A stretch of DNA of 64,000 nt from an uncultured Owenweeksia sp. (GTDB lineage Bacteria > Bacteroidota > Bacteroidia > Flavobacteriales > Schleiferiaceae): contig CAKZRR010000021.1 in NCBI GenBank assembly GCA_937146805.1, forward strand, positions 62,001 through 126,000, in the 5' to 3' direction. Both the position numbers and the translations under genes were made by a program. The number at the start of each line of letters is the position of its first letter. Within the stretch, counting starts at the first letter, position 1. This document shows, piece after piece, positions 1 through 64,000 of this stretch. Below the pieces are notes generated by a model. The model ran no database searches and was not told the origin of the DNA. It was given only the letters and a program-made list of their open reading frames with translations.

Positions 1-1
1 C

Positions 2-436
2 GCTGGCCCCGAACGCTTGTACCCCGTAGGCAGGCTGGATAGAAAAACAACCGGAGTATTGCTATTCACTAATGATGGCGAAATGGCCACCAAGTTAATG
101 CACCCATCCAGCGGAGCGCGTAAAATTTACCAAGTTAGCCTTGATAAGCGTTTAACTGCGGCTGATTTTAGCAAAATTAAAGCAGGCTTAACCTTAGAAG
201 ATGGCCCCATTACGGTGGATGATATAGCTTATGTGGACGATAAATCAAAAAGCAATATTGGCCTCACAATTCATAGTGGCAGAAACCGAATTGTAAGACG
301 AATTTTTGAGAGCTTAGATTACGAGGTTACTAAACTAGATCGTGTGTTTTTTGCTGGGTTAACCAAGAAAAATTTAGAACGCGGCCGTTGGCGAAAACTA
401 GGCGAAAAAGAGGTTAATTTCCTTAAAATGATGTAA
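2..436 (+). CDS. rRNA pseudouridine synthase (RsuA/RluB family), 5' end outside window
   Basis: This is the C-terminal part of a pseudouridine synthase that converts a uridine in rRNA to pseudouridine. The reading frame is open from base 2, and the ORF-track start (TTG at 17) is an internal Leu codon, so the true start and any N-terminal S4 domain lie upstream of the window. The family motif GRLDRKTTGVLLFTNDG is present, with the catalytic Asp in GRLD. The later segment SGRNRIVRRIFESLDYEV matches the conserved core strand and helix of RluB/RluE/RsuA enzymes. I cannot tell which rRNA position is modified. It runs codirectionally into a short gene that has its own promoter-like motif. Confidence 0.9.
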   Translation, partial: AGPERLYPVGRLDRKTTGVLLFTNDGEMATKLMHPSSGARKIYQVSLDKRLTAADFSKIKAGLTLEDGPITVDDIAYVDDKSKSNIGLTIHSGRNRIVRRIFESLDYEVTKLDRVFFAGLTKKNLERGRWRKLGEKEVNFLKMM

Positions 437-449
437 TTAAAAATATTAG

Positions 450-457
450 TACTTTTG
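450..457 (+). promoter_or_regulatory. Bacteroidota -7 promoter core TACTTTTG
   Basis: The sequence matches TAnnTTTG, the established -7 element of Bacteroidota housekeeping promoters. It sits 39 nt before the ATG of the 79-aa ORF at 497. I see no clear -33 TTTG partner. Confidence 0.5.
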
Positions 458-496
458 TAATACACACATTAATAAAATTCAATTAAAATTAATCAA

Positions 497-736
497 ATGG
501 CAAAAGCAAAAGTTACCCCAGGTGTTTTGATTGGTGCGCTACGCGAGAATCAAAACAACAACAAATCACTTAAGTCCTTATTTTCGAGTCAGTTTTTAGG
601 GAAAATGTCGATGGAAGAACTAGAAGGTTTAAATCTTAGTATTTCGAAAGAAATAGGTAAACGATCTCAAAAAGTAATTCAAGAAAAGATCGATTTTTTG
701 CAAAAACACGGCTATAAAATTAATGCCCCAAAATAG
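497..736 (+). CDS. small basic protein of unknown function (79 aa)
   Basis: I do not recognise this family. The protein is Lys-rich, with no signal peptide or membrane segment, and is probably a cytosolic alpha-helical protein. The N-terminus (MAKAKVTPGVLIGALRENQ) is followed by a Ser/Leu-rich stretch and a predicted long helix ending QKHGYKINAPK. A good promoter core lies upstream at 450 and a strong intrinsic terminator at 761, so it looks like a real monocistronic gene and not a chance ORF. A small nucleic-acid-binding or ribosome-associated role is possible, but nothing in the sequence shows it. Confidence 0.65.
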   Translation: MAKAKVTPGVLIGALRENQNNNKSLKSLFSSQFLGKMSMEELEGLNLSISKEIGKRSQKVIQEKIDFLQKHGYKINAPK

Positions 737-760
737 GTTTTTACACCCTTAACAACTTCG

Positions 761-790
761 GCCTCTTCCTTTGGAAGGGGCTTTTTTTTT
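761..790 (+). terminator. intrinsic terminator
   Basis: A 9-bp stem, GCCTCTTCC / GGAAGGGGC (one G-T pair), has a 3-nt loop and is followed by nine T. It closes the transcription unit of the 79-aa gene. Confidence 0.88.
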
Positions 791-851
791 GGAAAACATA
801 AACTTAACTTTCGCTCCTCGCGTTTAAACTAGGTAACGCGTTAAAAAAGCA

Positions 852-3326
852 ATGCTCAAAAAACTCTTTAAACTCACACTGTGGATATTCGGGACGCTGG
901 CTCTGCTATTTACGCTATTTACCGTGGTGGTATTTTGGAAAGAAGAGGAGATAAAAATAAAAGTAGTTGACCAAATTAATGAGCAGCTAGATGGCGAGAT
1001 TGATGTTCAAAATTTTGGTGTTTCACTTCAAAAATTCCCCAAAGCCGCTCTGCTTTTTGAAGAGGTTTATAGTGCCGGAAAAAATAGCAAAGAAGGAGAC
1101 ACTCTATTATACGCACAGGAACTATTTATTGAGTTTGATGTCTGGAATATCTTTCAGGACGAATTAGAAATAAAAAGTCTCAGTATTCACAATGGAGTCA
1201 TCCAAATTCTACGTCCTAAAAATGGAACACCTAACTACCTTATTTGGAAAGAAAAAAGTAGTAATGAAGAAAGTGCTTGGCACCTTGAAAAGCTTTCGCT
1301 CAAAAATGTTGATTTATACCAATGGGAAGAGCGTGTAAATCAGCATTTAAACTCTACCATTCACGAAGGAGAAATTTCAATTGACTATAAAGATGAACAC
1401 TTTGATATTACAGCGCAGCTAAATAGCTGGGTAAAAAACCTCACCGTTAACAATCAAAAATATTTAACAAATCAACCCTTAGAACTAACCGGAAATTTAA
1501 ATGGAAACACAAGTCATTTTGTATTACAAAATGGCAAAGCCACTAGCCATGGAATTGGGCTTTCATTTAGTTTTTCGCAAAACAAAAATCAGTTTAAACT
1601 TAATGCTCAACAAAAAGGAGCTGACTTAGCAGCTTGGCAGCATTTTGCAGAAAGCCAATTAATGCACAAACCTTATAATTTTAAGGTTGAAGGAAGTGGA
1701 AGTTTTGCGATAAATTATCAGTATCATCCTGATTTAGGACATCAAATAGAAGCCAAGGCAAGTAGTCAAAAGTCGGGCTTTAATGCTTTTGAAAAAGGAC
1801 ACTTAAGCGATCTAGCTTTTGAAGCCCACTATACCCTTAAGCATGGTTTGGATGAATTACATATTAAATCTTTGAACGGACAGGCCAGAACCGGCAAAGT
1901 ACAAGCCAGTGGATATATCAAAAACTTAAAGCGGCCACAAGTTTCGCTTCAACTAAGAAGCGAATTAGACTTGGCCGAACTACTGCTTTTTGTGCCTTTA
2001 GACACGCTCCATAAACCCATCGGAAAGACCACTTTAAACCTCCACTTTCAAAACAATTTTAAATCCTTTGACGCCATAAAACCCAGTGAATTTAAAAACG
2101 CCAAAGCCAGTGGTTCCTTTACGCTTAATGAAGCGGGCTTTTCGTTTAAAGGATCTAACAAACAAGTAAGTCATGTTAATGCCGAAATTCAGTTTTTAGG
2201 TAATGATTTACATATAAACAACCTGTTTTTTAGAACCGGACAAAGTGATGTATATCTAAACGGTCAAGTGCAAAATGTTTGGAACTACTTGTTTTTCGAA
2301 AATCAACAACTAAACATTGATGCCAATGTAAAATCGCAAGAAATTGTGATGGAAGATTTTTTAATGAAACAAGCTTCGAAAAGCGATACCCCCCCCCTTC
2401 ATTTTGTAAAGTCATTGCAGCTAAACCTAAACCTCGAAGCCTCTAAATTTAGATTTGAAAATTTTTATGCCGAGAATATTAAAGGGGAATTACAAGTTAA
2501 AAATCAAGTTTTTAAAGCCCGTAACCTCAGCCTACAGGCAGATGAAGGTAGCTTTGCTGGCCAGTTTAGTTTAAACACGCAAAACTCAAAAAAGTACCAA
2601 CTGCATGCCCGCCTAAACGCCAATCACTTTAACATTAACCAACTTTTTAAGAGTTTTAATGATTTTGGACAAGACGCCATTACCGCACAAAATATAAGCG
2701 GAACGGGCACCGCACAAGCCGTTTTAAATTGCCAATTAAACCCCGATTTAAGCATACGCATACCTTCCATTGACTTGCAATCTCAGCTTGAAATTAGCGA
2801 TGGCAAACTCCAAAACTACCAACCTTTAATGGCTCTTTCGGACTTTGCTTCCATCAGCGAATTGAAGGACGTGCAGTTTGAAACGATGAAAAACAATATC
2901 AGCATTAAAAATGAAACCGTTTTTATTCCCAGCATGCGTATTAATAGCAGCGTGATGGACATAGGCCTAGAAGGAATGCACAGTTTTAAAAACGAAATTA
3001 ATTACGATCTAGAGATTAAACTCTCGGATGTTCTGTTCGCTAAACGAAAGAAAAAGAAAACGAGCAGCGAATTTGACGAGCACCTAGTTGAAATAGCGCA
3101 CCAAGAATATCCAACAGTGCTTGTAAAAATGACGGGCACTGTTGACAAACCCCTCATTGAACTGAACAAAGTAAGTTTAAGCAGTACACTTAGCAACAGT
3201 TTGAAACAAGAAAAAAAGAATCTAAAAAATATATTCGGAAAAAACCCAAAAGAACCCAAAAAGCCCGCCAATGGGGGACTTCAGTTTGACTTGTTTGGCG
3301 AAGAAAACGATAGCATCAAAAAATAA
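852..3326 (+). CDS. AsmA-like family protein
   Basis: An 824-aa protein with one N-terminal membrane segment (about residues 7-29) and a very long periplasmic beta-rich region. The layout is that of Bacteroidota AsmA-like proteins, which are thought to act in envelope lipid or outer-membrane homeostasis, perhaps as bridge-like lipid carriers. The C-terminal part (LQNYQPLMALSDFASI.., then KMTGTVDKPLIELNKV..) matches the usual AsmA C-terminal domain. A nine-C homopolymer at 2389-2397 lies inside the gene (codons for SDTPPL) and is unusual in this AT-rich DNA. No tight neighbours; it is probably transcribed alone. Confidence 0.8.
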   Translation: MLKKLFKLTLWIFGTLALLFTLFTVVVFWKEEEIKIKVVDQINEQLDGEIDVQNFGVSLQKFPKAALLFEEVYSAGKNSKEGDTLLYAQELFIEFDVWNIFQDELEIKSLSIHNGVIQILRPKNGTPNYLIWKEKSSNEESAWHLEKLSLKNVDLYQWEERVNQHLNSTIHEGEISIDYKDEHFDITAQLNSWVKNLTVNNQKYLTNQPLELTGNLNGNTSHFVLQNGKATSHGIGLSFSFSQNKNQFKLNAQQKGADLAAWQHFAESQLMHKPYNFKVEGSGSFAINYQYHPDLGHQIEAKASSQKSGFNAFEKGHLSDLAFEAHYTLKHGLDELHIKSLNGQARTGKVQASGYIKNLKRPQVSLQLRSELDLAELLLFVPLDTLHKPIGKTTLNLHFQNNFKSFDAIKPSEFKNAKASGSFTLNEAGFSFKGSNKQVSHVNAEIQFLGNDLHINNLFFRTGQSDVYLNGQVQNVWNYLFFENQQLNIDANVKSQEIVMEDFLMKQASKSDTPPLHFVKSLQLNLNLEASKFRFENFYAENIKGELQVKNQVFKARNLSLQADEGSFAGQFSLNTQNSKKYQLHARLNANHFNINQLFKSFNDFGQDAITAQNISGTGTAQAVLNCQLNPDLSIRIPSIDLQSQLEISDGKLQNYQPLMALSDFASISELKDVQFETMKNNISIKNETVFIPSMRINSSVMDIGLEGMHSFKNEINYDLEIKLSDVLFAKRKKKKTSSEFDEHLVEIAHQEYPTVLVKMTGTVDKPLIELNKVSLSSTLSNSLKQEKKNLKNIFGKNPKEPKKPANGGLQFDLFGEENDSIKK
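2389..2397 (+). repeat. poly-C tract (9 C) within the AsmA-like gene
   Basis: Nine consecutive C at about codon 515 encode part of Thr-Pro-Pro-Leu. A change of one C would shift the frame and truncate the last 40 percent of the protein. Confidence 0.8.
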
Positions 3327-3369
3327 TGTTTAGGTAACAATAAGCCTAAATTTAGCAACACAAAAAAAC

Positions 3370-3377
3370 TACCTTTG
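3370..3377 (+). promoter_or_regulatory. promoter core TACCTTTG before the secretion cluster
   Basis: Exact TAnnTTTG match 10 nt before the first in-frame ATG (3388) and 22 nt before the second (3400). It probably drives the gene series 3388-9084 with a very short leader. Confidence 0.65.
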
Positions 3378-3387
3378 CCGAAATTTA

Positions 3388-4677
3388 ATGCAGGTAGATA
3401 TGCGTCATTTTATTGCTCTAATTTTATTGCTAATCAATGCTTTAGCAATAGCTCAAACAGCCAACATTAGAGTAATGTCGTACAATTTAATGTACTACCG
3501 CACCTCCAGTGCGCCATGCAGCCACAATCAGTCGGCTATACAAAGAGATAATGCCCTTAAAGACATTATCGCGTATGTAAACCCCACCGTGTTATCCGTT
3601 AACGAAATTGGCACTAGCCCCTCCACCGCAAGTTTTGTTTTAAACAATGTAATTAATACCAATGGGCAAAGTAATTACGCCAAAGCGCTAAGCACTGGCA
3701 ATGGCAGCAGTCTTGGTAATGCATTGTTTTTTGATACCACCAAAGTGGCTCTTCACAGCCAGGCAATTTTAGAAAAAGATGCTCAAAACAATAACATTGT
3801 TAGAGTTATTGATTTATACCGCTTGTATTACAAAGATCCCAAGCTAAAATTAGGAGCTGACACCTTGTATTTCACGGTAGCTTCGGCTCACCTAAAAGCG
3901 GGCAATAGCAGCGCCAATCGTAATGATAGAGATCACGCCACTAAAGCTCTAATGAATCACTTACGTGATAATGTAGCGGATGAAAATGTAATTATGTGTG
4001 GTGACTTTAACATTTACAATGCCAGCGAAGCCGCCTTTCAAAACTTAGTAAATTATGGTACCAGCAGCGAACGATTTAATGACCCAATAAACCAAATGGG
4101 TTCTTGGAATAACAATGCCAACTATGCCGCAATTCACACCCAAAGCACCCATGCCAGCTCATCCGGCTGTCATAGTGGTGGCGGACTTGACGATCGTTTT
4201 GATTTTATATTGGCCTCCAACGCTATTATGGGCAATACCCATGGTATTAAATATAAATTAAATAGCTACGCTACGGTAGGCAACGATGGCAATCACTTTA
4301 ATCAGAGTATTAACTCGGGCACCAACCTGTCTGCTCCGCAAGCTATTATTAACGATTTATATGATTTTAGTGACCACCTACCCGTAATACTAGAATTGGA
4401 AATACGCCTATCAGACATTGGACAAAATGAACTTTGGCCTACTGAAAAACTCATGGTAGGCAATCCATTTAAAAACGAATTAAACATTAGCAATAAAAGT
4501 GGCGAGCGCTTTCAAGTTTCTCTTTTTACCTTTACGGGGAAACAACTTAACGCACTGACCGTACTACCTAATAGTGAGCAACAATTGCCATTGGAGTTTT
4601 TACCGAAAGGCACTTATTTATTAATTAGCCAAGATGACCACGGGCAGCAATACCGCCAAAAACTAATTAAGCAGTGA
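3388..4677 (+). CDS. secreted endonuclease/exonuclease/phosphatase-fold protein with T9SS sorting domain
   Basis: A 429-aa secreted protein of the DNase I-like EEP superfamily. Catalytic landmarks are in order: VNEIG (metal-binding Glu), SAHLKAG (His), CGDFNIYNASE (Asp/Asn), DDRFDFILAS and the terminal SDHLPV (Asp-His). The nuclease or phosphodiesterase core therefore looks intact. A signal peptide (MRHFIALILLLINALAIAQ) begins at Met5, so the true start may be 3400 instead of 3388. The last 80 residues form a type A T9SS C-terminal domain ending in KGTYLLI..KLIKQ, predicting export across the outer membrane. The gene overlaps the next by 4 nt. The substrate (nucleic acid or other phosphodiester) cannot be told. 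Confidence 0.85.
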   Translation: MQVDMRHFIALILLLINALAIAQTANIRVMSYNLMYYRTSSAPCSHNQSAIQRDNALKDIIAYVNPTVLSVNEIGTSPSTASFVLNNVINTNGQSNYAKALSTGNGSSLGNALFFDTTKVALHSQAILEKDAQNNNIVRVIDLYRLYYKDPKLKLGADTLYFTVASAHLKAGNSSANRNDRDHATKALMNHLRDNVADENVIMCGDFNIYNASEAAFQNLVNYGTSSERFNDPINQMGSWNNNANYAAIHTQSTHASSSGCHSGGGLDDRFDFILASNAIMGNTHGIKYKLNSYATVGNDGNHFNQSINSGTNLSAPQAIINDLYDFSDHLPVILELEIRLSDIGQNELWPTEKLMVGNPFKNELNISNKSGERFQVSLFTFTGKQLNALTVLPNSEQQLPLEFLPKGTYLLISQDDHGQQYRQKLIKQ

Positions 4678-6836
4678 AAAATCTAATTCTACTTTTCGCC
4701 TTTATCTTATGCTTTTTGCAAAGTGGGCGCGGCCAAGAAAGCTTTCAAGAAAAAGTAACCAGCTCAAGCAATGTACGTTTAAACGTAACCAACTACGGCA
4801 CTTTTGGCAATGCCTTTAGAGGCTACCGCGATGGATCTGGCAACCCCTCTTGCGAGTACCCTGCTGGATCGGGAATTGAAAACCTATTTGAAGGAGGTAT
4901 TTGGATTGGTGGTAAAAACGGAGGCTCTGTTCAAGTTTCCACTTCTGCTTACGATGCTACCCGTGGCTATTCGCCCGGAAGCGCTGGTTTTGAGATGACT
5001 GCCGCGGTGGGTGCGCAACTTAAAGAACTAAGCAGCCTATTTGATAGTAAGTTTTTCGATCCAACGGCCGTTTCACATCAAGATTACATAGCCGAGTTTA
5101 CAGATAAAAATGTTACCGTACCGGGCACCAATATTCAAATTACGGGGCATACCAACCCTATGCAGCTTAAGGTAAAAATGAGCACCTATAATTGGAACTA
5201 CACCTTTAGCGATTTTATGGTAATTGTTAATCTTACCATTACCAACGATGGCCCCAATACTTTTGATGATGTGTACGTGGGCTTGTGGAGCAACACCGTA
5301 GTGAGAAACATTAACATTACGCCTCCAGGATCTGGTGGTGCTAACTTTTACAACAAAGGTGCCAACGGTTATATGGACTCCTTAAACCTAGCTTATTGCT
5401 TTGATGCTGTTGGTGATTTAGGTTTTACCGAAAGCTATGTAGCGCAAAAATTTTTAGGAGCCGAAGACAAAAATGGCTTTCACTACCCCCAGTTAGACTC
5501 CACCTTTAATAAGGCCACCAACAGTTGGATTGCCGAAGATTTTAAAGTGAACTATAATGCCTGGGAGTTTAATAGCGGTTCTAACCCAGTTTTCTTTTTC
5601 CCTACCAATGAACAATCACGTTATAGTAAAATGGCCAATGGCCTTAATCAAAACCCTTGTTGGCACGATCCTACTGGGCCAGCTTGCGCTTCCGGTCGCG
5701 ATTTTCAGGCAGAGCTCAATCTTATAGGTAATAGATCCGATCTTGTTTCGGCCGGCCCGTTTCCTTCATTAGGGCCTGGTGAAGAAATCACCATAGCCTT
5801 TGCCTACATTATGGCTAAAAAGTTTGATGATGGCAACGCAAATATTGCCAACACCCTAGAGCAGCGTAAAAATTTATTGGAAAATGCTACCTGGGCCCAA
5901 CAGGCGTATAATGGTGAAGATCAAAATTTTAACGGTGTATTAGATACCAACGAAGATATTAATGGCGATGGCTTACTTACCCGCTATGTTTTACCAAGCC
6001 CGCCTAGTATTCCGCGAACGCGCGTAGTGCCTACGCACAATAAAATTGATGTGTATTGGTCTGATAATTCTAAAAATTCGATAGACCCTATTAGCAACCA
6101 AAAAGATTTTGAAGGCTACCGCGTGTACCTTTCCAAATTGGGTTTTGATGTAAATGGCGTACAAAATCTATCGCGTGATTTTAAGCTTGCGGCTGAATAT
6201 GACATCCCCGGAAACGGGCTATTTAAAGAAATAGGTTTTGAAAGCATAGCGCTTGATACTGCGGTATATTTTAAAGGCGATACCGTAGCCTACAATTATA
6301 AGTACACAGTAAATGATTTACCCGATGGCTGGCAATATGCCGTGGCTGTAACGGCCTTTGACCGTGGAAATCCTGAATCCAATTTAGAGTCGCTTGAATC
6401 TAGCTTTTTGGCTAACAACTACCGTGCATTTACAGGCACTACGCCTAACGCAAATATTAAGAGCGATGCACCTTATGCTTTTCCAAACCCGTATTACTAT
6501 GGTGCTGCCTGGGAGGGCAAATCTAACTTCCAGGAAGAGAGCCGCAAAATAATTTTTGCCAACCTACCCGCCCGTTGCAAAATACGGGTGTACACCGTGG
6601 CCGGAGATTTTATTGATGAAATACATCACGATGAAAATTACAACGGAAACGATATAAGGTGGTTTCAAACCTTTGCTTCTGAAAACCCAGACGAAAACGT
6701 GTTTAGCGGTGGCCAGCATGCCTGGGATTTACTATCGTTGGATAGTCAAATTATTAGCCGCGGCTTGTATATTTTTTCGGTAGAAGATTTAGACTCTGGC
6801 GAAGAGCAAACAGGAAAATTTGTAATAATTAAATAA
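4674..6836 (+). CDS. large secreted protein, probable T9SS cargo
   Basis: A 720-aa protein starting at a GTG that overlaps the upstream stop (GTGA). A signal peptide (LILLFAFILCFLQSGRGQ) is followed by a long beta-rich region. A fibronectin type III-like segment lies near residues 440-570 (FEGYRVYLSKLG...). The C-terminal 100 residues (CKIRVYTVAGDFIDEI ... SRGLYIFSVED ... GKFVIIK) resemble the FlgD-Ig/T9SS type of terminal domain, though it is not a textbook type A domain. An Asp/Asn-rich loop (DQNFNGVLDTNEDINGDG) looks like a calcium-binding dockerin or thrombospondin type 3 motif. No enzyme motif is seen. Translational coupling to the nuclease-fold protein suggests a shared surface role. 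Confidence 0.75.
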   Translation: MKNLILLFAFILCFLQSGRGQESFQEKVTSSSNVRLNVTNYGTFGNAFRGYRDGSGNPSCEYPAGSGIENLFEGGIWIGGKNGGSVQVSTSAYDATRGYSPGSAGFEMTAAVGAQLKELSSLFDSKFFDPTAVSHQDYIAEFTDKNVTVPGTNIQITGHTNPMQLKVKMSTYNWNYTFSDFMVIVNLTITNDGPNTFDDVYVGLWSNTVVRNINITPPGSGGANFYNKGANGYMDSLNLAYCFDAVGDLGFTESYVAQKFLGAEDKNGFHYPQLDSTFNKATNSWIAEDFKVNYNAWEFNSGSNPVFFFPTNEQSRYSKMANGLNQNPCWHDPTGPACASGRDFQAELNLIGNRSDLVSAGPFPSLGPGEEITIAFAYIMAKKFDDGNANIANTLEQRKNLLENATWAQQAYNGEDQNFNGVLDTNEDINGDGLLTRYVLPSPPSIPRTRVVPTHNKIDVYWSDNSKNSIDPISNQKDFEGYRVYLSKLGFDVNGVQNLSRDFKLAAEYDIPGNGLFKEIGFESIALDTAVYFKGDTVAYNYKYTVNDLPDGWQYAVAVTAFDRGNPESNLESLESSFLANNYRAFTGTTPNANIKSDAPYAFPNPYYYGAAWEGKSNFQEESRKIIFANLPARCKIRVYTVAGDFIDEIHHDENYNGNDIRWFQTFASENPDENVFSGGQHAWDLLSLDSQIISRGLYIFSVEDLDSGEEQTGKFVIIK

Positions 6837-6858
6837 GTAAAACTAAGTACTTTAAATC

Positions 6859-9084
6859 ATGAAAAAGTTATTTTTCACCCTAGTAGCCAGCTTTTTAATG
6901 GCCGGCATGTATGCTCAAACGTATGTGAGCATTACCGATATTAATCAGCCTAAAAATTTAACCAACTGTAACGATACTTCATTGTATTATGGAGATACTA
7001 TTAGAACCATTGGTATTGTAACCGTTGATGGTGGTTTAAGTGAGGTATCTTCTAGCTCGGTGCAAGGCGGCTACCGTCCTTTCTTTTTTATTGTAGATAC
7101 CGCCAACGGAGGAACCAACGCCCCCTATGCTAGTTTAGAAGTGCAAGGTATTTACCGTAACTCACAAAATGCTTTTCAAGCCAATACCTTAGCCACTACC
7201 TTGTTAGCAGGAGATGTAGTTGAGATTACTGGCTATTTAAATGCCTACCACAATGGTTTACAACTAAATACGCTTGACGCGAATAGCATTACCATTCTAT
7301 CATCCAGCGCTGTGCCAACACCAGTAATAGTGCCTGTTGCCGATTTAAACGACCCCAACAGAATTAATAAGGTAACTACAGGCGAAAAATGGGAAGGCTC
7401 ATTTGTTACTCTTCAAAATGTAACGGTTTCAGAGGTAGTACCTTTTAGCAACGGCCGTATTAGTTTTAATGTGGTTGATGGTAGCGGGAACAAAGTAAAT
7501 GTGAGTGATCGATTTTTGGCACAAAAATCGGCATCGCATCAAACAGTAAACCCAAACACACCAAGCACTTCAGGTACAGGCTCATTTGTATCTCCGGTAC
7601 CAGGTACTTTCTACACTACACTTAGTGGTATTATTCGTCATGATGGAAATGGCTGTACAGGTGGTGCCGGAACCAACCGTGGTTATGAGATAAACCCATT
7701 TGATAGCACCCACTATAACATTGGCTATGCACCTCCTTATATTGAAAGTGTAGAGCGTGACCCGTTGGTACCAAACGCCAATCAAGATGTAGAAATTACG
7801 GCTAAAATAACCGATTACGATGGCACTGTTGATAGCGTAATTATTGCTTGGAGCACTAACAAAACAGCCGCTCCATCTAGCTATACTAAAACCAACATGG
7901 CTTTGGCTATTGGTTCTACCGATGAGTACGAATACATCATTCCAAAGCAAGCTATTGGTACTGAAATTCGCTATTACATTTATGCCGAAGACAATGATGC
8001 GAACCCATCTTATTACCCAAATACACCAGTTGGTCAAACAGAACCAAATATTCAATTTTACACCATCCGTGCCAACGGATTAACTATTCAAGATATACAG
8101 TACACTTTAGATCCTAGCGGTGATTCGCCTTACCGAGGCGAAACCGTAACTATTAGTGGTGTGGCAACGGCTTCGCAGTTTGATTACGACTTAGGTTACG
8201 TGTACATTCAGCAACCAGGCGAAACTGAATTTGCCGGTATTTCACTTATTGGGTCATTTGATTTAGGAAGCGTTTACCGCAACGAGTGGATTGAGGTTAC
8301 TGGGGATATTGTAGAAAACTTTGGATTTACACAAATGATTGTTTCTAAGGTGGTGCATTTAGGTCAAACCGACACTATCCAGCCAGTTGCTGTTAATCCT
8401 AGTGATAGTGCATCTCAGGCCAATGGTGGTTGGGAAAAATACGAAAGTATGTTGGTGAAATATGAAAACCCCACCACTGGTAATAAGCTATATATTACTG
8501 ATGACAATGCAGGTTTTGGGGACTACCGAGTTGGCATAGACCCTACCTTATCATACAACCAATCAGGTTTAGTTTTGGCGGGTCGTCAGGGTTCAAACGC
8601 GGCCTCTTCACTTTGGACGCAATTGGTTACCGACACCTTGTATCAAAATACCGATGGCGCCATGTTTTTGCAAGCCGTTACTACAAGTGATACCATGACC
8701 ATGGATGCCGTTATAGGTTTACTTTATTATGGATTTAGTGCCTACCGTGTTTTGCCCCGTGCCAACGATGATATTATTGGTTTAAATGCTACTCTAAGTC
8801 CTATTGGTACCCGCCCCAATAATGTTAGCTTAAGCGAAGTATTTAATATAGACTTTACTATTTATCCAAATCCGGCCAACGAAAATATTACCGTAGAAGC
8901 CAACCACAGCGAAGGTTTTGAAGTAGCTATTTATAACTTAAGTGGAGTACAAGTTGGAAACCACATTTCTAATGGAAGCAAAGCTCAGTTTAACGTAAGC
9001 AACTTAGCAGCTGGAGCTTATGTATTGAAACTAGTAAGCAGCGGTGCCACTTTAAGCACTGGTAAATTGCTAATCAGTAAATAA
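6859..9084 (+). CDS. T9SS type A cargo protein with OB-like and Ig-like domains
   Basis: A 741-aa protein with a signal peptide (MKKLFFTLVASFLMAGMYAQ). Two similar beta-rich modules (near residues 22-165 and 410-540) contain phrases such as DTIRTIGIVTVDGG and GETVTISGVATA, typical of OB-fold-like nucleic-acid or sugar-binding domains found in secreted nucleases. An Ig-like region (DYDGTVDSVIIAWSTN) sits between them. The C-terminus has a clear type A sorting domain (FTIYPNPANENITVEA ... AAGAYVLKLVSSG ... KLLISK). It lies 22 nt after the previous gene and a strong terminator follows. The OB-like modules and the EEP-nuclease neighbour hint at extracellular DNA handling; this is inference only. 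Confidence 0.82.
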   Translation: MKKLFFTLVASFLMAGMYAQTYVSITDINQPKNLTNCNDTSLYYGDTIRTIGIVTVDGGLSEVSSSSVQGGYRPFFFIVDTANGGTNAPYASLEVQGIYRNSQNAFQANTLATTLLAGDVVEITGYLNAYHNGLQLNTLDANSITILSSSAVPTPVIVPVADLNDPNRINKVTTGEKWEGSFVTLQNVTVSEVVPFSNGRISFNVVDGSGNKVNVSDRFLAQKSASHQTVNPNTPSTSGTGSFVSPVPGTFYTTLSGIIRHDGNGCTGGAGTNRGYEINPFDSTHYNIGYAPPYIESVERDPLVPNANQDVEITAKITDYDGTVDSVIIAWSTNKTAAPSSYTKTNMALAIGSTDEYEYIIPKQAIGTEIRYYIYAEDNDANPSYYPNTPVGQTEPNIQFYTIRANGLTIQDIQYTLDPSGDSPYRGETVTISGVATASQFDYDLGYVYIQQPGETEFAGISLIGSFDLGSVYRNEWIEVTGDIVENFGFTQMIVSKVVHLGQTDTIQPVAVNPSDSASQANGGWEKYESMLVKYENPTTGNKLYITDDNAGFGDYRVGIDPTLSYNQSGLVLAGRQGSNAASSLWTQLVTDTLYQNTDGAMFLQAVTTSDTMTMDAVIGLLYYGFSAYRVLPRANDDIIGLNATLSPIGTRPNNVSLSEVFNIDFTIYPNPANENITVEANHSEGFEVAIYNLSGVQVGNHISNGSKAQFNVSNLAAGAYVLKLVSSGATLSTGKLLISK

Positions 9085-9090
9085 TAATAA

Positions 9091-9121
9091 AAGCGGCAGC
9101 CTAATTGGGTTGCCGCTTTTT
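9091..9121 (+). terminator. intrinsic terminator within the secretion cluster
   Basis: An 11-bp stem, AAGCGGCAGCC / GGTTGCCGCTT (one G-T pair), has a 6-nt loop and a T run. It lies between two cluster genes and suggests separate or attenuated transcription of the downstream receptor genes. Confidence 0.8.
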
Positions 9122-9140
9122 AATTAAAAACAGCTTGGTT

Positions 9141-10592
9141 TTGCGCGGTACATTTTTATCCAAATTTTCACTTTTCCCCATCCTACTGGTCTTGGTTGCC
9201 CTAAGCTCTTGCGATAAAGGCAGCGCCAACAGTAACCTAGCGCCCAACACCCACATGGCGTATGAGGCTATTAACCTTAGCGGGGATTTAAGGCTTAACT
9301 CAAAAGTGACCTTAAGCTGGTATGGTACCGATAAAGACGGTTATGTATCAGGTTATGAAATTTCTTTTGATGGAAATACTTGGTTTAAAACCGCCACTCA
9401 AGATTCTACCTTTATTTTTGGCTTACAAGCTGGACAAGACACAGCCGATATCGACTTTTTTGTACGCTCTATTGACGAGAAAAACGTGGTTGACCCCACT
9501 CCTGCCTATCTTAAAATACCTTTAAAAAACACCCCTCCCCAAGCTAGTTTTACAGCCGATAGATGCTCAAAAGACACTGCCTTTGTAGCCAGCACATTCT
9601 TCTGGTCTTCATCTGATCCTGATGGAGATGAAACCATAAAGCAAGCCTTTATAAAAATTAACACAGGCGATTGGGTAGAGGTAAACAAAAATCAAAGTCT
9701 TGTTTCCTTTTTGGTAGATTCGGCAGTAGCCAATGGCAATGCGCAAAGCGAAATTTATTACGCCACCAATACCGATCCCGAAGCCAATATGGTAAACGGG
9801 ATGCTGGTTGATGGCCTCAACCAAGTATTTTTAAAAGTGATAGATATTGCTGGTGCCGAAAGCATGGTAGATAGCTCCAATGTATTTTACCTCAAAAACA
9901 AAAACCCATTAAGTACCACGCTTTGGATTTCTGGCCATGTGGCAAGCGTTGCCCAACAATACAAAGGCTTTTTAGATGCTGCTCAAGTATCCTACGACTT
10001 TTTAAATTACGGTGCCGATCAAGGTGCGCGCCAACCCGTTTATTGGAACCCTACGGTATCGCTGGTGTTAAACCGTTATGATAATGTTTTTATCAATGCG
10101 CCCAATACGCAGTTCCCAAATGTGGCTACAGGCGGTACGGCTACCTTGCTTAATTACTTGGCGCCCTTAATTCAAGATTTTTCAAAAGCGGGCAAGCCTA
10201 GTTTTATAAGTACCGCTTTAGCTAAAAACGAAGATTTTGAAGGCATTGCAGGCCCATTCCCCATTGAGGGGGTAACCCAATCAAAAGGGCAAGTACGCAT
10301 TTACCCCGATAGCAGCATTTATGCTATTGATAACACCTTGCCCAATCTAAAAGCCAATAGCATTATTTCGGGAGTAACTACGCTGCTTCCGTCTAACGAT
10401 GCCGAGCTGTATTATAGAGGTAGTATTACACCTTTACAGGGATGGGCTGGAGATAATGTTTTGGCTACAGCCCGAAGAAAAGATGGAAAATTAACCCAAG
10501 TTTTCTTTGGTATTGAACTGCACAATTACAGCAGTAACCCTAATTCGGTAGAGAACTTAATCGCACATATTTTCGACAATGAATTTAAGTAA
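9141..10592 (+). CDS. lipoprotein with Ig/Fn3-like domains, TonB receptor partner
   Basis: About 483 aa. The ORF track starts at TTG 9105, inside the terminator hairpin. I prefer TTG 9141 (or 9135), which gives a compact lipoprotein signal MRGTFLSKFSLFPILLVLVALSSC with lipobox LSSC. Fn3/Ig-like strands follow (KVTLSWYGTDKDGYVSGYEISFDG; SSDPDGDETIKQAFIKING-like), then a C-terminal alpha/beta region of unknown fold. No ATG is available near the N-terminus, so the start is non-canonical. Its end overlaps the TonB-dependent receptor gene by 14 nt, which suggests they work together at the outer membrane, as SusD-like or lipoprotein lids do with SusC-like receptors; the sequence is not SusD-like. 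Confidence 0.7.
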   Translation: MRGTFLSKFSLFPILLVLVALSSCDKGSANSNLAPNTHMAYEAINLSGDLRLNSKVTLSWYGTDKDGYVSGYEISFDGNTWFKTATQDSTFIFGLQAGQDTADIDFFVRSIDEKNVVDPTPAYLKIPLKNTPPQASFTADRCSKDTAFVASTFFWSSSDPDGDETIKQAFIKINTGDWVEVNKNQSLVSFLVDSAVANGNAQSEIYYATNTDPEANMVNGMLVDGLNQVFLKVIDIAGAESMVDSSNVFYLKNKNPLSTTLWISGHVASVAQQYKGFLDAAQVSYDFLNYGADQGARQPVYWNPTVSLVLNRYDNVFINAPNTQFPNVATGGTATLLNYLAPLIQDFSKAGKPSFISTALAKNEDFEGIAGPFPIEGVTQSKGQVRIYPDSSIYAIDNTLPNLKANSIISGVTTLLPSNDAELYYRGSITPLQGWAGDNVLATARRKDGKLTQVFFGIELHNYSSNPNSVENLIAHIFDNEFK

Positions 10593-13416
10593 GTGGCCCC
10601 TATTTTTGTTGTTCTTCCTTAGCGGGATTATAACTCTGGCGCAAAGCGAAACAGCCAGCTTAAGCGGAAAAATTATAGACGCTACCACGGGTGAGACCCT
10701 TATTGGGGCTTCCATTCAAATTGTGGGTACCTATAAAGGAGCTACGGCCAACCTAAAAGGTGAGTTTATAATAAAGGATATTAAACCAGGAGATTACCAA
10801 ATAAAATTTCAATTTATAGGCTACGAAACCAAGTTATACAACGATATCAGTTTTGCCCAAGGGGAAGCCAAAGTGATGGCAGTAAAACTCAAGGAACAAT
10901 CCGAATCGTTAAATGAAGTAGTGGTAATTGGCAGAAAAAACGAAGTGAATTTAGAACTAGCCGCCTCTGAGATTAGTATTACTGCAGAAGATTTAGCTGA
11001 GCTAAACACCCGCGATGTAAAAGAAGTACTAGAGCTACAAGCGGGGGTAATGAAAACACAGGATGGCCTTCAAATTAGAGGCGCTCGTGTTTACGAAACG
11101 GAATACATTGTAGATGGCATTAGTGCTCAAGATCCTTTGGCTGGAACCGGTTTTGGAGTAGATGTTTCCAGTTCGTCTATCTCAAGTATTGATTTAATTA
11201 CCGGTGGTGCCGGAGCCGAATTTGGTGGTGGATCATCCGGTGTGGTAAACACAAAAATTAAAGAAGGTGGCGAAAAATTAGAAGTTTCAGGGAGCTGGCA
11301 GCGCGATTACTTTGCTGACTCTGACATAGCCAGCTCTTTTAATACAGACAGAGCCGAGGTAAGCTTAGGAACACCTATCCCCTTCACCAAAAACAAATTA
11401 ACCCTCTTTACCAACGTAAGTTTATTTCTTACCGATGAGTATTTTGGCTCGCAAGCCACGCAACTACACAGCTCGCTTTTTAGCGAAAGTGATTTTTGGG
11501 CACCGCGCCAAACCAACAGCTATTCCAACACCATTAAGCTGGCCTATAAGTTAAAAGCCGGTACCAAAATTACACTTACCAACCAGCATTCGTTAGGTGT
11601 AAACCAAAACACCCGAAGTTTACAAATTGTAGGTTTTGATGCCATTTTAACACCCGGTTTTCAATACAACCGAAGTTTAAATTTAGATAACGCCACTACC
11701 TACACGCATCACTCCAATCTTACCGCACTTAACATCAGCCACTTAATTAGTAAAAAAGTAGGGTTAAGTCTTTCGCTTGGCCGATTGTTTACCAACCTTA
11801 GAGCCGATGCCAATGGCCGCCCTTTTAGAAGCGAAACAGTAGATCAATTACTAGACGAAGAATCTATCATTACCAACCCATTGGCGGTGTTTAACCCCAA
11901 CGATCCCAGCGGTATTTACTTTATTTTACCCGGAGATGGCCTCATTAACAATGGTGGTATTACGCCTGTTTGGCACGATCACTTTGTGCAAGAATACTCA
12001 GTAAATGCCAAGGTAAATTACATCCCTAGTAAAACACACTCTTTTACGGCAGGCTGGCAAAATAAATTTAAAGAATACCAATGGGTAGATGTTACCCGAC
12101 CATGGGTGGGAGCGCCAATTGCACTAAACGATTCCGTTTCTACGGCCTCTATTAGTATTGGCTCCAGCAACGATATTTGGCATGTAAAACCCATTGAAGG
12201 CGGCTTTTTTGTACAGGATAAAATCACCTATAAAGGAATTATTGCCACCCTAGGTTTTCGATACACCTATTGGGCTCCAGGTAAATTTGCCGATGATGCC
12301 GTTAACGACCCACAAGCACCAGTTATAGATCAAGTTAGAGAAGACTACCTAGACAAAACAACCTCCTTTGCAGGCCTCCGCTGGAAAGCGCGTTTACTAC
12401 CTAAGGTAAATGTGAGCTTTCCGGTTACCGAAAACAACGTAATGTACTTTAACTATGGGCACAGTATGCGATTGCCACACCCTAGGTTTGTATATGCTGG
12501 TTTAGACCCCGTATATCAGGATCGCTCCTTCCTTTCTAACTTGGGTAACCCCGATTTAGATCCGGAGGTAAACGTATCGTACGAATTGGGTTTAAAATCG
12601 CACATCACCAAAGATTTGGGATTAACCTTTGCTGCTTACAACAACAACCGCTTTGATTACATTGTTTCTAGAAGTGCCTTGGTAAAAGATCAAACGGGTC
12701 GTTTGGTTTCCAAAACCTTTTACATCAATCAAGATTACGCCAAAATTTTGGGTGTAGAACTAGGCTTACACTACCGATTCAACTCCTATTTACGTGCTTT
12801 TGGTAATGCCGCCTATCAATTGGCCCGAGGAAAATCAAACTCGGCTAGAGAGTCCAGTTTACAAATTGCACAAGATGGAGAAGTAGCGCTAACTAGCGAA
12901 AACTATTTATCGTTTGATAGACCTTGGAACACCAACTTAGGTTTGATTTTTACGCCCAACAAAAAAATGAAAAATGCCTTTTTCAATAAACTAGATGGAT
13001 TGAGCATGTACCTTTCCTATCAGTTTACATCGGGCTACCGTTATACTCCCGAAGAGAAAACAGGCGTAAACCAATTGGGCCGCCCCATGTATGAATCACA
13101 AATTGACAAGTACCTAGAGGCCAAAGCTAAAGACTGGCACAAAGTAGATTTAAAGGTGGGCTACAATATCCCAATGGGTAAGAAAAAGGGCAATGGAGTG
13201 GCTTTAAGTTTAGAAGTTAGAAACCTACTAGACACTAAAAATTCGCAAATAATAAACGCAGTAACAGGCCAGGCCTATGAGTATGGCGATGATGTGCCTA
13301 ACAGCTGGCGCGATTTACGATACAACGGCCCGCAGCAAGAAGGTCAAGACCCACGAAACCCCGCCCGATACTTAGCACCTCGCCAAATTTTATACGGTAT
13401 CTCATTTAAGTTTTAA
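10579..13416 (+). CDS. TonB-dependent outer membrane receptor
   Basis: A 945-aa receptor with a signal peptide (residues 1-22), a carboxypeptidase-regulatory-like domain (about 25-108: SLSGKIIDATTGETLIGASI..), a plug domain (about 120-225: LELQAGVMKTQDGLQIRGARVYETEYIVDG) and a beta barrel ending in ILYGISFKF, with the usual terminal Phe. The general role is TonB-driven import of a large ligand, or gating of export. It overlaps the upstream lipoprotein gene by 14 nt and shares its stop/start (TAATG) with the PorV/PorQ-like gene. The ligand is unknown; no SusD partner is present, so a glycan-utilisation locus is not supported. Confidence 0.9.
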   Translation: MNLSKWPLFLLFFLSGIITLAQSETASLSGKIIDATTGETLIGASIQIVGTYKGATANLKGEFIIKDIKPGDYQIKFQFIGYETKLYNDISFAQGEAKVMAVKLKEQSESLNEVVVIGRKNEVNLELAASEISITAEDLAELNTRDVKEVLELQAGVMKTQDGLQIRGARVYETEYIVDGISAQDPLAGTGFGVDVSSSSISSIDLITGGAGAEFGGGSSGVVNTKIKEGGEKLEVSGSWQRDYFADSDIASSFNTDRAEVSLGTPIPFTKNKLTLFTNVSLFLTDEYFGSQATQLHSSLFSESDFWAPRQTNSYSNTIKLAYKLKAGTKITLTNQHSLGVNQNTRSLQIVGFDAILTPGFQYNRSLNLDNATTYTHHSNLTALNISHLISKKVGLSLSLGRLFTNLRADANGRPFRSETVDQLLDEESIITNPLAVFNPNDPSGIYFILPGDGLINNGGITPVWHDHFVQEYSVNAKVNYIPSKTHSFTAGWQNKFKEYQWVDVTRPWVGAPIALNDSVSTASISIGSSNDIWHVKPIEGGFFVQDKITYKGIIATLGFRYTYWAPGKFADDAVNDPQAPVIDQVREDYLDKTTSFAGLRWKARLLPKVNVSFPVTENNVMYFNYGHSMRLPHPRFVYAGLDPVYQDRSFLSNLGNPDLDPEVNVSYELGLKSHITKDLGLTFAAYNNNRFDYIVSRSALVKDQTGRLVSKTFYINQDYAKILGVELGLHYRFNSYLRAFGNAAYQLARGKSNSARESSLQIAQDGEVALTSENYLSFDRPWNTNLGLIFTPNKKMKNAFFNKLDGLSMYLSYQFTSGYRYTPEEKTGVNQLGRPMYESQIDKYLEAKAKDWHKVDLKVGYNIPMGKKKGNGVALSLEVRNLLDTKNSQIINAVTGQAYEYGDDVPNSWRDLRYNGPQQEGQDPRNPARYLAPRQILYGISFKF

Positions 13417-14441
13417 TGGATATGAAAAAGCATATAGCCCTTTTTATAAGCCTTTGCCTCGCCTTTTCACTACAAGCGCAAGTCCTTCCCAATTTTGGTG
13501 GCGAACGTGCCGGTTTATCAACTTTAAGTTTCTTAAAAAACGATCTTAACCCTCGTTCGGTAGCTTTGGGCGGTGCCAGTGTTTCCCTTTCGGGAGATGG
13601 CTATTCGGTACTAAGCAATCCTGCTGCCCTTACAGATATTGAAAATACTACACTCAGCCTTTCGCATTTAGTAATTGGCGCTGGTATTCATCAATCCCTG
13701 GCCAGCTTTGCCTTGCCTCTAAATAACAAAGTAAGTGCTTTGGCGCTTAGTGTAAACTCACTTAACTCGGGCGAAATGGAAGAACGCACCGAATTTCAGC
13801 CAACCGGTACCGGCCGTAAAGTTTTTGTGAGCCACATGGCCTCTAGCCTTACCTACTCGCGTAAACTATCCAGTGTATTTAATGCCGCAGTTAGCCTCAA
13901 ATATATTTACGAATCTATGGCTGAATTTACCAACCATTACATGGCTGTGGATGTAGGCTTCTTATACAAAACCGATTTTAAAGATTTGAAATTTGCCGTG
14001 ATGGTTCAAAACTTTGGTGGCAATTCAACTTTATCGAAAAACGAAGATATTCCAGTACTTTTTAATCGAGATACAGGTATAAACCTTGGCGCCAACACCG
14101 TACCTACCGTATTTAGTTTAGGACTTAGTTTAGTACCTTTTAAGCAAGAAAAGCAAAGTTTAATGGCAGCCGTTCAGCTAAATCATCCCAACGATAATGC
14201 CGAAAACCTACGCTTTGGGTTAGAGTACGAATTGCGAGAATTATTTTATGCTCGTGCTGGTTATAAATTAAGTGTGGCACATCAAAGCTATCCCACATTT
14301 GGTGTAGGTATTCGCACCCGTGTTGGAGCCCACCCCTTAATGTTTGATTACTCCATTAACCCAACACAGTACATGGGTTTTCAGCAAAGTATAGGTTTGC
14401 GCCTTGCTTTAAATAATGACAGTAGAAGCGAAGAAAGATGA
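13416..14441 (+). CDS. PorV/PorQ-family outer membrane beta-barrel protein
   Basis: A 341-aa secreted barrel protein. After the signal peptide come the family hallmarks GLSTLSFLKNDLNPRSVALGGA and VLSNPAALTDIENTTLSL, then alternating strands to the end. PorV carries T9SS cargo from the translocon to the attachment complex, and PorQ-type relatives belong to the same pathway. A member embedded in a cluster of T9SS cargo and a TonB receptor suggests a dedicated shuttle or anchor for these cargo proteins (inference). The start overlaps the receptor stop by 1 nt, and the end overlaps the next start (ATGA, 4 nt). The housekeeping PorV is presumably elsewhere in the genome. Confidence 0.8.
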   Translation: MDMKKHIALFISLCLAFSLQAQVLPNFGGERAGLSTLSFLKNDLNPRSVALGGASVSLSGDGYSVLSNPAALTDIENTTLSLSHLVIGAGIHQSLASFALPLNNKVSALALSVNSLNSGEMEERTEFQPTGTGRKVFVSHMASSLTYSRKLSSVFNAAVSLKYIYESMAEFTNHYMAVDVGFLYKTDFKDLKFAVMVQNFGGNSTLSKNEDIPVLFNRDTGINLGANTVPTVFSLGLSLVPFKQEKQSLMAAVQLNHPNDNAENLRFGLEYELRELFYARAGYKLSVAHQSYPTFGVGIRTRVGAHPLMFDYSINPTQYMGFQQSIGLRLALNNDSRSEER

Positions 14442-15652
14442 GAATACGAAGCAGTTTTTGTTTTTTGGTGAGTTTGGTTCTTTTAATGAGCTCGTGCGAA
14501 AAATATTTTGGCGATAAAACCAGCCTCGACTTTATTGATATACCCAATTTTGAAGCGCGAGAGGTGGCTTATGTTCCTATTCAACCAGTACTCAAAAGCT
14601 TTGTAAAACCTGTAGATATTACCATAGGCTTTGATGAACTTATTTATGTGGTTGATGAGTTTACCGAAGAAGTAATTTCGATGGACGAAGCTGGAAATAT
14701 TATTGGCCGAATGGAAATACCAGGTGCTACCGCTGTGGTACAAGACAGACGTTTTGATTTATTAGTAATTGGCACAAAAGATACGGTTGTAAACAGTGGT
14801 GGTATAGATACCACCCTAAGCTTTACCGCTATTTATAGAATTAGAATGCTCGGTGCCAACGGATACGGACTTAATAATGGGCAAATAATTAACGAAATTG
14901 TACACCCTTTTTACTTCAAAAGCAGCTATTCAGGTAGTGATAGGCAAGTACGTTTTAATAGAATCGCTATTCTTGCAGATAATGGAAATCCGGATCGAAA
15001 CAATCAGTACTATGTGAGCCGCTCAGGTTCCTCTAATAATGGGTTAAACCCCGATGATGCCATTTTGTGGTTTAACAACACCGATGAACTTGTTTCGGGT
15101 ATTTCGGTAAACACCTCTTCTGGCCTATTTAACGATTACTTCGAATCGCCATTTGGCTTAGTAGGAATGGCTCAACCACCCCAATTTACGGCAAACAATG
15201 GTGGTGATTTCATCTACACCTCTTTAGACGAAAGCAATGCCATAAAAATACAATACATCGAATTTTTAGAGAGCGATGTGGGAGCCGAATTTAGGGCGCG
15301 AATTTTAGCTACAGGAGATACTTCTAAGGCTGATGGATTTATTAACAGCCCCAACCGTTTTAAACAGCCCAAAGATATTACGGTAGCGGGAGATGCTTCC
15401 AGCTACATTTTTATTGTTGATGCCGAAACCGACTCTTTATACCAATTTACCCTATCCGGATATGAAGGTGTGCAACCACCAGCCGCATCCGGGCTTAGCA
15501 AGTTTCAAAAGGCCAGTTTTGGTGGCACTGGAGATGGTTTAACTCAATTTAGAAATCCAACCGCAGTGGCTTACTACAACAAAGTTCTATACGTAGCTGA
15601 TGCTGGAAACGGGCGTGTATTACGGTTTAAGCTTACACTGGATTTTGATTAA
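14438..15652 (+). CDS. lipoprotein with NHL-like beta-propeller
   Basis: A 404-aa lipoprotein with signal LVSLVLLMSSCEKYF (lipobox MSSC). Repeated blades such as VKPVDITIGFDELIYVVDE, PKDITVAGDASSYIFIVDAETDSLYQF and FRNPTAVAYYNKVLYVADAGNGRVLRF are characteristic of NHL-type propellers, which usually bind proteins or carbohydrates. It is the last gene of the coupled series, translationally coupled to the PorV/PorQ-like gene, and is likely located at the outer membrane. No catalytic residues are seen. It could be a surface scaffold for the cluster. Confidence 0.78.
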   Translation: MRIRSSFCFLVSLVLLMSSCEKYFGDKTSLDFIDIPNFEAREVAYVPIQPVLKSFVKPVDITIGFDELIYVVDEFTEEVISMDEAGNIIGRMEIPGATAVVQDRRFDLLVIGTKDTVVNSGGIDTTLSFTAIYRIRMLGANGYGLNNGQIINEIVHPFYFKSSYSGSDRQVRFNRIAILADNGNPDRNNQYYVSRSGSSNNGLNPDDAILWFNNTDELVSGISVNTSSGLFNDYFESPFGLVGMAQPPQFTANNGGDFIYTSLDESNAIKIQYIEFLESDVGAEFRARILATGDTSKADGFINSPNRFKQPKDITVAGDASSYIFIVDAETDSLYQFTLSGYEGVQPPAASGLSKFQKASFGGTGDGLTQFRNPTAVAYYNKVLYVADAGNGRVLRFKLTLDFD

Positions 15653-15743
15653 AAAGGTATTTCGAAAAGTAAGTGATTGTAAGCGTAAACTCAGCTAGAT
15701 ATAGCGATAAACCTTGAAACGCAGAATTATTGGCTTAAAATCC

Positions 15744-15751
15744 TATATTTG
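15744..15751 (+). promoter_or_regulatory. promoter core TATATTTG
   Basis: Exact TAnnTTTG match only 6 nt before the ATG at 15758. This implies a leaderless or nearly leaderless message and fixes the start choice. Confidence 0.6.
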
Positions 15752-15757
15752 TTGATT

Positions 15758-16159
15758 ATGAAACGTTACGGATTTCTATTTGTGTTCACTTTTGCGCTTC
15801 TTTTGGCTTTGCCAAAATGGAGTACCGCACAGGTGGCACCCGGTAACGTAGCCTGCCAAGTGTACATTCCCAATGCTTTTACGCCTAATGGCGATAATAT
15901 TAATGAAGAGTTTGTTTTACAACATTCAGAGAGTTGTAATTTCTCAAAGTACAGTCTTAAGATTTTTGATCGTTGGGGATCGTTAGTATTTGAAACGGAC
16001 AAGTTTGATAGTGAACGCGGTTGGGATGGCACCAAAAACGGTGTTAAATTAAATAAAGGTGTTTATATGTATCGCCTGCAAGGTAAAATCACACCTATAA
16101 ACCCGTCCGCTGAATCGTCCTTTATCTCACGGCAAGGAACCGTAGTTCTAATTCGCTAA
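15758..16159 (+). CDS. stand-alone T9SS type B sorting domain (gliding motility-associated C-terminal domain) protein
   Basis: About 133 aa: a signal peptide (MKRYGFLFVFTFALLLALPKWSTAQ) followed almost directly by a complete type B (CHU_C-like) domain with its hallmarks VYIPNAFTPNGDNINEEF, YSLKIFDRWGSLVFET, GWDGTKNG and LNKGVYMYRL. In most proteins this domain is the tail of a very large adhesin, so a protein with no passenger is unusual. The ORF-track start (TTG 15749) lies inside the promoter core; ATG 15758 is better. A terminator follows at once. It might be a remnant of a larger gene, or a real small surface or T9SS-saturating protein. Confidence 0.85.
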   Translation: MKRYGFLFVFTFALLLALPKWSTAQVAPGNVACQVYIPNAFTPNGDNINEEFVLQHSESCNFSKYSLKIFDRWGSLVFETDKFDSERGWDGTKNGVKLNKGVYMYRLQGKITPINPSAESSFISRQGTVVLIR

Positions 16160-16170
16160 CCCACTTACCA

Positions 16171-16199
16171 GCCTCGAAATTATCTCGAGGCTTTTTTTT
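16171..16199 (+). terminator. intrinsic terminator
   Basis: A 7-bp stem, GCCTCGA / TCGAGGC, has a 7-nt loop and is followed by eight T, just after the type B domain gene. Confidence 0.87.
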
Positions 16200-16254
16200 G
16201 TCTGCTAACTAATCGTTATCGCTTATCTTAGAAGCCTTAACGCCAATCTTACTT

Positions 16255-17046
16255 ATGAAACTTTGCAACGGACGGCACTCATTACCAAGTATTTTTTCCT
16301 GGATTCTCCTCCTATTTTTGATACAAAGTAGCAGACCTATTTACGGGCAAAACCAGCATTTTATGCCTTTCGGTTTAAGCTTTGGCTTTGAAACCGTAAA
16401 AGATGAAGCATTATCACCTGTCAGCTACTCGGGGCCATTAGGTGGTGTGCTTATAGGTTATCAATTTGAATCTGAAAAATGGTTAACCCATCTACATTTA
16501 AATGGATTAGGAGGTTACCAACACCCTGATGTAAATAGAGAAAATAACAAAAGTGAAACCCTTAGCGGGTTGGTAAGAGCCAACTTAATGGGTGCACGAA
16601 GAATTTTTGTTTTAAAGGACTGGCACGTATATGGCGGACTCAACTCTATTAATCTAGTAGATTACCGCCAGCACAACCGCTATGGTAACAGCTCCGAAAA
16701 CTTTGTGGGACATCTTAGCCTTGGACCAATACTGACCACACAGCGCAACTTTGAGCTGTTTCAAAAACAATGGTTATTCCATTTCCAATTTTCATTCCCG
16801 GTAGGTACTTACTATTTTAGACCCGGTTACGTAAAACCTCTCAGTAATCAAGAAATAGGAAATAAGGACTTTGCCTTTTGGGGTGACTTTTATCTCTTAG
16901 AAACAAAAACGGAGCTTAGATGGATACTTAAAAATGAAAACCAATTGCGACTTACCTATCATTGGGAGTTTTCGCAACTGGATAAACTCAATAAGGTTCA
17001 AACCAATTTGCAACAAGTTTCACTTTCAACCGTATTTAAGTTTTGA
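16255..17046 (+). CDS. secreted protein of unknown function, probable outer membrane beta-barrel
   Basis: A 263-aa protein with a hydrophobic N-terminal signal (SIFSWILLLFLIQSSRPIYGQ). The rest alternates polar and hydrophobic residues in short strands with aromatic girdle residues (YGGLNSINLVDYR, WLFHFQFSFPVGTYYF) and ends SLSTVFKF, with a terminal Phe as in outer membrane barrels. I do not recognise a family. It overlaps the S41 peptidase start by 4 nt (TTGA), so the two are translationally coupled and probably cooperate. Confidence 0.65.
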   Translation: MKLCNGRHSLPSIFSWILLLFLIQSSRPIYGQNQHFMPFGLSFGFETVKDEALSPVSYSGPLGGVLIGYQFESEKWLTHLHLNGLGGYQHPDVNRENNKSETLSGLVRANLMGARRIFVLKDWHVYGGLNSINLVDYRQHNRYGNSSENFVGHLSLGPILTTQRNFELFQKQWLFHFQFSFPVGTYYFRPGYVKPLSNQEIGNKDFAFWGDFYLLETKTELRWILKNENQLRLTYHWEFSQLDKLNKVQTNLQQVSLSTVFKF

Positions 17047-18053
17047 AAAAGTTAATCCTATTAGTGCTAATAGCAGGCACCAGTTTAAGCTGTAAAAAAG
17101 TGTTGATGGATGAAAATCCGGCCAACAATGCTCGTGAAAACTTTGAAATTTTATGGCAAACCGTAAACGATAAGTATACCTTTTTTGAGCTAAAAAATAT
17201 TAATTGGGATAGCGTATATCATCATTACGATACGCAAGTATATAATGGTATGAGCGAGCAAGAATTGTTTACTGTACTAGACAGTATGCTTTTTGACCTA
17301 AGAGATGGCCATGTAAATCTAACCGCTCCATTTAACATGAGCCGTAACTGGCAATGGTACCTTAATTACCCAGATAACTTTAGTTACGAATTACTTGAGC
17401 GAAAGTACCTCACCAATGCACATAAAATAGCAGGCGGGCTGCAATACACCATTATAGATTCGGTAGGGTATATTTATCATGCCAGTTTTTCTCGGGGTTT
17501 TACCTTAGAAAACCTAGATGCCGTTATGACCTATATGAAAGGAACCAAGGGTTTGATTGTAGATGTTAGAAACAATGGCGGTGGTTATTTAAACAATGCC
17601 TTTGCATTGGCCCAGCGCTTGGTAACCGAAGAAAAATTGGCCATGGTAACCTTTGAAAAAGCCGGTGCCGAAAAAGACAATATGGGCAATGGCTTGGGAT
17701 ACAGTTTAGGTCCATCGGATGGCGTAAACTACAAAGGTGAGGTAGCTATTCTTACCAATCGTAGGTGTTACTCGGCCACCAATACTTTTGCTGCCCTTTT
17801 ATTTCCGTTTGATAATATTACCCAAATTGGCGACCAAACAGGTGGTGGCGGTGGAATACCTATTGACAACGAGTTACCAAACGGTTGGCAATACCGTTTT
17901 TCGGCTACGATCTCACTGCTTGCTGTAGATGACACCACTTTTTACAACATGGAGTCTGGTATTCCTCCTCAAATACTGGAACAAACGACCCCAGCTAATA
18001 TTGCCAATGGGAAAGATCCCATTTTGGAGAGAGCTCTTAGTAGGTTTCAATAA
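17043..18053 (+). CDS. S41 family peptidase, lipoprotein
   Basis: A 336-aa lipoprotein (LIAGTSLSCKK, lipobox LSC) that starts at a TTG overlapping the upstream stop. The N-terminal helical part ends in FDLRDGHVNL, the S41 motif, with the tail-specific protease core after it: GLIVDVRNNGGGYLNNAFALAQ and the nucleophile region NRRCYSATNTFAALL, with Ser as the probable catalytic residue. No PDZ domain is obvious, so it is the short Bacteroidota type. It probably acts in the periplasm on proteins or peptides. Confidence 0.85.
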   Translation: MKKLILLVLIAGTSLSCKKVLMDENPANNARENFEILWQTVNDKYTFFELKNINWDSVYHHYDTQVYNGMSEQELFTVLDSMLFDLRDGHVNLTAPFNMSRNWQWYLNYPDNFSYELLERKYLTNAHKIAGGLQYTIIDSVGYIYHASFSRGFTLENLDAVMTYMKGTKGLIVDVRNNGGGYLNNAFALAQRLVTEEKLAMVTFEKAGAEKDNMGNGLGYSLGPSDGVNYKGEVAILTNRRCYSATNTFAALLFPFDNITQIGDQTGGGGGIPIDNELPNGWQYRFSATISLLAVDDTTFYNMESGIPPQILEQTTPANIANGKDPILERALSRFQ

Positions 18054-18569
18054 TTAATCTTTGAGCCAACTAGAGTACATCACATAATTGTTCGCAATGC
18101 GGTCGATTTCACCATGTAATAACTCAGGAGTGATGTCCTTTACTTTTTTGGCAGGCACACCAGCATAAATACTACCACTTTCTACATGCGTTCCTTGTAA
18201 AAGCACCGCTCCAGCTGCAATTATAGAGTTACTCTCAATTACGCAGTCATCCATAACAATAGCACCCATGCCAATCAAAACATTATCGTGTACCGTGCAA
18301 CCATGGGCAATGGCATTATGCCCAATAGATACATTATTACCTATAGTAAGCGGGTGCTTTTGATAAGTACAATGTAACGTGGCATTGTCCTGCACGTTTA
18401 CCTTGTTTCCCATTTTTACCGAATGTACATCTCCGCGTATTACGGCACCGTACCAAATACTGCAATCGTCTCCCATTTCAACATCGCCTACCAGGGTGGC
18501 ATTTTCTGCCAAAAAACAATTGCTGCCCATTTTAGGGTGCTTACCTTTTACTTCTTTTACTAAAGCCAT
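18054..18569 (-). CDS. gamma-carbonic anhydrase family protein
   Basis: A 171-aa left-handed beta-helix protein with hexapeptide repeats. Family features: IWYGAVIRGDVHSV, NVQDNATLHC and GHNAIAHGC, which carry the His residues that bind the metal in gamma-class carbonic anhydrases, and the tail YAGVPAKKVKDI. It probably hydrates CO2 or belongs to the related PaaY/YrdA group, whose physiological role is often unclear. It is convergent with, and directly abuts, the S41 peptidase gene. It diverges from nfu with a clear promoter core at 18597. Confidence 0.88.
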   Translation of the reverse strand: MALVKEVKGKHPKMGSNCFLAENATLVGDVEMGDDCSIWYGAVIRGDVHSVKMGNKVNVQDNATLHCTYQKHPLTIGNNVSIGHNAIAHGCTVHDNVLIGMGAIVMDDCVIESNSIIAAGAVLLQGTHVESGSIYAGVPAKKVKDITPELLHGEIDRIANNYVMYSSWLKD

Positions 18570-18596
18570 TATCGAGTTTAACTATTAATTGCCAAA

Positions 18597-18604
18597 CAAA
18601 GGTA
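18597..18604 (-). promoter_or_regulatory. promoter core TACCTTTG (reverse) for the carbonic anhydrase gene
   Basis: On the minus strand this is an exact TAnnTTTG 27 nt before the start at 18569. It is back to back with the nfu promoter core at 18638. Confidence 0.6.
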
Positions 18605-18637
18605 ATGAGTTGTTTGGCCATAGCACGATTCAAGGGT

Positions 18638-18645
18638 TATCTTTG
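18638..18645 (+). promoter_or_regulatory. promoter core TATCTTTG for nfu
   Basis: Exact TAnnTTTG 14 nt before ATG 18660. A TTTG at 18613-18616 lies 21 nt upstream and fits the -33 element. Confidence 0.65.
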
Positions 18646-18659
18646 CCAAAAATTTGGTG

Positions 18660-19292
18660 ATGGAAGAAACAAAAAGAGTTCCGGTGAGTGTATATGCTGA
18701 AATGACCCCCAACCCTGCGGTGTTAAAATTTGTAGCCAACAAAAGGCTTATTGAGCAGGATTCGGTTGAATTTAAGAATATTGAGGAAGCACAGCCCTCA
18801 CCATTGGCTGTAAAGCTGTTTCATTTTCCCTTTGTAAAGGAGATTTTTGTTTCGGGTAATTACCTCGCTATTACCAAATATGATATTGTAGAGTGGGAAG
18901 ACATTACCCTAGAGGTTCGCGAGCTTATAAGAGATTATATTAGTCAAGGGAACCCAGTACTAAAAGTAGCCATTGCCAGCACCGAAGCCAGTGAAGAGGA
19001 TATCAAACCCGCTCCCGTAGCCTTTCATCCCGAAGAAAAAAGCCCCGAAGAATGGGATGCTATTGAACAAAAAATTGTTTCGTTATTAGATGACCATGTA
19101 AAACCTGCGGTGGAACAAGATGGTGGAAACATCAAGTTTTTAAACTACCAAGAGGGTGTTGTAAAGGTGTTACTGCAAGGCGCCTGTTCAGGTTGTCCTT
19201 CTTCTACGGTAACCTTAAAACAAGGCATTCAAAGCTTATTGCAAGAAATGCTTCCAGGTCAAATAAAGTCGGTAGAAGCGGTTAACGGTTAA
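18660..19292 (+). CDS. Fe-S cluster scaffold/carrier protein NfuA-like (NifU C-terminal domain)
   Basis: About 210 aa. The N-terminal Nfu domain (EMTPNPAVLKFVANKRL, residues about 8-95) is followed by a NifU-type C-terminal domain with the cluster-ligating CxxC in GACSGCPSSTVTLKQGI. It takes up and hands on Fe-S clusters in the cytosol. The ORF track uses TTG 18654; the ATG two codons later is a better start given the promoter core at 18638. It is divergent from the gamma-carbonic anhydrase gene. Confidence 0.92.
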   Translation: MEETKRVPVSVYAEMTPNPAVLKFVANKRLIEQDSVEFKNIEEAQPSPLAVKLFHFPFVKEIFVSGNYLAITKYDIVEWEDITLEVRELIRDYISQGNPVLKVAIASTEASEEDIKPAPVAFHPEEKSPEEWDAIEQKIVSLLDDHVKPAVEQDGGNIKFLNYQEGVVKVLLQGACSGCPSSTVTLKQGIQSLLQEMLPGQIKSVEAVNG

Positions 19293-19294
19293 GT

Positions 19295-20389
19295 TTAGGG
19301 CTGTAAACTCATTTTCTTTAAGTGCGAAACATGTGCCTTTAAAGCATCTGAAACGCGGTGATACTCCTTATACGGGAGATTAAACTCAAGTGCCGTTTTT
19401 TTAACAATTTTGGCAATTGCAGGATAATGCACATGGCAAACCGTTGGAAACAAATGATGCTCTACCTGAAAATTTAAACCACCCACAAACCAGTTTACTA
19501 TACGGCTTCCTTTGGCAAAATCAGCCGTGGTTCTCAGTTGATGCTCCATCCATTCATCTTCCGCCATACCACTCTCAGGTATATCCATATTGTCTACACC
19601 CTCTACCATGTGTGCTAATTGAAACACATAGCTCAATACCACACCTGCCGTAAAATGCATTAAAAAGAACCCCAACAAAACCCAGTACCAAGCCACTGGA
19701 ATAAGTACTAAGGGTAACACAACAAATAACGAAAAATAGAGTGCCTTGGTAAATACCAAAATCACCCACTCCTTTTTAATACTCTCGGCAGTATGACCTC
19801 CTACACCTCGTTTATAATACTGAATAAGTTGCTTAAAATCTTTAAGAGCCAGCCAGTTGATTGTAAGAATACCATAAACAAATGGGTAATATATTTTTTG
19901 AAAGCGATGAAACTTCTGCCACTTTTGTGAAGGATGCATTCTTATAATTCCTGACGATTCCATGTCCTCATCCAAACCTTGAATATTGGTAAACGTATGA
20001 TGTAAAACATTGTGTTGTACCCGCCAATTGGCCGCATTGCCGCTAATCAAATAAATAGTGGCGCCTAACCATTTATTTATATGCCTATTGCTGGCATAGG
20101 CACCATGAATAGCATCGTGCATAACTCCCATACCAATGCCCGACATACCAAAACCCATCACAAAAAACAGCAGTAAAACTAAAGCGACTGATGGTTGCCC
20201 AAAAAGCAAGAAAAAATAAGGAACCAAATAAAGCGATAACATACCTATAGTTTTTAATACCATGGCGGCATTGGCCTTATTCGAAATTTTGTTATCCTCA
20301 AAATAATCTTTAACGCGTTTGGTAAGCGTTGTTCTAAAGGATTCTTTTTGCGGGCGTGGAAACCTCACTTTGGGCGAAGCAGTGGACAT
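19295..20389 (-). CDS. fatty acid desaturase (acyl-CoA/front-end desaturase type)
   Basis: A 364-aa integral membrane di-iron desaturase. All three histidine boxes are present: HDAIH, HNVLHH and QVEHH (QVEHHLFPTVCHVHYP). The QVEHH form of the third box is typical of the linoleoyl-CoA/delta-6-like group. Four hydrophobic segments flank the boxes. It inserts a double bond in acyl chains and so alters membrane fluidity. Regiospecificity cannot be read from sequence. It converges on nfu (2-nt gap) and diverges from pgi. Confidence 0.9.
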   Translation of the reverse strand: MSTASPKVRFPRPQKESFRTTLTKRVKDYFEDNKISNKANAAMVLKTIGMLSLYLVPYFFLLFGQPSVALVLLLFFVMGFGMSGIGMGVMHDAIHGAYASNRHINKWLGATIYLISGNAANWRVQHNVLHHTFTNIQGLDEDMESSGIIRMHPSQKWQKFHRFQKIYYPFVYGILTINWLALKDFKQLIQYYKRGVGGHTAESIKKEWVILVFTKALYFSLFVVLPLVLIPVAWYWVLLGFFLMHFTAGVVLSYVFQLAHMVEGVDNMDIPESGMAEDEWMEHQLRTTADFAKGSRIVNWFVGGLNFQVEHHLFPTVCHVHYPAIAKIVKKTALEFNLPYKEYHRVSDALKAHVSHLKKMSLQP

Positions 20390-20446
20390 TTAATCTAAAA
20401 TAATAGTTTTACAACTTAATATATACTGGTAATTCAGCTAACAAAT

Positions 20447-20454
20447 TACATTTG
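20447..20454 (+). promoter_or_regulatory. promoter core TACATTTG for pgi
   Basis: Exact TAnnTTTG 16 nt upstream of the pgi ATG at 20471. Confidence 0.6.
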
Positions 20455-20470
20455 CGAAAATAGTCATTAA

Positions 20471-22108
20471 ATGCTAGCAAAAATCAATCCAACCACCACC
20501 CAAAGCTGGGCAAAATTGCAGGAACACCGCCAAACATGGCAGAGCACTCACCTTAACAACTGTTTTAAAGAGCAGCCCAATAGATTTGATGATTTTACCC
20601 TGAAATTTGATGATTTCCTTTTTGATTTTTCGAAGAACAAAATTAATACTACTACACTTTCCATTTTAAAAGAATTATTTGAGGAGTGCGAGGTGCCGCA
20701 ATCCATTCAAAAACAATTTAGTGGTAAGGCGATAAATGAAACTGAGAATAGAGCGGTGTTACATACTGCCCTTCGCAATTTTAGTGGCAGACCTGTTATG
20801 GTAGATGGCCAAGACGTAATGCCCGCAGTGCAAAACGTATTAAAGCAAATGAAACGCTTTTCGGAGGCTGTAATTTCAGGCGAAAGCCGAGGCTATAGCC
20901 AAAAACCTATTATCGATATCGTAAATATTGGAATTGGCGGATCGGACTTGGGGCCTGTGATGGTGTACGAAGCACTTAAACCATACCGGGTAAAACATAT
21001 AAACTGCCACTTTGTATCTAATGTAGATGGCGCAGATATAGCGGAAACATTGGAGGGCTTAAATACCGAAACCACCTTATTTGTAATTGCCTCTAAAACC
21101 TTTACCACCCAAGAAACCATGACCAACGCGCATACCGCTCGTACATGGTTTTTAGAAAATGGTGGAAATGAAAAGGCCATTGCTCAACATTTTGCAGCCG
21201 TTAGCACCAACGCACAAGCAGTGGTAAATTTTGGCATTGACTCTGAAAACATGTTTGAGTTTTGGGATTGGGTTGGAGGCCGTTACTCAGTTTGGTCTGC
21301 TATCGGCCTTAGCTTATGTTTAGGATTGGGTTACGATGTTTTTGAACAATTTTTGAAAGGTGCCCACCAAATGGATGAGCATTTTAGCAGCAGCCCGTTT
21401 GAAAAAAACATTCCCATGCAAATGGCGGCTATTGGTATTTGGTACAACAACTTTTGGGATGCCCATACCGAAGCTATCATTCCTTACTACCAAAACATGC
21501 ATCGTTTTGCCGCTTACTTTCAGCAAGGTAATATGGAGAGTAATGGCAAATCGGTAGATAGATCTCAGCAAAAAATAGACTACCAAACGGGTCCAATTGT
21601 GTGGGGAGAACCAGGAACTAATGGGCAACATGCTTTCTTTCAATTAATACACCAAGGCACTCGCACCATACCTTGTGATTTTATTGGCTTTAGCCAAAGT
21701 CCTTATAAGTTACCAGGACATCACGCCAAGTTTATGGCTAACTTTTTTGCCCAAACTGAAGCGCTTATGAAGGGTAAAACAAAACACACAGCCGAAATAG
21801 AACTAATTGAAAACAACGGAGATAAAGTCTTAGCAGCGTATAAAGAATTTGAAGGCAACAAACCCACCACTACTATTTTAGGCAAAATGCCTACGCCTGA
21901 AAGTATTGGGCAGCTGGTAGCCTGTTACGAACATAAAATATTTTGCCAAGGCGTGGTTTGGAATATCTATTCGTTTGACCAATGGGGCGTAGAACTAGGC
22001 AAACAATTAGCCTCACAAATATTACCTAAACTACAAAACTCCGATTCATTGGATAGCCACGATAGTTCAACTAACGGACTCATCTCCTTTTTTAGAGAAA
22101 ATAGCTAA
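20471..22108 (+). CDS. pgi: glucose-6-phosphate isomerase
   Basis: A 545-aa cytosolic enzyme of glycolysis and gluconeogenesis that interconverts glucose 6-phosphate and fructose 6-phosphate. It carries the PGI signatures: [25 protein letters not shown], the active-site [17 protein letters not shown] and the region [16 protein letters not shown]. The length matches the long bacterial/eukaryotic type. Single gene, flanked by a promoter core and a strong terminator. Confidence 0.97.
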
Positions 22109-22141
22109 ACACCCTACCATTTTAATGCACTGGTATTTCAG

Positions 22142-22171
22142 CGCCCTTTCGTTTTGATAGGGCGTTTTTTT
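22142..22171 (+). terminator. intrinsic terminator after pgi
   Basis: A 6-bp stem, CGCCCT / AGGGCG, has an 11-nt loop and is followed by seven T. Confidence 0.82.
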
Positions 22172-22179
22172 ATGGGCAC

Positions 22180-22201
22180 CATCCTCGTGAACACGAGGAT
22201 G
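22180..22201. repeat. perfect palindrome centred on GTGAACAC (copy 1)
   Basis: CATCCTCGTG-AA-CACGAGGATG has two perfect 10-bp arms with a 2-nt centre. It shares the GTGAACAC core with the palindrome at 22241. Function unknown: operator, small-RNA hairpin or REP-like unit. Confidence 0.7.
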
Positions 22202-22240
22202 TCACAACAATATGTAAATCAGCATCTTAAAATAAAAAGC

Positions 22241-22262
22241 TGCCTGGGTGAACACCATGGCA
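22241..22262. repeat. imperfect palindrome centred on GTGAACAC (copy 2)
   Basis: TGCCTGGGTG-AA-CACCATGGCA has 8 of 10 arm positions paired and the same GTGAACAC core as copy 1, 61 bp away centre to centre. It is 43 nt upstream of the coiled-coil lipoprotein start. Confidence 0.55.
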
Positions 22263-22305
22263 CAGTATTTCAATAATAGAATATCAAATTAAACATTCAA
22301 CTACC

Positions 22306-23175
22306 ATGAAAAAAGTATTGTTAGCCGCTATTGCATTGCCTCTTTTAGTGGCTTGTGGCCAAGAGATTAAAAACGAGAACATCCGTTTAACAGGAGAAAA
22401 CGAACAGCTTTCTGCCGATTTAAAAGAACAAGAACAGCAAATGGATGATTTCATTGCTACGTTTACTCAAATTCAAGATAACCTAGCTCAAATTAGAGAG
22501 CGTGAAGAAAGCATTCAACAAGCTACAGATGGTGAAGTTGAAGGTGCAGGAAATGCCCAAGACCGGGTTCTTAGTGATATTGAGTCAATCAATGAACTGT
22601 TGAACTCTAACAAAACCGAAATTACTGAGCTTACCGATAAAATTGGAAGATACAGCTATGAGGTAGGTAAGTTCAAAAAAATGGTTTCTACGCTAAATAC
22701 CGAAATCGAAGTAAAGGATAAGCAAGTATTAGAGCTTAAAGAAGACTTAGCCTCTATGAACTTCGAAATGACCAAGTTAAACTCTAAATTAGAAGTTGAA
22801 ACAGCTGCTAATCGTGAGAAAACGGCCGTTATAAAAGCCCAAAAAGAAAGCTTAAACACTGCTTTTTACACTGTGGGAACATTTAAAGAATTAAACTCTA
22901 ACAAAGTGTTAGACAAAAAAGGTGGTGTAATTGGTATCGGAAGAACCAAAGCATTGGCTGATGATTTTAACAAGGATTACTTTACTCGAATAGACATTTC
23001 AAAAACAGCTATCATTCCAATTAACTCGGATGATGATGATGTGAAATTGGTAAGCAGCCACCCAACGGATTCGTACAAGTGGAACAAACAAGACGACCAA
23101 GTGGTAAGTTTAGAAATTACCAACGCCAAAAAGTTTTGGAAATCGTCAAAGTATTTAGTGGTTTTGGTTGATTAA
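22306..23175 (+). CDS. coiled-coil lipoprotein of unknown function
   Basis: A 289-aa lipoprotein (LLAAIALPLLVACGQE, lipobox VAC). Residues about 20-190 are heptad-rich coiled coil (ENIRLTGENEQLSADLKEQ...; ELKEDLASMNFEMTKLNSKLE), followed by a small globular domain (FYTVGTFKELNSNKVLDKKGGVIGIGR). Similar lipoproteins are common in Flavobacteriales, some annotated as collagen-binding-like adhesins; I would not assert that function. It is flanked upstream by two palindromes and downstream by a strong terminator, so it is probably monocistronic and perhaps specifically regulated. Confidence 0.75.
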   Translation: MKKVLLAAIALPLLVACGQEIKNENIRLTGENEQLSADLKEQEQQMDDFIATFTQIQDNLAQIREREESIQQATDGEVEGAGNAQDRVLSDIESINELLNSNKTEITELTDKIGRYSYEVGKFKKMVSTLNTEIEVKDKQVLELKEDLASMNFEMTKLNSKLEVETAANREKTAVIKAQKESLNTAFYTVGTFKELNSNKVLDKKGGVIGIGRTKALADDFNKDYFTRIDISKTAIIPINSDDDDVKLVSSHPTDSYKWNKQDDQVVSLEITNAKKFWKSSKYLVVLVD

Positions 23176-23197
23176 GAGCCCTCAACCAAATAACAGA

Positions 23198-23227
23198 AAC
23201 CCCTTAAGCCCCGCTTAAGGGGTTTTT
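23198..23227 (+). terminator. intrinsic terminator
   Basis: A 9-bp perfect stem, CCCCTTAAG / CTTAAGGGG, has a 5-nt loop (CCCCG) and a T run. Confidence 0.88.
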
Positions 23228-23261
23228 AATTTTTAGGCCATCGCCAAACAAGCCTAATAGT

Positions 23262-23269
23262 TACCTTTG
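23262..23269 (+). promoter_or_regulatory. promoter core TACCTTTG
   Basis: Exact TAnnTTTG 15 nt before ATG 23285. It overlaps the TTG at 23267 that the ORF track uses as start, which argues for the ATG. Confidence 0.62.
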
Positions 23270-23284
23270 GCCAAAATCAATTTT

Positions 23285-23719
23285 ATGTACGCCATACTTA
23301 AAACCATTCATGGGCAGCTGCCCTTTTTACTGTTGGCCGCTTTAAGCGTAGCCGTTGTTATTTTTAGCCTTAAATTAATTCAAAAAGGCCCTTTTGCTAA
23401 AGCAGATAAAAGCTTGGCCTTAATCACTTTGATTTTTACCCATGTACAACTTCTATTGGGTATCATATTATACTTTGTAAGTCCACTTGTTAAGGAGGCC
23501 TTAAACTCAGGTGAAATGATGTCTAATGCTGCGCATCGTTTTAACGCCATTGAACATGGTTTAACCATGATTTTTGCCATTGTACTAATTACAGCGGGTT
23601 ACTCCAAATCAAAGAAAAAAACCGAAGATGCCGCTAAGTTTAAAACCCTAGTTATTTTTTACGGATTGGGTTTAATTCTCGCGCTAAGCAGAATACCTTG
23701 GAATACTTGGTTAAGCTAA
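23285..23719 (+). CDS. four-helix integral membrane protein, unknown function
   Basis: About 144 aa with four hydrophobic helices (near residues 10-30, 45-68, 85-108 and 120-140) and conserved-looking His residues near helix starts (KTIHGQLPFLLL, FTHVQLLLGIILY, AIEHGLTMIFA). The spacing of His on helices resembles small heme-binding cytochrome b561-like membrane proteins, but I cannot confirm this. Small proteins of this kind occur widely in Flavobacteriales. It is 3 nt upstream of hflX and probably in its operon, with recJ. Confidence 0.72.
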   Translation: MYAILKTIHGQLPFLLLAALSVAVVIFSLKLIQKGPFAKADKSLALITLIFTHVQLLLGIILYFVSPLVKEALNSGEMMSNAAHRFNAIEHGLTMIFAIVLITAGYSKSKKKTEDAAKFKTLVIFYGLGLILALSRIPWNTWLS

Positions 23720-23722
23720 GCT

Positions 23723-24919
23723 ATGATTGAAACCAAAAAGAAAATAGGCACCGAACCCGAAACGGCTGTACTCATTGGCTTGTTAAGCCAATTTCAACCT
23801 AAAGAGAAACTGGAAGAATATTTAGATGAGCTTGAGTTTTTAGCCGATACCGCTGGAGCGATTTGCAAAAAGCGATTTTGGCAAAAGTTAGATAAACCCA
23901 ACCCAAAAACATTATTGGGCTCTGGTAAAATTCAAGAGGTAGCTCAATATATTAAGGAGTACGAAATTGATTTAGCCATTTTTGATGATGAACTCAGTCC
24001 TTCTCAGCTCAAAAATGTGGAGCAAATTTTGGAGTGCAAAGTGCTTGATCGCACCAACCTCATTCTAGATATTTTTGCCAGTCGTGCCCAAACTTCTTAT
24101 GCTCGAACGCAAGTAGAACTAGCACAGTATCAATACTTACTGCCACGCCTTACTAATTTATGGACACACCTCAGCAAACAAAAAGGAGGTATTGGCATGA
24201 AAGGTCCTGGGGAACGCGAAATTGAAACAGATCGTAGAATTATTAGAGATAAGATTAGCCTACTTAAAAAGGACTTGCTTAAAATTGATAAGCAAATGGC
24301 CATTCAAAGAGGCAACCGCGGTTCGCTTATTAGAGTGGCCTTGGTAGGGTATACCAATGTGGGCAAGTCTACCATTATGAATATGCTGAGTAAATCTGAG
24401 GTGTTTGCCGAAAATAAACTCTTTGCCACGCTGGATACCACTGTTAGAAAGGTCGTGTTACAAAACCTTCCTTTTTTATTGAGCGATACCGTGGGCTTTA
24501 TCCGTAAGCTGCCTACCCAACTTATTGAATCGTTTAAATCTACATTAGATGAAGTGCGTGAGGCCGATGTTTTGGTGCATGTGGTGGATATTTCGCACCC
24601 AAACTTTGAAGAGCACATTGAAACCGTAAACCGTACTATTGCTGAGATTGATGGCAATGAAAAACCTACCATTATGGTTTTTAATAAAATCGATCAATAT
24701 ACATTTGAAGAAAAAGAGGAAGACGACCCTAATCCAGCTACTAAAAAGAATTACAGCTTAAGCGATTGGAAAAAAACTTGGTATGCCAAGGCAGATCAAA
24801 ATGTAGTATTCATTTCGGCTATCAAAAAAACCAATATTGATGATTTAAAGGGGCGTATGTATGAAACTATTGCTGAGCATCACGCTATTCGGTTTCCCTA
24901 CAACAACTTTTTGTACTAA
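23723..24919 (+). CDS. hflX: GTPase HflX
   Basis: A 398-aa ribosome-associated GTPase that splits stalled 70S ribosomes. It has the N-terminal HflX domain (LLGSGKIQEVAQYI, ELSPSQLKNVEQIL, TNLILDIFASRAQT) and linker GIGMKGPGEREIETDRR. The G domain has G1 GYTNVGKST, G3 DTVGFIRKLP and G4 NKID. An acidic insert lies near residue 333 (EEKEEDDPNP). The gene sits between the membrane protein and recJ, with gaps of 3 and 31 nt, and probably forms one operon. Confidence 0.96.
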   Translation: MIETKKKIGTEPETAVLIGLLSQFQPKEKLEEYLDELEFLADTAGAICKKRFWQKLDKPNPKTLLGSGKIQEVAQYIKEYEIDLAIFDDELSPSQLKNVEQILECKVLDRTNLILDIFASRAQTSYARTQVELAQYQYLLPRLTNLWTHLSKQKGGIGMKGPGEREIETDRRIIRDKISLLKKDLLKIDKQMAIQRGNRGSLIRVALVGYTNVGKSTIMNMLSKSEVFAENKLFATLDTTVRKVVLQNLPFLLSDTVGFIRKLPTQLIESFKSTLDEVREADVLVHVVDISHPNFEEHIETVNRTIAEIDGNEKPTIMVFNKIDQYTFEEKEEDDPNPATKKNYSLSDWKKTWYAKADQNVVFISAIKKTNIDDLKGRMYETIAEHHAIRFPYNNFLY

Positions 24920-24950
24920 AACTGTACCTTAGGAGCAAACTAAAAAAACC

Positions 24951-26669
24951 ATGACCTATCGTTGGCTCCAAAAAGCCACCACCAATACAGCCGCTGTAAA
25001 AAAACTCAACGAGTCACTTAATATTTCCGGTACGCTAGCCGAAATTTTGGTACAAAGAGGTATTCTTGATTTTGAAGAAGCAAAATCTTTTTTTCGGCCT
25101 CAGTTGGAAATGCTGCACGATCCTTTTTTGATGAAAGATATGGCCAAGGCCGTAGAAGAGATTGAAACGGCTATTGGCCACGATGAAAAAATTATGGTGT
25201 ATGGCGATTACGATGTAGATGGCACCACCGCTGTTTCGGTAGTTTACTCGTTCCTAAAAAAACAATACCCAAATGTAATAAGCTATATTCCTGATAGATA
25301 CAAGGAAGGTTATGGTATTTCGTTGGCCGGAATTGACTTTGCCGAAAGCGAAGGTTGTAAACTTATTATAGCACTGGATTGCGGCATTAAGGCCATTAAG
25401 CAGGTAAGCTATGCCAGTGAAAAAGGCATCGATTTTATTATTTGCGATCACCATCAACCAGGACAGGAGCTACCCCAAGCCAAGGCTATACTCAACCCAA
25501 AACAAGCCGACTGCCATTACCCTTTTGATGAGCTGAGCGGCTGTGGAGTAGGCTTTAAACTGGTTCAGGCATTATGCCAACATTGGAGCCTACCCGATAA
25601 CCTTTGGCAACAATACCTAGATTTAGTTGCGGTAAGTATTGGAGCTGATATTGTTCCCATAGTGGGCGAAAATCGCGTACTAGCTTATTACGGTTTGAAA
25701 AAAATAAATGAAAACCCAAGCGAAGGAATTCATTGGCTTAAAGTTAATGCGGGCAAAGAAAAAGATGTGTTGTCCATTTCGGATGTTGTTTTTCTGCTTG
25801 GACCACGAATAAACGCTGCTGGCAGGATTTCGCATGGTAAACTAGCGGTAGCATTACTTACAGGAACCGTAGATAGTGAGTTAGAAAACATAGCCAATAC
25901 CATTGGGGAGCAAAATCAAAACAGAAAGGAACTGGACAGCTCCATCACGAAAGAGGCGCTCCAAATGATTATCGACCAAAAGGAGGAAAAGCGTAGAACA
26001 ACCGTGCTTTTTAAAGCCGATTGGCACAAAGGAGTTATTGGAATTGTAGCCTCTCGCCTAATTGAAAATCATTACCGTCCTACGGTAGTTTTCACTGAAA
26101 GCAATGGGGTACTAGCAGGCTCTGCACGATCCGTACACGGATTTAATGTTTACGATGCCCTTAACGACTGTAGTGATATTTTAGAACAGTTTGGTGGCCA
26201 TAAGTACGCAGCAGGAATGACTCTAAAACTGGAGCAATTTGAAGCTTTTAAAACTCGTTTTGAGCAAGTGGTAACCAACACGATACTACCCGAGCAATTA
26301 ACGCCTCAGTTAACCATTGACGCTACGCTTTTATTTAAAGACTTAACTCCTAAGTTTTATAGAGTAATGCACCAAATGGGGCCTTTTGGCCCGCAGAATA
26401 TGGCACCTACTTTTGTTAGTCATCATTTATTAGATGCTGGAAGCAAAAAAGTTGGAGCGGACAAAACACATCTTCATGTGAGATTAAAGTGCCCCGACAC
26501 TAACTTAATGTTTAAAGGAATTGCTTTTGGTATGGCGCCATTGCTAGCAGTTTTACAAAGTGGCGATCCCATCTCGGTTGTCTACCATGTAGAAGAAAAT
26601 AGCTTTAGAGGGGAAACGCAACTTCAACTCAGAATTAAAGATTTAAAACTCACCGCCAACACCAATTAA
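24951..26669 (+). CDS. recJ: single-stranded-DNA-specific exonuclease RecJ
   Basis: A 572-aa 5'-3' ssDNA exonuclease used in recombination and mismatch repair. It is a DHH-superfamily enzyme with motif I YGDYDVDGTTAV, motif III FIICDHHQPG and the DHHA1 signature FGGHKYAAGMTL. Length and order match standard RecJ. It is third in the hflX operon and its 3' end overlaps the convergent M23 peptidase gene by 4 nt. Confidence 0.96.
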   Translation: MTYRWLQKATTNTAAVKKLNESLNISGTLAEILVQRGILDFEEAKSFFRPQLEMLHDPFLMKDMAKAVEEIETAIGHDEKIMVYGDYDVDGTTAVSVVYSFLKKQYPNVISYIPDRYKEGYGISLAGIDFAESEGCKLIIALDCGIKAIKQVSYASEKGIDFIICDHHQPGQELPQAKAILNPKQADCHYPFDELSGCGVGFKLVQALCQHWSLPDNLWQQYLDLVAVSIGADIVPIVGENRVLAYYGLKKINENPSEGIHWLKVNAGKEKDVLSISDVVFLLGPRINAAGRISHGKLAVALLTGTVDSELENIANTIGEQNQNRKELDSSITKEALQMIIDQKEEKRRTTVLFKADWHKGVIGIVASRLIENHYRPTVVFTESNGVLAGSARSVHGFNVYDALNDCSDILEQFGGHKYAAGMTLKLEQFEAFKTRFEQVVTNTILPEQLTPQLTIDATLLFKDLTPKFYRVMHQMGPFGPQNMAPTFVSHHLLDAGSKKVGADKTHLHVRLKCPDTNLMFKGIAFGMAPLLAVLQSGDPISVVYHVEENSFRGETQLQLRIKDLKLTANTN

Positions 26670-27958
26670 GCTGAAGGTTGGGCAGGTTTAGGCTCCTCCA
26701 AAATCAGTGCGTCTACTTTGGCCTTTTGTACCCTCATAAAATTTAAATACTCCGCTTTATATTCCTCTTTAATAGGTTCGGCTTCTGGTAAATCTTGACG
26801 TAGAGGATCTACCTGCGTTCCATTTTTCCAAAAGCGATAGCATACATGCGGACCTGTTGCCAAACCAGTGCTTCCCACATAACCAATCACATCACCTTGT
26901 TTTACCACTTTGCCATTTCGCATGCCTTTGGCAAATTTGCTCATATGTAAATACTGTGTGGTATAGGTACTGTTATGGCGCACCTTTACATAATTACCAT
27001 TGCCACTTGTATAAGCTGCTGCTATTACGGTTCCATCGGCTGTAGCCATAATAGGTGTTCCATGAGGAGCCGCATAATCGGTTCCCAAATGCGACTTCCA
27101 ACGCTTTAAAACGGGATGAAACCTGCGTGGAGTATAGCGGCTCGAAATACGGCTGTAATTCAAGGGTGCCTTCAAAAAAGCTTTCCGCAGCGTTTTTCCA
27201 TTTTCATCAAAATAGTCGCTGTACGTAGAGTCCTTGCTAAATTGAAATGAATAAAAATCGCGGTCTCCATGATTAAAATTAGCCGCTACAATTTTAGAAA
27301 TACCTACTGAAACTGTATCGTCAATAAACTGCTCTTCATAAATAACCTTAAAATTATCTCCCTTTTGAATCCGAAAAAAGTCGATGCTCCATGCATAAAT
27401 ATTTGCCAGGTTCATGGTCAGCTCAACCGAGGCTCCTTGCTCCATTAAAGTTTGATACAGAGAGGAATAAATGGTGCCGCTCACGGTTTTTGTTTGCAAC
27501 GTAACTTCTTTCTCTGCTCTACTTACCGAACCCGAATCTCTTAAATCAAAAATATAATAAGCCACAGCACTGGCCTCATACACCATATAACTCGCTACCA
27601 AGCTGCTATCTTGCTCTGCGCAAAAAAGCGTATATGGTTTTCCCACACGTAGTTTTCTAACATCAAAAGTCTCCTTATGCTCAGTGGCAATGGCGTGTAT
27701 TTTTTCATAACCTACACCATACTCCAATAAAATGTTACCAAAGCTTTCGCCTGATTTAACCACCTTATCTACCAACTGAAAAGAATCTACAGGCAACCCG
27801 TATTTTAATACCGTTTGCTGCGTTGCCATTTCTTCTCGTTCCTCTAAGCTCGAATTCTCAACTTCAGCCGTATTCCCTGGACTGTATTTATAAATAAATC
27901 CTCCTACTAAAACCAAACCCAGCAGGCCCAGCACTATCCACATCAGCTTTTTATTCAT
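26666..27958 (-). CDS. M23 family metallopeptidase with altered HxH motif
   Basis: About 430 aa with one N-terminal membrane anchor (MWIVLGLLGLVLVGGFIY), an OapA/LysM-like middle region and a C-terminal LytM domain (HLGTDYAAPHGTPIMATADGTV...). M23 enzymes cut peptidoglycan cross-links or act as envelope-division activators. The first zinc motif HxxxD is intact (HLGTD). The second motif, usually HxH, reads GPHVCYRFW, so the final zinc-ligating His is replaced by Cys while the catalytic His is kept. The ORF track starts at 28012, but that region is upstream of a promoter core at 27993; ATG 27958 is the better start. Confidence 0.9.
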   Translation of the reverse strand: MNKKLMWIVLGLLGLVLVGGFIYKYSPGNTAEVENSSLEEREEMATQQTVLKYGLPVDSFQLVDKVVKSGESFGNILLEYGVGYEKIHAIATEHKETFDVRKLRVGKPYTLFCAEQDSSLVASYMVYEASAVAYYIFDLRDSGSVSRAEKEVTLQTKTVSGTIYSSLYQTLMEQGASVELTMNLANIYAWSIDFFRIQKGDNFKVIYEEQFIDDTVSVGISKIVAANFNHGDRDFYSFQFSKDSTYSDYFDENGKTLRKAFLKAPLNYSRISSRYTPRRFHPVLKRWKSHLGTDYAAPHGTPIMATADGTVIAAAYTSGNGNYVKVRHNSTYTTQYLHMSKFAKGMRNGKVVKQGDVIGYVGSTGLATGPHVCYRFWKNGTQVDPLRQDLPEAEPIKEEYKAEYLNFMRVQKAKVDALILEEPKPAQPSA

Positions 27959-27992
27959 CGCTACAAATCTCCAAATACATTTAATAAACGCG

Positions 27993-28000
27993 CAAATATA
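27993..28000 (-). promoter_or_regulatory. promoter core TATATTTG (reverse) for the M23 peptidase gene
   Basis: Exact TAnnTTTG on the minus strand, 34 nt before ATG 27958. Confidence 0.55.
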
Positions 28001-28080
28001 AAATCTTAGCACATGCCTTCTTCACTAATTTGCTTTGGTTGTTAACCAAAAAACAATGATATTTATCCAAATCTCCAACC

Positions 28081-29448
28081 ATGAAAAAATTTATCGCTTT
28101 AATTGCTATTTCTCTTTGTACCATTGGCTATGGTCAAAATGGTTTACACCTAGATGGGACCAACGATTTTGTAAACACCACCTTTACGGGAGTTAGTGGA
28201 AACTTAAGCCGAACGGTAGAAGCCTGGATAAAAACCACGGCCAATGCCAACCCAAGTTCAAGCGGTGTACAACAAATAATTACCGATTGGGGCGCCTCTA
28301 GCACCGGAGCTCGATTCACTTTTAATATTTTATGGGGCAACGCTTTGCGATTGGAAGTTGCTGGAAACGGGGTAAGCGGCAGCATTGCGGTAAACGATGG
28401 TCAGTGGCACCATGTAGCTGCCGTTTATGATGCCAGCGCCACTTTAAAAGTTTCGTTATATGTAGATGGTGTTTTGGACACCAATGCTAACCTCACTGTT
28501 GCTGTAAACACACTCTCCAGCGTTCCGCTACAAATTGGAAAAAGAGTAGATGGCGCTCGCCATTTTGAAGGCAGTATTGATGAAGTTCGTATTTGGGATT
28601 ATGCCCGTACCCCCGCTGAAATATTGGCCCAAAAAGACAATGAAATTTGTGGAACACCCACTGGGTTAGTGGCTTATTACAAGCTAAACCAAGGAGCCGC
28701 TAGCGGAATAAATACCGGTATTAATACCGCAATTGATTATTCAAGTAATAGCAATAACGGCACACTAAGTAACTTTGGATTAGCCGGTGCCTATTCCAAT
28801 TGGGTAGCAGGCGCAACTTTGGCTACGGGCGCAACAAAGGATAGTATTGCCGTGAACAGTTGTGGTGAGTACTTATCTCCGGCTGGGCATACATATAACA
28901 TAGGCGGAACCTACTTGGATACGCTAATGAACCAGGCAGGCTGTGACTCCCTTCTTACTATAAACCTAAGCGTTTACAGTGTAGACACTACCGTTCTTCA
29001 AGACTCCATTCAATTAACCGCCAATCAATTTGCTACCAGTTACCAATGGGTAGATTGCGATGCTAATTTTACCTTTATTACCGGAGCAACCCAACAAGGT
29101 TACAGTCCAACGCAAAGCGGTAATTATGCGGTAATTATTGATGTAAATGGTTGTATCGATACATCGGAATGTGTAACCTTTTCAGGGATCGATCTAAAAG
29201 ATCATCCATTGCAATCCTTAAAACTTTATCCAAATCCTACTACTGGAGTAGTACATTTTTCATTAAAGGAAAAGGTGAATATTAGAGCACTAAAAATAAA
29301 GAGCGCTACTGGGGTGTGCTTGTTTGAACAGAACCAAAACCTTGAAGACAATCCACTCCTTCATTTTGGATCATACGCCCCCGGTATTTACTTTTTAGAG
29401 ATATGGATTGACGACCGTGTATACACGCGCAAAATACTGGTCAACTAA
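28081..29448 (+). CDS. LamG/concanavalin-like domain protein with T9SS type A sorting domain
   Basis: A 455-aa secreted protein with signal peptide MKKFIALIAISLCTIGYGQ. A LamG-like jellyroll (about residues 22-185) shows RTVEAWIKTTANAN, GQWHHVAAVYDASA, VSLYVDGVLD and FEGSIDEVRIWDYART, typical of carbohydrate- or protein-binding modules. A short Cys-containing Ig/PKD-like segment follows (SYQWVDCDANFTFI.., QSGNYAVIIDVNGC). The type A sorting domain (LKLYPNPTTGVVHFSL ... APGIYFLEIW ... RKILVN) sends it through T9SS to the surface. Probably an adhesin or matrix-binding protein. Confidence 0.88.
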   Translation: MKKFIALIAISLCTIGYGQNGLHLDGTNDFVNTTFTGVSGNLSRTVEAWIKTTANANPSSSGVQQIITDWGASSTGARFTFNILWGNALRLEVAGNGVSGSIAVNDGQWHHVAAVYDASATLKVSLYVDGVLDTNANLTVAVNTLSSVPLQIGKRVDGARHFEGSIDEVRIWDYARTPAEILAQKDNEICGTPTGLVAYYKLNQGAASGINTGINTAIDYSSNSNNGTLSNFGLAGAYSNWVAGATLATGATKDSIAVNSCGEYLSPAGHTYNIGGTYLDTLMNQAGCDSLLTINLSVYSVDTTVLQDSIQLTANQFATSYQWVDCDANFTFITGATQQGYSPTQSGNYAVIIDVNGCIDTSECVTFSGIDLKDHPLQSLKLYPNPTTGVVHFSLKEKVNIRALKIKSATGVCLFEQNQNLEDNPLLHFGSYAPGIYFLEIWIDDRVYTRKILVN

Positions 29449-29453
29449 AACAG

Positions 29454-30257
29454 CTAGTAAAACTTAATGGGGGTTATGATGTTTTTGTAATCCACTAGGT
29501 CAATTTTGATGCTTCCCACCAATAAATCCGCTTCAAGGCGCATTGGGATTCTATTGGCATCATCCGTAACCCAGATGGTTAAACTTTCCTTATCGTCAAA
29601 CACTCTACCTGATTGAACTACTGGAATAAACTTTTGGCAACGTACTTTACCCCACTTGGTTTTAAGCATGGCCGTACCAATAAACTTGTATCCAAAGGCA
29701 AAATTATCATAATCCAAAAACATATCTACCGGAATCATCTTGCCTTTAGTCAAACTCCCTGTTGGGAGACACCTTGAATAATAAAAGGTGCTTAATAAAT
29801 CTTGCGAAAAAGGCTTCATCGGATATGTTTTAGTAGAACTCTTCAGAATATCCTTTACCTCATTGGATTCATGATCAAAAGTAAGGTGCCGGTTAATTTT
29901 ATACCCCCCTTCATTCACATCTCTAATAAACTCTACAGGCACCAACTTCTCAGTATCCATATAGGTTTGGTAAGTGTCTCGCGTTTTAAAAAACCACTCG
30001 GCCATACCCACCGATTTGCCTTTGCCAATCATGTGGTAAGTGCTTCTTCCATTTTTGGTGGTCGTTCCCTTTACCTCTAAAGTAGCCACTCCAGCATCAA
30101 TAATACCGTAATGAATTCTGAATTTAAGGTACTCTCCCACCTTAAATCCTGGGGAAGTAACCTTTCGGGTATCAGGTTGCATCGAATTGGTTTGCGCCAA
30201 TCCACCTTGTAAAAAACTAAAGAGTATGATTAAAAGACTAAAGCGTTTCATGTCCAT
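29454..30257 (-). CDS. DUF3108 domain-containing periplasmic protein
   Basis: A 267-aa secreted protein (signal MKRFSLLIILFSFLQGGLAQ, from Met3). The body matches DUF3108: GEYLKFRIHYGIIDAGVATLEV at the start, SQDLLSTFYYSRCLP and the closing LTIWVTDDANRIPMRLEADLLVGSIKIDL. Function is unknown; it is a beta-rich, possibly LolB-like lipid-binding fold. It converges on the LamG gene (5-nt gap). A 20-bp palindrome covers the bases directly before its start. Confidence 0.85.
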   Translation of the reverse strand: MDMKRFSLLIILFSFLQGGLAQTNSMQPDTRKVTSPGFKVGEYLKFRIHYGIIDAGVATLEVKGTTTKNGRSTYHMIGKGKSVGMAEWFFKTRDTYQTYMDTEKLVPVEFIRDVNEGGYKINRHLTFDHESNEVKDILKSSTKTYPMKPFSQDLLSTFYYSRCLPTGSLTKGKMIPVDMFLDYDNFAFGYKFIGTAMLKTKWGKVRCQKFIPVVQSGRVFDDKESLTIWVTDDANRIPMRLEADLLVGSIKIDLVDYKNIITPIKFY

Positions 30258-30277
30258 GTATTTTCGGTCGAAAATAC
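30258..30277. promoter_or_regulatory. palindrome directly upstream of the DUF3108 gene
   Basis: GTATTTTCG-GT-CGAAAATAC has perfect 9-bp arms with a 2-nt centre and abuts the start codon of the DUF3108 gene. It could be an operator or a hairpin in the leader. Confidence 0.4.
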
Positions 30278-30301
30278 AAATTGGATGCCAAGCTCTACAT
30301 T

Positions 30302-30562
30302 TTATTTTCCAAGACTACCTGAAATAGAACCACGAATTGCTCCATAAGCATCATCAATGGCACTGTCATAACCTGGAATTAAATCAATATTGAAATAGCG
30401 CTTAATTTCTAGCAACGCCAAAATGAGGATGCAAAACCAAGTAATCATTCCTGTTGTTTTAAAGATAATGTTGAAATTATCCCAAAAGATTATTTTCTTA
30501 TCGTTCACAAGATTTACGCTTGTCTTGGTTATTTCTTTTTCTGAGAGTAGAGTAGAGTACAT
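30302..30562 (-). CDS. small single-pass membrane protein, paralog A (86 aa)
   Basis: Family not recognised. A polar N-terminal half is followed by one membrane helix (residues about 38-52, GMITWFCILILALLEIK) and a conserved-looking tail RYFNIDLIPGYDSAIDDAYGAIRG. The neighbour at 30756 is clearly a paralog with the same tail pattern (EIKxYxxIDxIPGxxxxIDDxYxxxxG), which supports both as real genes under protein-level constraint. The tail should lie outside or inside the inner membrane; orientation is not clear. No toxin, holin or immunity motif is recognised. Confidence 0.65.
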   Translation of the reverse strand: MYSTLLSEKEITKTSVNLVNDKKIIFWDNFNIIFKTTGMITWFCILILALLEIKRYFNIDLIPGYDSAIDDAYGAIRGSISGSLGK

Positions 30563-30755
30563 AGATAGTTATTTTAGACCTACTATCAACCAAACAACAT
30601 TCCTAATTCTTATTTAATATTCTATTTTCAACAATTAAAACACATAAAGTACTAAAATACAGTGTGTTAACTATTTTTGAATTTAACAAAATCTGTAGTG
30701 CAAATCTTATTTGTAAATTCCCTAAATGAGAATTGGTACCATTATTAGATTAAGA

Positions 30756-31016
30756 TCAGCGGAAAATATTACTCATCCCTCCTTTGGCAGAGGCATAAAT
30801 ATCATCAATAGAAGTGTTTACTCCAGGTATTACATCAATATCGTAGTAATCCTTTATTTCGAACAGTGTGAAAATAAACACCACGGACCATACGCAGACC
30901 ATGACGAACTTAAATACTATTTTAAAGTTTTCTCTTCGCTTAAAGCGACTTTCGGAGAATGAACCAAACATATAGAGTAGAGAGTTTAGTAATTCAATTG
31001 TGCTATCTATTTCCAA
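30756..31016 (-). CDS. small single-pass membrane protein, paralog B (86 aa)
   Basis: Paralog of the 30302-30562 product: similar length, one membrane helix (VMVCVWSVVFIFTLFEIK) and tail DYYDIDVIPGVNTSIDDIYASAKG. The ORF starts at a TTG that lies inside a promoter core (TACATTTG, 31014-31021), so the start is uncertain: ATG 30971 would give 71 aa, although similarity to paralog A extends a little upstream of it. It lies 41 nt downstream of leuS on the same strand. Function unknown. Confidence 0.62.
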   Translation of the reverse strand: MEIDSTIELLNSLLYMFGSFSESRFKRRENFKIVFKFVMVCVWSVVFIFTLFEIKDYYDIDVIPGVNTSIDDIYASAKGGMSNIFR

Positions 31017-31021
31017 ATGTA
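31014..31021 (-). promoter_or_regulatory. promoter core TACATTTG (reverse) for small paralog B
   Basis: Exact TAnnTTTG on the minus strand just after leuS, overlapping the TTG used by the ORF track. Confidence 0.45.
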
Positions 31022-31057
31022 CGGAAATTTTAGCTGCGAATTAAACTCTAAATCACT

Positions 31058-33862
31058 CTACATCACAATGTTAACTATTTTTTTCGGTACCACAATTACC
31101 TTCTTGGGCTCTTTACCAGCTAAATACGTTTGTGTTTTTTCCATAGCCATTATTTCATCTGCTATAGTTTCTTTTGGTGTGGCGATATCAAAACTAGCTT
31201 TAAATCTAAACTTACCATTAAAAGCAACAGGGTAATCAAACGTACTCTCGGTAAGATGAGCCTCATTATGCATTGGGAAATCTACCTTAGAAACACCTCC
31301 TTGCTTACCTAAACCTAACCATAATTCTTCCGCCAAATGCGGGGCCATTGGTGAAATCAGCAAAGCCAAAGGTTCTAATATTTCTCGTTTGGCACACTTC
31401 AGGTCATTCAGTTGATTAACGCAAATCATAAAAGCACTTACCGTAGTATTAAATGAAAAATTAGCAACATCTTCATTTACCTTTTTAATAAGTGTATGCA
31501 GCGTTTTTAATTCTTCCTTGGTCGCTTTCTCATCCAACAAACTCCAAGTACCCTCTCTATGATACAAGCGCCAAAGCTTTTTTAGGAAATTATAAACGCC
31601 TGAGATACCCGCTGTATTCCATGGTTTAGCTTGCTCTAATGGGCCCAAAAACATTTCGTACATACGCAGCGTGTCTGCCCCGTATTGCTCAATTATTTCA
31701 TCGGGGTTTACCACGTTAAATTTTGATTTCGACATTTTCTCGACTTCTCTTGAAACCAAAAATTTATCGCCTTCCATTTCAAAGGTTGCATCGCTTAAAT
31801 CATCGCGCCAAGCTGTAAATCGCTCCGTATCTAACTCATTAGTAATAGGGTCCACCATAGAAACGTCCACCGCTACTTTGGTTGTTTTTTGAGAACCTGC
31901 TAAACCATTAGAAACAAACCTATTTCGTCCGTTTAAACGGTGTGCAAAGGCAGAATTACCTAGAATCATGCCTTGATTTATCAATTTTTTAAAGGGTTCT
32001 TTAAAGCCTATAAGACCCGTATCAAACATAAACTGATGCCAAAAACGAGAATACAATAAGTGACCCGTACCGTGCTCGCTTCCGCCAATATAAAGATCCA
32101 CCTGCCCCCAATACTCCTGATTACCAGATGACACAAGTTCCTTTTCGTTGTGCGCATCCATATAGCGGAGGTTATACCAACTACTCCCAGCCCAGCCGGG
32201 CATGGTGGTCGTTTCCAACGGAAATCCTTCCGTCCCTTCTACCACTCCTTTGGCAGGATCATAGGACCAATTAGTGCTTCTCGCCAAAGGCGGCTCACCA
32301 TCTTGCGTAGGCAAATAGGTATCTACCTCAGGTAAAACCAGCGGAAGGTGTTTACTTAATACCGGTTTTGGAATACCCTGCTCATAATAGATCGGGATAG
32401 GCTCACCCCAGTAGCGTTGGCGGCCAAAAATGGCATCACGCAAGCGGTAGTTAATTGTGCCTGTTCCCAATTCCTTTGCCTCTATTTCGGCCACGGCTTT
32501 TTCAATAGCCTTTTGAACAGGTAATCCGTTTAAAAAAACTGAATTGCTTATAATACCGTCTTTAGCTTCAAAGGCTGACTTGCTAATTACAGAGCCTTCC
32601 ACCACGGGCAAAATGGGTAAATCAAAGTTTTTGGCAAATGCATAATCACGACTATCATGTGCAGGAACCGCCATTACCGCGCCCGTTCCGTAACCAGCCA
32701 ATACATAGTCCCCAATCCAAATAGGAATTTCTTTGCCTGTAAAAGGGTGTATCGCATAAGAACCTGTAAACTGACCGGTAACGGACTTTACATCCGCCAT
32801 TCTATCACGCTCGCTTTTAGCGGCAGATTGTTTTTGATAATGTGCTACAGACTTTTCGTAATGTTTCGTGGTTAATTCTGCCACCAAGGGGTTTTCAGGA
32901 GCCAAAACCATAAAGCTAACTCCAAAAACGGTATCAGGTCTGGTGGTAAACACCTCTATATTTTTTTCGCTTTGCGCGATCGGAAAACGTAAACTCGCGC
33001 CCTTAGATTTCCCTATCCAATTACGCTGTAATTCCTTTAATGAGTCTGTCCAATCAATATCATTTAACCCTTGCAACAGGCGCTCGGCATAAGCCGTAAT
33101 TCGCATGCTCCATTGCATCATCTTCTTTTGAACTACTGGATGACCTCCCCTTTCACTTTTCCCTTCTTTTACCTCATCATTGGCCAAAACAGTACCCAAC
33201 TCAGGGCACCAGTTTACCGTAGACTCTGCTCTATAGGCCAATCTATAATTTTGAAGGTAAGCCTCTTTTTCAACTTCATTAAACTCCAACCACTGTGCTG
33301 CAGTAAAAACATCTACCTCTGCGCTATGTGCGAATACATTCTGATTCCCAGCCTTTTCAAATTGAGCAATTAAGCTACTAACGGGCTGTGCCTGTTGAGA
33401 TTCGGTATTATACCAGCTATCAAACAAAGCTAAAAACAAACGTTGAGTAAAGCCATAAAAATTGGGGTCAGAAGTACGTACTTCACGACTCCAATCAAAA
33501 GAGAAACCCATTTTATCCAGTTGTTCTCTGTATCGTGCAATATTTTCTTTGGTGGTAATGGCCGGGTGTTGGCCTGTTTGAATGGCGTATTGCTCAGCCG
33601 GAAGGCCAAACGAATCATAACCCATTGGGTGCAACACGTTAAAACCTTGGTGGCGCTTATAACGCGAAACAATATCGCAAGCAATATAACCTAGTGGATG
33701 GCCTACATGTAAACCCGCTCCCGAAGGGTATGGAAACATGTCTAATGCATAGAACTTGGGCTTACTAAAATCATCATCCGCCTTAAACGTTAGATTTGTT
33801 GCCCAATACTGCTGCCATTTTTTTTCTATCTCACTAAAATTATAATCCATAGCCCTAATCAA
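31058..33862 (-). CDS. leuS: leucine--tRNA ligase
   Basis: A 934-aa class I aminoacyl-tRNA synthetase that charges tRNA-Leu. It has the HIGH-type motif in PYPSGAGLHVGHPLGY, the editing (CP1) domain region TTRPDTVFGVSFMVLAPE and the KMSKS motif in EKMSKSKFNVVNPDEII, followed by the anticodon-binding domain. The tail ends EPKKVIVVPKKIVNIVM. The start MDYNFSEIEKKWQQYW (Met4 of the ORF, coordinate 33850 or so) is more typical of the family than the upstream MIRA. Long N-terminal and editing inserts are as in other Bacteroidota enzymes. Confidence 0.97.
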   Translation of the reverse strand: MIRAMDYNFSEIEKKWQQYWATNLTFKADDDFSKPKFYALDMFPYPSGAGLHVGHPLGYIACDIVSRYKRHQGFNVLHPMGYDSFGLPAEQYAIQTGQHPAITTKENIARYREQLDKMGFSFDWSREVRTSDPNFYGFTQRLFLALFDSWYNTESQQAQPVSSLIAQFEKAGNQNVFAHSAEVDVFTAAQWLEFNEVEKEAYLQNYRLAYRAESTVNWCPELGTVLANDEVKEGKSERGGHPVVQKKMMQWSMRITAYAERLLQGLNDIDWTDSLKELQRNWIGKSKGASLRFPIAQSEKNIEVFTTRPDTVFGVSFMVLAPENPLVAELTTKHYEKSVAHYQKQSAAKSERDRMADVKSVTGQFTGSYAIHPFTGKEIPIWIGDYVLAGYGTGAVMAVPAHDSRDYAFAKNFDLPILPVVEGSVISKSAFEAKDGIISNSVFLNGLPVQKAIEKAVAEIEAKELGTGTINYRLRDAIFGRQRYWGEPIPIYYEQGIPKPVLSKHLPLVLPEVDTYLPTQDGEPPLARSTNWSYDPAKGVVEGTEGFPLETTTMPGWAGSSWYNLRYMDAHNEKELVSSGNQEYWGQVDLYIGGSEHGTGHLLYSRFWHQFMFDTGLIGFKEPFKKLINQGMILGNSAFAHRLNGRNRFVSNGLAGSQKTTKVAVDVSMVDPITNELDTERFTAWRDDLSDATFEMEGDKFLVSREVEKMSKSKFNVVNPDEIIEQYGADTLRMYEMFLGPLEQAKPWNTAGISGVYNFLKKLWRLYHREGTWSLLDEKATKEELKTLHTLIKKVNEDVANFSFNTTVSAFMICVNQLNDLKCAKREILEPLALLISPMAPHLAEELWLGLGKQGGVSKVDFPMHNEAHLTESTFDYPVAFNGKFRFKASFDIATPKETIADEIMAMEKTQTYLAGKEPKKVIVVPKKIVNIVM

Positions 33863-33957
33863 TTAAGGCTGCGAATTTAGGTAAGTTGAGGCTACCGTTA
33901 AAGAATAATAACGGCTAAAAAATGAATGGTAATTTGCTAAAAAAAGAGGCTATTGAT

Positions 33958-34284
33958 TTAGGCAGATAGCGATAAATTACGTCCACACATTAGTTGAAAA
34001 TTTCTGTCGGGCGCAAAATCAGCTTCCATACCTGAAATTAAAAATTCGGTGGCGTAATTTTTTAGGCAAGATTTATAAAATCCTTCGTGATCTGTTTGTA
34101 CATACATCACTCCGTTAGGAACTTCTCTATCATGATTTACAGGCTGGTAAACAGCCAAAGTAAAGCCTTGATCTAGCAAATAAGAATAAATAGAAAAATG
34201 GGTGTGAACAATGGTGTATTTTGAAGCAACGGTTTGTTTGTTTTCAAGTTGAAGCTTGAGCCATTTGGTAGAGTTCATTTTCAT
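33958..34284 (-). CDS. hypothetical protein (108 aa)
   Basis: Not recognised. There is no signal peptide or membrane helix. The sequence is mixed alpha/beta with several His and Tyr residues (YTIVHTHFSIYSYLLDQGFTLAVYQPVNHDREV). It lies between leuS and a divergent histidine kinase gene, with no strong promoter match. The composition looks protein-like and no better ORF overlaps it, so I list it with moderate confidence. Confidence 0.5.
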   Translation of the reverse strand: MKMNSTKWLKLQLENKQTVASKYTIVHTHFSIYSYLLDQGFTLAVYQPVNHDREVPNGVMYVQTDHEGFYKSCLKNYATEFLISGMEADFAPDRNFQLMCGRNLSLSA

Positions 34285-34585
34285 AAAGCGGTGGTTAATG
34301 TTGAAGTGCTAAAACTGCCAAAAAACAAGAGGCTAAGGGCAGGTTATGGGGTTAAGAGGCTCCCATTTTTCGATGAACAGAAAGAAGTGAAAATATCACA
34401 CCAACCAACTGGAAACAAACTAATTACCCCTTATAGTTTAGCTTATATCATCAATACTTCATTTTCAGGCGAAAGCCACTAAAAACTGTTTAAAAAATGA
34501 TAGTTTTAAAAAAATAGCGGATTCCGAAAAGTAAAATCACGATACCACGTTTAATACCTATAGATAAATTTAGCTTTGTGCTTCC
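34285..34585. other. intergenic region before the propeller kinase gene
   Basis: About 300 bp. I see a short near-repeat (AAGAGGCT twice, near 34329 and 34357) and the TAGCTTTG promoter core at its right end. The plus-strand ORF at 34234 lacks support and is treated as chance. No RNA gene is seen. Confidence 0.4.
34571..34578 (+). promoter_or_regulatory. promoter core TAGCTTTG for the propeller kinase gene
   Basis: Exact TAnnTTTG 7 nt before the TTG start at 34586; a nearly leaderless transcript is implied. Confidence 0.58.
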
Positions 34586-37555
34586 TTGCAAAATTCCGTC
34601 AAACATATTCTCCTACTAATCCTTCTTGGATGCACTCAACTGCATGGGCAGGCCTATCGTTTTAACAATTATAGTTTAAGCGAAGGTGTAGCTCAATCGC
34701 AAGTATTTGCACTTTGTGAGGATAGCTTAGGCCAAATTTGGATGGGTACGCAAGGCGGAGGCATTAGCCTTTTTGATGGACACACTTTTACCACCTATAC
34801 GCAAAAAGAGGGCTTGAGCAGTAACTACATAAACTGCCTATTTACCGATAACAAACATAGGGTATGGATTGGAACCAAGAGCGGATTGTGCTATTTCGAA
34901 AATGACACCATTAAGGCCGTTGCGGATGTAGGGAGGAATATAAGTATCAACGGAATAAGCCAAGATAACCATGATTCTATTTGGGTGGCCAGCTCAAAAG
35001 GGCTTTTCAGTATTACAAACAGGCAGCTGGTTCCAAAATTCGCTTCCGTTTTTAAAGATGAAAAAAATCAAACAAGCTGTTTATTACAAGATAGCTTAGG
35101 CACATGGTGGGTGGGCACTCGCAACGGACTTTGCGCTGTAAATATTAATGGAGAAGCGCAATGGTTTAACACTCAAAACGGACTAAGCGGAAACATTATA
35201 GAAAGCCTTGCCTTGGATGCCAACGGAGCTCTTTGGGTGGGCACTTATGGAAATGGTTTATCTCGTATTAACCATAATAAAGCACGCTCTTTTAACAAGC
35301 CTACCAATTTGAGTGAAGCCTCGGTTTTGAGCATTTTTATAGACAAAAAACAAACCCTTTGGCTGGCTACCCAAAAAAAAGGAGTCGTTCAATTTAATAG
35401 TTTGGATAGCAGTCTTTCCATTTTAAATGAAAGTAATGGCTTAGCAAACAACCACGTAAGAAGCTCATTTAAAGATCGTTGGAGCAACTTTTGGATAGGC
35501 ACATCTGGCGGAGGCGTGAGTCAATACACCGGCCAACAATTTAACCGATACGGCAAAGGCAGCGGATTTAAGGGCGATTATATTTATACCGTTTCGGCAG
35601 ATGCAGATAGCAGTATTTGGATAGGAACCTCAGGTGGCGGCTTAGGCCATCTTAGCGAAAATAGCTACCAACATTATGGAGTAGATTCGGGTTTTGTAGA
35701 TGAAAAAGTACGTGCCATCTTCCGCGACAGCGAAGGTTTACTTTGGGTGGGCACCGAAGGCAAAGGGTTGGCTATTTTTAATGGCGATACCTTTAATATG
35801 CTAACTACCCAACAAGGGTTGGCTGGCAATTGGATTAGAAGTATTACCCAGGATAGAAGAGACAATATTTGGGTAGCCAGCACGGGCGGTGGAATTACTA
35901 AAATAAATAAGGGCGATTCACTTGAAGACTTTACTTTTCAGAAATTTACCCTTCGTAATGGGCTGCCGAGCAACCGTGTGGTGCAACTGCATACCGATAG
36001 CCTTAACCGTGTATGGTTTGCTACTCAAACTCATGGACTGGGCTGCCTTTGGGGCGATAGTTTATTTGGCCAATGGTCCCAAAAAGAAGGCTTACTGAGT
36101 AATGATGTCCGCTCTTTGGCGGAAGATAAGCAGGGTAATTTATGGTTGGGAACTAATAACGGCCTACAAAAACTAGCCATATACAAGGTCCGTCCCAAGC
36201 TCGAAAATCCAGAGTTACCGGAGTTACCCTCTACCAATATCTATCAATTACTAATTGCCAATCAGCAAATATGGTTGGGTACCGAAAAAGGTTTAACTCG
36301 ACTACACTTTAACCAAAATCAAGAAATTGTAGAGCAGGTACATTTTGGCAATGACGAGGGTTTTTCGGGTGTAGAAACCAACCTCAACGCCAGCTGTATT
36401 GATAGAGAAAATAAACTTTGGTTTGGCACTATAAACGGTCTGTATCGCTACATAGGTTTACGGCAAAAAAACACCATTGCCCCTCCCCTTCATTTTAAAA
36501 GTATTGAAGTAAACCACAGTCCGCTTAAACCAAGCAAAGGCAACGTTAGCTTTGATTATCAACAAAATAACATCAGTTTTCAGTTTCTAGGGATTAACCA
36601 AACCATCCCTACCAAGGTGAAATACCGCTGGCGGCTAGTGGGTTTGCAGCCCAATTGGACGCCTCCAAGTGCTCAAAATGCCATTAACTATTCCAACCTC
36701 TCGCCTGGCAAATATCAATTTGAAGTACTGGCGGCTAATGAAAATAACATTTGGACCAAAAAACCGCTACGCTTTGAATTTGAAATAACCGCCCCTTTTT
36801 GGCAAAAAACAGGCTTTAAAATAGCGGCTGCCTTGCTCCTTATTTTGGTGTTGATTGGTTTTATTCTCTTCCGCTTTAAGCGGATAAAACAAAAGGCGAA
36901 GGCCAAACAAAAACAATTAAAACTAGAACGTGATTTATTGGCTTTAGAGCAGAAAGCTTTGCAGCTGCAAATGAATCCTCATTTCATTTTTCATACGCTC
37001 AACAATATTCAAAACCTTATTAGCAAACAAGATGAAGCTACGGCTCGTAAATATCTTAGCAAATTCTCAAAGCTTATGCGGCAAATTTTAGAGAACTCCA
37101 GAAGCAGCAGCATTTCACTAAGCACCGAAATTGAAACCCTAAACAATTACCTAGCGCTGGAGCAATTTTGTGTCGATTTCAATTTCGAATTTAGCATTGA
37201 GGTAGACCAATCCCTAGAAGTTGATTTCATTGAAATTCCTCCAATGTTGTTACAACCTTTTGTAGAAAATGCCATCATGCATGGTGTTTCGGGGAAAGAC
37301 AAAAATGGCAAAATCAACATTCATTTCTCTGAGCAAAAGCAACAATTGCATTGCACTATTGTGGATAATGGTATCGGCCGAAAGGCAGCTGCCAAAAAAG
37401 TAGCCCCAGGTCACCAAAGCACTGCGCTTAAAGTAACGGCTGAGCGCATAAAAAAGAGGAATAAAACAACCGAGTATATTAAAACCACCGATTTGTTTGA
37501 TACCGATGGAAGCCCTGCTGGTACGCAAGTAGTTATTTTACTTGATTTGGATTAA
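34586..37555 (+). CDS. two-component regulator propeller / LytS-type sensor histidine kinase
   Basis: A 989-aa membrane sensor. A signal peptide (ILLLILLGCTQLHGQ) precedes about a dozen Reg_prop blades (e.g. DSLGQIWMGTQGGGISLFDG), forming two beta-propellers to about residue 640. A Y_Y_Y domain follows (VKYRWRLVGLQPNW .. LSPGKYQFEVLAANEN), then one membrane helix (about 742-762), a Lys/Gln-rich coiled coil and a LytS-type kinase domain with phospho-His in LQMNPHFIFHTLNNIQ (about residue 798) and an N box in QPFVENAIMHG. The usual NPHFxFN reads NPHFIFH here. TTG start. Its likely partner is the LytTR regulator at 38761, with a TPR protein between them. Confidence 0.92.
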   Translation: MQNSVKHILLLILLGCTQLHGQAYRFNNYSLSEGVAQSQVFALCEDSLGQIWMGTQGGGISLFDGHTFTTYTQKEGLSSNYINCLFTDNKHRVWIGTKSGLCYFENDTIKAVADVGRNISINGISQDNHDSIWVASSKGLFSITNRQLVPKFASVFKDEKNQTSCLLQDSLGTWWVGTRNGLCAVNINGEAQWFNTQNGLSGNIIESLALDANGALWVGTYGNGLSRINHNKARSFNKPTNLSEASVLSIFIDKKQTLWLATQKKGVVQFNSLDSSLSILNESNGLANNHVRSSFKDRWSNFWIGTSGGGVSQYTGQQFNRYGKGSGFKGDYIYTVSADADSSIWIGTSGGGLGHLSENSYQHYGVDSGFVDEKVRAIFRDSEGLLWVGTEGKGLAIFNGDTFNMLTTQQGLAGNWIRSITQDRRDNIWVASTGGGITKINKGDSLEDFTFQKFTLRNGLPSNRVVQLHTDSLNRVWFATQTHGLGCLWGDSLFGQWSQKEGLLSNDVRSLAEDKQGNLWLGTNNGLQKLAIYKVRPKLENPELPELPSTNIYQLLIANQQIWLGTEKGLTRLHFNQNQEIVEQVHFGNDEGFSGVETNLNASCIDRENKLWFGTINGLYRYIGLRQKNTIAPPLHFKSIEVNHSPLKPSKGNVSFDYQQNNISFQFLGINQTIPTKVKYRWRLVGLQPNWTPPSAQNAINYSNLSPGKYQFEVLAANENNIWTKKPLRFEFEITAPFWQKTGFKIAAALLLILVLIGFILFRFKRIKQKAKAKQKQLKLERDLLALEQKALQLQMNPHFIFHTLNNIQNLISKQDEATARKYLSKFSKLMRQILENSRSSSISLSTEIETLNNYLALEQFCVDFNFEFSIEVDQSLEVDFIEIPPMLLQPFVENAIMHGVSGKDKNGKINIHFSEQKQQLHCTIVDNGIGRKAAAKKVAPGHQSTALKVTAERIKKRNKTTEYIKTTDLFDTDGSPAGTQVVILLDLD

Positions 37556-37653
37556 GATTGCTCTCTCACTTATACGGGATAAACTAAAAACCAGGCTCCA
37601 CCTCTCGCTGTCTTTCAAATTTCCCTTACATTTAGCAGACTCAAAACCAAACC

Positions 37654-38688
37654 ATGCGAAATTTCATCTTTTTATGCTTTGCTCTTTGTCTGGGGTTTTC
37701 AACATTGGGGCAAAGCCAACAAATAGACCAGCTAATAGAAGATGCCATTAAAAAACACGATGCCGGTGATTACGAGGCCGCCATTAAATTATACGATGAT
37801 GCATTAAAATTGGAACCTAAAAATACACGTGCGTTGGCGGAAAAAGGATTCTCGCTTTACCGTGCTGGTGATTTTAAGGCCTGTGTAAAAACTTGCGAAT
37901 CTGCCATTAAAACAGCGCCAAAAAATAGCCGATATATAATGTCGTATGTAACCTTAGGCAATGCCTTGGATGCATTACAAGAACCACAGCAATCGCTAAA
38001 AGTGTACAATCGTGGATTAAAAGTAGCTCCCGATTTTTACCTTCTACATTTTAATAAATCCATCACCTATTTTGGCCTAAAGGAATATGCCAAGTCATTA
38101 GAAAGTGCCGAGCTGGGGTCTCAATACAACCGCAGCCATGCCAGTTCTGTAAATGTAATGGCTACATTATTAAATGGCGAAAACAGGCGTATACCGGCTC
38201 TATTAACCACGATGTATTTTTTAGTTTTAGAACCTTCGGGCGATAGAGCCAATGGAAATTTCGACCTTATGAAAGAGCTCTTAGGAGCCAACGTAGAAAA
38301 GAAAGGAAACCAAATCAACATTACCATCCCATCGGGTGATGAATCGTCAAAACGCGATGATTTTAGCTCGGTTGATTTAATATTCTCCTTAACCATTGCC
38401 ACAATAGGCACCAAAAAAGAAGATAAAGACAAGAACGAGGTAGAGCTTTTTCAAGATCGAATTTCATTATTGATAGCAAGCTTGACTACCAATGTAGATA
38501 AGAAAAAAGGATACTATTGGGAAAGCCTAGCGCCCTATTTTGTGGCCTTAGAAAATGCTGGTCACCTAAGGGCTTTTTGTTATTGGGTAAACCAACCCGC
38601 TAACAAAACTTACATAGCCGATTGGCTAAAAGAGAACGAACAAAAAGTGGCCACTTTTAGAGAATGGCATGAAGCCTATGAATGGTGA
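37654..38688 (+). CDS. TPR repeat secreted protein
   Basis: A 344-aa protein with a signal peptide (MRNFIFLCFALCLGFSTLGQ) and at least three tetratricopeptide repeats (AIKKHDAGDYEAAIKLYDDALKLEP; ALAEKGFSLYRAGDFKACVKTCESAIKTAP; ...NRGLKVAPDFYLLHFNKSITYFGLKEYAKSLESAELG). The second half is helical and not recognised. It probably scaffolds proteins in the periplasm. Its position between the propeller kinase and the LytTR regulator suggests a role in that signalling pathway, perhaps as an accessory; this is inference. Confidence 0.82.
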   Translation: MRNFIFLCFALCLGFSTLGQSQQIDQLIEDAIKKHDAGDYEAAIKLYDDALKLEPKNTRALAEKGFSLYRAGDFKACVKTCESAIKTAPKNSRYIMSYVTLGNALDALQEPQQSLKVYNRGLKVAPDFYLLHFNKSITYFGLKEYAKSLESAELGSQYNRSHASSVNVMATLLNGENRRIPALLTTMYFLVLEPSGDRANGNFDLMKELLGANVEKKGNQINITIPSGDESSKRDDFSSVDLIFSLTIATIGTKKEDKDKNEVELFQDRISLLIASLTTNVDKKKGYYWESLAPYFVALENAGHLRAFCYWVNQPANKTYIADWLKENEQKVATFREWHEAYEW

Positions 38689-38760
38689 TAAAATAGCCGT
38701 TCTAAACATTAAAGCATTCTAAATTTACCACGATATTTACCTCCAACAAAACCGGCAACA

Positions 38761-39507
38761 TTGGCTACGGCACTCCTTATAGACGACAGCAAACAAGCAC
38801 GCGACTTTTTACATCGCGATTTGCAACAATACTGTCCGCTACTCACAAACATTTACCAAGCCGATGGCGTGTTGAGCGGCCTCAAAGCCTTACAGCAACA
38901 TAAGCCCGATATAGTGTTTTTGGATATCCATATGGGAGATGGAACCGGTTTTGATTTATTGAAATTGCAACCCACCATTAACTTTAAGTTGATTTTTACC
39001 ACCGCATCCGATGCTCACGCCATAAAGGCATTTAAGTTTTCGGCTATAGATTATTTGTTAAAACCTATAGATACCGATGAGCTGCAACAAGCGGTTAAAA
39101 AGGCCTTGGCTCAGCAACATAATTCTGAGCAGGCGCTACATCTCCTAAAAGAAAACCTTAAAGATGCCGGAAACCATAGCCTCCAAAAACTGGCTTTGCG
39201 TACGCAAGATAAAATTCACATTTGCCAAGTAACCGAGGTTATGCGCTGCCAAGCCGATAACAACTATACCCACTTTTGGTTTACCCAAGGTAAACCTCTG
39301 CTGGTTACCAAAACGTTAAAGCATTTTGATCAACTATTACAAGGTTTAGATTTTTGTCGGGTGCATCAATCGCACCTCATTAATTTAAACGAGGTAAAGG
39401 AGTTTGTAAAAAGTGATGGTGGCTATTTGGTAATGAAAGACGGCAGTCGAATTCCGGTATCGAGCCGTAAGCGAAACGAGGTGGTAGATCGCATTATGCG
39501 TTTATAA
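38761..39507 (+). CDS. LytTR-family response regulator
   Basis: A 248-aa regulator starting at TTG. The N-terminal receiver domain has the acidic pocket LLIDDS, phospho-Asp in DIVFLDIHMGDGTGFD, Thr in IFTTASDA and Lys in LLKPID. The C-terminal LytTR DNA-binding domain (about 145-245) shows LALRTQDKIHICQVTEVMRCQADNNYTHFWF, FCRVHQSHLINLNEV and DGSRIPVSSRKRNEV. It is the natural partner of the LytS-type kinase at 34586. Target promoters cannot be read from this window. Confidence 0.93.
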   Translation: MATALLIDDSKQARDFLHRDLQQYCPLLTNIYQADGVLSGLKALQQHKPDIVFLDIHMGDGTGFDLLKLQPTINFKLIFTTASDAHAIKAFKFSAIDYLLKPIDTDELQQAVKKALAQQHNSEQALHLLKENLKDAGNHSLQKLALRTQDKIHICQVTEVMRCQADNNYTHFWFTQGKPLLVTKTLKHFDQLLQGLDFCRVHQSHLINLNEVKEFVKSDGGYLVMKDGSRIPVSSRKRNEVVDRIMRL

Positions 39508-39510
39508 AAC

Positions 39511-39537
39511 AAAAACCCCGACCACAAAGGGCCGGGG
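39511..39537 (-). terminator. intrinsic terminator (reverse) of the SPFH-like gene
   Basis: On the minus strand, stem CCCCGGCC / GGTCGGGG (one G-T pair) is followed by TTTTTG. It lies between the convergent LytTR and SPFH-like genes. Confidence 0.7.
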
Positions 39538-39566
39538 AAGCAAGCCCCTTAAGGGCGGGAAACAAT

Positions 39567-40616
39567 CTATTTAAACATTTCTGTTTGAGAAAGCAAACTG
39601 CTAAAGGTGTTCATCTCTTTGCCTGTAGGCACTACCGCAATTTGTACGTTAGAAGCCATTTCCTTGTTAATTAAGTAGCCAGCATAGCTTTGGTTTTTAG
39701 CAAAAAGCTCTGCTAATTTTACGTTGGCCTGAAAAGCAATTTCTTCCGTTTTACTTTGCTTCATACCTTCTACCAGTGCTAAGTCTTCTTGCTTTTGCAC
39801 TTCTAACTCATTTAGTTTTTTAACGCGTTCTACATCTACATTGGCGTATAGTTGTTTTTGCTCGGCATCGGCTCTGGCCATTAAAACCTGTCTGCGTGCA
39901 TCGGCCTCTGCTCTGCGCTCAGCTACCTGCTTATTGGTTTCGGCTTTCGCCAACATAGAGGCTCTTCTACTTTTTTCCATATCCGCCTGTATCTTTTCCA
40001 ACTTGGCATCCAAGTGTGCTTGCTCCACATTTACCGCTCCCTGCGCTACCGCGTACTTCTTTTTAGCTTCGGCTTGCTCCAAATCAATTACACTTTGCTT
40101 TCTAATTCTCTTCAACTCTTGGTCTTGCAAAGCCAAGCGCTCTTTGGCTTCCGTATATAAACTTGGGAACTCAATTTTAGAAACCACTACATCGTTTACA
40201 GCAATGTCATTTTCGCCTAAATTTTTTAGCAAATGCTTTTTTAAATCTATGATAAAACCCTGGCGTTGTACCGTAAATACCGAATCTACATGTAAGTAGG
40301 TATTAGATACTTGGTTGGCTAATTCCAATTGCTTGGGATGAAGCACTAGACTATCGTAACGACCGGAGCTTACAAATTGTTTTTCAAATTTTGCCTTATC
40401 GGCTACTTCCCATCGGGTAGAAAGATGAATAGTAAGTGGCATGCCATCTGCCAAGCGCACATCTTTTAATATGAGCTTACTTACCATTTGGTGACGAATG
40501 GCTTTTTTTGAGTTCACCTCTTTTTTACAGGACGAGAATCCTACTAAAAGTAGCGCTACACCTAAAGCACGCAAAGTGTTTAATTTAATTTGACGGGATT
40601 TTTGCTTTGTTTCCAT
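39567..40616 (-). CDS. SPFH/band 7-like lipoprotein
   Basis: A 349-aa lipoprotein (LGVALLLVGFSSCKKEV, lipobox FSSC). Residues about 40-175 resemble a prohibitin/SPFH domain (LKDVRLADGMPLTIHLSTRWEV ... LLKNLGENDIAVNDVVVSKIEFP). A long Ala/Glu/Lys/Arg-rich coiled coil follows (about 180-300), as in flotillin- and HflK-like proteins. SPFH proteins make ring scaffolds on membranes and often regulate proteases. The lipoprotein anchor instead of a transmembrane helix is unusual and would place it in the periplasm. A promoter core lies 36 nt upstream. Confidence 0.8.
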   Translation of the reverse strand: METKQKSRQIKLNTLRALGVALLLVGFSSCKKEVNSKKAIRHQMVSKLILKDVRLADGMPLTIHLSTRWEVADKAKFEKQFVSSGRYDSLVLHPKQLELANQVSNTYLHVDSVFTVQRQGFIIDLKKHLLKNLGENDIAVNDVVVSKIEFPSLYTEAKERLALQDQELKRIRKQSVIDLEQAEAKKKYAVAQGAVNVEQAHLDAKLEKIQADMEKSRRASMLAKAETNKQVAERRAEADARRQVLMARADAEQKQLYANVDVERVKKLNELEVQKQEDLALVEGMKQSKTEEIAFQANVKLAELFAKNQSYAGYLINKEMASNVQIAVVPTGKEMNTFSSLLSQTEMFK

Positions 40617-40652
40617 TTTGCTGTTTTTTTAAATCACTATTAATATTTGATT

Positions 40653-40660
40653 CAAACTTA
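40653..40660 (-). promoter_or_regulatory. promoter core TAAGTTTG (reverse) for the SPFH-like gene
   Basis: Exact TAnnTTTG on the minus strand, 36 nt before the start at 40616. Confidence 0.5.
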
Positions 40661-40810
40661 GCGTAGGTTAGGCGGCTGTGCCTAGCAACTTTAGTATCGC
40701 GTAAAGCAGCGCTAGAATTCGCAGGGGGTTTTCTAGAATTTGATTTGGGGGAAAAAGCTTTTGAGCGAAATACTACCTAAAATGAAGAAACAGAAAGGTA
40801 TAAAACCAAA

Positions 40811-40836
40811 AAAGCTCCGAATAAATTCGGAGCTTT
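40811..40836. terminator. bidirectional terminator after tRNA-Gln
   Basis: AAAGCTCCGAAT-AA-ATTCGGAGCTTT has perfect 12-bp arms with A and T runs at the ends. It ends the minus-strand tRNA transcript. Confidence 0.85.
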
Positions 40837-40839
40837 TTG

Positions 40840-40911
40840 TTGTCCCACTAGGACTCGAACCTAGACTGACGGTACCAAAAACCGCTGTCCTGCCAATTAG
40901 ACGATGGGACA
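40840..40911 (-). tRNA. tRNA-Gln (anticodon UUG)
   Basis: Minus-strand 72-nt tRNA: acceptor TGTCCCA / TGGGACA; D arm with TAATTGG; anticodon stem GCGGT / ACCGT with loop TTTTGGT, giving anticodon TTG (decodes CAA/CAG); T arm CTAGG-TTCGAGT-CCTAG. Discriminator base A; CCA is not encoded. A palindromic terminator follows directly. Confidence 0.95.
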
Positions 40912-41100
40912 TTTTTAATTGGGGCTGCAAAAGTAATAAACAGTTTTAATTCAACGCAACTTTTTAAAAAATTATCTCCTTTTAACAGAAGTTTAGGAGC
41001 TCAACTTAAACTTTACAAAATGTTAGGCTTGTTTAACAAAGGTTTCAGATTTAGCTGGTACATATTTTTATAAATTCGCCACCGGACAAAAATTCTGAAG

Positions 41101-44100
41101 ATGCAATCACAGTACTCTAAATTAAACAATATTATTGGCTGGGCCGTATTTGCCATAGCCGCCTTTACCTACGGTTCTACCGTAGAGCCCACGGCCAGTT
41201 TTTGGGATTGTGGGGAATACATTTCTACCGCGGTAAAGCTACAGGTAGGTCACCCTCCTGGTGCTCCTTTCTTTCAACTAGTGGGTAACTTTTTTGCGCA
41301 GTTTGCCTTTGGAGATGTTATGCAACAGGCTTTTATGGTAAACTTAGTATCTGCTTTTTCAAGTGCTTTTACCATTTTATTTTTGTTTTGGACCATTACT
41401 GCCTTAGGTAAAAAGTTTGCCGCCAAGTACGGTGAGCTAAACGAAGGACGTATTATTTCCATTTTTGCGGCTGGTGCTGTTGGTGCCCTAGCATACACTT
41501 TTAGTGATAGTTTTTGGTTTTCGGCTACAGAGGGTGAAGTATATGCCATGTCATCACTTTTTACAGCTATCGCCTTTTGGGCCATTTTAAAATGGGAAGT
41601 AGAAGTTGAAAAAAGCCCTAGAGCCAACCGTTGGTTAATTTTTATAGCCTACATGACTGGTCTTTCCATTGGAGTTCACATCTTGGTGTTTTTGACCATC
41701 CCTGCTATTGTAATGATCTATTTCTTTAAAAAAGATCAAGAAATCAATATGCGTAAATTTTTAATATACAACGGTATCTCGGTGGTAGTACTGGGTGTTG
41801 TTTTTGCTGGAATTATTCCTTTGGTACTAAAAAGTTTCGGTAAGCTCGAAATCTTATTCGTAAACAGCATTGGGCTTCCGTTTAACAGTGGTACCATTTT
41901 TACCTTATTGTTACTTATTGCCGCTATTGCTTTTGGTGTAATTACCACCCGCAAGCGCGAAAAACCACTTTGGAATACGCTTATCCTTTCGGTGATGTTT
42001 ATCCTACTAGGCTACTCCACCTTTGTTACACTGGCCGTGCGATCTAATGCTAACACGCCAATTGATGAAAACAACCCGGAAGATGCATTATCGCTTTTAG
42101 CGTACTACAACCGTGAGCAATATGGTGATTGGCCTGTAATGCATGGTCAATACTTTAATGCCCCTTTAGATAACCGCGAGCCTTTTACTGATGGTACACC
42201 TATCTATGCTAAAGACGAGGATAAGGGTGAATATATTATTACGGACGACCGTAAAGAGAGTGTTCGAAACTTTGCTGATAGCCACAAAGGGTTTTTCCCA
42301 CGTATGTGGAGTGATGATCCTACGCATGTAAAAAATTACATGAAAATTGCAGGCATTAAAAACAAGGATAAACGACCCACTTTTGGTCAAAACATGAAGT
42401 TCTTTTTTGATTATCAAATTGGACACATGTGGTGGCGTTACTTTATGTGGAACTTTGCTGGGAGACAAAATGACGACCAGCACCATTACGAGGTTACACA
42501 AGGAAACTGGATTAGTGGTATCGGGTTTATGGACGCCATGCGACTTGGTCCGCAGGATAACTTACCCTACCATTTAAAAAACAGCCCGGCACGTAACACC
42601 TATTTCTTTTTGCCTTTTATTTTAGGACTTATTGGTATCTACTTTCATTATAAAAACCATTGGAAAGATGCTTGGGCGGTTACGCTGTTTTTCCTCCTTA
42701 CGGGAATTGCCATTGTGCTTTACACCAATCACAAACCCTTTGAACCCCGCGAAAGAGATTATGCCTTTGTAGGCTCATTTTATGCCTTTGCCATATGGAT
42801 AGGCTTGGGAGTACAAGCTATTTACGAAATGCTAGCCAAGCGAATGCAAAACAAGGGAGCGGCCTATGCCACTGGTTTACTTTGCTTAGTACTGGTACCA
42901 GGTATTATGGCCCAGCAAAACTGGGATGACCACGATCGTAGCAATCGCTATACGGCTAGAGACATTGCTCGTGCTTATTTAGACTCGTGCGAGAAAAATG
43001 CTATTCTGTTTACCAACGGAGATAATGACACCTTCCCGCTGTGGTATATTCAAGAAATTGAAGGTTACCGTACGGATGTGCGCATTGTAAACCTAAGCTT
43101 ACTGAATACCGATTGGTACATTGACCAAATGAAGCATGCCGCTTATGAAGCCGATGCTGTGCCCTTTAGTTTTGAGCACAATCAATACCGCCAAGGAACA
43201 CGTGATGTAGTGTATTTAAGAGAAGACCCACGTGTAAAAGGCAGATGGAAAGCCGAAGACCTTATTGAGTGGATTAAGCGTGATGACAGAAAAACACGTT
43301 TTCAATACGGTAATAAAGAATTACAATTTTACCCTACCAAAAAGGTGCGTGTAAGTATTGATAAAAACGAAGTGCTTAAAAACAATGTGGTAAGCGCTAA
43401 GGATGCTGATAAGATTGTGCCTTATATAGATTGGAATTTGAATGCCCAGTTACTTTCTAAAAGAGACATTATGGTGGTTGATTTAATTGCCAATAACGAC
43501 TGGACACGCCCTATCTACTTTAGTGTAACGGTGGGTAATAATTCCAAGGCTTATTTTTGGTTGCAAGATTACTTTAGGCTAGAAGGTTTGGCTTACCGTT
43601 TTGTACCGGTACACAACCCAACTCCTAAAGGTACTGCCGACTTTGGAAAAGTGGACACGGATAAGATGTACGCCAACCTAATGGAGAATTTTGAGTACGG
43701 TAACATGGAGTTACCAGATGTGTATTTAGATGAAACCAACCGTAGATTATCGTACAACCTTCGTAATTCGTTTGGGCGTTTAGCCAATCAACTGGCTGAA
43801 GAAGGCGACAACGAAAGAGCGGTAAAAGCGCTGGATAGATCTCTTGAATTAATGCCCGAAGAAAAGTTTGCCTATAACTACTTTGTTTTCGGAATTATAG
43901 AAGGTTATTACAAAGCTAAAGCCCCTGAAAAAGGACGCGAGCTTATTGAAAAGTTTGCTAGCCGATTGGATGAAGAGTTGAAATACTACCAGCAGTTTAA
44001 GGGTAAGGATAAAGAAAAAATTACGCAAGAAATGCGCACTGCAGGTAGCTATTATCAAATGTTACTGCGTTTAGTACAGCAATATGATAAGGAACTAGGC

Positions 44101-44175
44101 GGCAACGGAAACGTGCAGCAAAGTGAATTTTACCAACGCTATTTAGATGCGCTACAACCACTTGGCTTAGCTTAA
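41101..44175 (+). CDS. DUF2723 multi-pass membrane protein (GT117-like)
   Basis: A 1024-aa protein. The N-terminal DUF2723 region has about 10-12 membrane helices and the family hallmark ASFWDCGEYISTAVKLQVGHPPGAPFFQLV, an Asp/Glu-containing luminal loop as in GT-C-fold polyprenyl-phosphate-sugar transferases. A second membrane block is followed by a periplasmic domain (NGDNDTFPLWYIQEIEGYRTDVRIVNLSLL) and a C-terminal helical, TPR-like part. Such proteins are assigned to glycosyltransferase family 117 and may glycosylate secreted proteins or envelope polymers, though the acceptor is unproven. It stands alone between tRNA-Gln and a polysaccharide deacetylase gene, with a terminator after it. 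Confidence 0.9.
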   Translation: MQSQYSKLNNIIGWAVFAIAAFTYGSTVEPTASFWDCGEYISTAVKLQVGHPPGAPFFQLVGNFFAQFAFGDVMQQAFMVNLVSAFSSAFTILFLFWTITALGKKFAAKYGELNEGRIISIFAAGAVGALAYTFSDSFWFSATEGEVYAMSSLFTAIAFWAILKWEVEVEKSPRANRWLIFIAYMTGLSIGVHILVFLTIPAIVMIYFFKKDQEINMRKFLIYNGISVVVLGVVFAGIIPLVLKSFGKLEILFVNSIGLPFNSGTIFTLLLLIAAIAFGVITTRKREKPLWNTLILSVMFILLGYSTFVTLAVRSNANTPIDENNPEDALSLLAYYNREQYGDWPVMHGQYFNAPLDNREPFTDGTPIYAKDEDKGEYIITDDRKESVRNFADSHKGFFPRMWSDDPTHVKNYMKIAGIKNKDKRPTFGQNMKFFFDYQIGHMWWRYFMWNFAGRQNDDQHHYEVTQGNWISGIGFMDAMRLGPQDNLPYHLKNSPARNTYFFLPFILGLIGIYFHYKNHWKDAWAVTLFFLLTGIAIVLYTNHKPFEPRERDYAFVGSFYAFAIWIGLGVQAIYEMLAKRMQNKGAAYATGLLCLVLVPGIMAQQNWDDHDRSNRYTARDIARAYLDSCEKNAILFTNGDNDTFPLWYIQEIEGYRTDVRIVNLSLLNTDWYIDQMKHAAYEADAVPFSFEHNQYRQGTRDVVYLREDPRVKGRWKAEDLIEWIKRDDRKTRFQYGNKELQFYPTKKVRVSIDKNEVLKNNVVSAKDADKIVPYIDWNLNAQLLSKRDIMVVDLIANNDWTRPIYFSVTVGNNSKAYFWLQDYFRLEGLAYRFVPVHNPTPKGTADFGKVDTDKMYANLMENFEYGNMELPDVYLDETNRRLSYNLRNSFGRLANQLAEEGDNERAVKALDRSLELMPEEKFAYNYFVFGIIEGYYKAKAPEKGRELIEKFASRLDEELKYYQQFKGKDKEKITQEMRTAGSYYQMLLRLVQQYDKELGGNGNVQQSEFYQRYLDALQPLGLA

Positions 44176-44197
44176 TTTACATCTTATTAATAACGAT

Positions 44198-44240
44198 AAC
44201 GGGCAACCAACTTTAACGAGTTTGTTGCCCGTTGCTTTTT
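44198..44240 (+). terminator. intrinsic terminator after the DUF2723 gene
   Basis: A 10-bp stem, AACGGGCAAC / GTTGCCCGTT, has a 16-nt loop and is followed by GCTTTTT. Confidence 0.72.
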
Positions 44241-44258
44241 ACGGCAAAGTCAAAACGC

Positions 44259-44266
44259 TACCTTTA
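44259..44266 (+). promoter_or_regulatory. promoter core TACCTTTA (one mismatch)
   Basis: Differs from TAnnTTTG only in the last base and lies 4 nt before ATG 44271. The same spacing is seen at rlmN, which supports that ATG as the start. Confidence 0.4.
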
Positions 44267-44270
44267 CCTT

Positions 44271-44882
44271 ATGTTACATTTTGTGCGATCTACTTGGTGG
44301 ATGAAAGCCTTTTTTCCGAGCCTTACTTGGGAGAAACCCAACAGCGAAAAGGCCATTTACCTAACTTTTGATGACGGGCCTCACCCCGAGATTACCCCTT
44401 GGGTAATGAACCAATTGGAGGAAGTAAACGCCCAAGCCAGTTTTTTTGTGATTGGCGAAAACGTAGAACGATACCCAGACACGTTTCAAAAGTTGGTACA
44501 ATCAAAACACAGCGTGGGCAACCACAGCTATAAACATTTAAGCGGTTGGCAAAACAGTAAACAAGCCTATTTAGAGGACGTAAACCGTTGTGGCAACTTG
44601 TACCCCTTCAAACTTTTTAGACCTCCTTACGGAAAGATAAGGTGGAGCCAAGCCAAAGCTTTAAACAAGCGCTACGAAATAATAATGTGGGATAGAATTA
44701 CCTATGACTTTGATGAAACCATAAGCCCAGAGCAATGCTTTAAAAATGCGGTGGAGGATATTAGTTCAGGTTCCATTATTGTTTTCCACGACAGTGAAAA
44801 AGCCGAGAAAAACTTACGAGCTACTTTACCCCCAGTTTTACAACATTTAAAAAAACAGGGGTTTGAGTTAAAGGCATTGTAA
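44271..44882 (+). CDS. polysaccharide deacetylase (NodB homology domain)
   Basis: About 203 aa. NodB motifs: motif 1 LTFDDGPHPEITP (catalytic and metal Asp), motif 2 GNHSYKHLSG (metal His pair), motif 3 RPPYGK and motif 5 IIVFHDSEKA. It removes acetyl groups from N-acetylated glycans such as peptidoglycan or exopolysaccharide. No signal peptide is obvious; an N-terminal hydrophobic anchor may be present near STWWMKAFF. The ORF track begins at TTG 44232, but that lies inside the preceding terminator; ATG 44271 is better. Confidence 0.9.
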   Translation: MLHFVRSTWWMKAFFPSLTWEKPNSEKAIYLTFDDGPHPEITPWVMNQLEEVNAQASFFVIGENVERYPDTFQKLVQSKHSVGNHSYKHLSGWQNSKQAYLEDVNRCGNLYPFKLFRPPYGKIRWSQAKALNKRYEIIMWDRITYDFDETISPEQCFKNAVEDISSGSIIVFHDSEKAEKNLRATLPPVLQHLKKQGFELKAL

Positions 44883-44985
44883 AAACTGGTGTTTTTTACC
44901 CGCTACACCTCATGCACAAGCCCTTTATATTTCATACGGAAAACACACAGTTGTCTAATCGGACTACTTTTCGTAAATTTGGAAC

Positions 44986-45257
44986 ATGATAAAAAGACGT
45001 GAGCTCTTTTTCTTTAAGGAGTATTTCAAGAAGTTTTATGACGGCCAAACAGATAAAGTGAAAAAGAAAATTCTTCAGGTCTGTATGAAATAAGAGTTCA
45101 GGTCGGTAGCAATATCTTTAGAATTTTCTGCTTTTTTGACCTTGATAATTTGGTAGTAATTGGAAATGGCTTCCAAAAGAAAACGCAAAAGACTCCAAAG
45201 CAGCAAATTGAGAAAGCAGAGCACATAAAAAACGAATATTATGAAAGCAAAGAATAA
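44986..45257 (+). pseudogene. HigB/RelE-type toxin gene with internal deletion and frameshift
   Basis: The 5' part reads MIKRRELFFFKEYFKKFYD.. through KKKILQ, the start of Bacteroidota HigB/RelE-like mRNA interferases, then runs out of frame to a stop (QVCMK). From about 45078, in another frame, the C-terminal half continues intact (GLYEIRV .. FRIFCFFD .. NGFQKKTQKTPKQQIEKAEHI .. YYESKE), ending at 45257 and overlapping the antitoxin start by 17 nt. The roughly 25 central residues expected between these parts are missing. The simplest reading is an internal deletion, not a multiple of three, at the junction CTTCAGGTCTG. The toxin should be inactive. Confidence 0.8.
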
Positions 45258-45549
45258 GAACTTAACAAGCCTAGATGACTTCATTGATAAAAATGTAGGC
45301 ACATTGGGTACTCCTCAAAGAGAGCAATTTGAGAATCAATATGACACCTTTAAACTTGGGGTGCTAATACAGCAAGCCAGAGAACAGAAAGGGCTGACTC
45401 AAGAGCAACTAGCCCAACTTGCTGGAACCAACAAATCCTATATTTCTAAATTGGAAAGAAATTTAAAAGACATCCGCTTTTCTACTCTTCAAAGGATTAT
45501 TAACGATGGCCTTGGCGGGCACCTAAATATTTCAATAAACATAGACTGA
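45241..45549 (+). CDS. HigA-type antitoxin, XRE-family HTH protein
   Basis: A 102-aa DNA-binding protein. Its N-terminal region (LTSLDDFIDKNVGTLGTPQREQFE) is the typical toxin-binding segment of HigA-like antitoxins. A helix-turn-helix (about residues 46-95: LIQQAREQKGLTQEQLAQLAGTNKSYISKLER) gives DNA binding and operon autoregulation. The ORF is intact although its cognate toxin upstream is broken, so it might remain as a regulator or as an anti-addiction factor against related toxins. Confidence 0.9.
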   Translation: MKAKNKNLTSLDDFIDKNVGTLGTPQREQFENQYDTFKLGVLIQQAREQKGLTQEQLAQLAGTNKSYISKLERNLKDIRFSTLQRIINDGLGGHLNISINID

Positions 45550-45598
45550 AAAATAAAGTCAAAACTGGCACAGGACACTTTTAAAGCAGCATTGTATT

Positions 45599-45707
45599 CT
45601 AAAATAGATGTCCCATACTGTAATCGCGTTGACTACGCTTTTTCTTTGGCCTTTCTACCTTTTCCATAATAAGTCGGTTTTATGTCAACCTATTTTAGGA
45701 CGGGACA
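45599..45707 (-). mobile_element. relic of an IS3-family insertion sequence (left end plus orfA start)
   Basis: On the minus strand, TGTCCCGTCCTAAAATAGGTTGACA (45707-45683) looks like an IS3-type terminal inverted repeat. Sixteen nt later an ATG opens MEKVERPKKKRSQRDYSMG, which resembles the N-terminus of Bacteroidota IS3 OrfA transposases, but the frame ends after three more codons (HLF then TAG at 45599). A second TGTCC..TTGAC string lies at 45577-45558 in the same orientation. No intact transposase or second inverted end is present. The relic lies beside the broken toxin gene. Confidence 0.5.
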
Positions 45708-45716
45708 AGATTCAAC

Positions 45717-45748
45717 AAAAAAGCCCGAACCTAGGTTCGGGCTTTTTT
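45717..45748. terminator. bidirectional intrinsic terminator
   Basis: AAAAAA-GCCCGAACC-TA-GGTTCGGGC-TTTTTT has a 9-bp perfect stem with A and T runs. It serves the convergent antitoxin and T9SS-cargo genes. Confidence 0.88.
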
Positions 45749-45768
45749 ACATGTTAAACGCTAAACAA

Positions 45769-46698
45769 TTATTGGCGTACCAACTTCTTGGTGGCCACCA
45801 CTTCATTATCTGAAGTAAACTGCACCGTATAAGCGCCTTTCACCAAATTCTCAGTATTTACTTTAATCTGATTTTCTTGAACTTCTACGCTGTAGCTGTA
45901 TCGCGAAACTGCTTTTCCTGTAAGGTCAAAAATTTGTACATCCATGTTGGCATAATGAGTTTCAAAAACTGCTGTAAGCTCAGTTGTAACTGGATTAGGA
46001 TAAATTCTAAAATCTACATTATTGTACTCGGCTCGGCTAAAAGTAGCACTGATATCAAAATAAGCACGATTGGTAAACATCATCTTATCATCTGTATACA
46101 CATTTACATCCCACATCCCTTCTGTGGTTCCCGCAGGTATCGTAATATCTGCCGTAAAGGTATTTCCATTTACTACCGAAATATTAGTAATGTCCGTAAT
46201 TACCTCTCCATTTAAGCTCAACCATACTCTTTCAATAATCTGCTGTGCCGAGCGCTTAAAGCTGGCACCCGATACGGAAAAAGTAGCGTTAAAAGTTTTG
46301 GCTGGCTGACTGCCATTTGGTGAAACATAGGCAGCAGGGCGATTAGGTACCCTTACTTCAAACGCCATAGGTTTGGTAAGTGTGCTAGATCCTGATTGCA
46401 CCCATAAATCGTAAAAACCAAGCGTAGCGCTTCCGGGTACAACAAAATTCGCGGCCAACGAAGTGTTACTAACCACATTCAGCATTGAGCTCCCTTGCCC
46501 CAAGTACATAACGGATGAACCTTGCTGCAAATAGGTAAGCACTGAACCTTGTGTAAACGTAGTGTTCTGACCCGAAATGATAATGGGTAAGGTTTGTCCT
46601 TGGTTTCCAGCAGCTGGACTTATACTAGAAATGGACTGTGCAAAAAGCCCAGTGGAAAGCATTAACCCAAAGGCACTTACTAGTAGTTTTTTTGTCAT
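45769..46698 (-). CDS. IPT/TIG-like domain protein with T9SS type A sorting domain
   Basis: A 309-aa secreted protein (signal MTKKLLVSAFGLMLSTGLFAQ). Residues about 22-115 form an IPT/TIG-like Ig domain (SISSISPAAGNQGQTLPIIISGQNTTF ... ATLGFYDLWVQSGSSTL), and a second beta domain follows (FNATFSVSGASF ... EGMWDVNVYTDDKM). The terminal type A sorting domain (FRIYPNPVTTELTAVFE ... VKGAYTVQFTSD ... KKLVRQ) predicts T9SS export. No enzymatic motif; a surface-structural or binding role is likely. Confidence 0.87.
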   Translation of the reverse strand: MTKKLLVSAFGLMLSTGLFAQSISSISPAAGNQGQTLPIIISGQNTTFTQGSVLTYLQQGSSVMYLGQGSSMLNVVSNTSLAANFVVPGSATLGFYDLWVQSGSSTLTKPMAFEVRVPNRPAAYVSPNGSQPAKTFNATFSVSGASFKRSAQQIIERVWLSLNGEVITDITNISVVNGNTFTADITIPAGTTEGMWDVNVYTDDKMMFTNRAYFDISATFSRAEYNNVDFRIYPNPVTTELTAVFETHYANMDVQIFDLTGKAVSRYSYSVEVQENQIKVNTENLVKGAYTVQFTSDNEVVATKKLVRQ

Positions 46699-46787
46699 GA
46701 TCTCGTTTTTTTAATTTTTATGTTTGTGGTCTAAATACTAGACGGTTTTTTTTACAAAATGGTTGGCAGGCCCTCAAAATTAATTTT

Positions 46788-48800
46788 TTAAAGTTTAACA
46801 TAGGCCATTTCCCGAATCATTTCCACCAAGGTAACATCTTGTTTTAAGGACTCAAAATGTAGGTTTTCAAGTTGTTGCTCCGTTAAAAATTCCAAATAAT
46901 TTCTAAGCTGCTCATCGTTTTCATTTAGTAGTATTTCATATTTTTTAGCCTTAAGAATGGCTAAACGATAAGATTGAATACCAGAATGGTTAGGGCTATC
47001 AACTCTAAACACCACTTCATATTTGCGGAGTACAGCATAAGCCTCCTCAATTTGATTTAGGTTAAAGTAGGCTGCCATCAAGTTAAGCGCCCCGTCCAAA
47101 TATTTAGGAGATACCCGCAACGCTTTTTTATAAAACACAAGAGCACTATCCGCTTCCCCTTGAAGGAAGTAAATGTTGGCCATATTGTTGATTACGTGAA
47201 TATTGTTGGGATGTAAGTTATAAGCATTGGTAAACTCCGATTGAGATTTAGGATACTTTTCCAGATTGAGATAAGCCAAACCACTGTAAAAACTCAAAGG
47301 GACAGATACCGCGTCCATTTTATAAAACCTGTTGCCTTCCACTTTGCTGTATTGCCCAAGCAAACCCTTCCAGTCTCCAATGGCACGGGCTTCGTTTATC
47401 TTTCTAACCACCTTCTCTCCTTGCCACCAATTAGCACCAACCCAAATTACCATCCCGCCAAGGACAAGCCCTAAAACAATAGAAATTTTTGAAAAATACC
47501 TGTTGGACGAAACAGCCGGACCGTTGAGAGAAATAAGCAAACCAAATAGGGTGTACAAAACCACTTGATGAAAAATTCTTTCGCGCGGAAAACTAAAAAA
47601 AGCAACAAGTAAATAGGCCAAAACTCCAGAGAGCAACAATCGAATCATCACTCTTTGCTTTTGATCCAAACGGTGATTCGAAACTGCTTTGAGGCCATAA
47701 AACAGGATCAGTATAAAACAACTTAAATAAGCCGCTAATCCCAAAATGCCCGTTTCGGATAAAACCCATAAGTAGTCATTATGAGGTCTTTGAAACTGCA
47801 CCATTCCTTGGCGTGCCCGCCAAATATCAGAACCATAGGCCGGAAACATAATTTTCCAATTGCCCGCTCCAACTCCTCCTAAGTCCTCGTTCCAAATCAT
47901 TCGTAATGTCCCTTTCCAAAGCATTACACGTTCGTCTATGGTAAAGTTTTCTTTATTTTCAGCGTCCAATCCTAGTTCGGAGGTTAGTTCCTGCCCTTTT
48001 CCTTCAAACCTTTCGTTTGCAAAGTAAACCCAGCTAAAAGCCGAGACACCCATCACCAGCAGAGCAACAAACAAACTTCGCCAAACCCGTGGGCTAAAAT
48101 ATTGTATCAGCTTCTCTACTAAAATCCAAATGGGATAACTCAAGATAAAAGCAAAATAGGCCAACCATACGGTGCGAGACTCTAAAACAAAAATCAAAAA
48201 ACTGGCTTGAACAAAAACCACCAGGCTCATCCATCGCCAAATACCTTTTTTACGCCATGCACTAAAAATCACAAACGGCAACGTAAGTACCAATGCCGAT
48301 GCAAAAAGATTACGGTGCCCCAGTGTGGAAATTATCTCATATAACCTGGTTTCATCCATTAAAGCATTAATGGTTAAAAGTTGGTACAACCCGTAACTGC
48401 CAATAATGGCATTTACAAGAACCATAGCTTTGGAAATAACAGCAATCGAGTTATCTGCTTGACTAAGCCGCACCACCACAATCATAAATATAAAAAGGCC
48501 AGCATCTCGCAATAAAACCACCCAACCCTCGCTTGGAGTATTAGCATTAAAAAGGCTCAAAGCCTCTAACGCTATAAAAACCAAAAACGGCCACGTATAT
48601 TTAAAAAGAGAAAGACTTTTTGATTTAAACATCAACTGCCCACCTGCCAATAAAACCAACCAAACGCCCAAATAGGTATATCTTGGAGCTAGTACAGGGT
48701 CTAAAGTAGTGGTAGATAAAACCAGCGGCAAGACCACCAAACCTAATATCAATACGTATTGCGGTATTGCAGTCAATCGTTGTTTGGTGAGTTGAAGCAT
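46788..48800 (-). CDS. O-antigen ligase/polymerase-like (Wzy_C) membrane protein with TPR tail
   Basis: About 670 aa. About ten membrane helices include the Wzy_C/WaaL-type core with a large loop (LGHRNLFASALVLTLPFVIF ... ERVMLWKGTLRMIWNEDLGGVGAGNWKI ... FQRPHNDYLWVLSETGILG). HN(D)YL and the conserved Arg residues are features of O-antigen ligase-like proteins, which join or polymerise lipid-linked glycans in the periplasm; in Bacteroidota some act in protein O-glycosylation. C-terminal TPRs follow (YNLHPNNIHVINNMANIYFLQGEADSALVFYKKALRVSP). ATG 48800 is preferred over the ORF-track start 48965. Confidence 0.87.
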   Translation of the reverse strand: MLQLTKQRLTAIPQYVLILGLVVLPLVLSTTTLDPVLAPRYTYLGVWLVLLAGGQLMFKSKSLSLFKYTWPFLVFIALEALSLFNANTPSEGWVVLLRDAGLFIFMIVVVRLSQADNSIAVISKAMVLVNAIIGSYGLYQLLTINALMDETRLYEIISTLGHRNLFASALVLTLPFVIFSAWRKKGIWRWMSLVVFVQASFLIFVLESRTVWLAYFAFILSYPIWILVEKLIQYFSPRVWRSLFVALLVMGVSAFSWVYFANERFEGKGQELTSELGLDAENKENFTIDERVMLWKGTLRMIWNEDLGGVGAGNWKIMFPAYGSDIWRARQGMVQFQRPHNDYLWVLSETGILGLAAYLSCFILILFYGLKAVSNHRLDQKQRVMIRLLLSGVLAYLLVAFFSFPRERIFHQVVLYTLFGLLISLNGPAVSSNRYFSKISIVLGLVLGGMVIWVGANWWQGEKVVRKINEARAIGDWKGLLGQYSKVEGNRFYKMDAVSVPLSFYSGLAYLNLEKYPKSQSEFTNAYNLHPNNIHVINNMANIYFLQGEADSALVFYKKALRVSPKYLDGALNLMAAYFNLNQIEEAYAVLRKYEVVFRVDSPNHSGIQSYRLAILKAKKYEILLNENDEQLRNYLEFLTEQQLENLHFESLKQDVTLVEMIREMAYVKL

Positions 48801-49021
48801 TTCTACAAATATGAAGTATTTTAGGAAACTTGCTAAGTGTAAAAATGCAAGCAGCCTTAAGAGATTTTTATACCGACCTCCATTAACTAAAAACAAAACA
48901 TCTTTTTTGGCACTTCTGCCTCTTCCAGCATTCTGATTCTTTATCCCTACATTTACAATTGCCATTTAAAATATGCACAGTTGTTACCTAAACCTAGTAT
49001 TATACAAACCAAACTATTGTT

Positions 49022-49717
49022 ATGAAACATTTACTAATCCTCCTTACCCTACTTATACCGCTCTTTGGAAAAGCTCAAAACCATACTTCTTCAAATAAAA
49101 GTAAGTTTTCGGTTGGAGCTAATTTTTCACCCAACTATAGTAATTACCACATGAGTGAGCCTGATTCTAAAGATTTTAACGGTATTGATTGGAACGCTGC
49201 CTTTGGCTTTAACACGGGCATGAGCGCCCGGTTTACCTTACTAAAAAAATGGGAAATTGAAATTGGAATTCAATACTCAAGGCAAGCTTGGGGCTTTAAA
49301 AATTTAGACATCGTAACGGAAACTATAGAAACTATTGGAACAGGTAACGTTCAATATCGTTTTAACTACATAGAAGCACCCTTGCGGGTTAATTATCACT
49401 TTATTGATAAAAAAATATTTTGTTATGTAACAGCAGGAGCCTCCTTTAACCAGTTTTTAGATGCTAAAACTAAAGTCTGGAATAATTACTACAGCGGGGA
49501 AGAAGAGGTTGTAAAAGAAGACCTTGAAACTATAGGTTATAACAAATCGGTTGTTGCGTTACTTGGTGGGTTTGGTGTTGGTTACCATTTTAACAATAAG
49601 TTGAGCCTACGATTTGAACCGCTATTTAGATACTCACTAACCCCATTACTTGATGGACCTATTGAGCGACACAACTACTCAATCGGTGGCCAGTTTGGGT
49701 TAAATTTTCAGGTTTAA
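49022..49717 (+). CDS. outer membrane beta-barrel protein (PorT/OmpA-barrel-like)
   Basis: A 231-aa protein with signal peptide MKHLLILLTLLIPLFGKAQ and a predicted eight-strand barrel (KFSVGANFSPNYSNY; EIEIGIQYSRQAWGF; YRFNYIEAPLRVNYHF; FCYVTAGASFNQFL; ALLGGFGVGYHFNNKLSLRFEPLFRYSLTPLL; IGGQFGLNFQV). This matches the small barrel family common in Bacteroidota (outer membrane beta-barrel domain, PorT-like). The ligand or role is unknown. It begins a codirectional block of four small genes. Confidence 0.82.
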   Translation: MKHLLILLTLLIPLFGKAQNHTSSNKSKFSVGANFSPNYSNYHMSEPDSKDFNGIDWNAAFGFNTGMSARFTLLKKWEIEIGIQYSRQAWGFKNLDIVTETIETIGTGNVQYRFNYIEAPLRVNYHFIDKKIFCYVTAGASFNQFLDAKTKVWNNYYSGEEEVVKEDLETIGYNKSVVALLGGFGVGYHFNNKLSLRFEPLFRYSLTPLLDGPIERHNYSIGGQFGLNFQV

Positions 49718-49767
49718 TACTTTGATATAGTGATCAACAATAGGCCTATTCAAAACTTGACAGCTTT

Positions 49768-50388
49768 ATGAAATACATTAAAATAGTATTCATCCTTATT
49801 ATAATTTCAGCTTGCGGAAAAAAAATTATCGATTTTGATATCAACGTTAAGCTAGAAGATTATTATACCCAACAACCTCTTGAGGGGCATGTGGTTGTTT
49901 TTGGATACTGCAATGGCGCTGGACTTGTTAGTGGTAGACCTCCATGTGATTCGATAGATTTTAAAACCACCAATAAAAAAGGAATGGCTAGGTATACCGG
50001 AACTTATCCGTTTAAATATGGCAGGGGTCATGAATTTTTTACGCTTAAAAAAAATGGATACCCAAGAACCACAAATCGAAGACCTGAATCCAGTAATTCT
50101 ACAAACATTATGCGCATAAAGCCAATAATGGCAACCGAATTGCATTTAACTTCTGTTATTCCAATCGATTCGGTAGCACTTATTGTCTACGTAGCAGGAT
50201 ATAGAATGGATACGGCAGTTTTTTCAAGTTTCCAGGATTCGCTAACCATTAACATCCCGAATATTCCCGATGAGATGAATGGATTAATCATTGAGCGTTA
50301 TCAAAGTAATACCTACATAGGTAGTATCAACTTTGATTACACACCAACCTATACTGGAAACAATATTTTACATTTTGAAATCTATTAA
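49768..50388 (+). CDS. lipoprotein of unknown function
   Basis: A 206-aa lipoprotein (IVFILIIISACGKKI, lipobox SAC). The body looks like two small beta-sandwich domains; the first (VKLEDYYTQQPLEGHVVVFGY .. TNKKGMARYTGTYPFKYG) resembles a carboxypeptidase-regulatory/SpaA-like fold. It is 50 nt downstream of the barrel gene and may work with it. No homolog is recognised by eye. Confidence 0.65.
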   Translation: MKYIKIVFILIIISACGKKIIDFDINVKLEDYYTQQPLEGHVVVFGYCNGAGLVSGRPPCDSIDFKTTNKKGMARYTGTYPFKYGRGHEFFTLKKNGYPRTTNRRPESSNSTNIMRIKPIMATELHLTSVIPIDSVALIVYVAGYRMDTAVFSSFQDSLTINIPNIPDEMNGLIIERYQSNTYIGSINFDYTPTYTGNNILHFEIY

Positions 50389-50471
50389 AAGAACAACTAA
50401 AACCCAAACGTACAAAAGGGAATATCACCATAGTACCGCTAAATGCATAGTGGTAAGCTAAAACCTGCTTT

Positions 50472-50927
50472 TTGAAAAATTATATACTCGCATTCATATT
50501 ACTCCTTTTAAATCAGAGCCTAAAGGCTCAGCATTTTGGAGTAGAAGTAAATATCTACCAAGACAGTGCCTACTTAAACATTAGTAATTTCAAAATAGTG
50601 GATATTAAAGAGTTTAAGAGAGATAAAAAATACAAAGGAATTTCAAGAAATTGGACTCATTTGATAGAGTTTGAATTTCAATCCAAAACCTATCAAATCC
50701 CTATAGACCAAAATGTTCATACTATTACCGTCATTGACAACAAGCAGTCAGAGGGTTTTTGTAATCGATTGACTTATTGGACTTCGTTTGATTCAGTTAG
50801 AGTAAGTGAACATGGAAATGGCTGCACTCACATGAATGACGTTATTATAAATGACCAGAAAAAGCCTAGCCCCAGCATTGTTTTTCACGGAATACGTGTT
50901 ATTCCATTTAACTATAAGGACAAGTGA
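50472..50927 (+). CDS. secreted protein of unknown function (TTG start)
   Basis: A 151-aa protein with a signal peptide (MKNYILAFILLLLNQSLKAQ) starting at TTG 50472. The mature part is beta-rich, with two Cys (EGFCNRLTYW, GNGCTHMND) that could form a disulphide. Its stop overlaps the next start (GTGA), so the two are translationally coupled. Not recognised. Confidence 0.6.
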   Translation: MKNYILAFILLLLNQSLKAQHFGVEVNIYQDSAYLNISNFKIVDIKEFKRDKKYKGISRNWTHLIEFEFQSKTYQIPIDQNVHTITVIDNKQSEGFCNRLTYWTSFDSVRVSEHGNGCTHMNDVIINDQKKPSPSIVFHGIRVIPFNYKDK

Positions 50928-51370
50928 CAGCACTCAACAAAGGAATACTCTTCGAAGAAAGCAATGAATTTCTCAAGTGGGGAGAACCTCTTCGTGAAAT
51001 TTCGAAAAGACTTGGCATTTATGGCCACAATAAGAGCGGCCGAACCTTATTTGAATGGGGAAAAAGAACAATTTTGGGTGGCCTCGAAGTGGAATTAACC
51101 TCTACATTTCGCAACTTTACTTTCTTTCCTTGGAATAGAAAATTCAACGAGGTAAATTCATGGACAATCGGAGATAAACATGCTGAAAAAGAATATGAGC
51201 GTATTTCAACACATCTTGTTTCTAAATACGGTGAACCCTCTACCTCTAAAACTCCACCACTACCTGATGACCAAATTTTGGAATGGGAACTTGATAAGTT
51301 TACAATCTCACTAGTTCTGTTTGATCAGCACTGCTACAAACTACTACTTACGATTAAAGAAAGAGAATAA
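50924..51370 (+). CDS. hypothetical cytosolic protein (148 aa), coupled to the secreted neighbour
   Basis: GTG start overlapping the upstream stop by 4 nt. No signal peptide or membrane helix. Mixed alpha/beta content with aromatic residues (TFRNFTFFPWNRKFNEVNSW) and a segment HLVSKYGEPSTSKTPPLPDDQILEWELDKF. A secreted-plus-cytosolic pair recalls effector/immunity layouts, but no toxin motif is seen. Not recognised. Confidence 0.6.
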   Translation: MTALNKGILFEESNEFLKWGEPLREISKRLGIYGHNKSGRTLFEWGKRTILGGLEVELTSTFRNFTFFPWNRKFNEVNSWTIGDKHAEKEYERISTHLVSKYGEPSTSKTPPLPDDQILEWELDKFTISLVLFDQHCYKLLLTIKERE

Positions 51371-51392
51371 AACGGATAACAAATCCAACACC

Positions 51393-51779
51393 CTACTCCA
51401 CCACGGCTGCTCCCGCTTCCATCCAACCGTTAATACCGCCTAGCAAGTTGTGTACATTGGTAAAACCTGCAGCTTGCATTTTGGCTACAGCCTTGGCACT
51501 ACGGCCGCCTACACGGCAATACACTACGTACTCTTTGTCTTTGTCCAAGCCTTCTAGTTGATTGGCAAAGTCGTTATCGTAAAAATTTAGGTTTTGAGCT
51601 TTCGCCAGATGGCCTTCGGCATACTCTTCTGGAGTACGTACATCTACTATTAGCAGCTCACTGTTATCCATTATCATTTGCTCAGCGGTAGCAGCATTAA
51701 TATCATTAATGGTTACAGGTGCTTCTTTACAAGCCTGAAACAAGCCTGCTAACGCTAGTATAGTTATTAATTTTTTCAT
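51393..51779 (-). CDS. rhodanese-like domain lipoprotein
   Basis: A 128-aa protein with a lipoprotein signal (MKKLITILALAGLFQACKE, lipobox QAC) and a single rhodanese domain (LLIVDVRTPEEYAEGHLAKAQNLNF). Active-site loop YCRVGGRSAKAVAKM with catalytic Cys. It is likely to transfer sulfane sulfur or carry persulfide in the periplasm. Last gene of a reverse-strand series, 5 nt after a second rhodanese. Confidence 0.88.
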   Translation of the reverse strand: MKKLITILALAGLFQACKEAPVTINDINAATAEQMIMDNSELLIVDVRTPEEYAEGHLAKAQNLNFYDNDFANQLEGLDKDKEYVVYCRVGGRSAKAVAKMQAAGFTNVHNLLGGINGWMEAGAAVVE

Positions 51780-51784
51780 GGTTT

Positions 51785-52075
51785 TTACATTAAATGAGCT
51801 TGCACATCGGCATAACCTCCGCCATTGGTAATATTGGTAAAACCGTGTTGGTTTAAAAACTGCATTACATTTCCGCTACGGGCACCCGATCTACAAAAAA
51901 CTACAATCTCGCCTTCCATTTTTTTAAATTCCTCCAGGCGGCTCATAATTTCTCCCATCGGAATATTGGTAGCGCCTTTTACACTTACTTCTGCCACCTC
52001 GTAAGGCTCACGTACATCAATAAGGTGGTTATTGGGGTTATTTATAATTTCGTTTAGTGTGCTCATGCGGTTCAT
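51785..52075 (-). CDS. rhodanese-like domain protein (GlpE-like)
   Basis: A 96-aa single-domain rhodanese without signal peptide. Substrate loop FCRSGARSGNVMQFL with catalytic Cys, and the front motif HLIDVREPYEVAEVSVKGATNIP. It is a cytosolic thiosulfate sulfurtransferase-like protein. Met4 (about 52066, MSTLNEI) is an alternative start. It is 28 nt after the M61 peptidase gene and 5 nt before the periplasmic rhodanese, so sulfur transfer in two compartments may be coordinated. Confidence 0.88.
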   Translation of the reverse strand: MNRMSTLNEIINNPNNHLIDVREPYEVAEVSVKGATNIPMGEIMSRLEEFKKMEGEIVVFCRSGARSGNVMQFLNQHGFTNITNGGGYADVQAHLM

Positions 52076-52103
52076 TTTTAGGGTGGCTAATTTACAAATT
52101 CAC

Positions 52104-53951
52104 CTATTGGTTAATCCAACTTTTTCGCAATTTTAACTGGGCATCACTTACGTTGGACATAGGCACCAATCTATGCGAATCGCTAAAGGTTACCATACGC
52201 GCTTTGGCTTTCAAATCTATTTCTTTAAAACCATCCCCCTTAGGTCTGGCTACGCGTACCACTACTTTATCGCCCACATTAGTGGTATTTACATAATTGG
52301 TAATTACTTCGTTAATGGTCATTAAATCAATCGGCTCGCCATTAAACTCTACAATTTCATCACCCTCTTTCCAGCCTAGTTCTTCCCCAAAAGAATCGTC
52401 TTCGCCTAGGCTTTCAATTCTAATACGACTGGTTTCAAAATTATAACCCAAGGCGGCATCTCCAAAGGATACTTCCTGCGATTCGAAAATAGGATCGTAC
52501 TGAATACCTACTGTTTCAAATAGTTCCTTTAAGGGAAAAGGTTCGGCTCCCTCGTAATGGCGGGCAAAAAATTCGCGCATTTCGGGGTATGTTTTTTCGG
52601 TGATAATATCAAACAAATCAGCATCCACAAAAAAGGTGTCAACTCCATACGATTCGCCCAGCTCGGTTAATAAATCTACCAAACCGTAACTTCCGTTAGA
52701 GAGGTTGAGCAGTTTTAAATCCAAGGCTAATCCTGATAAGGCGCCCTTTTTATAAAAGTTGTGGTATTCATCTTTGTAAAAACTTAAGGTGTATTTACTG
52801 GCTTGCGTTAAAGGCACATTTTGGTTAAAGCCATCATTAGAATGCATGTTTTCGGTAAGCACTTCTAAATACTTACTTAGGGGATAAATGCCGTCTCTAA
52901 TTTGCACCAAGTGCGAGTTGTATTCCGTAATTCCCTCGTACAACCATAAATGCTCCGACATTTCGGGATTAATAAAATCGAAATTCGCAATCATTTGCGA
53001 GTGAATATTCAAAGGGGTTACAATGTGAAAAAACTCATGCGAAGTAATATCACGCACGCCATCGTAAAACTCGTCTCCATCAAACTCGGGCATATACAAC
53101 ACCGTAGAGGTGTGATGCTCTAAAGCACCGTAGCTACTGCCCACCAAATCTAAAGGCACACAGTAAATAAGCACGGCATATTTTTCTACAGGTAGGGTTC
53201 CTCCCAAATGGGTAGAAGCAGCATTTAGCACAGCCGCAATTCGATCCATGCAGTTTTTGGCATTTACCTTTTTGCTTGGGCTGTACACCGAAACCAATAT
53301 TTCGGCACCACCAACATGATGGGTAGCCGTATCCGGCTCGCAATACATTATCGGACTATCGTGCAACTCAAAATAATTACTGGCTGTAAAAAAATCGCTG
53401 GTATCACCAGCTATTACAGGCAAAGCAGTACTGGCGTAAAAACCCTTGGGCTTACTAATTTCTAAGTGAAAAGGTTTGTCTCTTAAGGTATTGATATAAC
53501 CAATTACCCCAAAGTTGTTCAGCACAAAAACATCCGAATCAAAGCCTGTACCTGCTGGTTCAAAAATTCCGGTTGGTCTCGAAAAATCAAAAGTATCATC
53601 TACCTTATAACTTATTTTATAAATCTTTTTGGCGTTGTAAATAGCCCACCTATTGCTGTCTAATCGGCTTACAGCTAAGGCTTCGCCCTTAAAATCTACC
53701 ACTTTAAATTCGCTTACAAAGCGGCCGTAGTCATGTACATCATAAGTGCCGGGTACAATCCGCGGCATATGAAACTCCACCGTATCCTTATCGCCAATTG
53801 GCGGAACAATTTCAACTTGAAGTTGATCGTTTTGGAGCTGATTTAAATTGATGTATACCTGGTAGTTTTCAGGAACTTGATAAGGATCAAAAGAGGCATT
53901 AGCCGAAAGGCTTAACAAGGCCAATAAAACGACAACAAATTTTTGGTGCAT
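52104..53951 (-). CDS. M61 family metallopeptidase with PDZ domain
   Basis: A 615-aa secreted protein (signal MHQKFVVVLLALLSLSANA). The N-terminal M61 beta-domain is followed by a zinc site HEFFHIVTPLNIH (HExxH) and the downstream Glu region LWLYEGITEYNSH. A PDZ domain closes the protein (WKEGDEIVEFNGEPIDLMTINEVITN). M61 enzymes are aminopeptidases with preference for Gly/Ala residues. It lies 11 nt downstream of the FtsX permease gene and may be in its operon, as a periplasmic processing enzyme. Confidence 0.92.
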   Translation of the reverse strand: MHQKFVVVLLALLSLSANASFDPYQVPENYQVYINLNQLQNDQLQVEIVPPIGDKDTVEFHMPRIVPGTYDVHDYGRFVSEFKVVDFKGEALAVSRLDSNRWAIYNAKKIYKISYKVDDTFDFSRPTGIFEPAGTGFDSDVFVLNNFGVIGYINTLRDKPFHLEISKPKGFYASTALPVIAGDTSDFFTASNYFELHDSPIMYCEPDTATHHVGGAEILVSVYSPSKKVNAKNCMDRIAAVLNAASTHLGGTLPVEKYAVLIYCVPLDLVGSSYGALEHHTSTVLYMPEFDGDEFYDGVRDITSHEFFHIVTPLNIHSQMIANFDFINPEMSEHLWLYEGITEYNSHLVQIRDGIYPLSKYLEVLTENMHSNDGFNQNVPLTQASKYTLSFYKDEYHNFYKKGALSGLALDLKLLNLSNGSYGLVDLLTELGESYGVDTFFVDADLFDIITEKTYPEMREFFARHYEGAEPFPLKELFETVGIQYDPIFESQEVSFGDAALGYNFETSRIRIESLGEDDSFGEELGWKEGDEIVEFNGEPIDLMTINEVITNYVNTTNVGDKVVVRVARPKGDGFKEIDLKAKARMVTFSDSHRLVPMSNVSDAQLKLRKSWINQ

Positions 53952-53962
53952 GTGTTTGTTTA

Positions 53963-56374
53963 TTATTCGTACTTAAGGGTATCCACTGGCTTATTACGCG
54001 CCACTTTTAGCGAATGGTAACTAATAATTAAATAAGCCAGTAGCGCGGCAACCAAAGCCGAAAACGCAAAAATTAGCGGATTAAGGGACGCGGAAAACGC
54101 AAAACCCGAAAGCCAAGCTTTAATTAAAAGGTAAGCCAATGGAAGTGCCAAAAGTATGGAAAGGACGATAAGCGTAAACATTTCTTTAAAAATAAGATTC
54201 ACCATTTGAAACACATCCGCTCCTAGTACTTTTCGGATGCCAATTTCGCGGGTGCGCAAACCGGTTGTAAAGGAGGCCAAGCCGGTAAGTCCTAAAAAGG
54301 AAATAAAAATAGCCATGTAGGTAAGGTACAGTATTAACTGGCTTTGGCGTTGTTCTTCTTGATACAAATTGGCGAGTGTTTTGTTTAAAAATGAAAATTG
54401 AAAAGAGTTTTCGGGGTTGTGTTTAGCCCATACTTTCTCGATAGAGACCAATGCCTTTTTTAAATGTTCGCTATCTACTCTAATATGAAAAGTTCCGAGT
54501 TGATTATCTTTTAAAAACAGTACGGTTGGTTTTATAGATTCGTGCAGCGAATGAGCATTAAAATTAGCCACTACACCCACTACTGTTCCGTAAAACATCT
54601 CTTCGCCCGATTCATCAAAACCCCAACGTATGCGCTTGCCTATAGGCTGTTCCCAACCTTGCTCTTCTACCATTTTTTGATTTACCAATACCGCTTTTTC
54701 TTCCGATAGATTGTCTTTTCGTTTGAAGTCTCGGCCCTCCACCACTTCCATCTCCATGGTGGTACAATAGCCCAAACTCACCTGCATATTGTCAATTACT
54801 TTTTGCTCAAAAAGTCCACCTACCTCACTTTCGAGGCTAAATACTGAACGCCCCAAACCCCTTCCTGGCACCGAAAAAGAAGTACTCGAAGCCATTACGT
54901 ATGGTGAATTTGCCAGCTGCTCCTGAATTTTAGGAATTCGTGATGCCGTAACCGAATCTTCTACCGAGACCAATAGAATATCCTCTTTATTAAAACCTAA
55001 ATCCTTGTTGCTTACATAATTCATTTGGCGATACATACCCAAAGCGGTAATCACCACCGCCACCGAAATACAAAACTGAAATCCTACCAAAATCCTGCGC
55101 ATTCGCACACTTCGCTTTCCTAATTGATAACCACCACGTATAGCTGATAAACCTGGAACTTTACTCAAGCTAAAAGCGGGATACCATGCGCTTAAAACAC
55201 TAACCGAACTGGTGAGCAACAATGCTACACCTGCTAAAAGGCCGGTATTAATATGACTCAACGAAAGATCTTTTTGCAATACCTCGTTAAAGGGCGTAAG
55301 CTCTAAAACCAGTTCTACCAGTACAAAGGCCATAAACAACGAAGCAAAACTTAAAAGAAAGGATTCCAAAAAGACCAGCCATCTAATCTCCGCTTTATTT
55401 GCCCCCAATACTTTACGTAAACCCGCTTCCTTTACCCGTTTCATACCTCTGGCAGTGGCCATGTTTACAAAGTTTATCCCTGCCAAAATCAATACAATAA
55501 GACTAATGGCGGCAAAGGCATAGAGATAGGATTTATCACCCCCTTTGCGATCGTATTGCAAGGACCTACCAAAATGAATTTCGCTGAGTTCGCTTAACTG
55601 AATTTGAAAATGGCCACCAAAACTTTCACCCATAGGCCTCATATATTTATCATAAAAACCAGGGAAATCGGCAACAAGTCGATCGGCTTGATCAGAGCTG
55701 GGCAGCTTTAAAAAGGTAAAAACATTTACCTGCCATAAGCTGTTGAGCTGTTCTTGCAAATCCAACGTATCATTAAAAGCACTTAATACGGCATCAAATT
55801 TATGATGCGAATTGGACGGCCAATTGGCAATTAAACCAGTAACGGTATAGGTATGATTGCTTGTGCTAACTTGTTTACCTACTGGGTTTGTCTCTCCAAA
55901 ATAGCGCTGTGCAAAATGCTGGGTAACCACTAAACTTTGCGGTTCTTTTAAACAGGTTTTCCGGTCTCCTTTCAGCATCGGAATTTCAAAAACCTCAAAA
56001 AAGTTGTTATCTGCAATGGCAATATCCTCTTCGTAATGGCTTTTGTTTTTACTCTTAAACCGAACATTTACATCAATATGATACAAACGGGTATAGTCAT
56101 CAATATAATCATACTCTTTAGCTAGCAAAGGCGCCAAGGCCCTACTACTACCAGCAAACTGCTCAATCTCGTTGTTTATTTTAAACTCGCCTTCTACCCT
56201 ATAAATCGTTTCGTGGTTGGGTACATGTTTATCAAAGCCAAACTCGGAATTGAGGTATAAAAATATGATGAGACTAACGCTCAAGCCCAGGGCCAAGCCC
56301 ACTATGTTTAACAGCGAATAGGTTTTGTTTTTAAGCAATGCCCTAAAGGCAAATTTTAGACGGGCTCTAAACAT
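53963..56374 (-). CDS. ABC transporter permease, FtsX/MacB type
   Basis: An 803-aa protein with an N-terminal helix, a MacB-like periplasmic core (about 45-260), a FtsX domain (about 285-400), a second periplasmic core (to about 660) and a second FtsX domain (about 680-800; LRTREIGIRKVLGADVFQMVNLIFKE). This is the duplicated layout common in Bacteroidota. The start overlaps the ATPase gene by 8 nt. Such transporters usually move no substrate through the membrane but transmit force to periplasmic partners; the substrate is unknown. Confidence 0.9.
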   Translation of the reverse strand: MFRARLKFAFRALLKNKTYSLLNIVGLALGLSVSLIIFLYLNSEFGFDKHVPNHETIYRVEGEFKINNEIEQFAGSSRALAPLLAKEYDYIDDYTRLYHIDVNVRFKSKNKSHYEEDIAIADNNFFEVFEIPMLKGDRKTCLKEPQSLVVTQHFAQRYFGETNPVGKQVSTSNHTYTVTGLIANWPSNSHHKFDAVLSAFNDTLDLQEQLNSLWQVNVFTFLKLPSSDQADRLVADFPGFYDKYMRPMGESFGGHFQIQLSELSEIHFGRSLQYDRKGGDKSYLYAFAAISLIVLILAGINFVNMATARGMKRVKEAGLRKVLGANKAEIRWLVFLESFLLSFASLFMAFVLVELVLELTPFNEVLQKDLSLSHINTGLLAGVALLLTSSVSVLSAWYPAFSLSKVPGLSAIRGGYQLGKRSVRMRRILVGFQFCISVAVVITALGMYRQMNYVSNKDLGFNKEDILLVSVEDSVTASRIPKIQEQLANSPYVMASSTSFSVPGRGLGRSVFSLESEVGGLFEQKVIDNMQVSLGYCTTMEMEVVEGRDFKRKDNLSEEKAVLVNQKMVEEQGWEQPIGKRIRWGFDESGEEMFYGTVVGVVANFNAHSLHESIKPTVLFLKDNQLGTFHIRVDSEHLKKALVSIEKVWAKHNPENSFQFSFLNKTLANLYQEEQRQSQLILYLTYMAIFISFLGLTGLASFTTGLRTREIGIRKVLGADVFQMVNLIFKEMFTLIVLSILLALPLAYLLIKAWLSGFAFSASLNPLIFAFSALVAALLAYLIISYHSLKVARNKPVDTLKYE

Positions 56375-57050
56375 GTAAAAACGATTTCTCTGAAACCAAA
56401 TGCCCGTCCATTAACTTTACCAAACGGCTGCTGTAAGCCGCATCGCTAATGCTATGGGTAACCATTATTATGGTGGTACCCGATTCATTTAAGGCCGTTA
56501 ACATTTCCATAATTTCCGATCCCTGCTCCGAATCTAAATTGCCCGTGGGTTCATCTGCCAAAATAAGGCGGGGTTTGGCTACAATAGCTCTTCCAATAGC
56601 CACTTTTTGCTGTTGCCCACCTGAAAGTTGATACGGAAAATGACCACTGCGATGCCCCAATGAAATCCGCTCTAAAATTTCAGTTACTCTTAGCTTTCGC
56701 TCAGATGATTTTACCCCTAAATAGATCAAGGGCAGCTCAATGTTTTCATACACCGTAAGCTCATCCAACAAATTAAAGTTTTGAAAAACAAAACCAATAT
56801 TATCTTTCCGTATTTTCTCCGATTCGCGCTCCGCCAACTCCTTTACCTCCTTGCTATCAAATATATAGAGACCTCTGTTGAAGTTATCTAACAAGCCTAT
56901 AATGTTTAATAAAGTAGTTTTCCCGCAACCCGAAGGGCCCATAATAGATACAAATTCTCCTTCTTCCACCTGCAGGCTAATTTCCTTTAGCGCATGGGTT
57001 TCTACCGTGTCTGATTTGTAGATTTTAGAAAGGTGGTGAAGCTGAATCAT
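56367..57050 (-). CDS. ABC transporter ATP-binding protein (MacB/LolD type)
   Basis: A 227-aa ATPase with all key motifs: Walker [11 protein letters not shown]-loop FQNFNL, signature [14 protein letters not shown], Walker [13 protein letters not shown] and H-loop MVTHS. It pairs with the FtsX permease that overlaps its 3' end. The leader upstream (57051-57346) carries a 16-bp palindrome 14 nt before the start and a larger inverted repeat, suggesting leader-based control. Confidence 0.94.
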
Positions 57051-57063
57051 AGGCTTTATTTAG

Positions 57064-57079
57064 TCCCGCTATAGCGGGA
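57064..57079. repeat. 16-bp perfect palindrome upstream of the ABC ATPase gene
   Basis: TCCCGCTATAGCGGGA is self-complementary and lies 13-14 nt before the ATPase ATG. It could be an operator or an mRNA hairpin that hides the start region. Confidence 0.6.
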
Positions 57080-57104
57080 TTTAATGAAGGAGATGGGTAA
57101 AGTA

Positions 57105-57175
57105 AAACCCTCGACCAATTTAACGTTTAACACAAATTTTACCAATTGGAAAATAAGATAGGAGGTCGAGGGTTT
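57105..57175. repeat. 71-bp element with 12-bp perfect inverted repeats
   Basis: Arms AAACCCTCGACC and GGTCGAGGGTTT enclose 47 bp that itself carries ACCAATT twice. It lies in the predicted leader of the ABC operon. It may be a structured leader RNA or a miniature mobile element; copies elsewhere were not examined. Confidence 0.5.
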
Positions 57176-57346
57176 AAACTGCTATGAAGAGCTATTTTAA
57201 ATATTATAAAAAATTTCGGAAAAGGTGTTGGAGGACAACCGATTAACCCTAAAATTCTGCTACTTGAACTTGAAATTAAACAACCAATTTTTTTCCAACG
57301 ATAAAAGAACTTCGCTAATTCACAGCTTATCCGAAATTTTTATGCT

Positions 57347-57703
57347 TTAGTATTGTACGTATCGCAACTGCAAATAGTGCTTTACATGATGCAATTTCGG
57401 GTCTACCGAAAGGTTTTCGTTGCGCATCATCCAGGCTATGTATTGGGCAATTTCTTCATCCTGCCCTTCTACACTCTCCACAATTACATTTCCGTTTCCA
57501 TCAATCCAAAATACCACCTCAACAAATTGTTGCACCTGGTTGTTGTTTTTTTGGAGCGGCACGTTCCAATGAGAATACAGCTGAAATTGAGGTGTATCAC
57601 AACTTGTTTCGCCACTGGGGGTGTTGCCCTTAGCCAAGGCTAAGTTGCTAAACACCAGTACCAGCAGGAAAAACAAAGCAGATATCACTTTCATGAATCT
57701 CAT
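57347..57703 (-). CDS. small secreted protein, TonB-C-like
   Basis: A 118-aa protein with a signal peptide (VISALFFLLVLVFSNLALA) and a mature part that resembles the C-terminal domain of TonB-like energy transducers (VEVVFWIDGNGNVIVESVEGQDEEIAQYIAWMM). No TonB transmembrane/proline linker is present, so it is a free periplasmic domain. A -24/-12-like promoter (57735-57751) lies upstream. It is divergent from the NtrC-type regulator and may be one of its targets. Confidence 0.65.
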   Translation of the reverse strand: MRFMKVISALFFLLVLVFSNLALAKGNTPSGETSCDTPQFQLYSHWNVPLQKNNNQVQQFVEVVFWIDGNGNVIVESVEGQDEEIAQYIAWMMRNENLSVDPKLHHVKHYLQLRYVQY

Positions 57704-57734
57704 TTTTACGTTTTAGTTTTCGTACCATACCCTT

Positions 57735-57751
57735 AGCGAAGCACATGCCTA
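57735..57751 (-). promoter_or_regulatory. sigma-54-like (-24/-12) promoter
   Basis: On the minus strand TAGGCATGTGCTTCGCT has GG-N10-GC spacing and matches most of TGGCACG-N4-TTGCW. GG is at 57749-57748 and GC at 57737-57736. Transcription would begin near 57725, about 20 nt before the start of the TonB-C-like gene. Confidence 0.5.
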
Positions 57752-57803
57752 AATGCTAAGTGCTTATTAATAAGTAGCTTATATTTTTACGAAAACAATT
57801 TAG

Positions 57804-57819
57804 TGTTCGATATTGAACA
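57804..57819. promoter_or_regulatory. operator palindrome, site 1 (TGTTCGATATTGAACA)
   Basis: A 16-bp near-palindrome sharing 13 of 16 bases with site 2, whose centre is exactly 22 bp away. About 80 nt upstream of the predicted sigma-54 start site, a usual distance for NtrC-type enhancers. Confidence 0.6.
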
Positions 57820-57825
57820 GTATCT

Positions 57826-57841
57826 TGTACGAAATCGAACA
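57826..57841. promoter_or_regulatory. operator palindrome, site 2 (TGTACGAAATCGAACA)
   Basis: Second copy, ending 7 nt before the -7 core of the regulator gene and covering its -33 area. Binding here could repress the regulator while site 1 and 2 activate the divergent gene. Confidence 0.6.
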
Positions 57842-57848
57842 GCCCTTA

Positions 57849-57856
57849 TACTTTTG
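57849..57856 (+). promoter_or_regulatory. promoter core TACTTTTG for the NtrC-type regulator gene
   Basis: Exact TAnnTTTG 5 nt before the GTG start at 57862; a TTG at 57825-57827, 21 nt upstream, fits the -33 position. Confidence 0.6.
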
Positions 57857-57861
57857 GCACC

Positions 57862-59223
57862 GTGGAAAAGAGTTACAGCTTACTAATTGTAGATGATGAT
57901 GACGATGTGCTTACCAGCGCACGGCTACTTTTAAAGCAACATTATAAAAAGGTAGAAACAACCAATAACCCGCAAGAAATTAACGGAATGCTAACCAAGT
58001 TGCAACCCGATTTAATTTTGCTGGATATGAATTTTAGGCGCGGGTTAAACGATGGCCGAGAAGGAATTTATTGGCTGGAGCACATTAAAGAAGTAAGCCC
58101 CGAAACGCAGGTAATACTAATGACGGCTTACGGAGAAGTAGAAACTGCCGTACAATCCATAAAAAAGGGAGCCTTTGATTTTATCCTAAAACCTTGGACC
58201 AACGAAAAACTTTTGAGCAACATAGCCTCCGCTTTAAAATATGCACGGGAGCTTAAAAAGGTAGAACAGCTGGAGCAAACCAAAATTACGCTGGAAGAAA
58301 ATATTGGTTTAAAGCATGAGGACTTCGTAAGCAGATCGCCCTCTATGACCAGCCTTATGAAAACCATAGATAAAGTAGCGGCCACCGATGCCAATATTTT
58401 ACTATTAGGCGAAAATGGAACTGGGAAAAGCGTGCTGGCCATGGCCATTCATCGTGCTTCTTTGCGGCATAAAAACCCTTTTATTACAGTAGATTTAGGG
58501 GCGGTAAGCCACTCCCTTTTTGAAAGCGAATTGTTTGGACATGCCAAAGGCGCCTTTACTGATGCCCATAATGACAAGGCTGGCCGCTTTGAAACAGCCG
58601 AAGGCGGCAGCCTATTTTTAGATGAAATAGGGAACCTTAGCCCCGAGCTGCAATCGAAGTTGCTTACCGTAATTCAAAATAGACACGTTACCCGTTTGGG
58701 AGAAAACAGGCAACGACAAATAGATGTACGCTTGGTTTGTGCTACCAATATGCCTATTCACCAAATGGTACATGAAAACAAATTTAGACAAGATTTACTC
58801 TATCGTATTAATACTGTGGAATTGGTAATACCTCCGTTACGCCATCGCAAGGAAGATATTCCTGTATTAAGTCAACGCTTTTTAGAGAGCTTTGCGCGTA
58901 AGTACCAAAAAGGAGCTTTACAATTTAGCGCGCGTGCTATGGATCAATTGTGCCATTATGCTTGGCCCGGAAACATTAGAGAGCTGGAGCATTGTGTAGA
59001 ACGTGCCGTTATTTTATCGGATAGCCAGCAAATTGATAATTTGGGTTTGCACGGACAAAATCATCCGCAATTAGAGCCCGATGGTTACAATTTAGAGGAA
59101 ATGGAGAAACACCTTATTTGCAAAGCCTTGGAAAAATACGAGAGCAATATTTCACGAGCCGCTAAAGAGCTAGGTATTACTCGTGCGGCCTTATACAGAC
59201 GAATGGAAAAGCATGGCCTCTAA
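57862..59223 (+). CDS. NtrC-family sigma-54-dependent response regulator
   Basis: A 453-aa regulator starting at GTG. The receiver domain (about 1-125) has the acidic pair DDDDDV, phospho-Asp in LILLDMNF, MTAYGE and the Lys in ILKPW. The AAA+ domain (about 150-380) has Walker A GENGTGKS, the sigma-54 contact loop GAFTDA (variant of GAFTGA), Walker B GGSLFLDEIG and the Arg-finger region LLYRIN. A Fis-type HTH closes it (NISRAAKELGITRAALYRRMEKHGL). It overlaps the kinase gene and probably drives the nearby sigma-54-like promoter. Confidence 0.95.
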   Translation: MEKSYSLLIVDDDDDVLTSARLLLKQHYKKVETTNNPQEINGMLTKLQPDLILLDMNFRRGLNDGREGIYWLEHIKEVSPETQVILMTAYGEVETAVQSIKKGAFDFILKPWTNEKLLSNIASALKYARELKKVEQLEQTKITLEENIGLKHEDFVSRSPSMTSLMKTIDKVAATDANILLLGENGTGKSVLAMAIHRASLRHKNPFITVDLGAVSHSLFESELFGHAKGAFTDAHNDKAGRFETAEGGSLFLDEIGNLSPELQSKLLTVIQNRHVTRLGENRQRQIDVRLVCATNMPIHQMVHENKFRQDLLYRINTVELVIPPLRHRKEDIPVLSQRFLESFARKYQKGALQFSARAMDQLCHYAWPGNIRELEHCVERAVILSDSQQIDNLGLHGQNHPQLEPDGYNLEEMEKHLICKALEKYESNISRAAKELGITRAALYRRMEKHGL

Positions 59224-60568
59224 AAAATTCTCCTTCCGTATTGGCCTTAGAGTAGGGCTGCTGGTAAGCACTATTTTTTTGTTTGCCTGGTTTTGGTACA
59301 ATTACCAATTACTATTTATACATGTGTTTTTGGCGCTGGTAATTGCTGGGCAAACAGCCGAATTAATTTATTATACCAATCGGGTAAACCGAGAACTGCG
59401 CAAGTTTTTAGAAGCCATTCGCTATGGCGATTACTCGGTGAGTTTTGGGGGCCACTTAGGTGGAAGCTTTAAGGAACTAAGCGAAAACTTTAGTGCCGTA
59501 ATAGAGCTGGTAAAAAACTCGAAAGCCGAAAGAGAAAGCCATGCAGAACTATTAAAACTTACCATCGAAAACTTACGATTGGGTGTTATACTGGTAGATA
59601 CACACGGTACCTTAATGCAAGTAAACCCGGCTGCCCGAGATTTGTTAGACATTCCTCATTTTCATACTTGGAATATGTTGGGTAAAAAGAAACCCAGCTT
59701 TGTAAAGCAAATAGGTGATTTAAAAAGCGAAGGCAGGCGTTTGCTCGAAATAAATACCAGCACCGGTTTGCGCGAGTTTTATTTAGATGTAACCTCCATT
59801 TCTTTATTGGGTTCGCAATACCAACTCATCTCCTTTTCTGATTTAAAAAATGAAATAGAAAAAAAAGAAATTGACGCTTGGCATCGGCTAATCCGTATTT
59901 TAGCGCACGAAGTGATGAACTCCGTAACACCCGTTACCTCTTTATCTGAAACCATTAAAAATATTTTGACGGATGAAAAAGGGAACGCCTTAGCAGGAGA
60001 AGAACTGGACCCCGAAAAAATAGGAGACATTATTTTGGCCCTCAATACCATTATTAAACGCAGCCACGGTATGCTCAATTTTGTAGATGAGTACCGCAAA
60101 CTTACGCAGCTACCTGCCCCTAGGCTTAGTCCGCTAAATGTAAACGAACTAATGAGCCATGCTTGTAAACTTATGGAAGCCGAAGCAGCCACTTTTAGCA
60201 TAGAGCTGAGTTCTAAAGCTGCTCCTAAAAACTTAGCCATTAATGCCGATCAAAAAATGATTGAGCAAGTACTTATCAATCTTATAGGTAATGCTATTCA
60301 CGCTTTAGCGGAAAAGGAAAATGGACAAATACATTTATCCACCAGCCTAAACGATCACGAAATTGTATTGCATATAACCGATAATGGACACGGTATAAGC
60401 AAGGATATTTTGCCTTCTATTTTTATCCCCTTCTTTTCTACCCGCAAAAATGGAAGCGGCATTGGCCTCACACTTTCTAAAAACATAATGCAATTGCATA
60501 AGGGCAACATTACCGTACAAAGTGCAGAAGGAGAAGGAACTGAATTTAGATTGAGTTTTGGGATTTAA
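59213..60568 (+). CDS. sensor histidine kinase with two membrane helices
   Basis: About 451 aa. Two N-terminal hydrophobic helices (about 10-55), a PAS-like domain (about 125-200, TLMQVNPAARDLLDIPHFHTW), a HisKA-like phosphoacceptor segment (RLIRILAHEVMNSVTPVTSLSE, with the His in LAHEV) and a HATPase_c domain (N box INLIGNAIHAL, G boxes DNGHGIS and GSGIGL). The ATG at 59213 is preferred over the ORF-track GTG at 59183; it overlaps the regulator stop by 11 nt. It should phosphorylate the NtrC-type regulator; ligand unknown. Confidence 0.92.
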   Translation: MASKKFSFRIGLRVGLLVSTIFLFAWFWYNYQLLFIHVFLALVIAGQTAELIYYTNRVNRELRKFLEAIRYGDYSVSFGGHLGGSFKELSENFSAVIELVKNSKAERESHAELLKLTIENLRLGVILVDTHGTLMQVNPAARDLLDIPHFHTWNMLGKKKPSFVKQIGDLKSEGRRLLEINTSTGLREFYLDVTSISLLGSQYQLISFSDLKNEIEKKEIDAWHRLIRILAHEVMNSVTPVTSLSETIKNILTDEKGNALAGEELDPEKIGDIILALNTIIKRSHGMLNFVDEYRKLTQLPAPRLSPLNVNELMSHACKLMEAEAATFSIELSSKAAPKNLAINADQKMIEQVLINLIGNAIHALAEKENGQIHLSTSLNDHEIVLHITDNGHGISKDILPSIFIPFFSTRKNGSGIGLTLSKNIMQLHKGNITVQSAEGEGTEFRLSFGI

Positions 60569-60588
60569 TCCAAACCAATGTTTCGCCC

Positions 60589-60596
60589 TACCTTTG
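60589..60596 (+). promoter_or_regulatory. promoter core TACCTTTG for rlmN
   Basis: Exact TAnnTTTG only 4 nt before ATG 60601, so the transcript should be leaderless. Confidence 0.6.
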
Positions 60597-60600
60597 CCAA

Positions 60601-61659
60601 ATGGAGCAAAAACGTGACATCCGCGCTTTCACAAAGGAGCAGCTAAAAGAGTACTTTACTTCAATACAACAACCTGTTTTTAGAGCTACCCAAGTGTACG
60701 AATGGCTTTGGAAAAAAGGAGCCACTAGCTTTGAGGATATGACCAACCTGAGCTTGGAGTTGCGCGAAAAAATGAAGCTAGAATTTGTGATTAATCACAT
60801 TAGCGTAGATGAAATGCAACGCAGCAGTGACGGCACCATAAAAAATGCTGTAAGGTTATACGATGGCAAGGTGGTAGAGTCTGTTTTAATTCCTACCGAA
60901 ACGCGCATTACCGCCTGCGTTTCTTCTCAAGTGGGTTGTAGTTTAGATTGCCACTTTTGCGCTACAGGTCAGTTAAAGCGTATGCGAAACCTTAATGCTG
61001 ATGAAATTTACGACCAAGTAGTAGCGGTTATGAATGAGGCCGAAACCTTTTTTAGCCGACCTCTAACTAATATTGTGTTTATGGGCATGGGCGAGCCTTT
61101 AATGAACTACAAAAATGTGCTGGAAGCCATTGAAAAAATCACTTCTCCAGAGGGGCTCAATATGTCGCCCAAACGGATAACTGTTAGTACAGTTGGTTTG
61201 GCCAAAATGATTAAAAAATTGGCAGATGATGAAGTTAAATTCAATTTAGCGTTGAGCTTACACTCGGCTAGAGATGTAGTGCGGGACAGCATAATGCCTA
61301 TAAATTTAAAAAACCCAGTAGCCGAATTAGCCGAAGCTTTAAAATATTGGTATCGCCAAACGGGTAAACGAGTTACCTACGAATACGTGGTGTGGAAAGA
61401 CGTAAACGATCAGCCCGAAGACATTGCGGCTTTAGTAAAATTTTGCCATCATATTCCGTGTAAAGTAAACCTCATTGAATACAACCCTACCGATGACGAA
61501 CGGTTTCAGCAAGCAGACGACAAAGTGCTAAATGCCTACATACACGCCCTTGAAAGTAAAGGTGTTGTAGCCAAAGTGCGTAAAAGCCGAGGTAAAGATA
61601 TTGATGCCGCTTGTGGCCAATTGGCTAACAAGAACGAGGTGGTGAATACGAACAGTTAG
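60601..61659 (+). CDS. rlmN: 23S rRNA (adenine(2503)-C(2))-methyltransferase / tRNA methyltransferase
   Basis: A 352-aa radical-SAM enzyme that methylates A2503 of 23S rRNA and some tRNAs. The Fe-S motif CxxxCxxC is in GCSLDCHFCATG, followed by FMGMGEPLMNYKNV and the SAM-binding core. The C-terminal catalytic Cys lies in DAACGQL. The N-terminal HTH-like region QVYEWLWKKGATSFEDMTNLS is typical. Confidence 0.97.
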   Translation: MEQKRDIRAFTKEQLKEYFTSIQQPVFRATQVYEWLWKKGATSFEDMTNLSLELREKMKLEFVINHISVDEMQRSSDGTIKNAVRLYDGKVVESVLIPTETRITACVSSQVGCSLDCHFCATGQLKRMRNLNADEIYDQVVAVMNEAETFFSRPLTNIVFMGMGEPLMNYKNVLEAIEKITSPEGLNMSPKRITVSTVGLAKMIKKLADDEVKFNLALSLHSARDVVRDSIMPINLKNPVAELAEALKYWYRQTGKRVTYEYVVWKDVNDQPEDIAALVKFCHHIPCKVNLIEYNPTDDERFQQADDKVLNAYIHALESKGVVAKVRKSRGKDIDAACGQLANKNEVVNTNS

Positions 61660-61845
61660 TAATAATACTTTACCTCATAGGGTTTATTGCGGTGGTTCTT
61701 ATTTTTAATAAAGCCAACAGAAATATGGCCAATAGGCGCAGGCCTGCCAACAAAAGAAAAACTAAAAAACAAGCTTTGATTGAATAGGAAGAGTTTCAAA
61801 AAAAGTACCCTCCAAGTAAATAAACCTAACCATTAACACAGACCA

Positions 61846-62442
61846 ATGCCTCCATTAAAAGCAATAAACACTATCAAAAAAACAGGTCAGGAGACGTTTT
61901 CGGAAAGTAATAAAGTCTTAGATTTTAAGCTACTGGATTTTTGGTCTTGGTCCCAATCAAGCCTCATGGATAACACCTTAAGAGGAATTTTGGCCGAATA
62001 TATTGTAAAACAAGCTTTAGAAATTGAATCGGGTACTAGAACAGAATGGGACTCTTACGACCTGGAAACCCACAATGGTATTAAAATAGAAGTAAAGTCA
62101 GCCGCCTATCTTCAAAGTTGGAAACAATCTGAGTTTTCCAAAATTTCTTTTGGAATTGCGCCTACTAAATCCTGGGACGAGAAAAAACATGAATACTTGC
62201 CAGAAATCAAAAGGCAAGCAGACTATTATGTTTTCTGCCTTTTGCACTATAAAGAAAAACGAACTGTAAACCCTCTCAAATTAGAACAATGGAGCTTTTA
62301 CGTGTTACCAACCTCCGTTTTAAACGAGCACAAAAAGGAGCAAAAGCAAATTACCCTAAATTCACTTCTAAAGCTAAATCCCACTAAATGTGGATTTAAC
62401 TATATTAAAGAAGCAATAAAACAACAAACCCAAACTGGATGA
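61846..62442 (+). CDS. orphan protein with PD-(D/E)XK nuclease-like motif
   Basis: A 198-aa cytosolic protein. A helix with conserved Glu (GILAEYIVKQALEIE) is followed by TEWDSYDLETHNGIKIEVKSAAYLQSW, where D...EVK fits the PD-(D/E)XK nuclease core (Asp in YDL, then ExK). The region LPEIKRQADYYVFCLLHY resembles the later core strand. It may be a solitary restriction-endonuclease-fold enzyme involved in defence or DNA repair, but no methyltransferase or partner gene is nearby. It sits between rlmN and a polyprenyl synthetase gene. Confidence 0.68.
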   Translation: MPPLKAINTIKKTGQETFSESNKVLDFKLLDFWSWSQSSLMDNTLRGILAEYIVKQALEIESGTRTEWDSYDLETHNGIKIEVKSAAYLQSWKQSEFSKISFGIAPTKSWDEKKHEYLPEIKRQADYYVFCLLHYKEKRTVNPLKLEQWSFYVLPTSVLNEHKKEQKQITLNSLLKLNPTKCGFNYIKEAIKQQTQTG

Positions 62443-62519
62443 AGTTTTACTCTTTACTAAACTTAATCCCGTGCTAAGTTTTATCTCAAATCTAATTTCT
62501 CACATCTAACTTCAAAACC

Positions 62520-62527
62520 TACCTTTG
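62520..62527 (+). promoter_or_regulatory. promoter core TACCTTTG for the polyprenyl synthetase gene
   Basis: Exact TAnnTTTG 12 nt before ATG 62540. Confidence 0.6.
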
Positions 62528-62539
62528 GCCGCTTAGCGC

Positions 62540-63514
62540 ATGAGTCAACTCAATCAAATAAAAACGCCAATTAAGTCCGAGATGGACGCCTTTGAGCCTA
62601 AGTTTAAAAGCTACATGGCCAGCAATGTGGCGCTATTGGATAGAATTACCTACTACATTATTAAGCGCAAAGGCAAGCAATTGCGCCCGATGTTGGTTTT
62701 TTTAACCGCCAAAATGTTAGGCGAAACCAACGAAAGCACCTACCGAGGAGCCGCGCTTATCGAGCTAATGCATACGGCTACTTTGGTTCATGATGATGTG
62801 GTGGATGACTCCGACCAGCGAAGAGGTTTCTTTTCGATAAATGCCCTTTGGAAAAATAAAGTAGCCGTATTAGTAGGTGACTATCTGCTTTCGCAAGTGC
62901 TGTTATTATCGGTGCAAAACAAAGAATATCAACTATTAGAGATTGTGAGCACAGCCGTGCAAGAGATGAGCGAAGGTGAACTATTGCAAATTGAAAAGGC
63001 TCGTAGATTGGATATTACAGAGGACATTTACTTTGAGATTATTCGCCAAAAAACGGCCTCTCTAATTGCCTCTTGCTGCGGTGTAGGGGCGGCCTCTGTA
63101 AATAGCGATGATGCCACGGTAAAAAAACTTCGCCAGTTTGGTGAATTGCTGGGCATTGCATTTCAAATAAAAGACGACCTTTTTGACTACGAAGAGACCA
63201 GTAAAATTGGAAAACCAACTGGCATTGATATTAAAGAGCAAAAAATGACTTTGCCCCTTATTTATGCCTTACAGCAATGTAGTAAATCTGAAAAGCGATT
63301 TATTATAAACGTGGTAAAGCGCCATAATAGAAACAAAGCCAAGGTTAAAGAGGTTATAAAAATGGTAAGCGATAAAGGTGGTTTAGAGTATGCTAGGCAG
63401 CGAATGGAGGAGTATTACCAAAATGCCTTGAAAATTTTAGCCGAGCTACCCAAAAATGAAGCGAGTGCCTCGTTAGAAAAACTAGCGGCTTACGTAATTT
63501 CGCGCAACAAATAA
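62540..63514 (+). CDS. polyprenyl diphosphate synthase (trans-type)
   Basis: A 324-aa isoprenoid synthase that extends allylic diphosphates, probably giving the quinone side chain. Asp-rich motifs: first VHDDVVDDSDQRRG (DDxxD), second FQIKDDLFDYE (DDxxD). The RPMLVFLTAKMLG region is also typical. Length suggests octaprenyl/heptaprenyl-type chain, but the product length cannot be read by eye. The MscS gene follows. Confidence 0.94.
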   Translation: MSQLNQIKTPIKSEMDAFEPKFKSYMASNVALLDRITYYIIKRKGKQLRPMLVFLTAKMLGETNESTYRGAALIELMHTATLVHDDVVDDSDQRRGFFSINALWKNKVAVLVGDYLLSQVLLLSVQNKEYQLLEIVSTAVQEMSEGELLQIEKARRLDITEDIYFEIIRQKTASLIASCCGVGAASVNSDDATVKKLRQFGELLGIAFQIKDDLFDYEETSKIGKPTGIDIKEQKMTLPLIYALQQCSKSEKRFIINVVKRHNRNKAKVKEVIKMVSDKGGLEYARQRMEEYYQNALKILAELPKNEASASLEKLAAYVISRNK

Positions 63515-63559
63515 AAACAGTTTTTACTTTTAGTTTATATCAAAATCCCACCAATAATT

Positions 63560-64000
63560 ATGGAAAAAATTACCGATTACTTTAAAGACAGTCCCGAGTT
63601 GTTTACCACCTATGCCCTGCCCATCCTTAAGGCCTTACTCGTATTATTTATAGGCTTATGGATTATTAAGCGTGTGGTAAAAATTATTGATAAAAACATG
63701 AAAAAGCGCGAGGTTGATGAATCTCTTCGTCCGTTTTTACGTAGCCTCATTGGTGCTATTCTTAAAGTTTTATTGGTTGTATCCGTAGCCAGTATGGTAG
63801 GCATTGCCATGACCTCTTTTGTAGCCATTATTGGAGCCGCAGGCTTGGCTATTGGGCTGGCTTTACAAGGCAGCCTTAGCAATTTTGCAGGTGGTGTTCT
63901 TATCCTATTATTAAAACCATTTAAAGTGGGTGATTTTATCGAAGCCAGCGGTATTGCTGGTACGGTTCGTGAAATTCAAATTTTCTACACCTACATCACT
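63560..64000 (+). CDS. MscS-family mechanosensitive ion channel, 3' end outside window
   Basis: Starts at ATG 63560 (MEKITDYFKDSPELFTTYALP) and is still open at the window end, which is why the ORF track lacks it; 147 codons are visible. Three membrane helices precede the MscS core: the pore helix AIIGAAGLAIGLALQGSLSNFAGGVLIL, rich in Ala/Gly as in MscS TM3, then FKVGDFIEASGIAGTVREIQIFYTYI, the conserved beta-domain entry. It opens under membrane tension to release solutes during hypo-osmotic shock. Confidence 0.93.
   Translation, partial: MEKITDYFKDSPELFTTYALPILKALLVLFIGLWIIKRVVKIIDKNMKKREVDESLRPFLRSLIGAILKVLLVVSVASMVGIAMTSFVAIIGAAGLAIGLALQGSLSNFAGGVLILLLKPFKVGDFIEASGIAGTVREIQIFYTYIT

Follow-up and report, generated by a model that had tools for sequence, protein, structure and literature searches.

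A conserved tandem dyad as the putative enhancer and operator of an NtrC-type regulator facing an FtsX-type ABC transporter operon in Bacteroidota

Introduction

Tandem palindromes in the space between two divergent genes raise the question of which protein reads them and which genes they serve. This arrangement is found in a 64,000-nucleotide stretch of DNA from an uncultured Owenweeksia species, analysed here as a whole and called the window, where an NtrC-type response regulator gene points away from a gene for a small secreted protein. In Bacteroidota, NtrC-type regulators are repeatedly linked to FtsX/MacB-type transporters, and we found no description of their targets or sites. A sequence-only reading of the window had proposed that the regulator represses itself and activates the small divergent gene from a sigma-54 promoter. 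According to our analysis, which was computational throughout, it is highly probable that the phosphorylated regulator activates a transporter operon via sigma-54 from the tandem dyads and represses its own gene.

Results

The two dyads occupy positions 57804-57819 (dyad 1, TGTTCGATATTGAACA) and 57826-57841 (dyad 2, TGTACGAAATCGAACA), neither being assigned to a strand. They are identical at 13 of 16 bases and lie 22 bp apart from start to start, just as the earlier reading had it, and dyad 2, being self-complementary at 12 of its 16 positions as compared to 14 of 16 for dyad 1, is the weaker palindrome. We propose that dyad 1 is one half of an enhancer bound by the regulator and that dyad 2 is the second binding site, overlapping the regulator's own core promoter. 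When the genome search suggested by that reading was carried out, the two dyads proved to be the sole sites with up to two mismatches to TGTTCGATATCGAACA in the 3.16-Mb genome. The degenerate tandem pattern TGTNC-N6-GNACA, N6, TGTNC-N6-GNACA had one exact match in the genome, as compared to none for the reversed pattern used as control, and the only other tandem match at up to two mismatches adjoins a 50%-identical paralogous regulator on contig C15. No Rfam family was found in 56900-58000. A regulon search with single dyads carrying three mismatches was dropped, the counts being background (9 observed, 26 in the control). Of note, the same genome harbors a second, paralogous module of regulator, kinase, HlyD and ABC genes (G000:C15:20613-21959, L066), which has its own slightly degenerate dyad pair.

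Judged against shuffled and reversed controls, the tandem arrangement is conserved in relatives far beyond chance. Of 80 named relatives spread over the phylum, 72 have tandem TGTNC-N6-GNACA dyads upstream of the orthologous NtrC-type regulator, at a spacing of 22 bp in 44 of them and of 21 bp in 28 (mostly Pedobacter); 70 of 73 dyad pairs are distinct sequences, and because relatives share ancestry, these counts are not independent. In same-family orthologs, the pair again has a spacing of 22 bp and, for the most part, lies nearly as far from the start codon as in the window. From 1600 first-order Markov shuffles of the upstream regions, the best dyad score obtained was 14/16; for 18 other NtrC-type genes, the maximum was 12/16. 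Within an order-level sample of 248 genomes, the tandem pattern was present in 28 and the reversed control in none. Of the 28 loci fetched from this search, 26 adjoin regulator and transporter genes. One exception, L095, is an apparent extra target away from these genes and is found in a sister genome (G126) too; the other, L070 (G108), is a tandem match with one mismatch that has none of the module's genes nearby and was set aside as a likely chance hit. Taken together, the comparison supports the elements of the circuit read from the window, but the circuit, rather than being a local one, is an architecture conserved in many Bacteroidota. A record titled Beijerinckiaceae bacterium (L122) carries a Bacteroidota-type module at 56% identity, probably owing to a binning or naming error.

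The pair was present in 9 of 9 sampled genomes having an ortholog with 50% identity or more and in 0 of 25 without ortholog (p ~2e-8, by a statistic that ignores phylogeny). This bears on the idea that some other, unlinked transcription factor acts at the dyads while the NtrC-type regulator acts elsewhere, which might be entertained because the form of a palindrome alone does not identify its protein. The strict co-occurrence with the regulator ortholog renders such a factor very unlikely, as do the distribution of the dyads, with most taxa having one pair per genome, nearly always by the regulator or before FtsX genes, and, as in an enhancer, their constant distance from -24/-12 promoters, which require an NtrC-type activator. 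With respect to LexA as a candidate, the LexA box of Gram-positives is CGAAC-N4-GTTCG, whereas the dyads have the reverse orientation, GTTCG-N4-CGAAC.

The adjacent regulator, which we favor as the protein acting at the dyads, is encoded at 57862-59223 on the plus strand and has the constituents of an NtrC-type protein, namely a receiver, an AAA+ sigma-54 interaction domain with a GAFTDA loop and a Fis-type HTH. Comparing nine orthologs, F-T-D-A is invariant and GAFTDA nearly so, with GSFTDA in two. GAFTDA is listed among the GAFTGA variants expected to keep activity (PMC4641369) and occurs in a functional activator, DVU2106 of D. vulgaris (PMC4641369, PMC3897727). The sensor histidine kinase is encoded at 59213-60568 on the plus strand, its start being taken at the ATG at 59213 (the open reading frame list gives GTG 59183). 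Two closely spaced N-terminal transmembrane segments with a very short loop can be read from its sequence, and hydropathy, a rough method, indicates that most relatives' kinases likewise have two close segments and no space for a sensor domain. Another NtrC-type regulator, 38% identical, is located about 500 bases beyond the window end (G000:C21:126513-127730).

The minus-strand GG-N10-GC element that had been noticed downstream of the dyads is present at 57749-57736 (GGCATGTGCTTCGC), with a predicted start at about 57724, relative to which the dyad centres lie at about -87.5 and -109.5. By itself this motif is uninformative, since both strands of the window contain 305 matches, and it is the conserved position that is informative. 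The window's own copy, AGGCATG-N4-TCGC, is a modest match, and in a same-genus relative (L054/L098) the -12 element reads GT instead of GC. Using frequencies that are our own approximation, the median best sigma-54 score was 10.4 on the divergent strand, falling to 3.5 for the opposite one and to 2.5 for shuffled sequences. The offset from dyad 1 to the -24/-12 element, followed over 73 loci, was 52/53 bp in 14, 62-65 bp in 56, 86 bp in two and 77 bp in one; 52-53 bp is the register of the window's clade, probably reflecting a single evolutionary event at 53 bp, and 62-65 bp that of most other groups. A single rpoN gene is encoded in the genome. The conserved position in relatives thus lends support to a -24/-12 promoter serving the divergent gene, as put forward in the earlier reading.

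A separate test of the spacing used dyad pairs in other families that were found by pattern alone. TGGCA was present at 24 of 25 such pairs, the best one lying at 42, 52-54 or 62-64 bp and none between. Among 20,000 sets drawn at random from 38-69 bp, none matched the 10.5-bp periodicity of these offsets, although the independent cases are fewer than counted because some loci come from related species. By this measure, the offsets of about 42, 53 and 63 bp are steps of one helical turn. Many of the pattern-found pairs precede stand-alone FtsX genes that have no visible regulator gene alongside. Family f62 (L194-L201, L204-L215) has several dyad pairs per genome, each before separate FtsX permease genes, which suggests an expanded regulon. 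One could also argue that the dyads serve autorepression of the regulator only, with the divergent operon using another promoter and the -24/-12 match being incidental, given that GG-N10-GC is common, that the copy in the window is modest and that dyad 2 overlaps the regulator promoter. Considering that the distance of the -24/-12 element is constant at nearly all of the 73 loci, and is also fixed at the pairs before stand-alone FtsX genes, we judge this arrangement to be exceedingly improbable.

Our preferred reading, in which the dyads serve a sigma-54 operon, leads to the genes behind the promoter. First in the predicted operon is the small gene (57347-57703, minus strand), encoding a 118-residue secreted protein; it is followed on the same strand by genes for an ABC transporter ATPase (56367-57050), an FtsX/MacB-type permease (53963-56374) and an M61-family peptidase (52104-53951), the latter often closing the operon in the window's clade. 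Nearly all relatives share one gene order, in which the FtsX and ATPase genes, with or without an HlyD or small gene, point away to one side of the dyads and the regulator and kinase genes to the other. The transporter side of relatives comprises one or more FtsX permeases, the ATPase and usually an HlyD adaptor. In the window's clade, there is no HlyD gene, and the first gene encodes the small secreted protein or nothing recognisable; several close relatives of the window are without the small gene, and more distant ones have the HlyD adaptor in its place. Because the small gene is lineage-specific whereas the transporter genes are near-constant, the conserved target is, as gene order indicates, the FtsX-type ABC operon (ATPase, FtsX permease, often M61 peptidase) and not chiefly the small gene. 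Accordingly, the earlier proposal of a divergent gene behind a -24/-12 promoter is supported, but not the small gene as the conserved target.

The small protein had no Pfam match. Its structural model has a mean pLDDT of 66.7, rising to about 90 in the domain, where predicted strands and a helix follow a beta-beta-alpha-beta order; the best PDB matches, to TonB, FusB and TolA domains, are weak (E at least 0.36), so that the likeness to a TonB C-terminal domain fold is weak as well. Between the small gene and the ATPase gene lies a gap of 296 bp with a strong RNA fold (z -3.4), which makes their co-transcription, although we infer it, not certain. An inverted repeat (AAACCCTCGACC ... GGTCGAGGGTTT) at 57114-57180 within this gap is possibly an attenuator or processing site.

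On the other side of the dyads, the TTG of the regulator's -33 element (57825-57827, plus strand) overlaps the first bases of dyad 2, and a -7 box of the TAnnTTTG type, TACTTTTG, is located at 57849-57856 on the same strand, the predicted +1 being 57861 according to published promoter numbering (PMC6847099). As this position is one base before the GTG, the regulator mRNA should be leaderless, a property of only 5.5% of the mRNAs examined in F. psychrophilum (PMC9723704). A sigma-70 scan returned chance-level matches only, as expected for the phylum. A TAnnT(T/A)T(G/C) box 6-8 bp past dyad 2 was found at 44 of 73 loci, as compared to 1.6% in shuffles. Since dyad 2 is framed by the TTG and TACTTTTG, a protein sitting on it should block the regulator promoter. 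Overlap and conserved box thus back the earlier suggestion that dyad 2 covers the -33 area, and the comparative evidence also argues for self-repression of the regulator. Self-repression may not be universal, as Pontibacter and some others lack the -7 box after dyad 2. Positive autoregulation is common among two-component systems, which would fit a regulator that activates in both directions and stimulates its own gene instead of repressing it. This is rather unlikely for a site that covers the -33 element and spacer of a sigma-A-type promoter and lies just 6-8 bp from the -7 box; moreover, with the start codon no more than about 20 bp away in the window's clade, a -24/-12 element could not be accommodated on that side.

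Discussion

From the sites, their spacing, the gene order and the patterns of conservation and co-occurrence, we infer that the tandem dyads are the private enhancer and operator of the adjacent NtrC-type response regulator. Upon its signal, the kinase would phosphorylate the regulator. Once assembled on the two dyads, which are centred about 88 and 110 bp ahead of the divergent start, the regulator would employ its ATPase with the GAFTDA loop to drive sigma-54 polymerase into the open state at the -24/-12 promoter. Expression of the small secreted protein should thereby be turned on, together with that of the FtsX-type ABC transporter and the M61 peptidase encoded behind it. At the same time, the bound regulator would cover the -33 element and spacer of its own sigma-A-type promoter and thereby limit its own synthesis. 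We propose that the enhancer-promoter distance evolves only by steps of about one turn because a fixed helix face must be kept. The spacing rule (about 42, 53 and 63 bp) amounts to a natural experiment, replicated across many promoters, on the constraint that DNA phase places on activation through sigma-54.

Several known systems resemble parts of this module. BceR of the Firmicutes is an OmpR-type regulator using ordinary promoters, whereas the window system combines an NtrC-type regulator with sigma-54 and shows its transporter-kinase tie as gene linkage only; because its regulator is not of the OmpR type, we compare the module with Bce systems and do not class it as one. What BceRS-BceAB has in common with it is an FtsX-type ABC transporter alongside a kinase without an extracellular sensing domain, and intramembrane-sensing kinases work with FtsX-type transporters in Firmicutes (PMC7828314). 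By analogy, many Bacteroidota might possess an FtsX-transporter stress module in which the transporter informs a sensorless kinase, as in Bce, and the output is a helically locked sigma-54 enhancer, whose code has spread to many FtsX genes in some families to form a transporter regulon; we put this forward as a tentative possibility. MacAB-type tripartite efflux pumps likewise have a MacB-like permease, an ATPase and, as in the relatives, an HlyD/MacA-like adaptor, whereas the operon in the window's clade is without an HlyD gene and has ATPase and permease as separate genes.

The circuit logic is already known from D. vulgaris, where DVU2106 activates sigma-54 operons and has its own binding site overlapping its own sigma-70 promoter, constituting a negative loop (PMC3897727, PMC4641369). 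The divergent DVU2106/orp operons are thus alike in having a GAFTDA activator, palindromic sites, sigma-54 activation and a site overlapping the activator's own promoter, but DVU2106 is a single-component cell-division regulator with IHF-aided activation, no kinase and no ABC transporter. That FtsX permeases of Bacteroidia are under sigma-54 control has also been inferred, in a 2025 PSSM scan that, in the part available to us, predicts sigma-54 promoters before COG0577 FtsX-like permeases; that part of the survey names no activator, enhancer or spacing rule for the permeases (PMC12316311). The enhancer sequence, its regulator, the helical spacing and the broad conservation across the phylum appear to be undescribed in the literature searched, in which we found no report of the dyad sites or the regulator, a weak negative since subscription papers were mostly outside its coverage.

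The dyad offers a recognition code from which the targets of the regulator could be read off in any genome. Away from the regulator module, two genomes of the Phaeocystidibacter luteus genus carry a second dyad pair (L178, 6815-6852; L179, 6538-6575), which possibly marks an extra target. It is flanked by the gene for a multi-span membrane protein on one side and by that for a small secreted protein on the other, the tail of which looks like a T9SS sorting signal.
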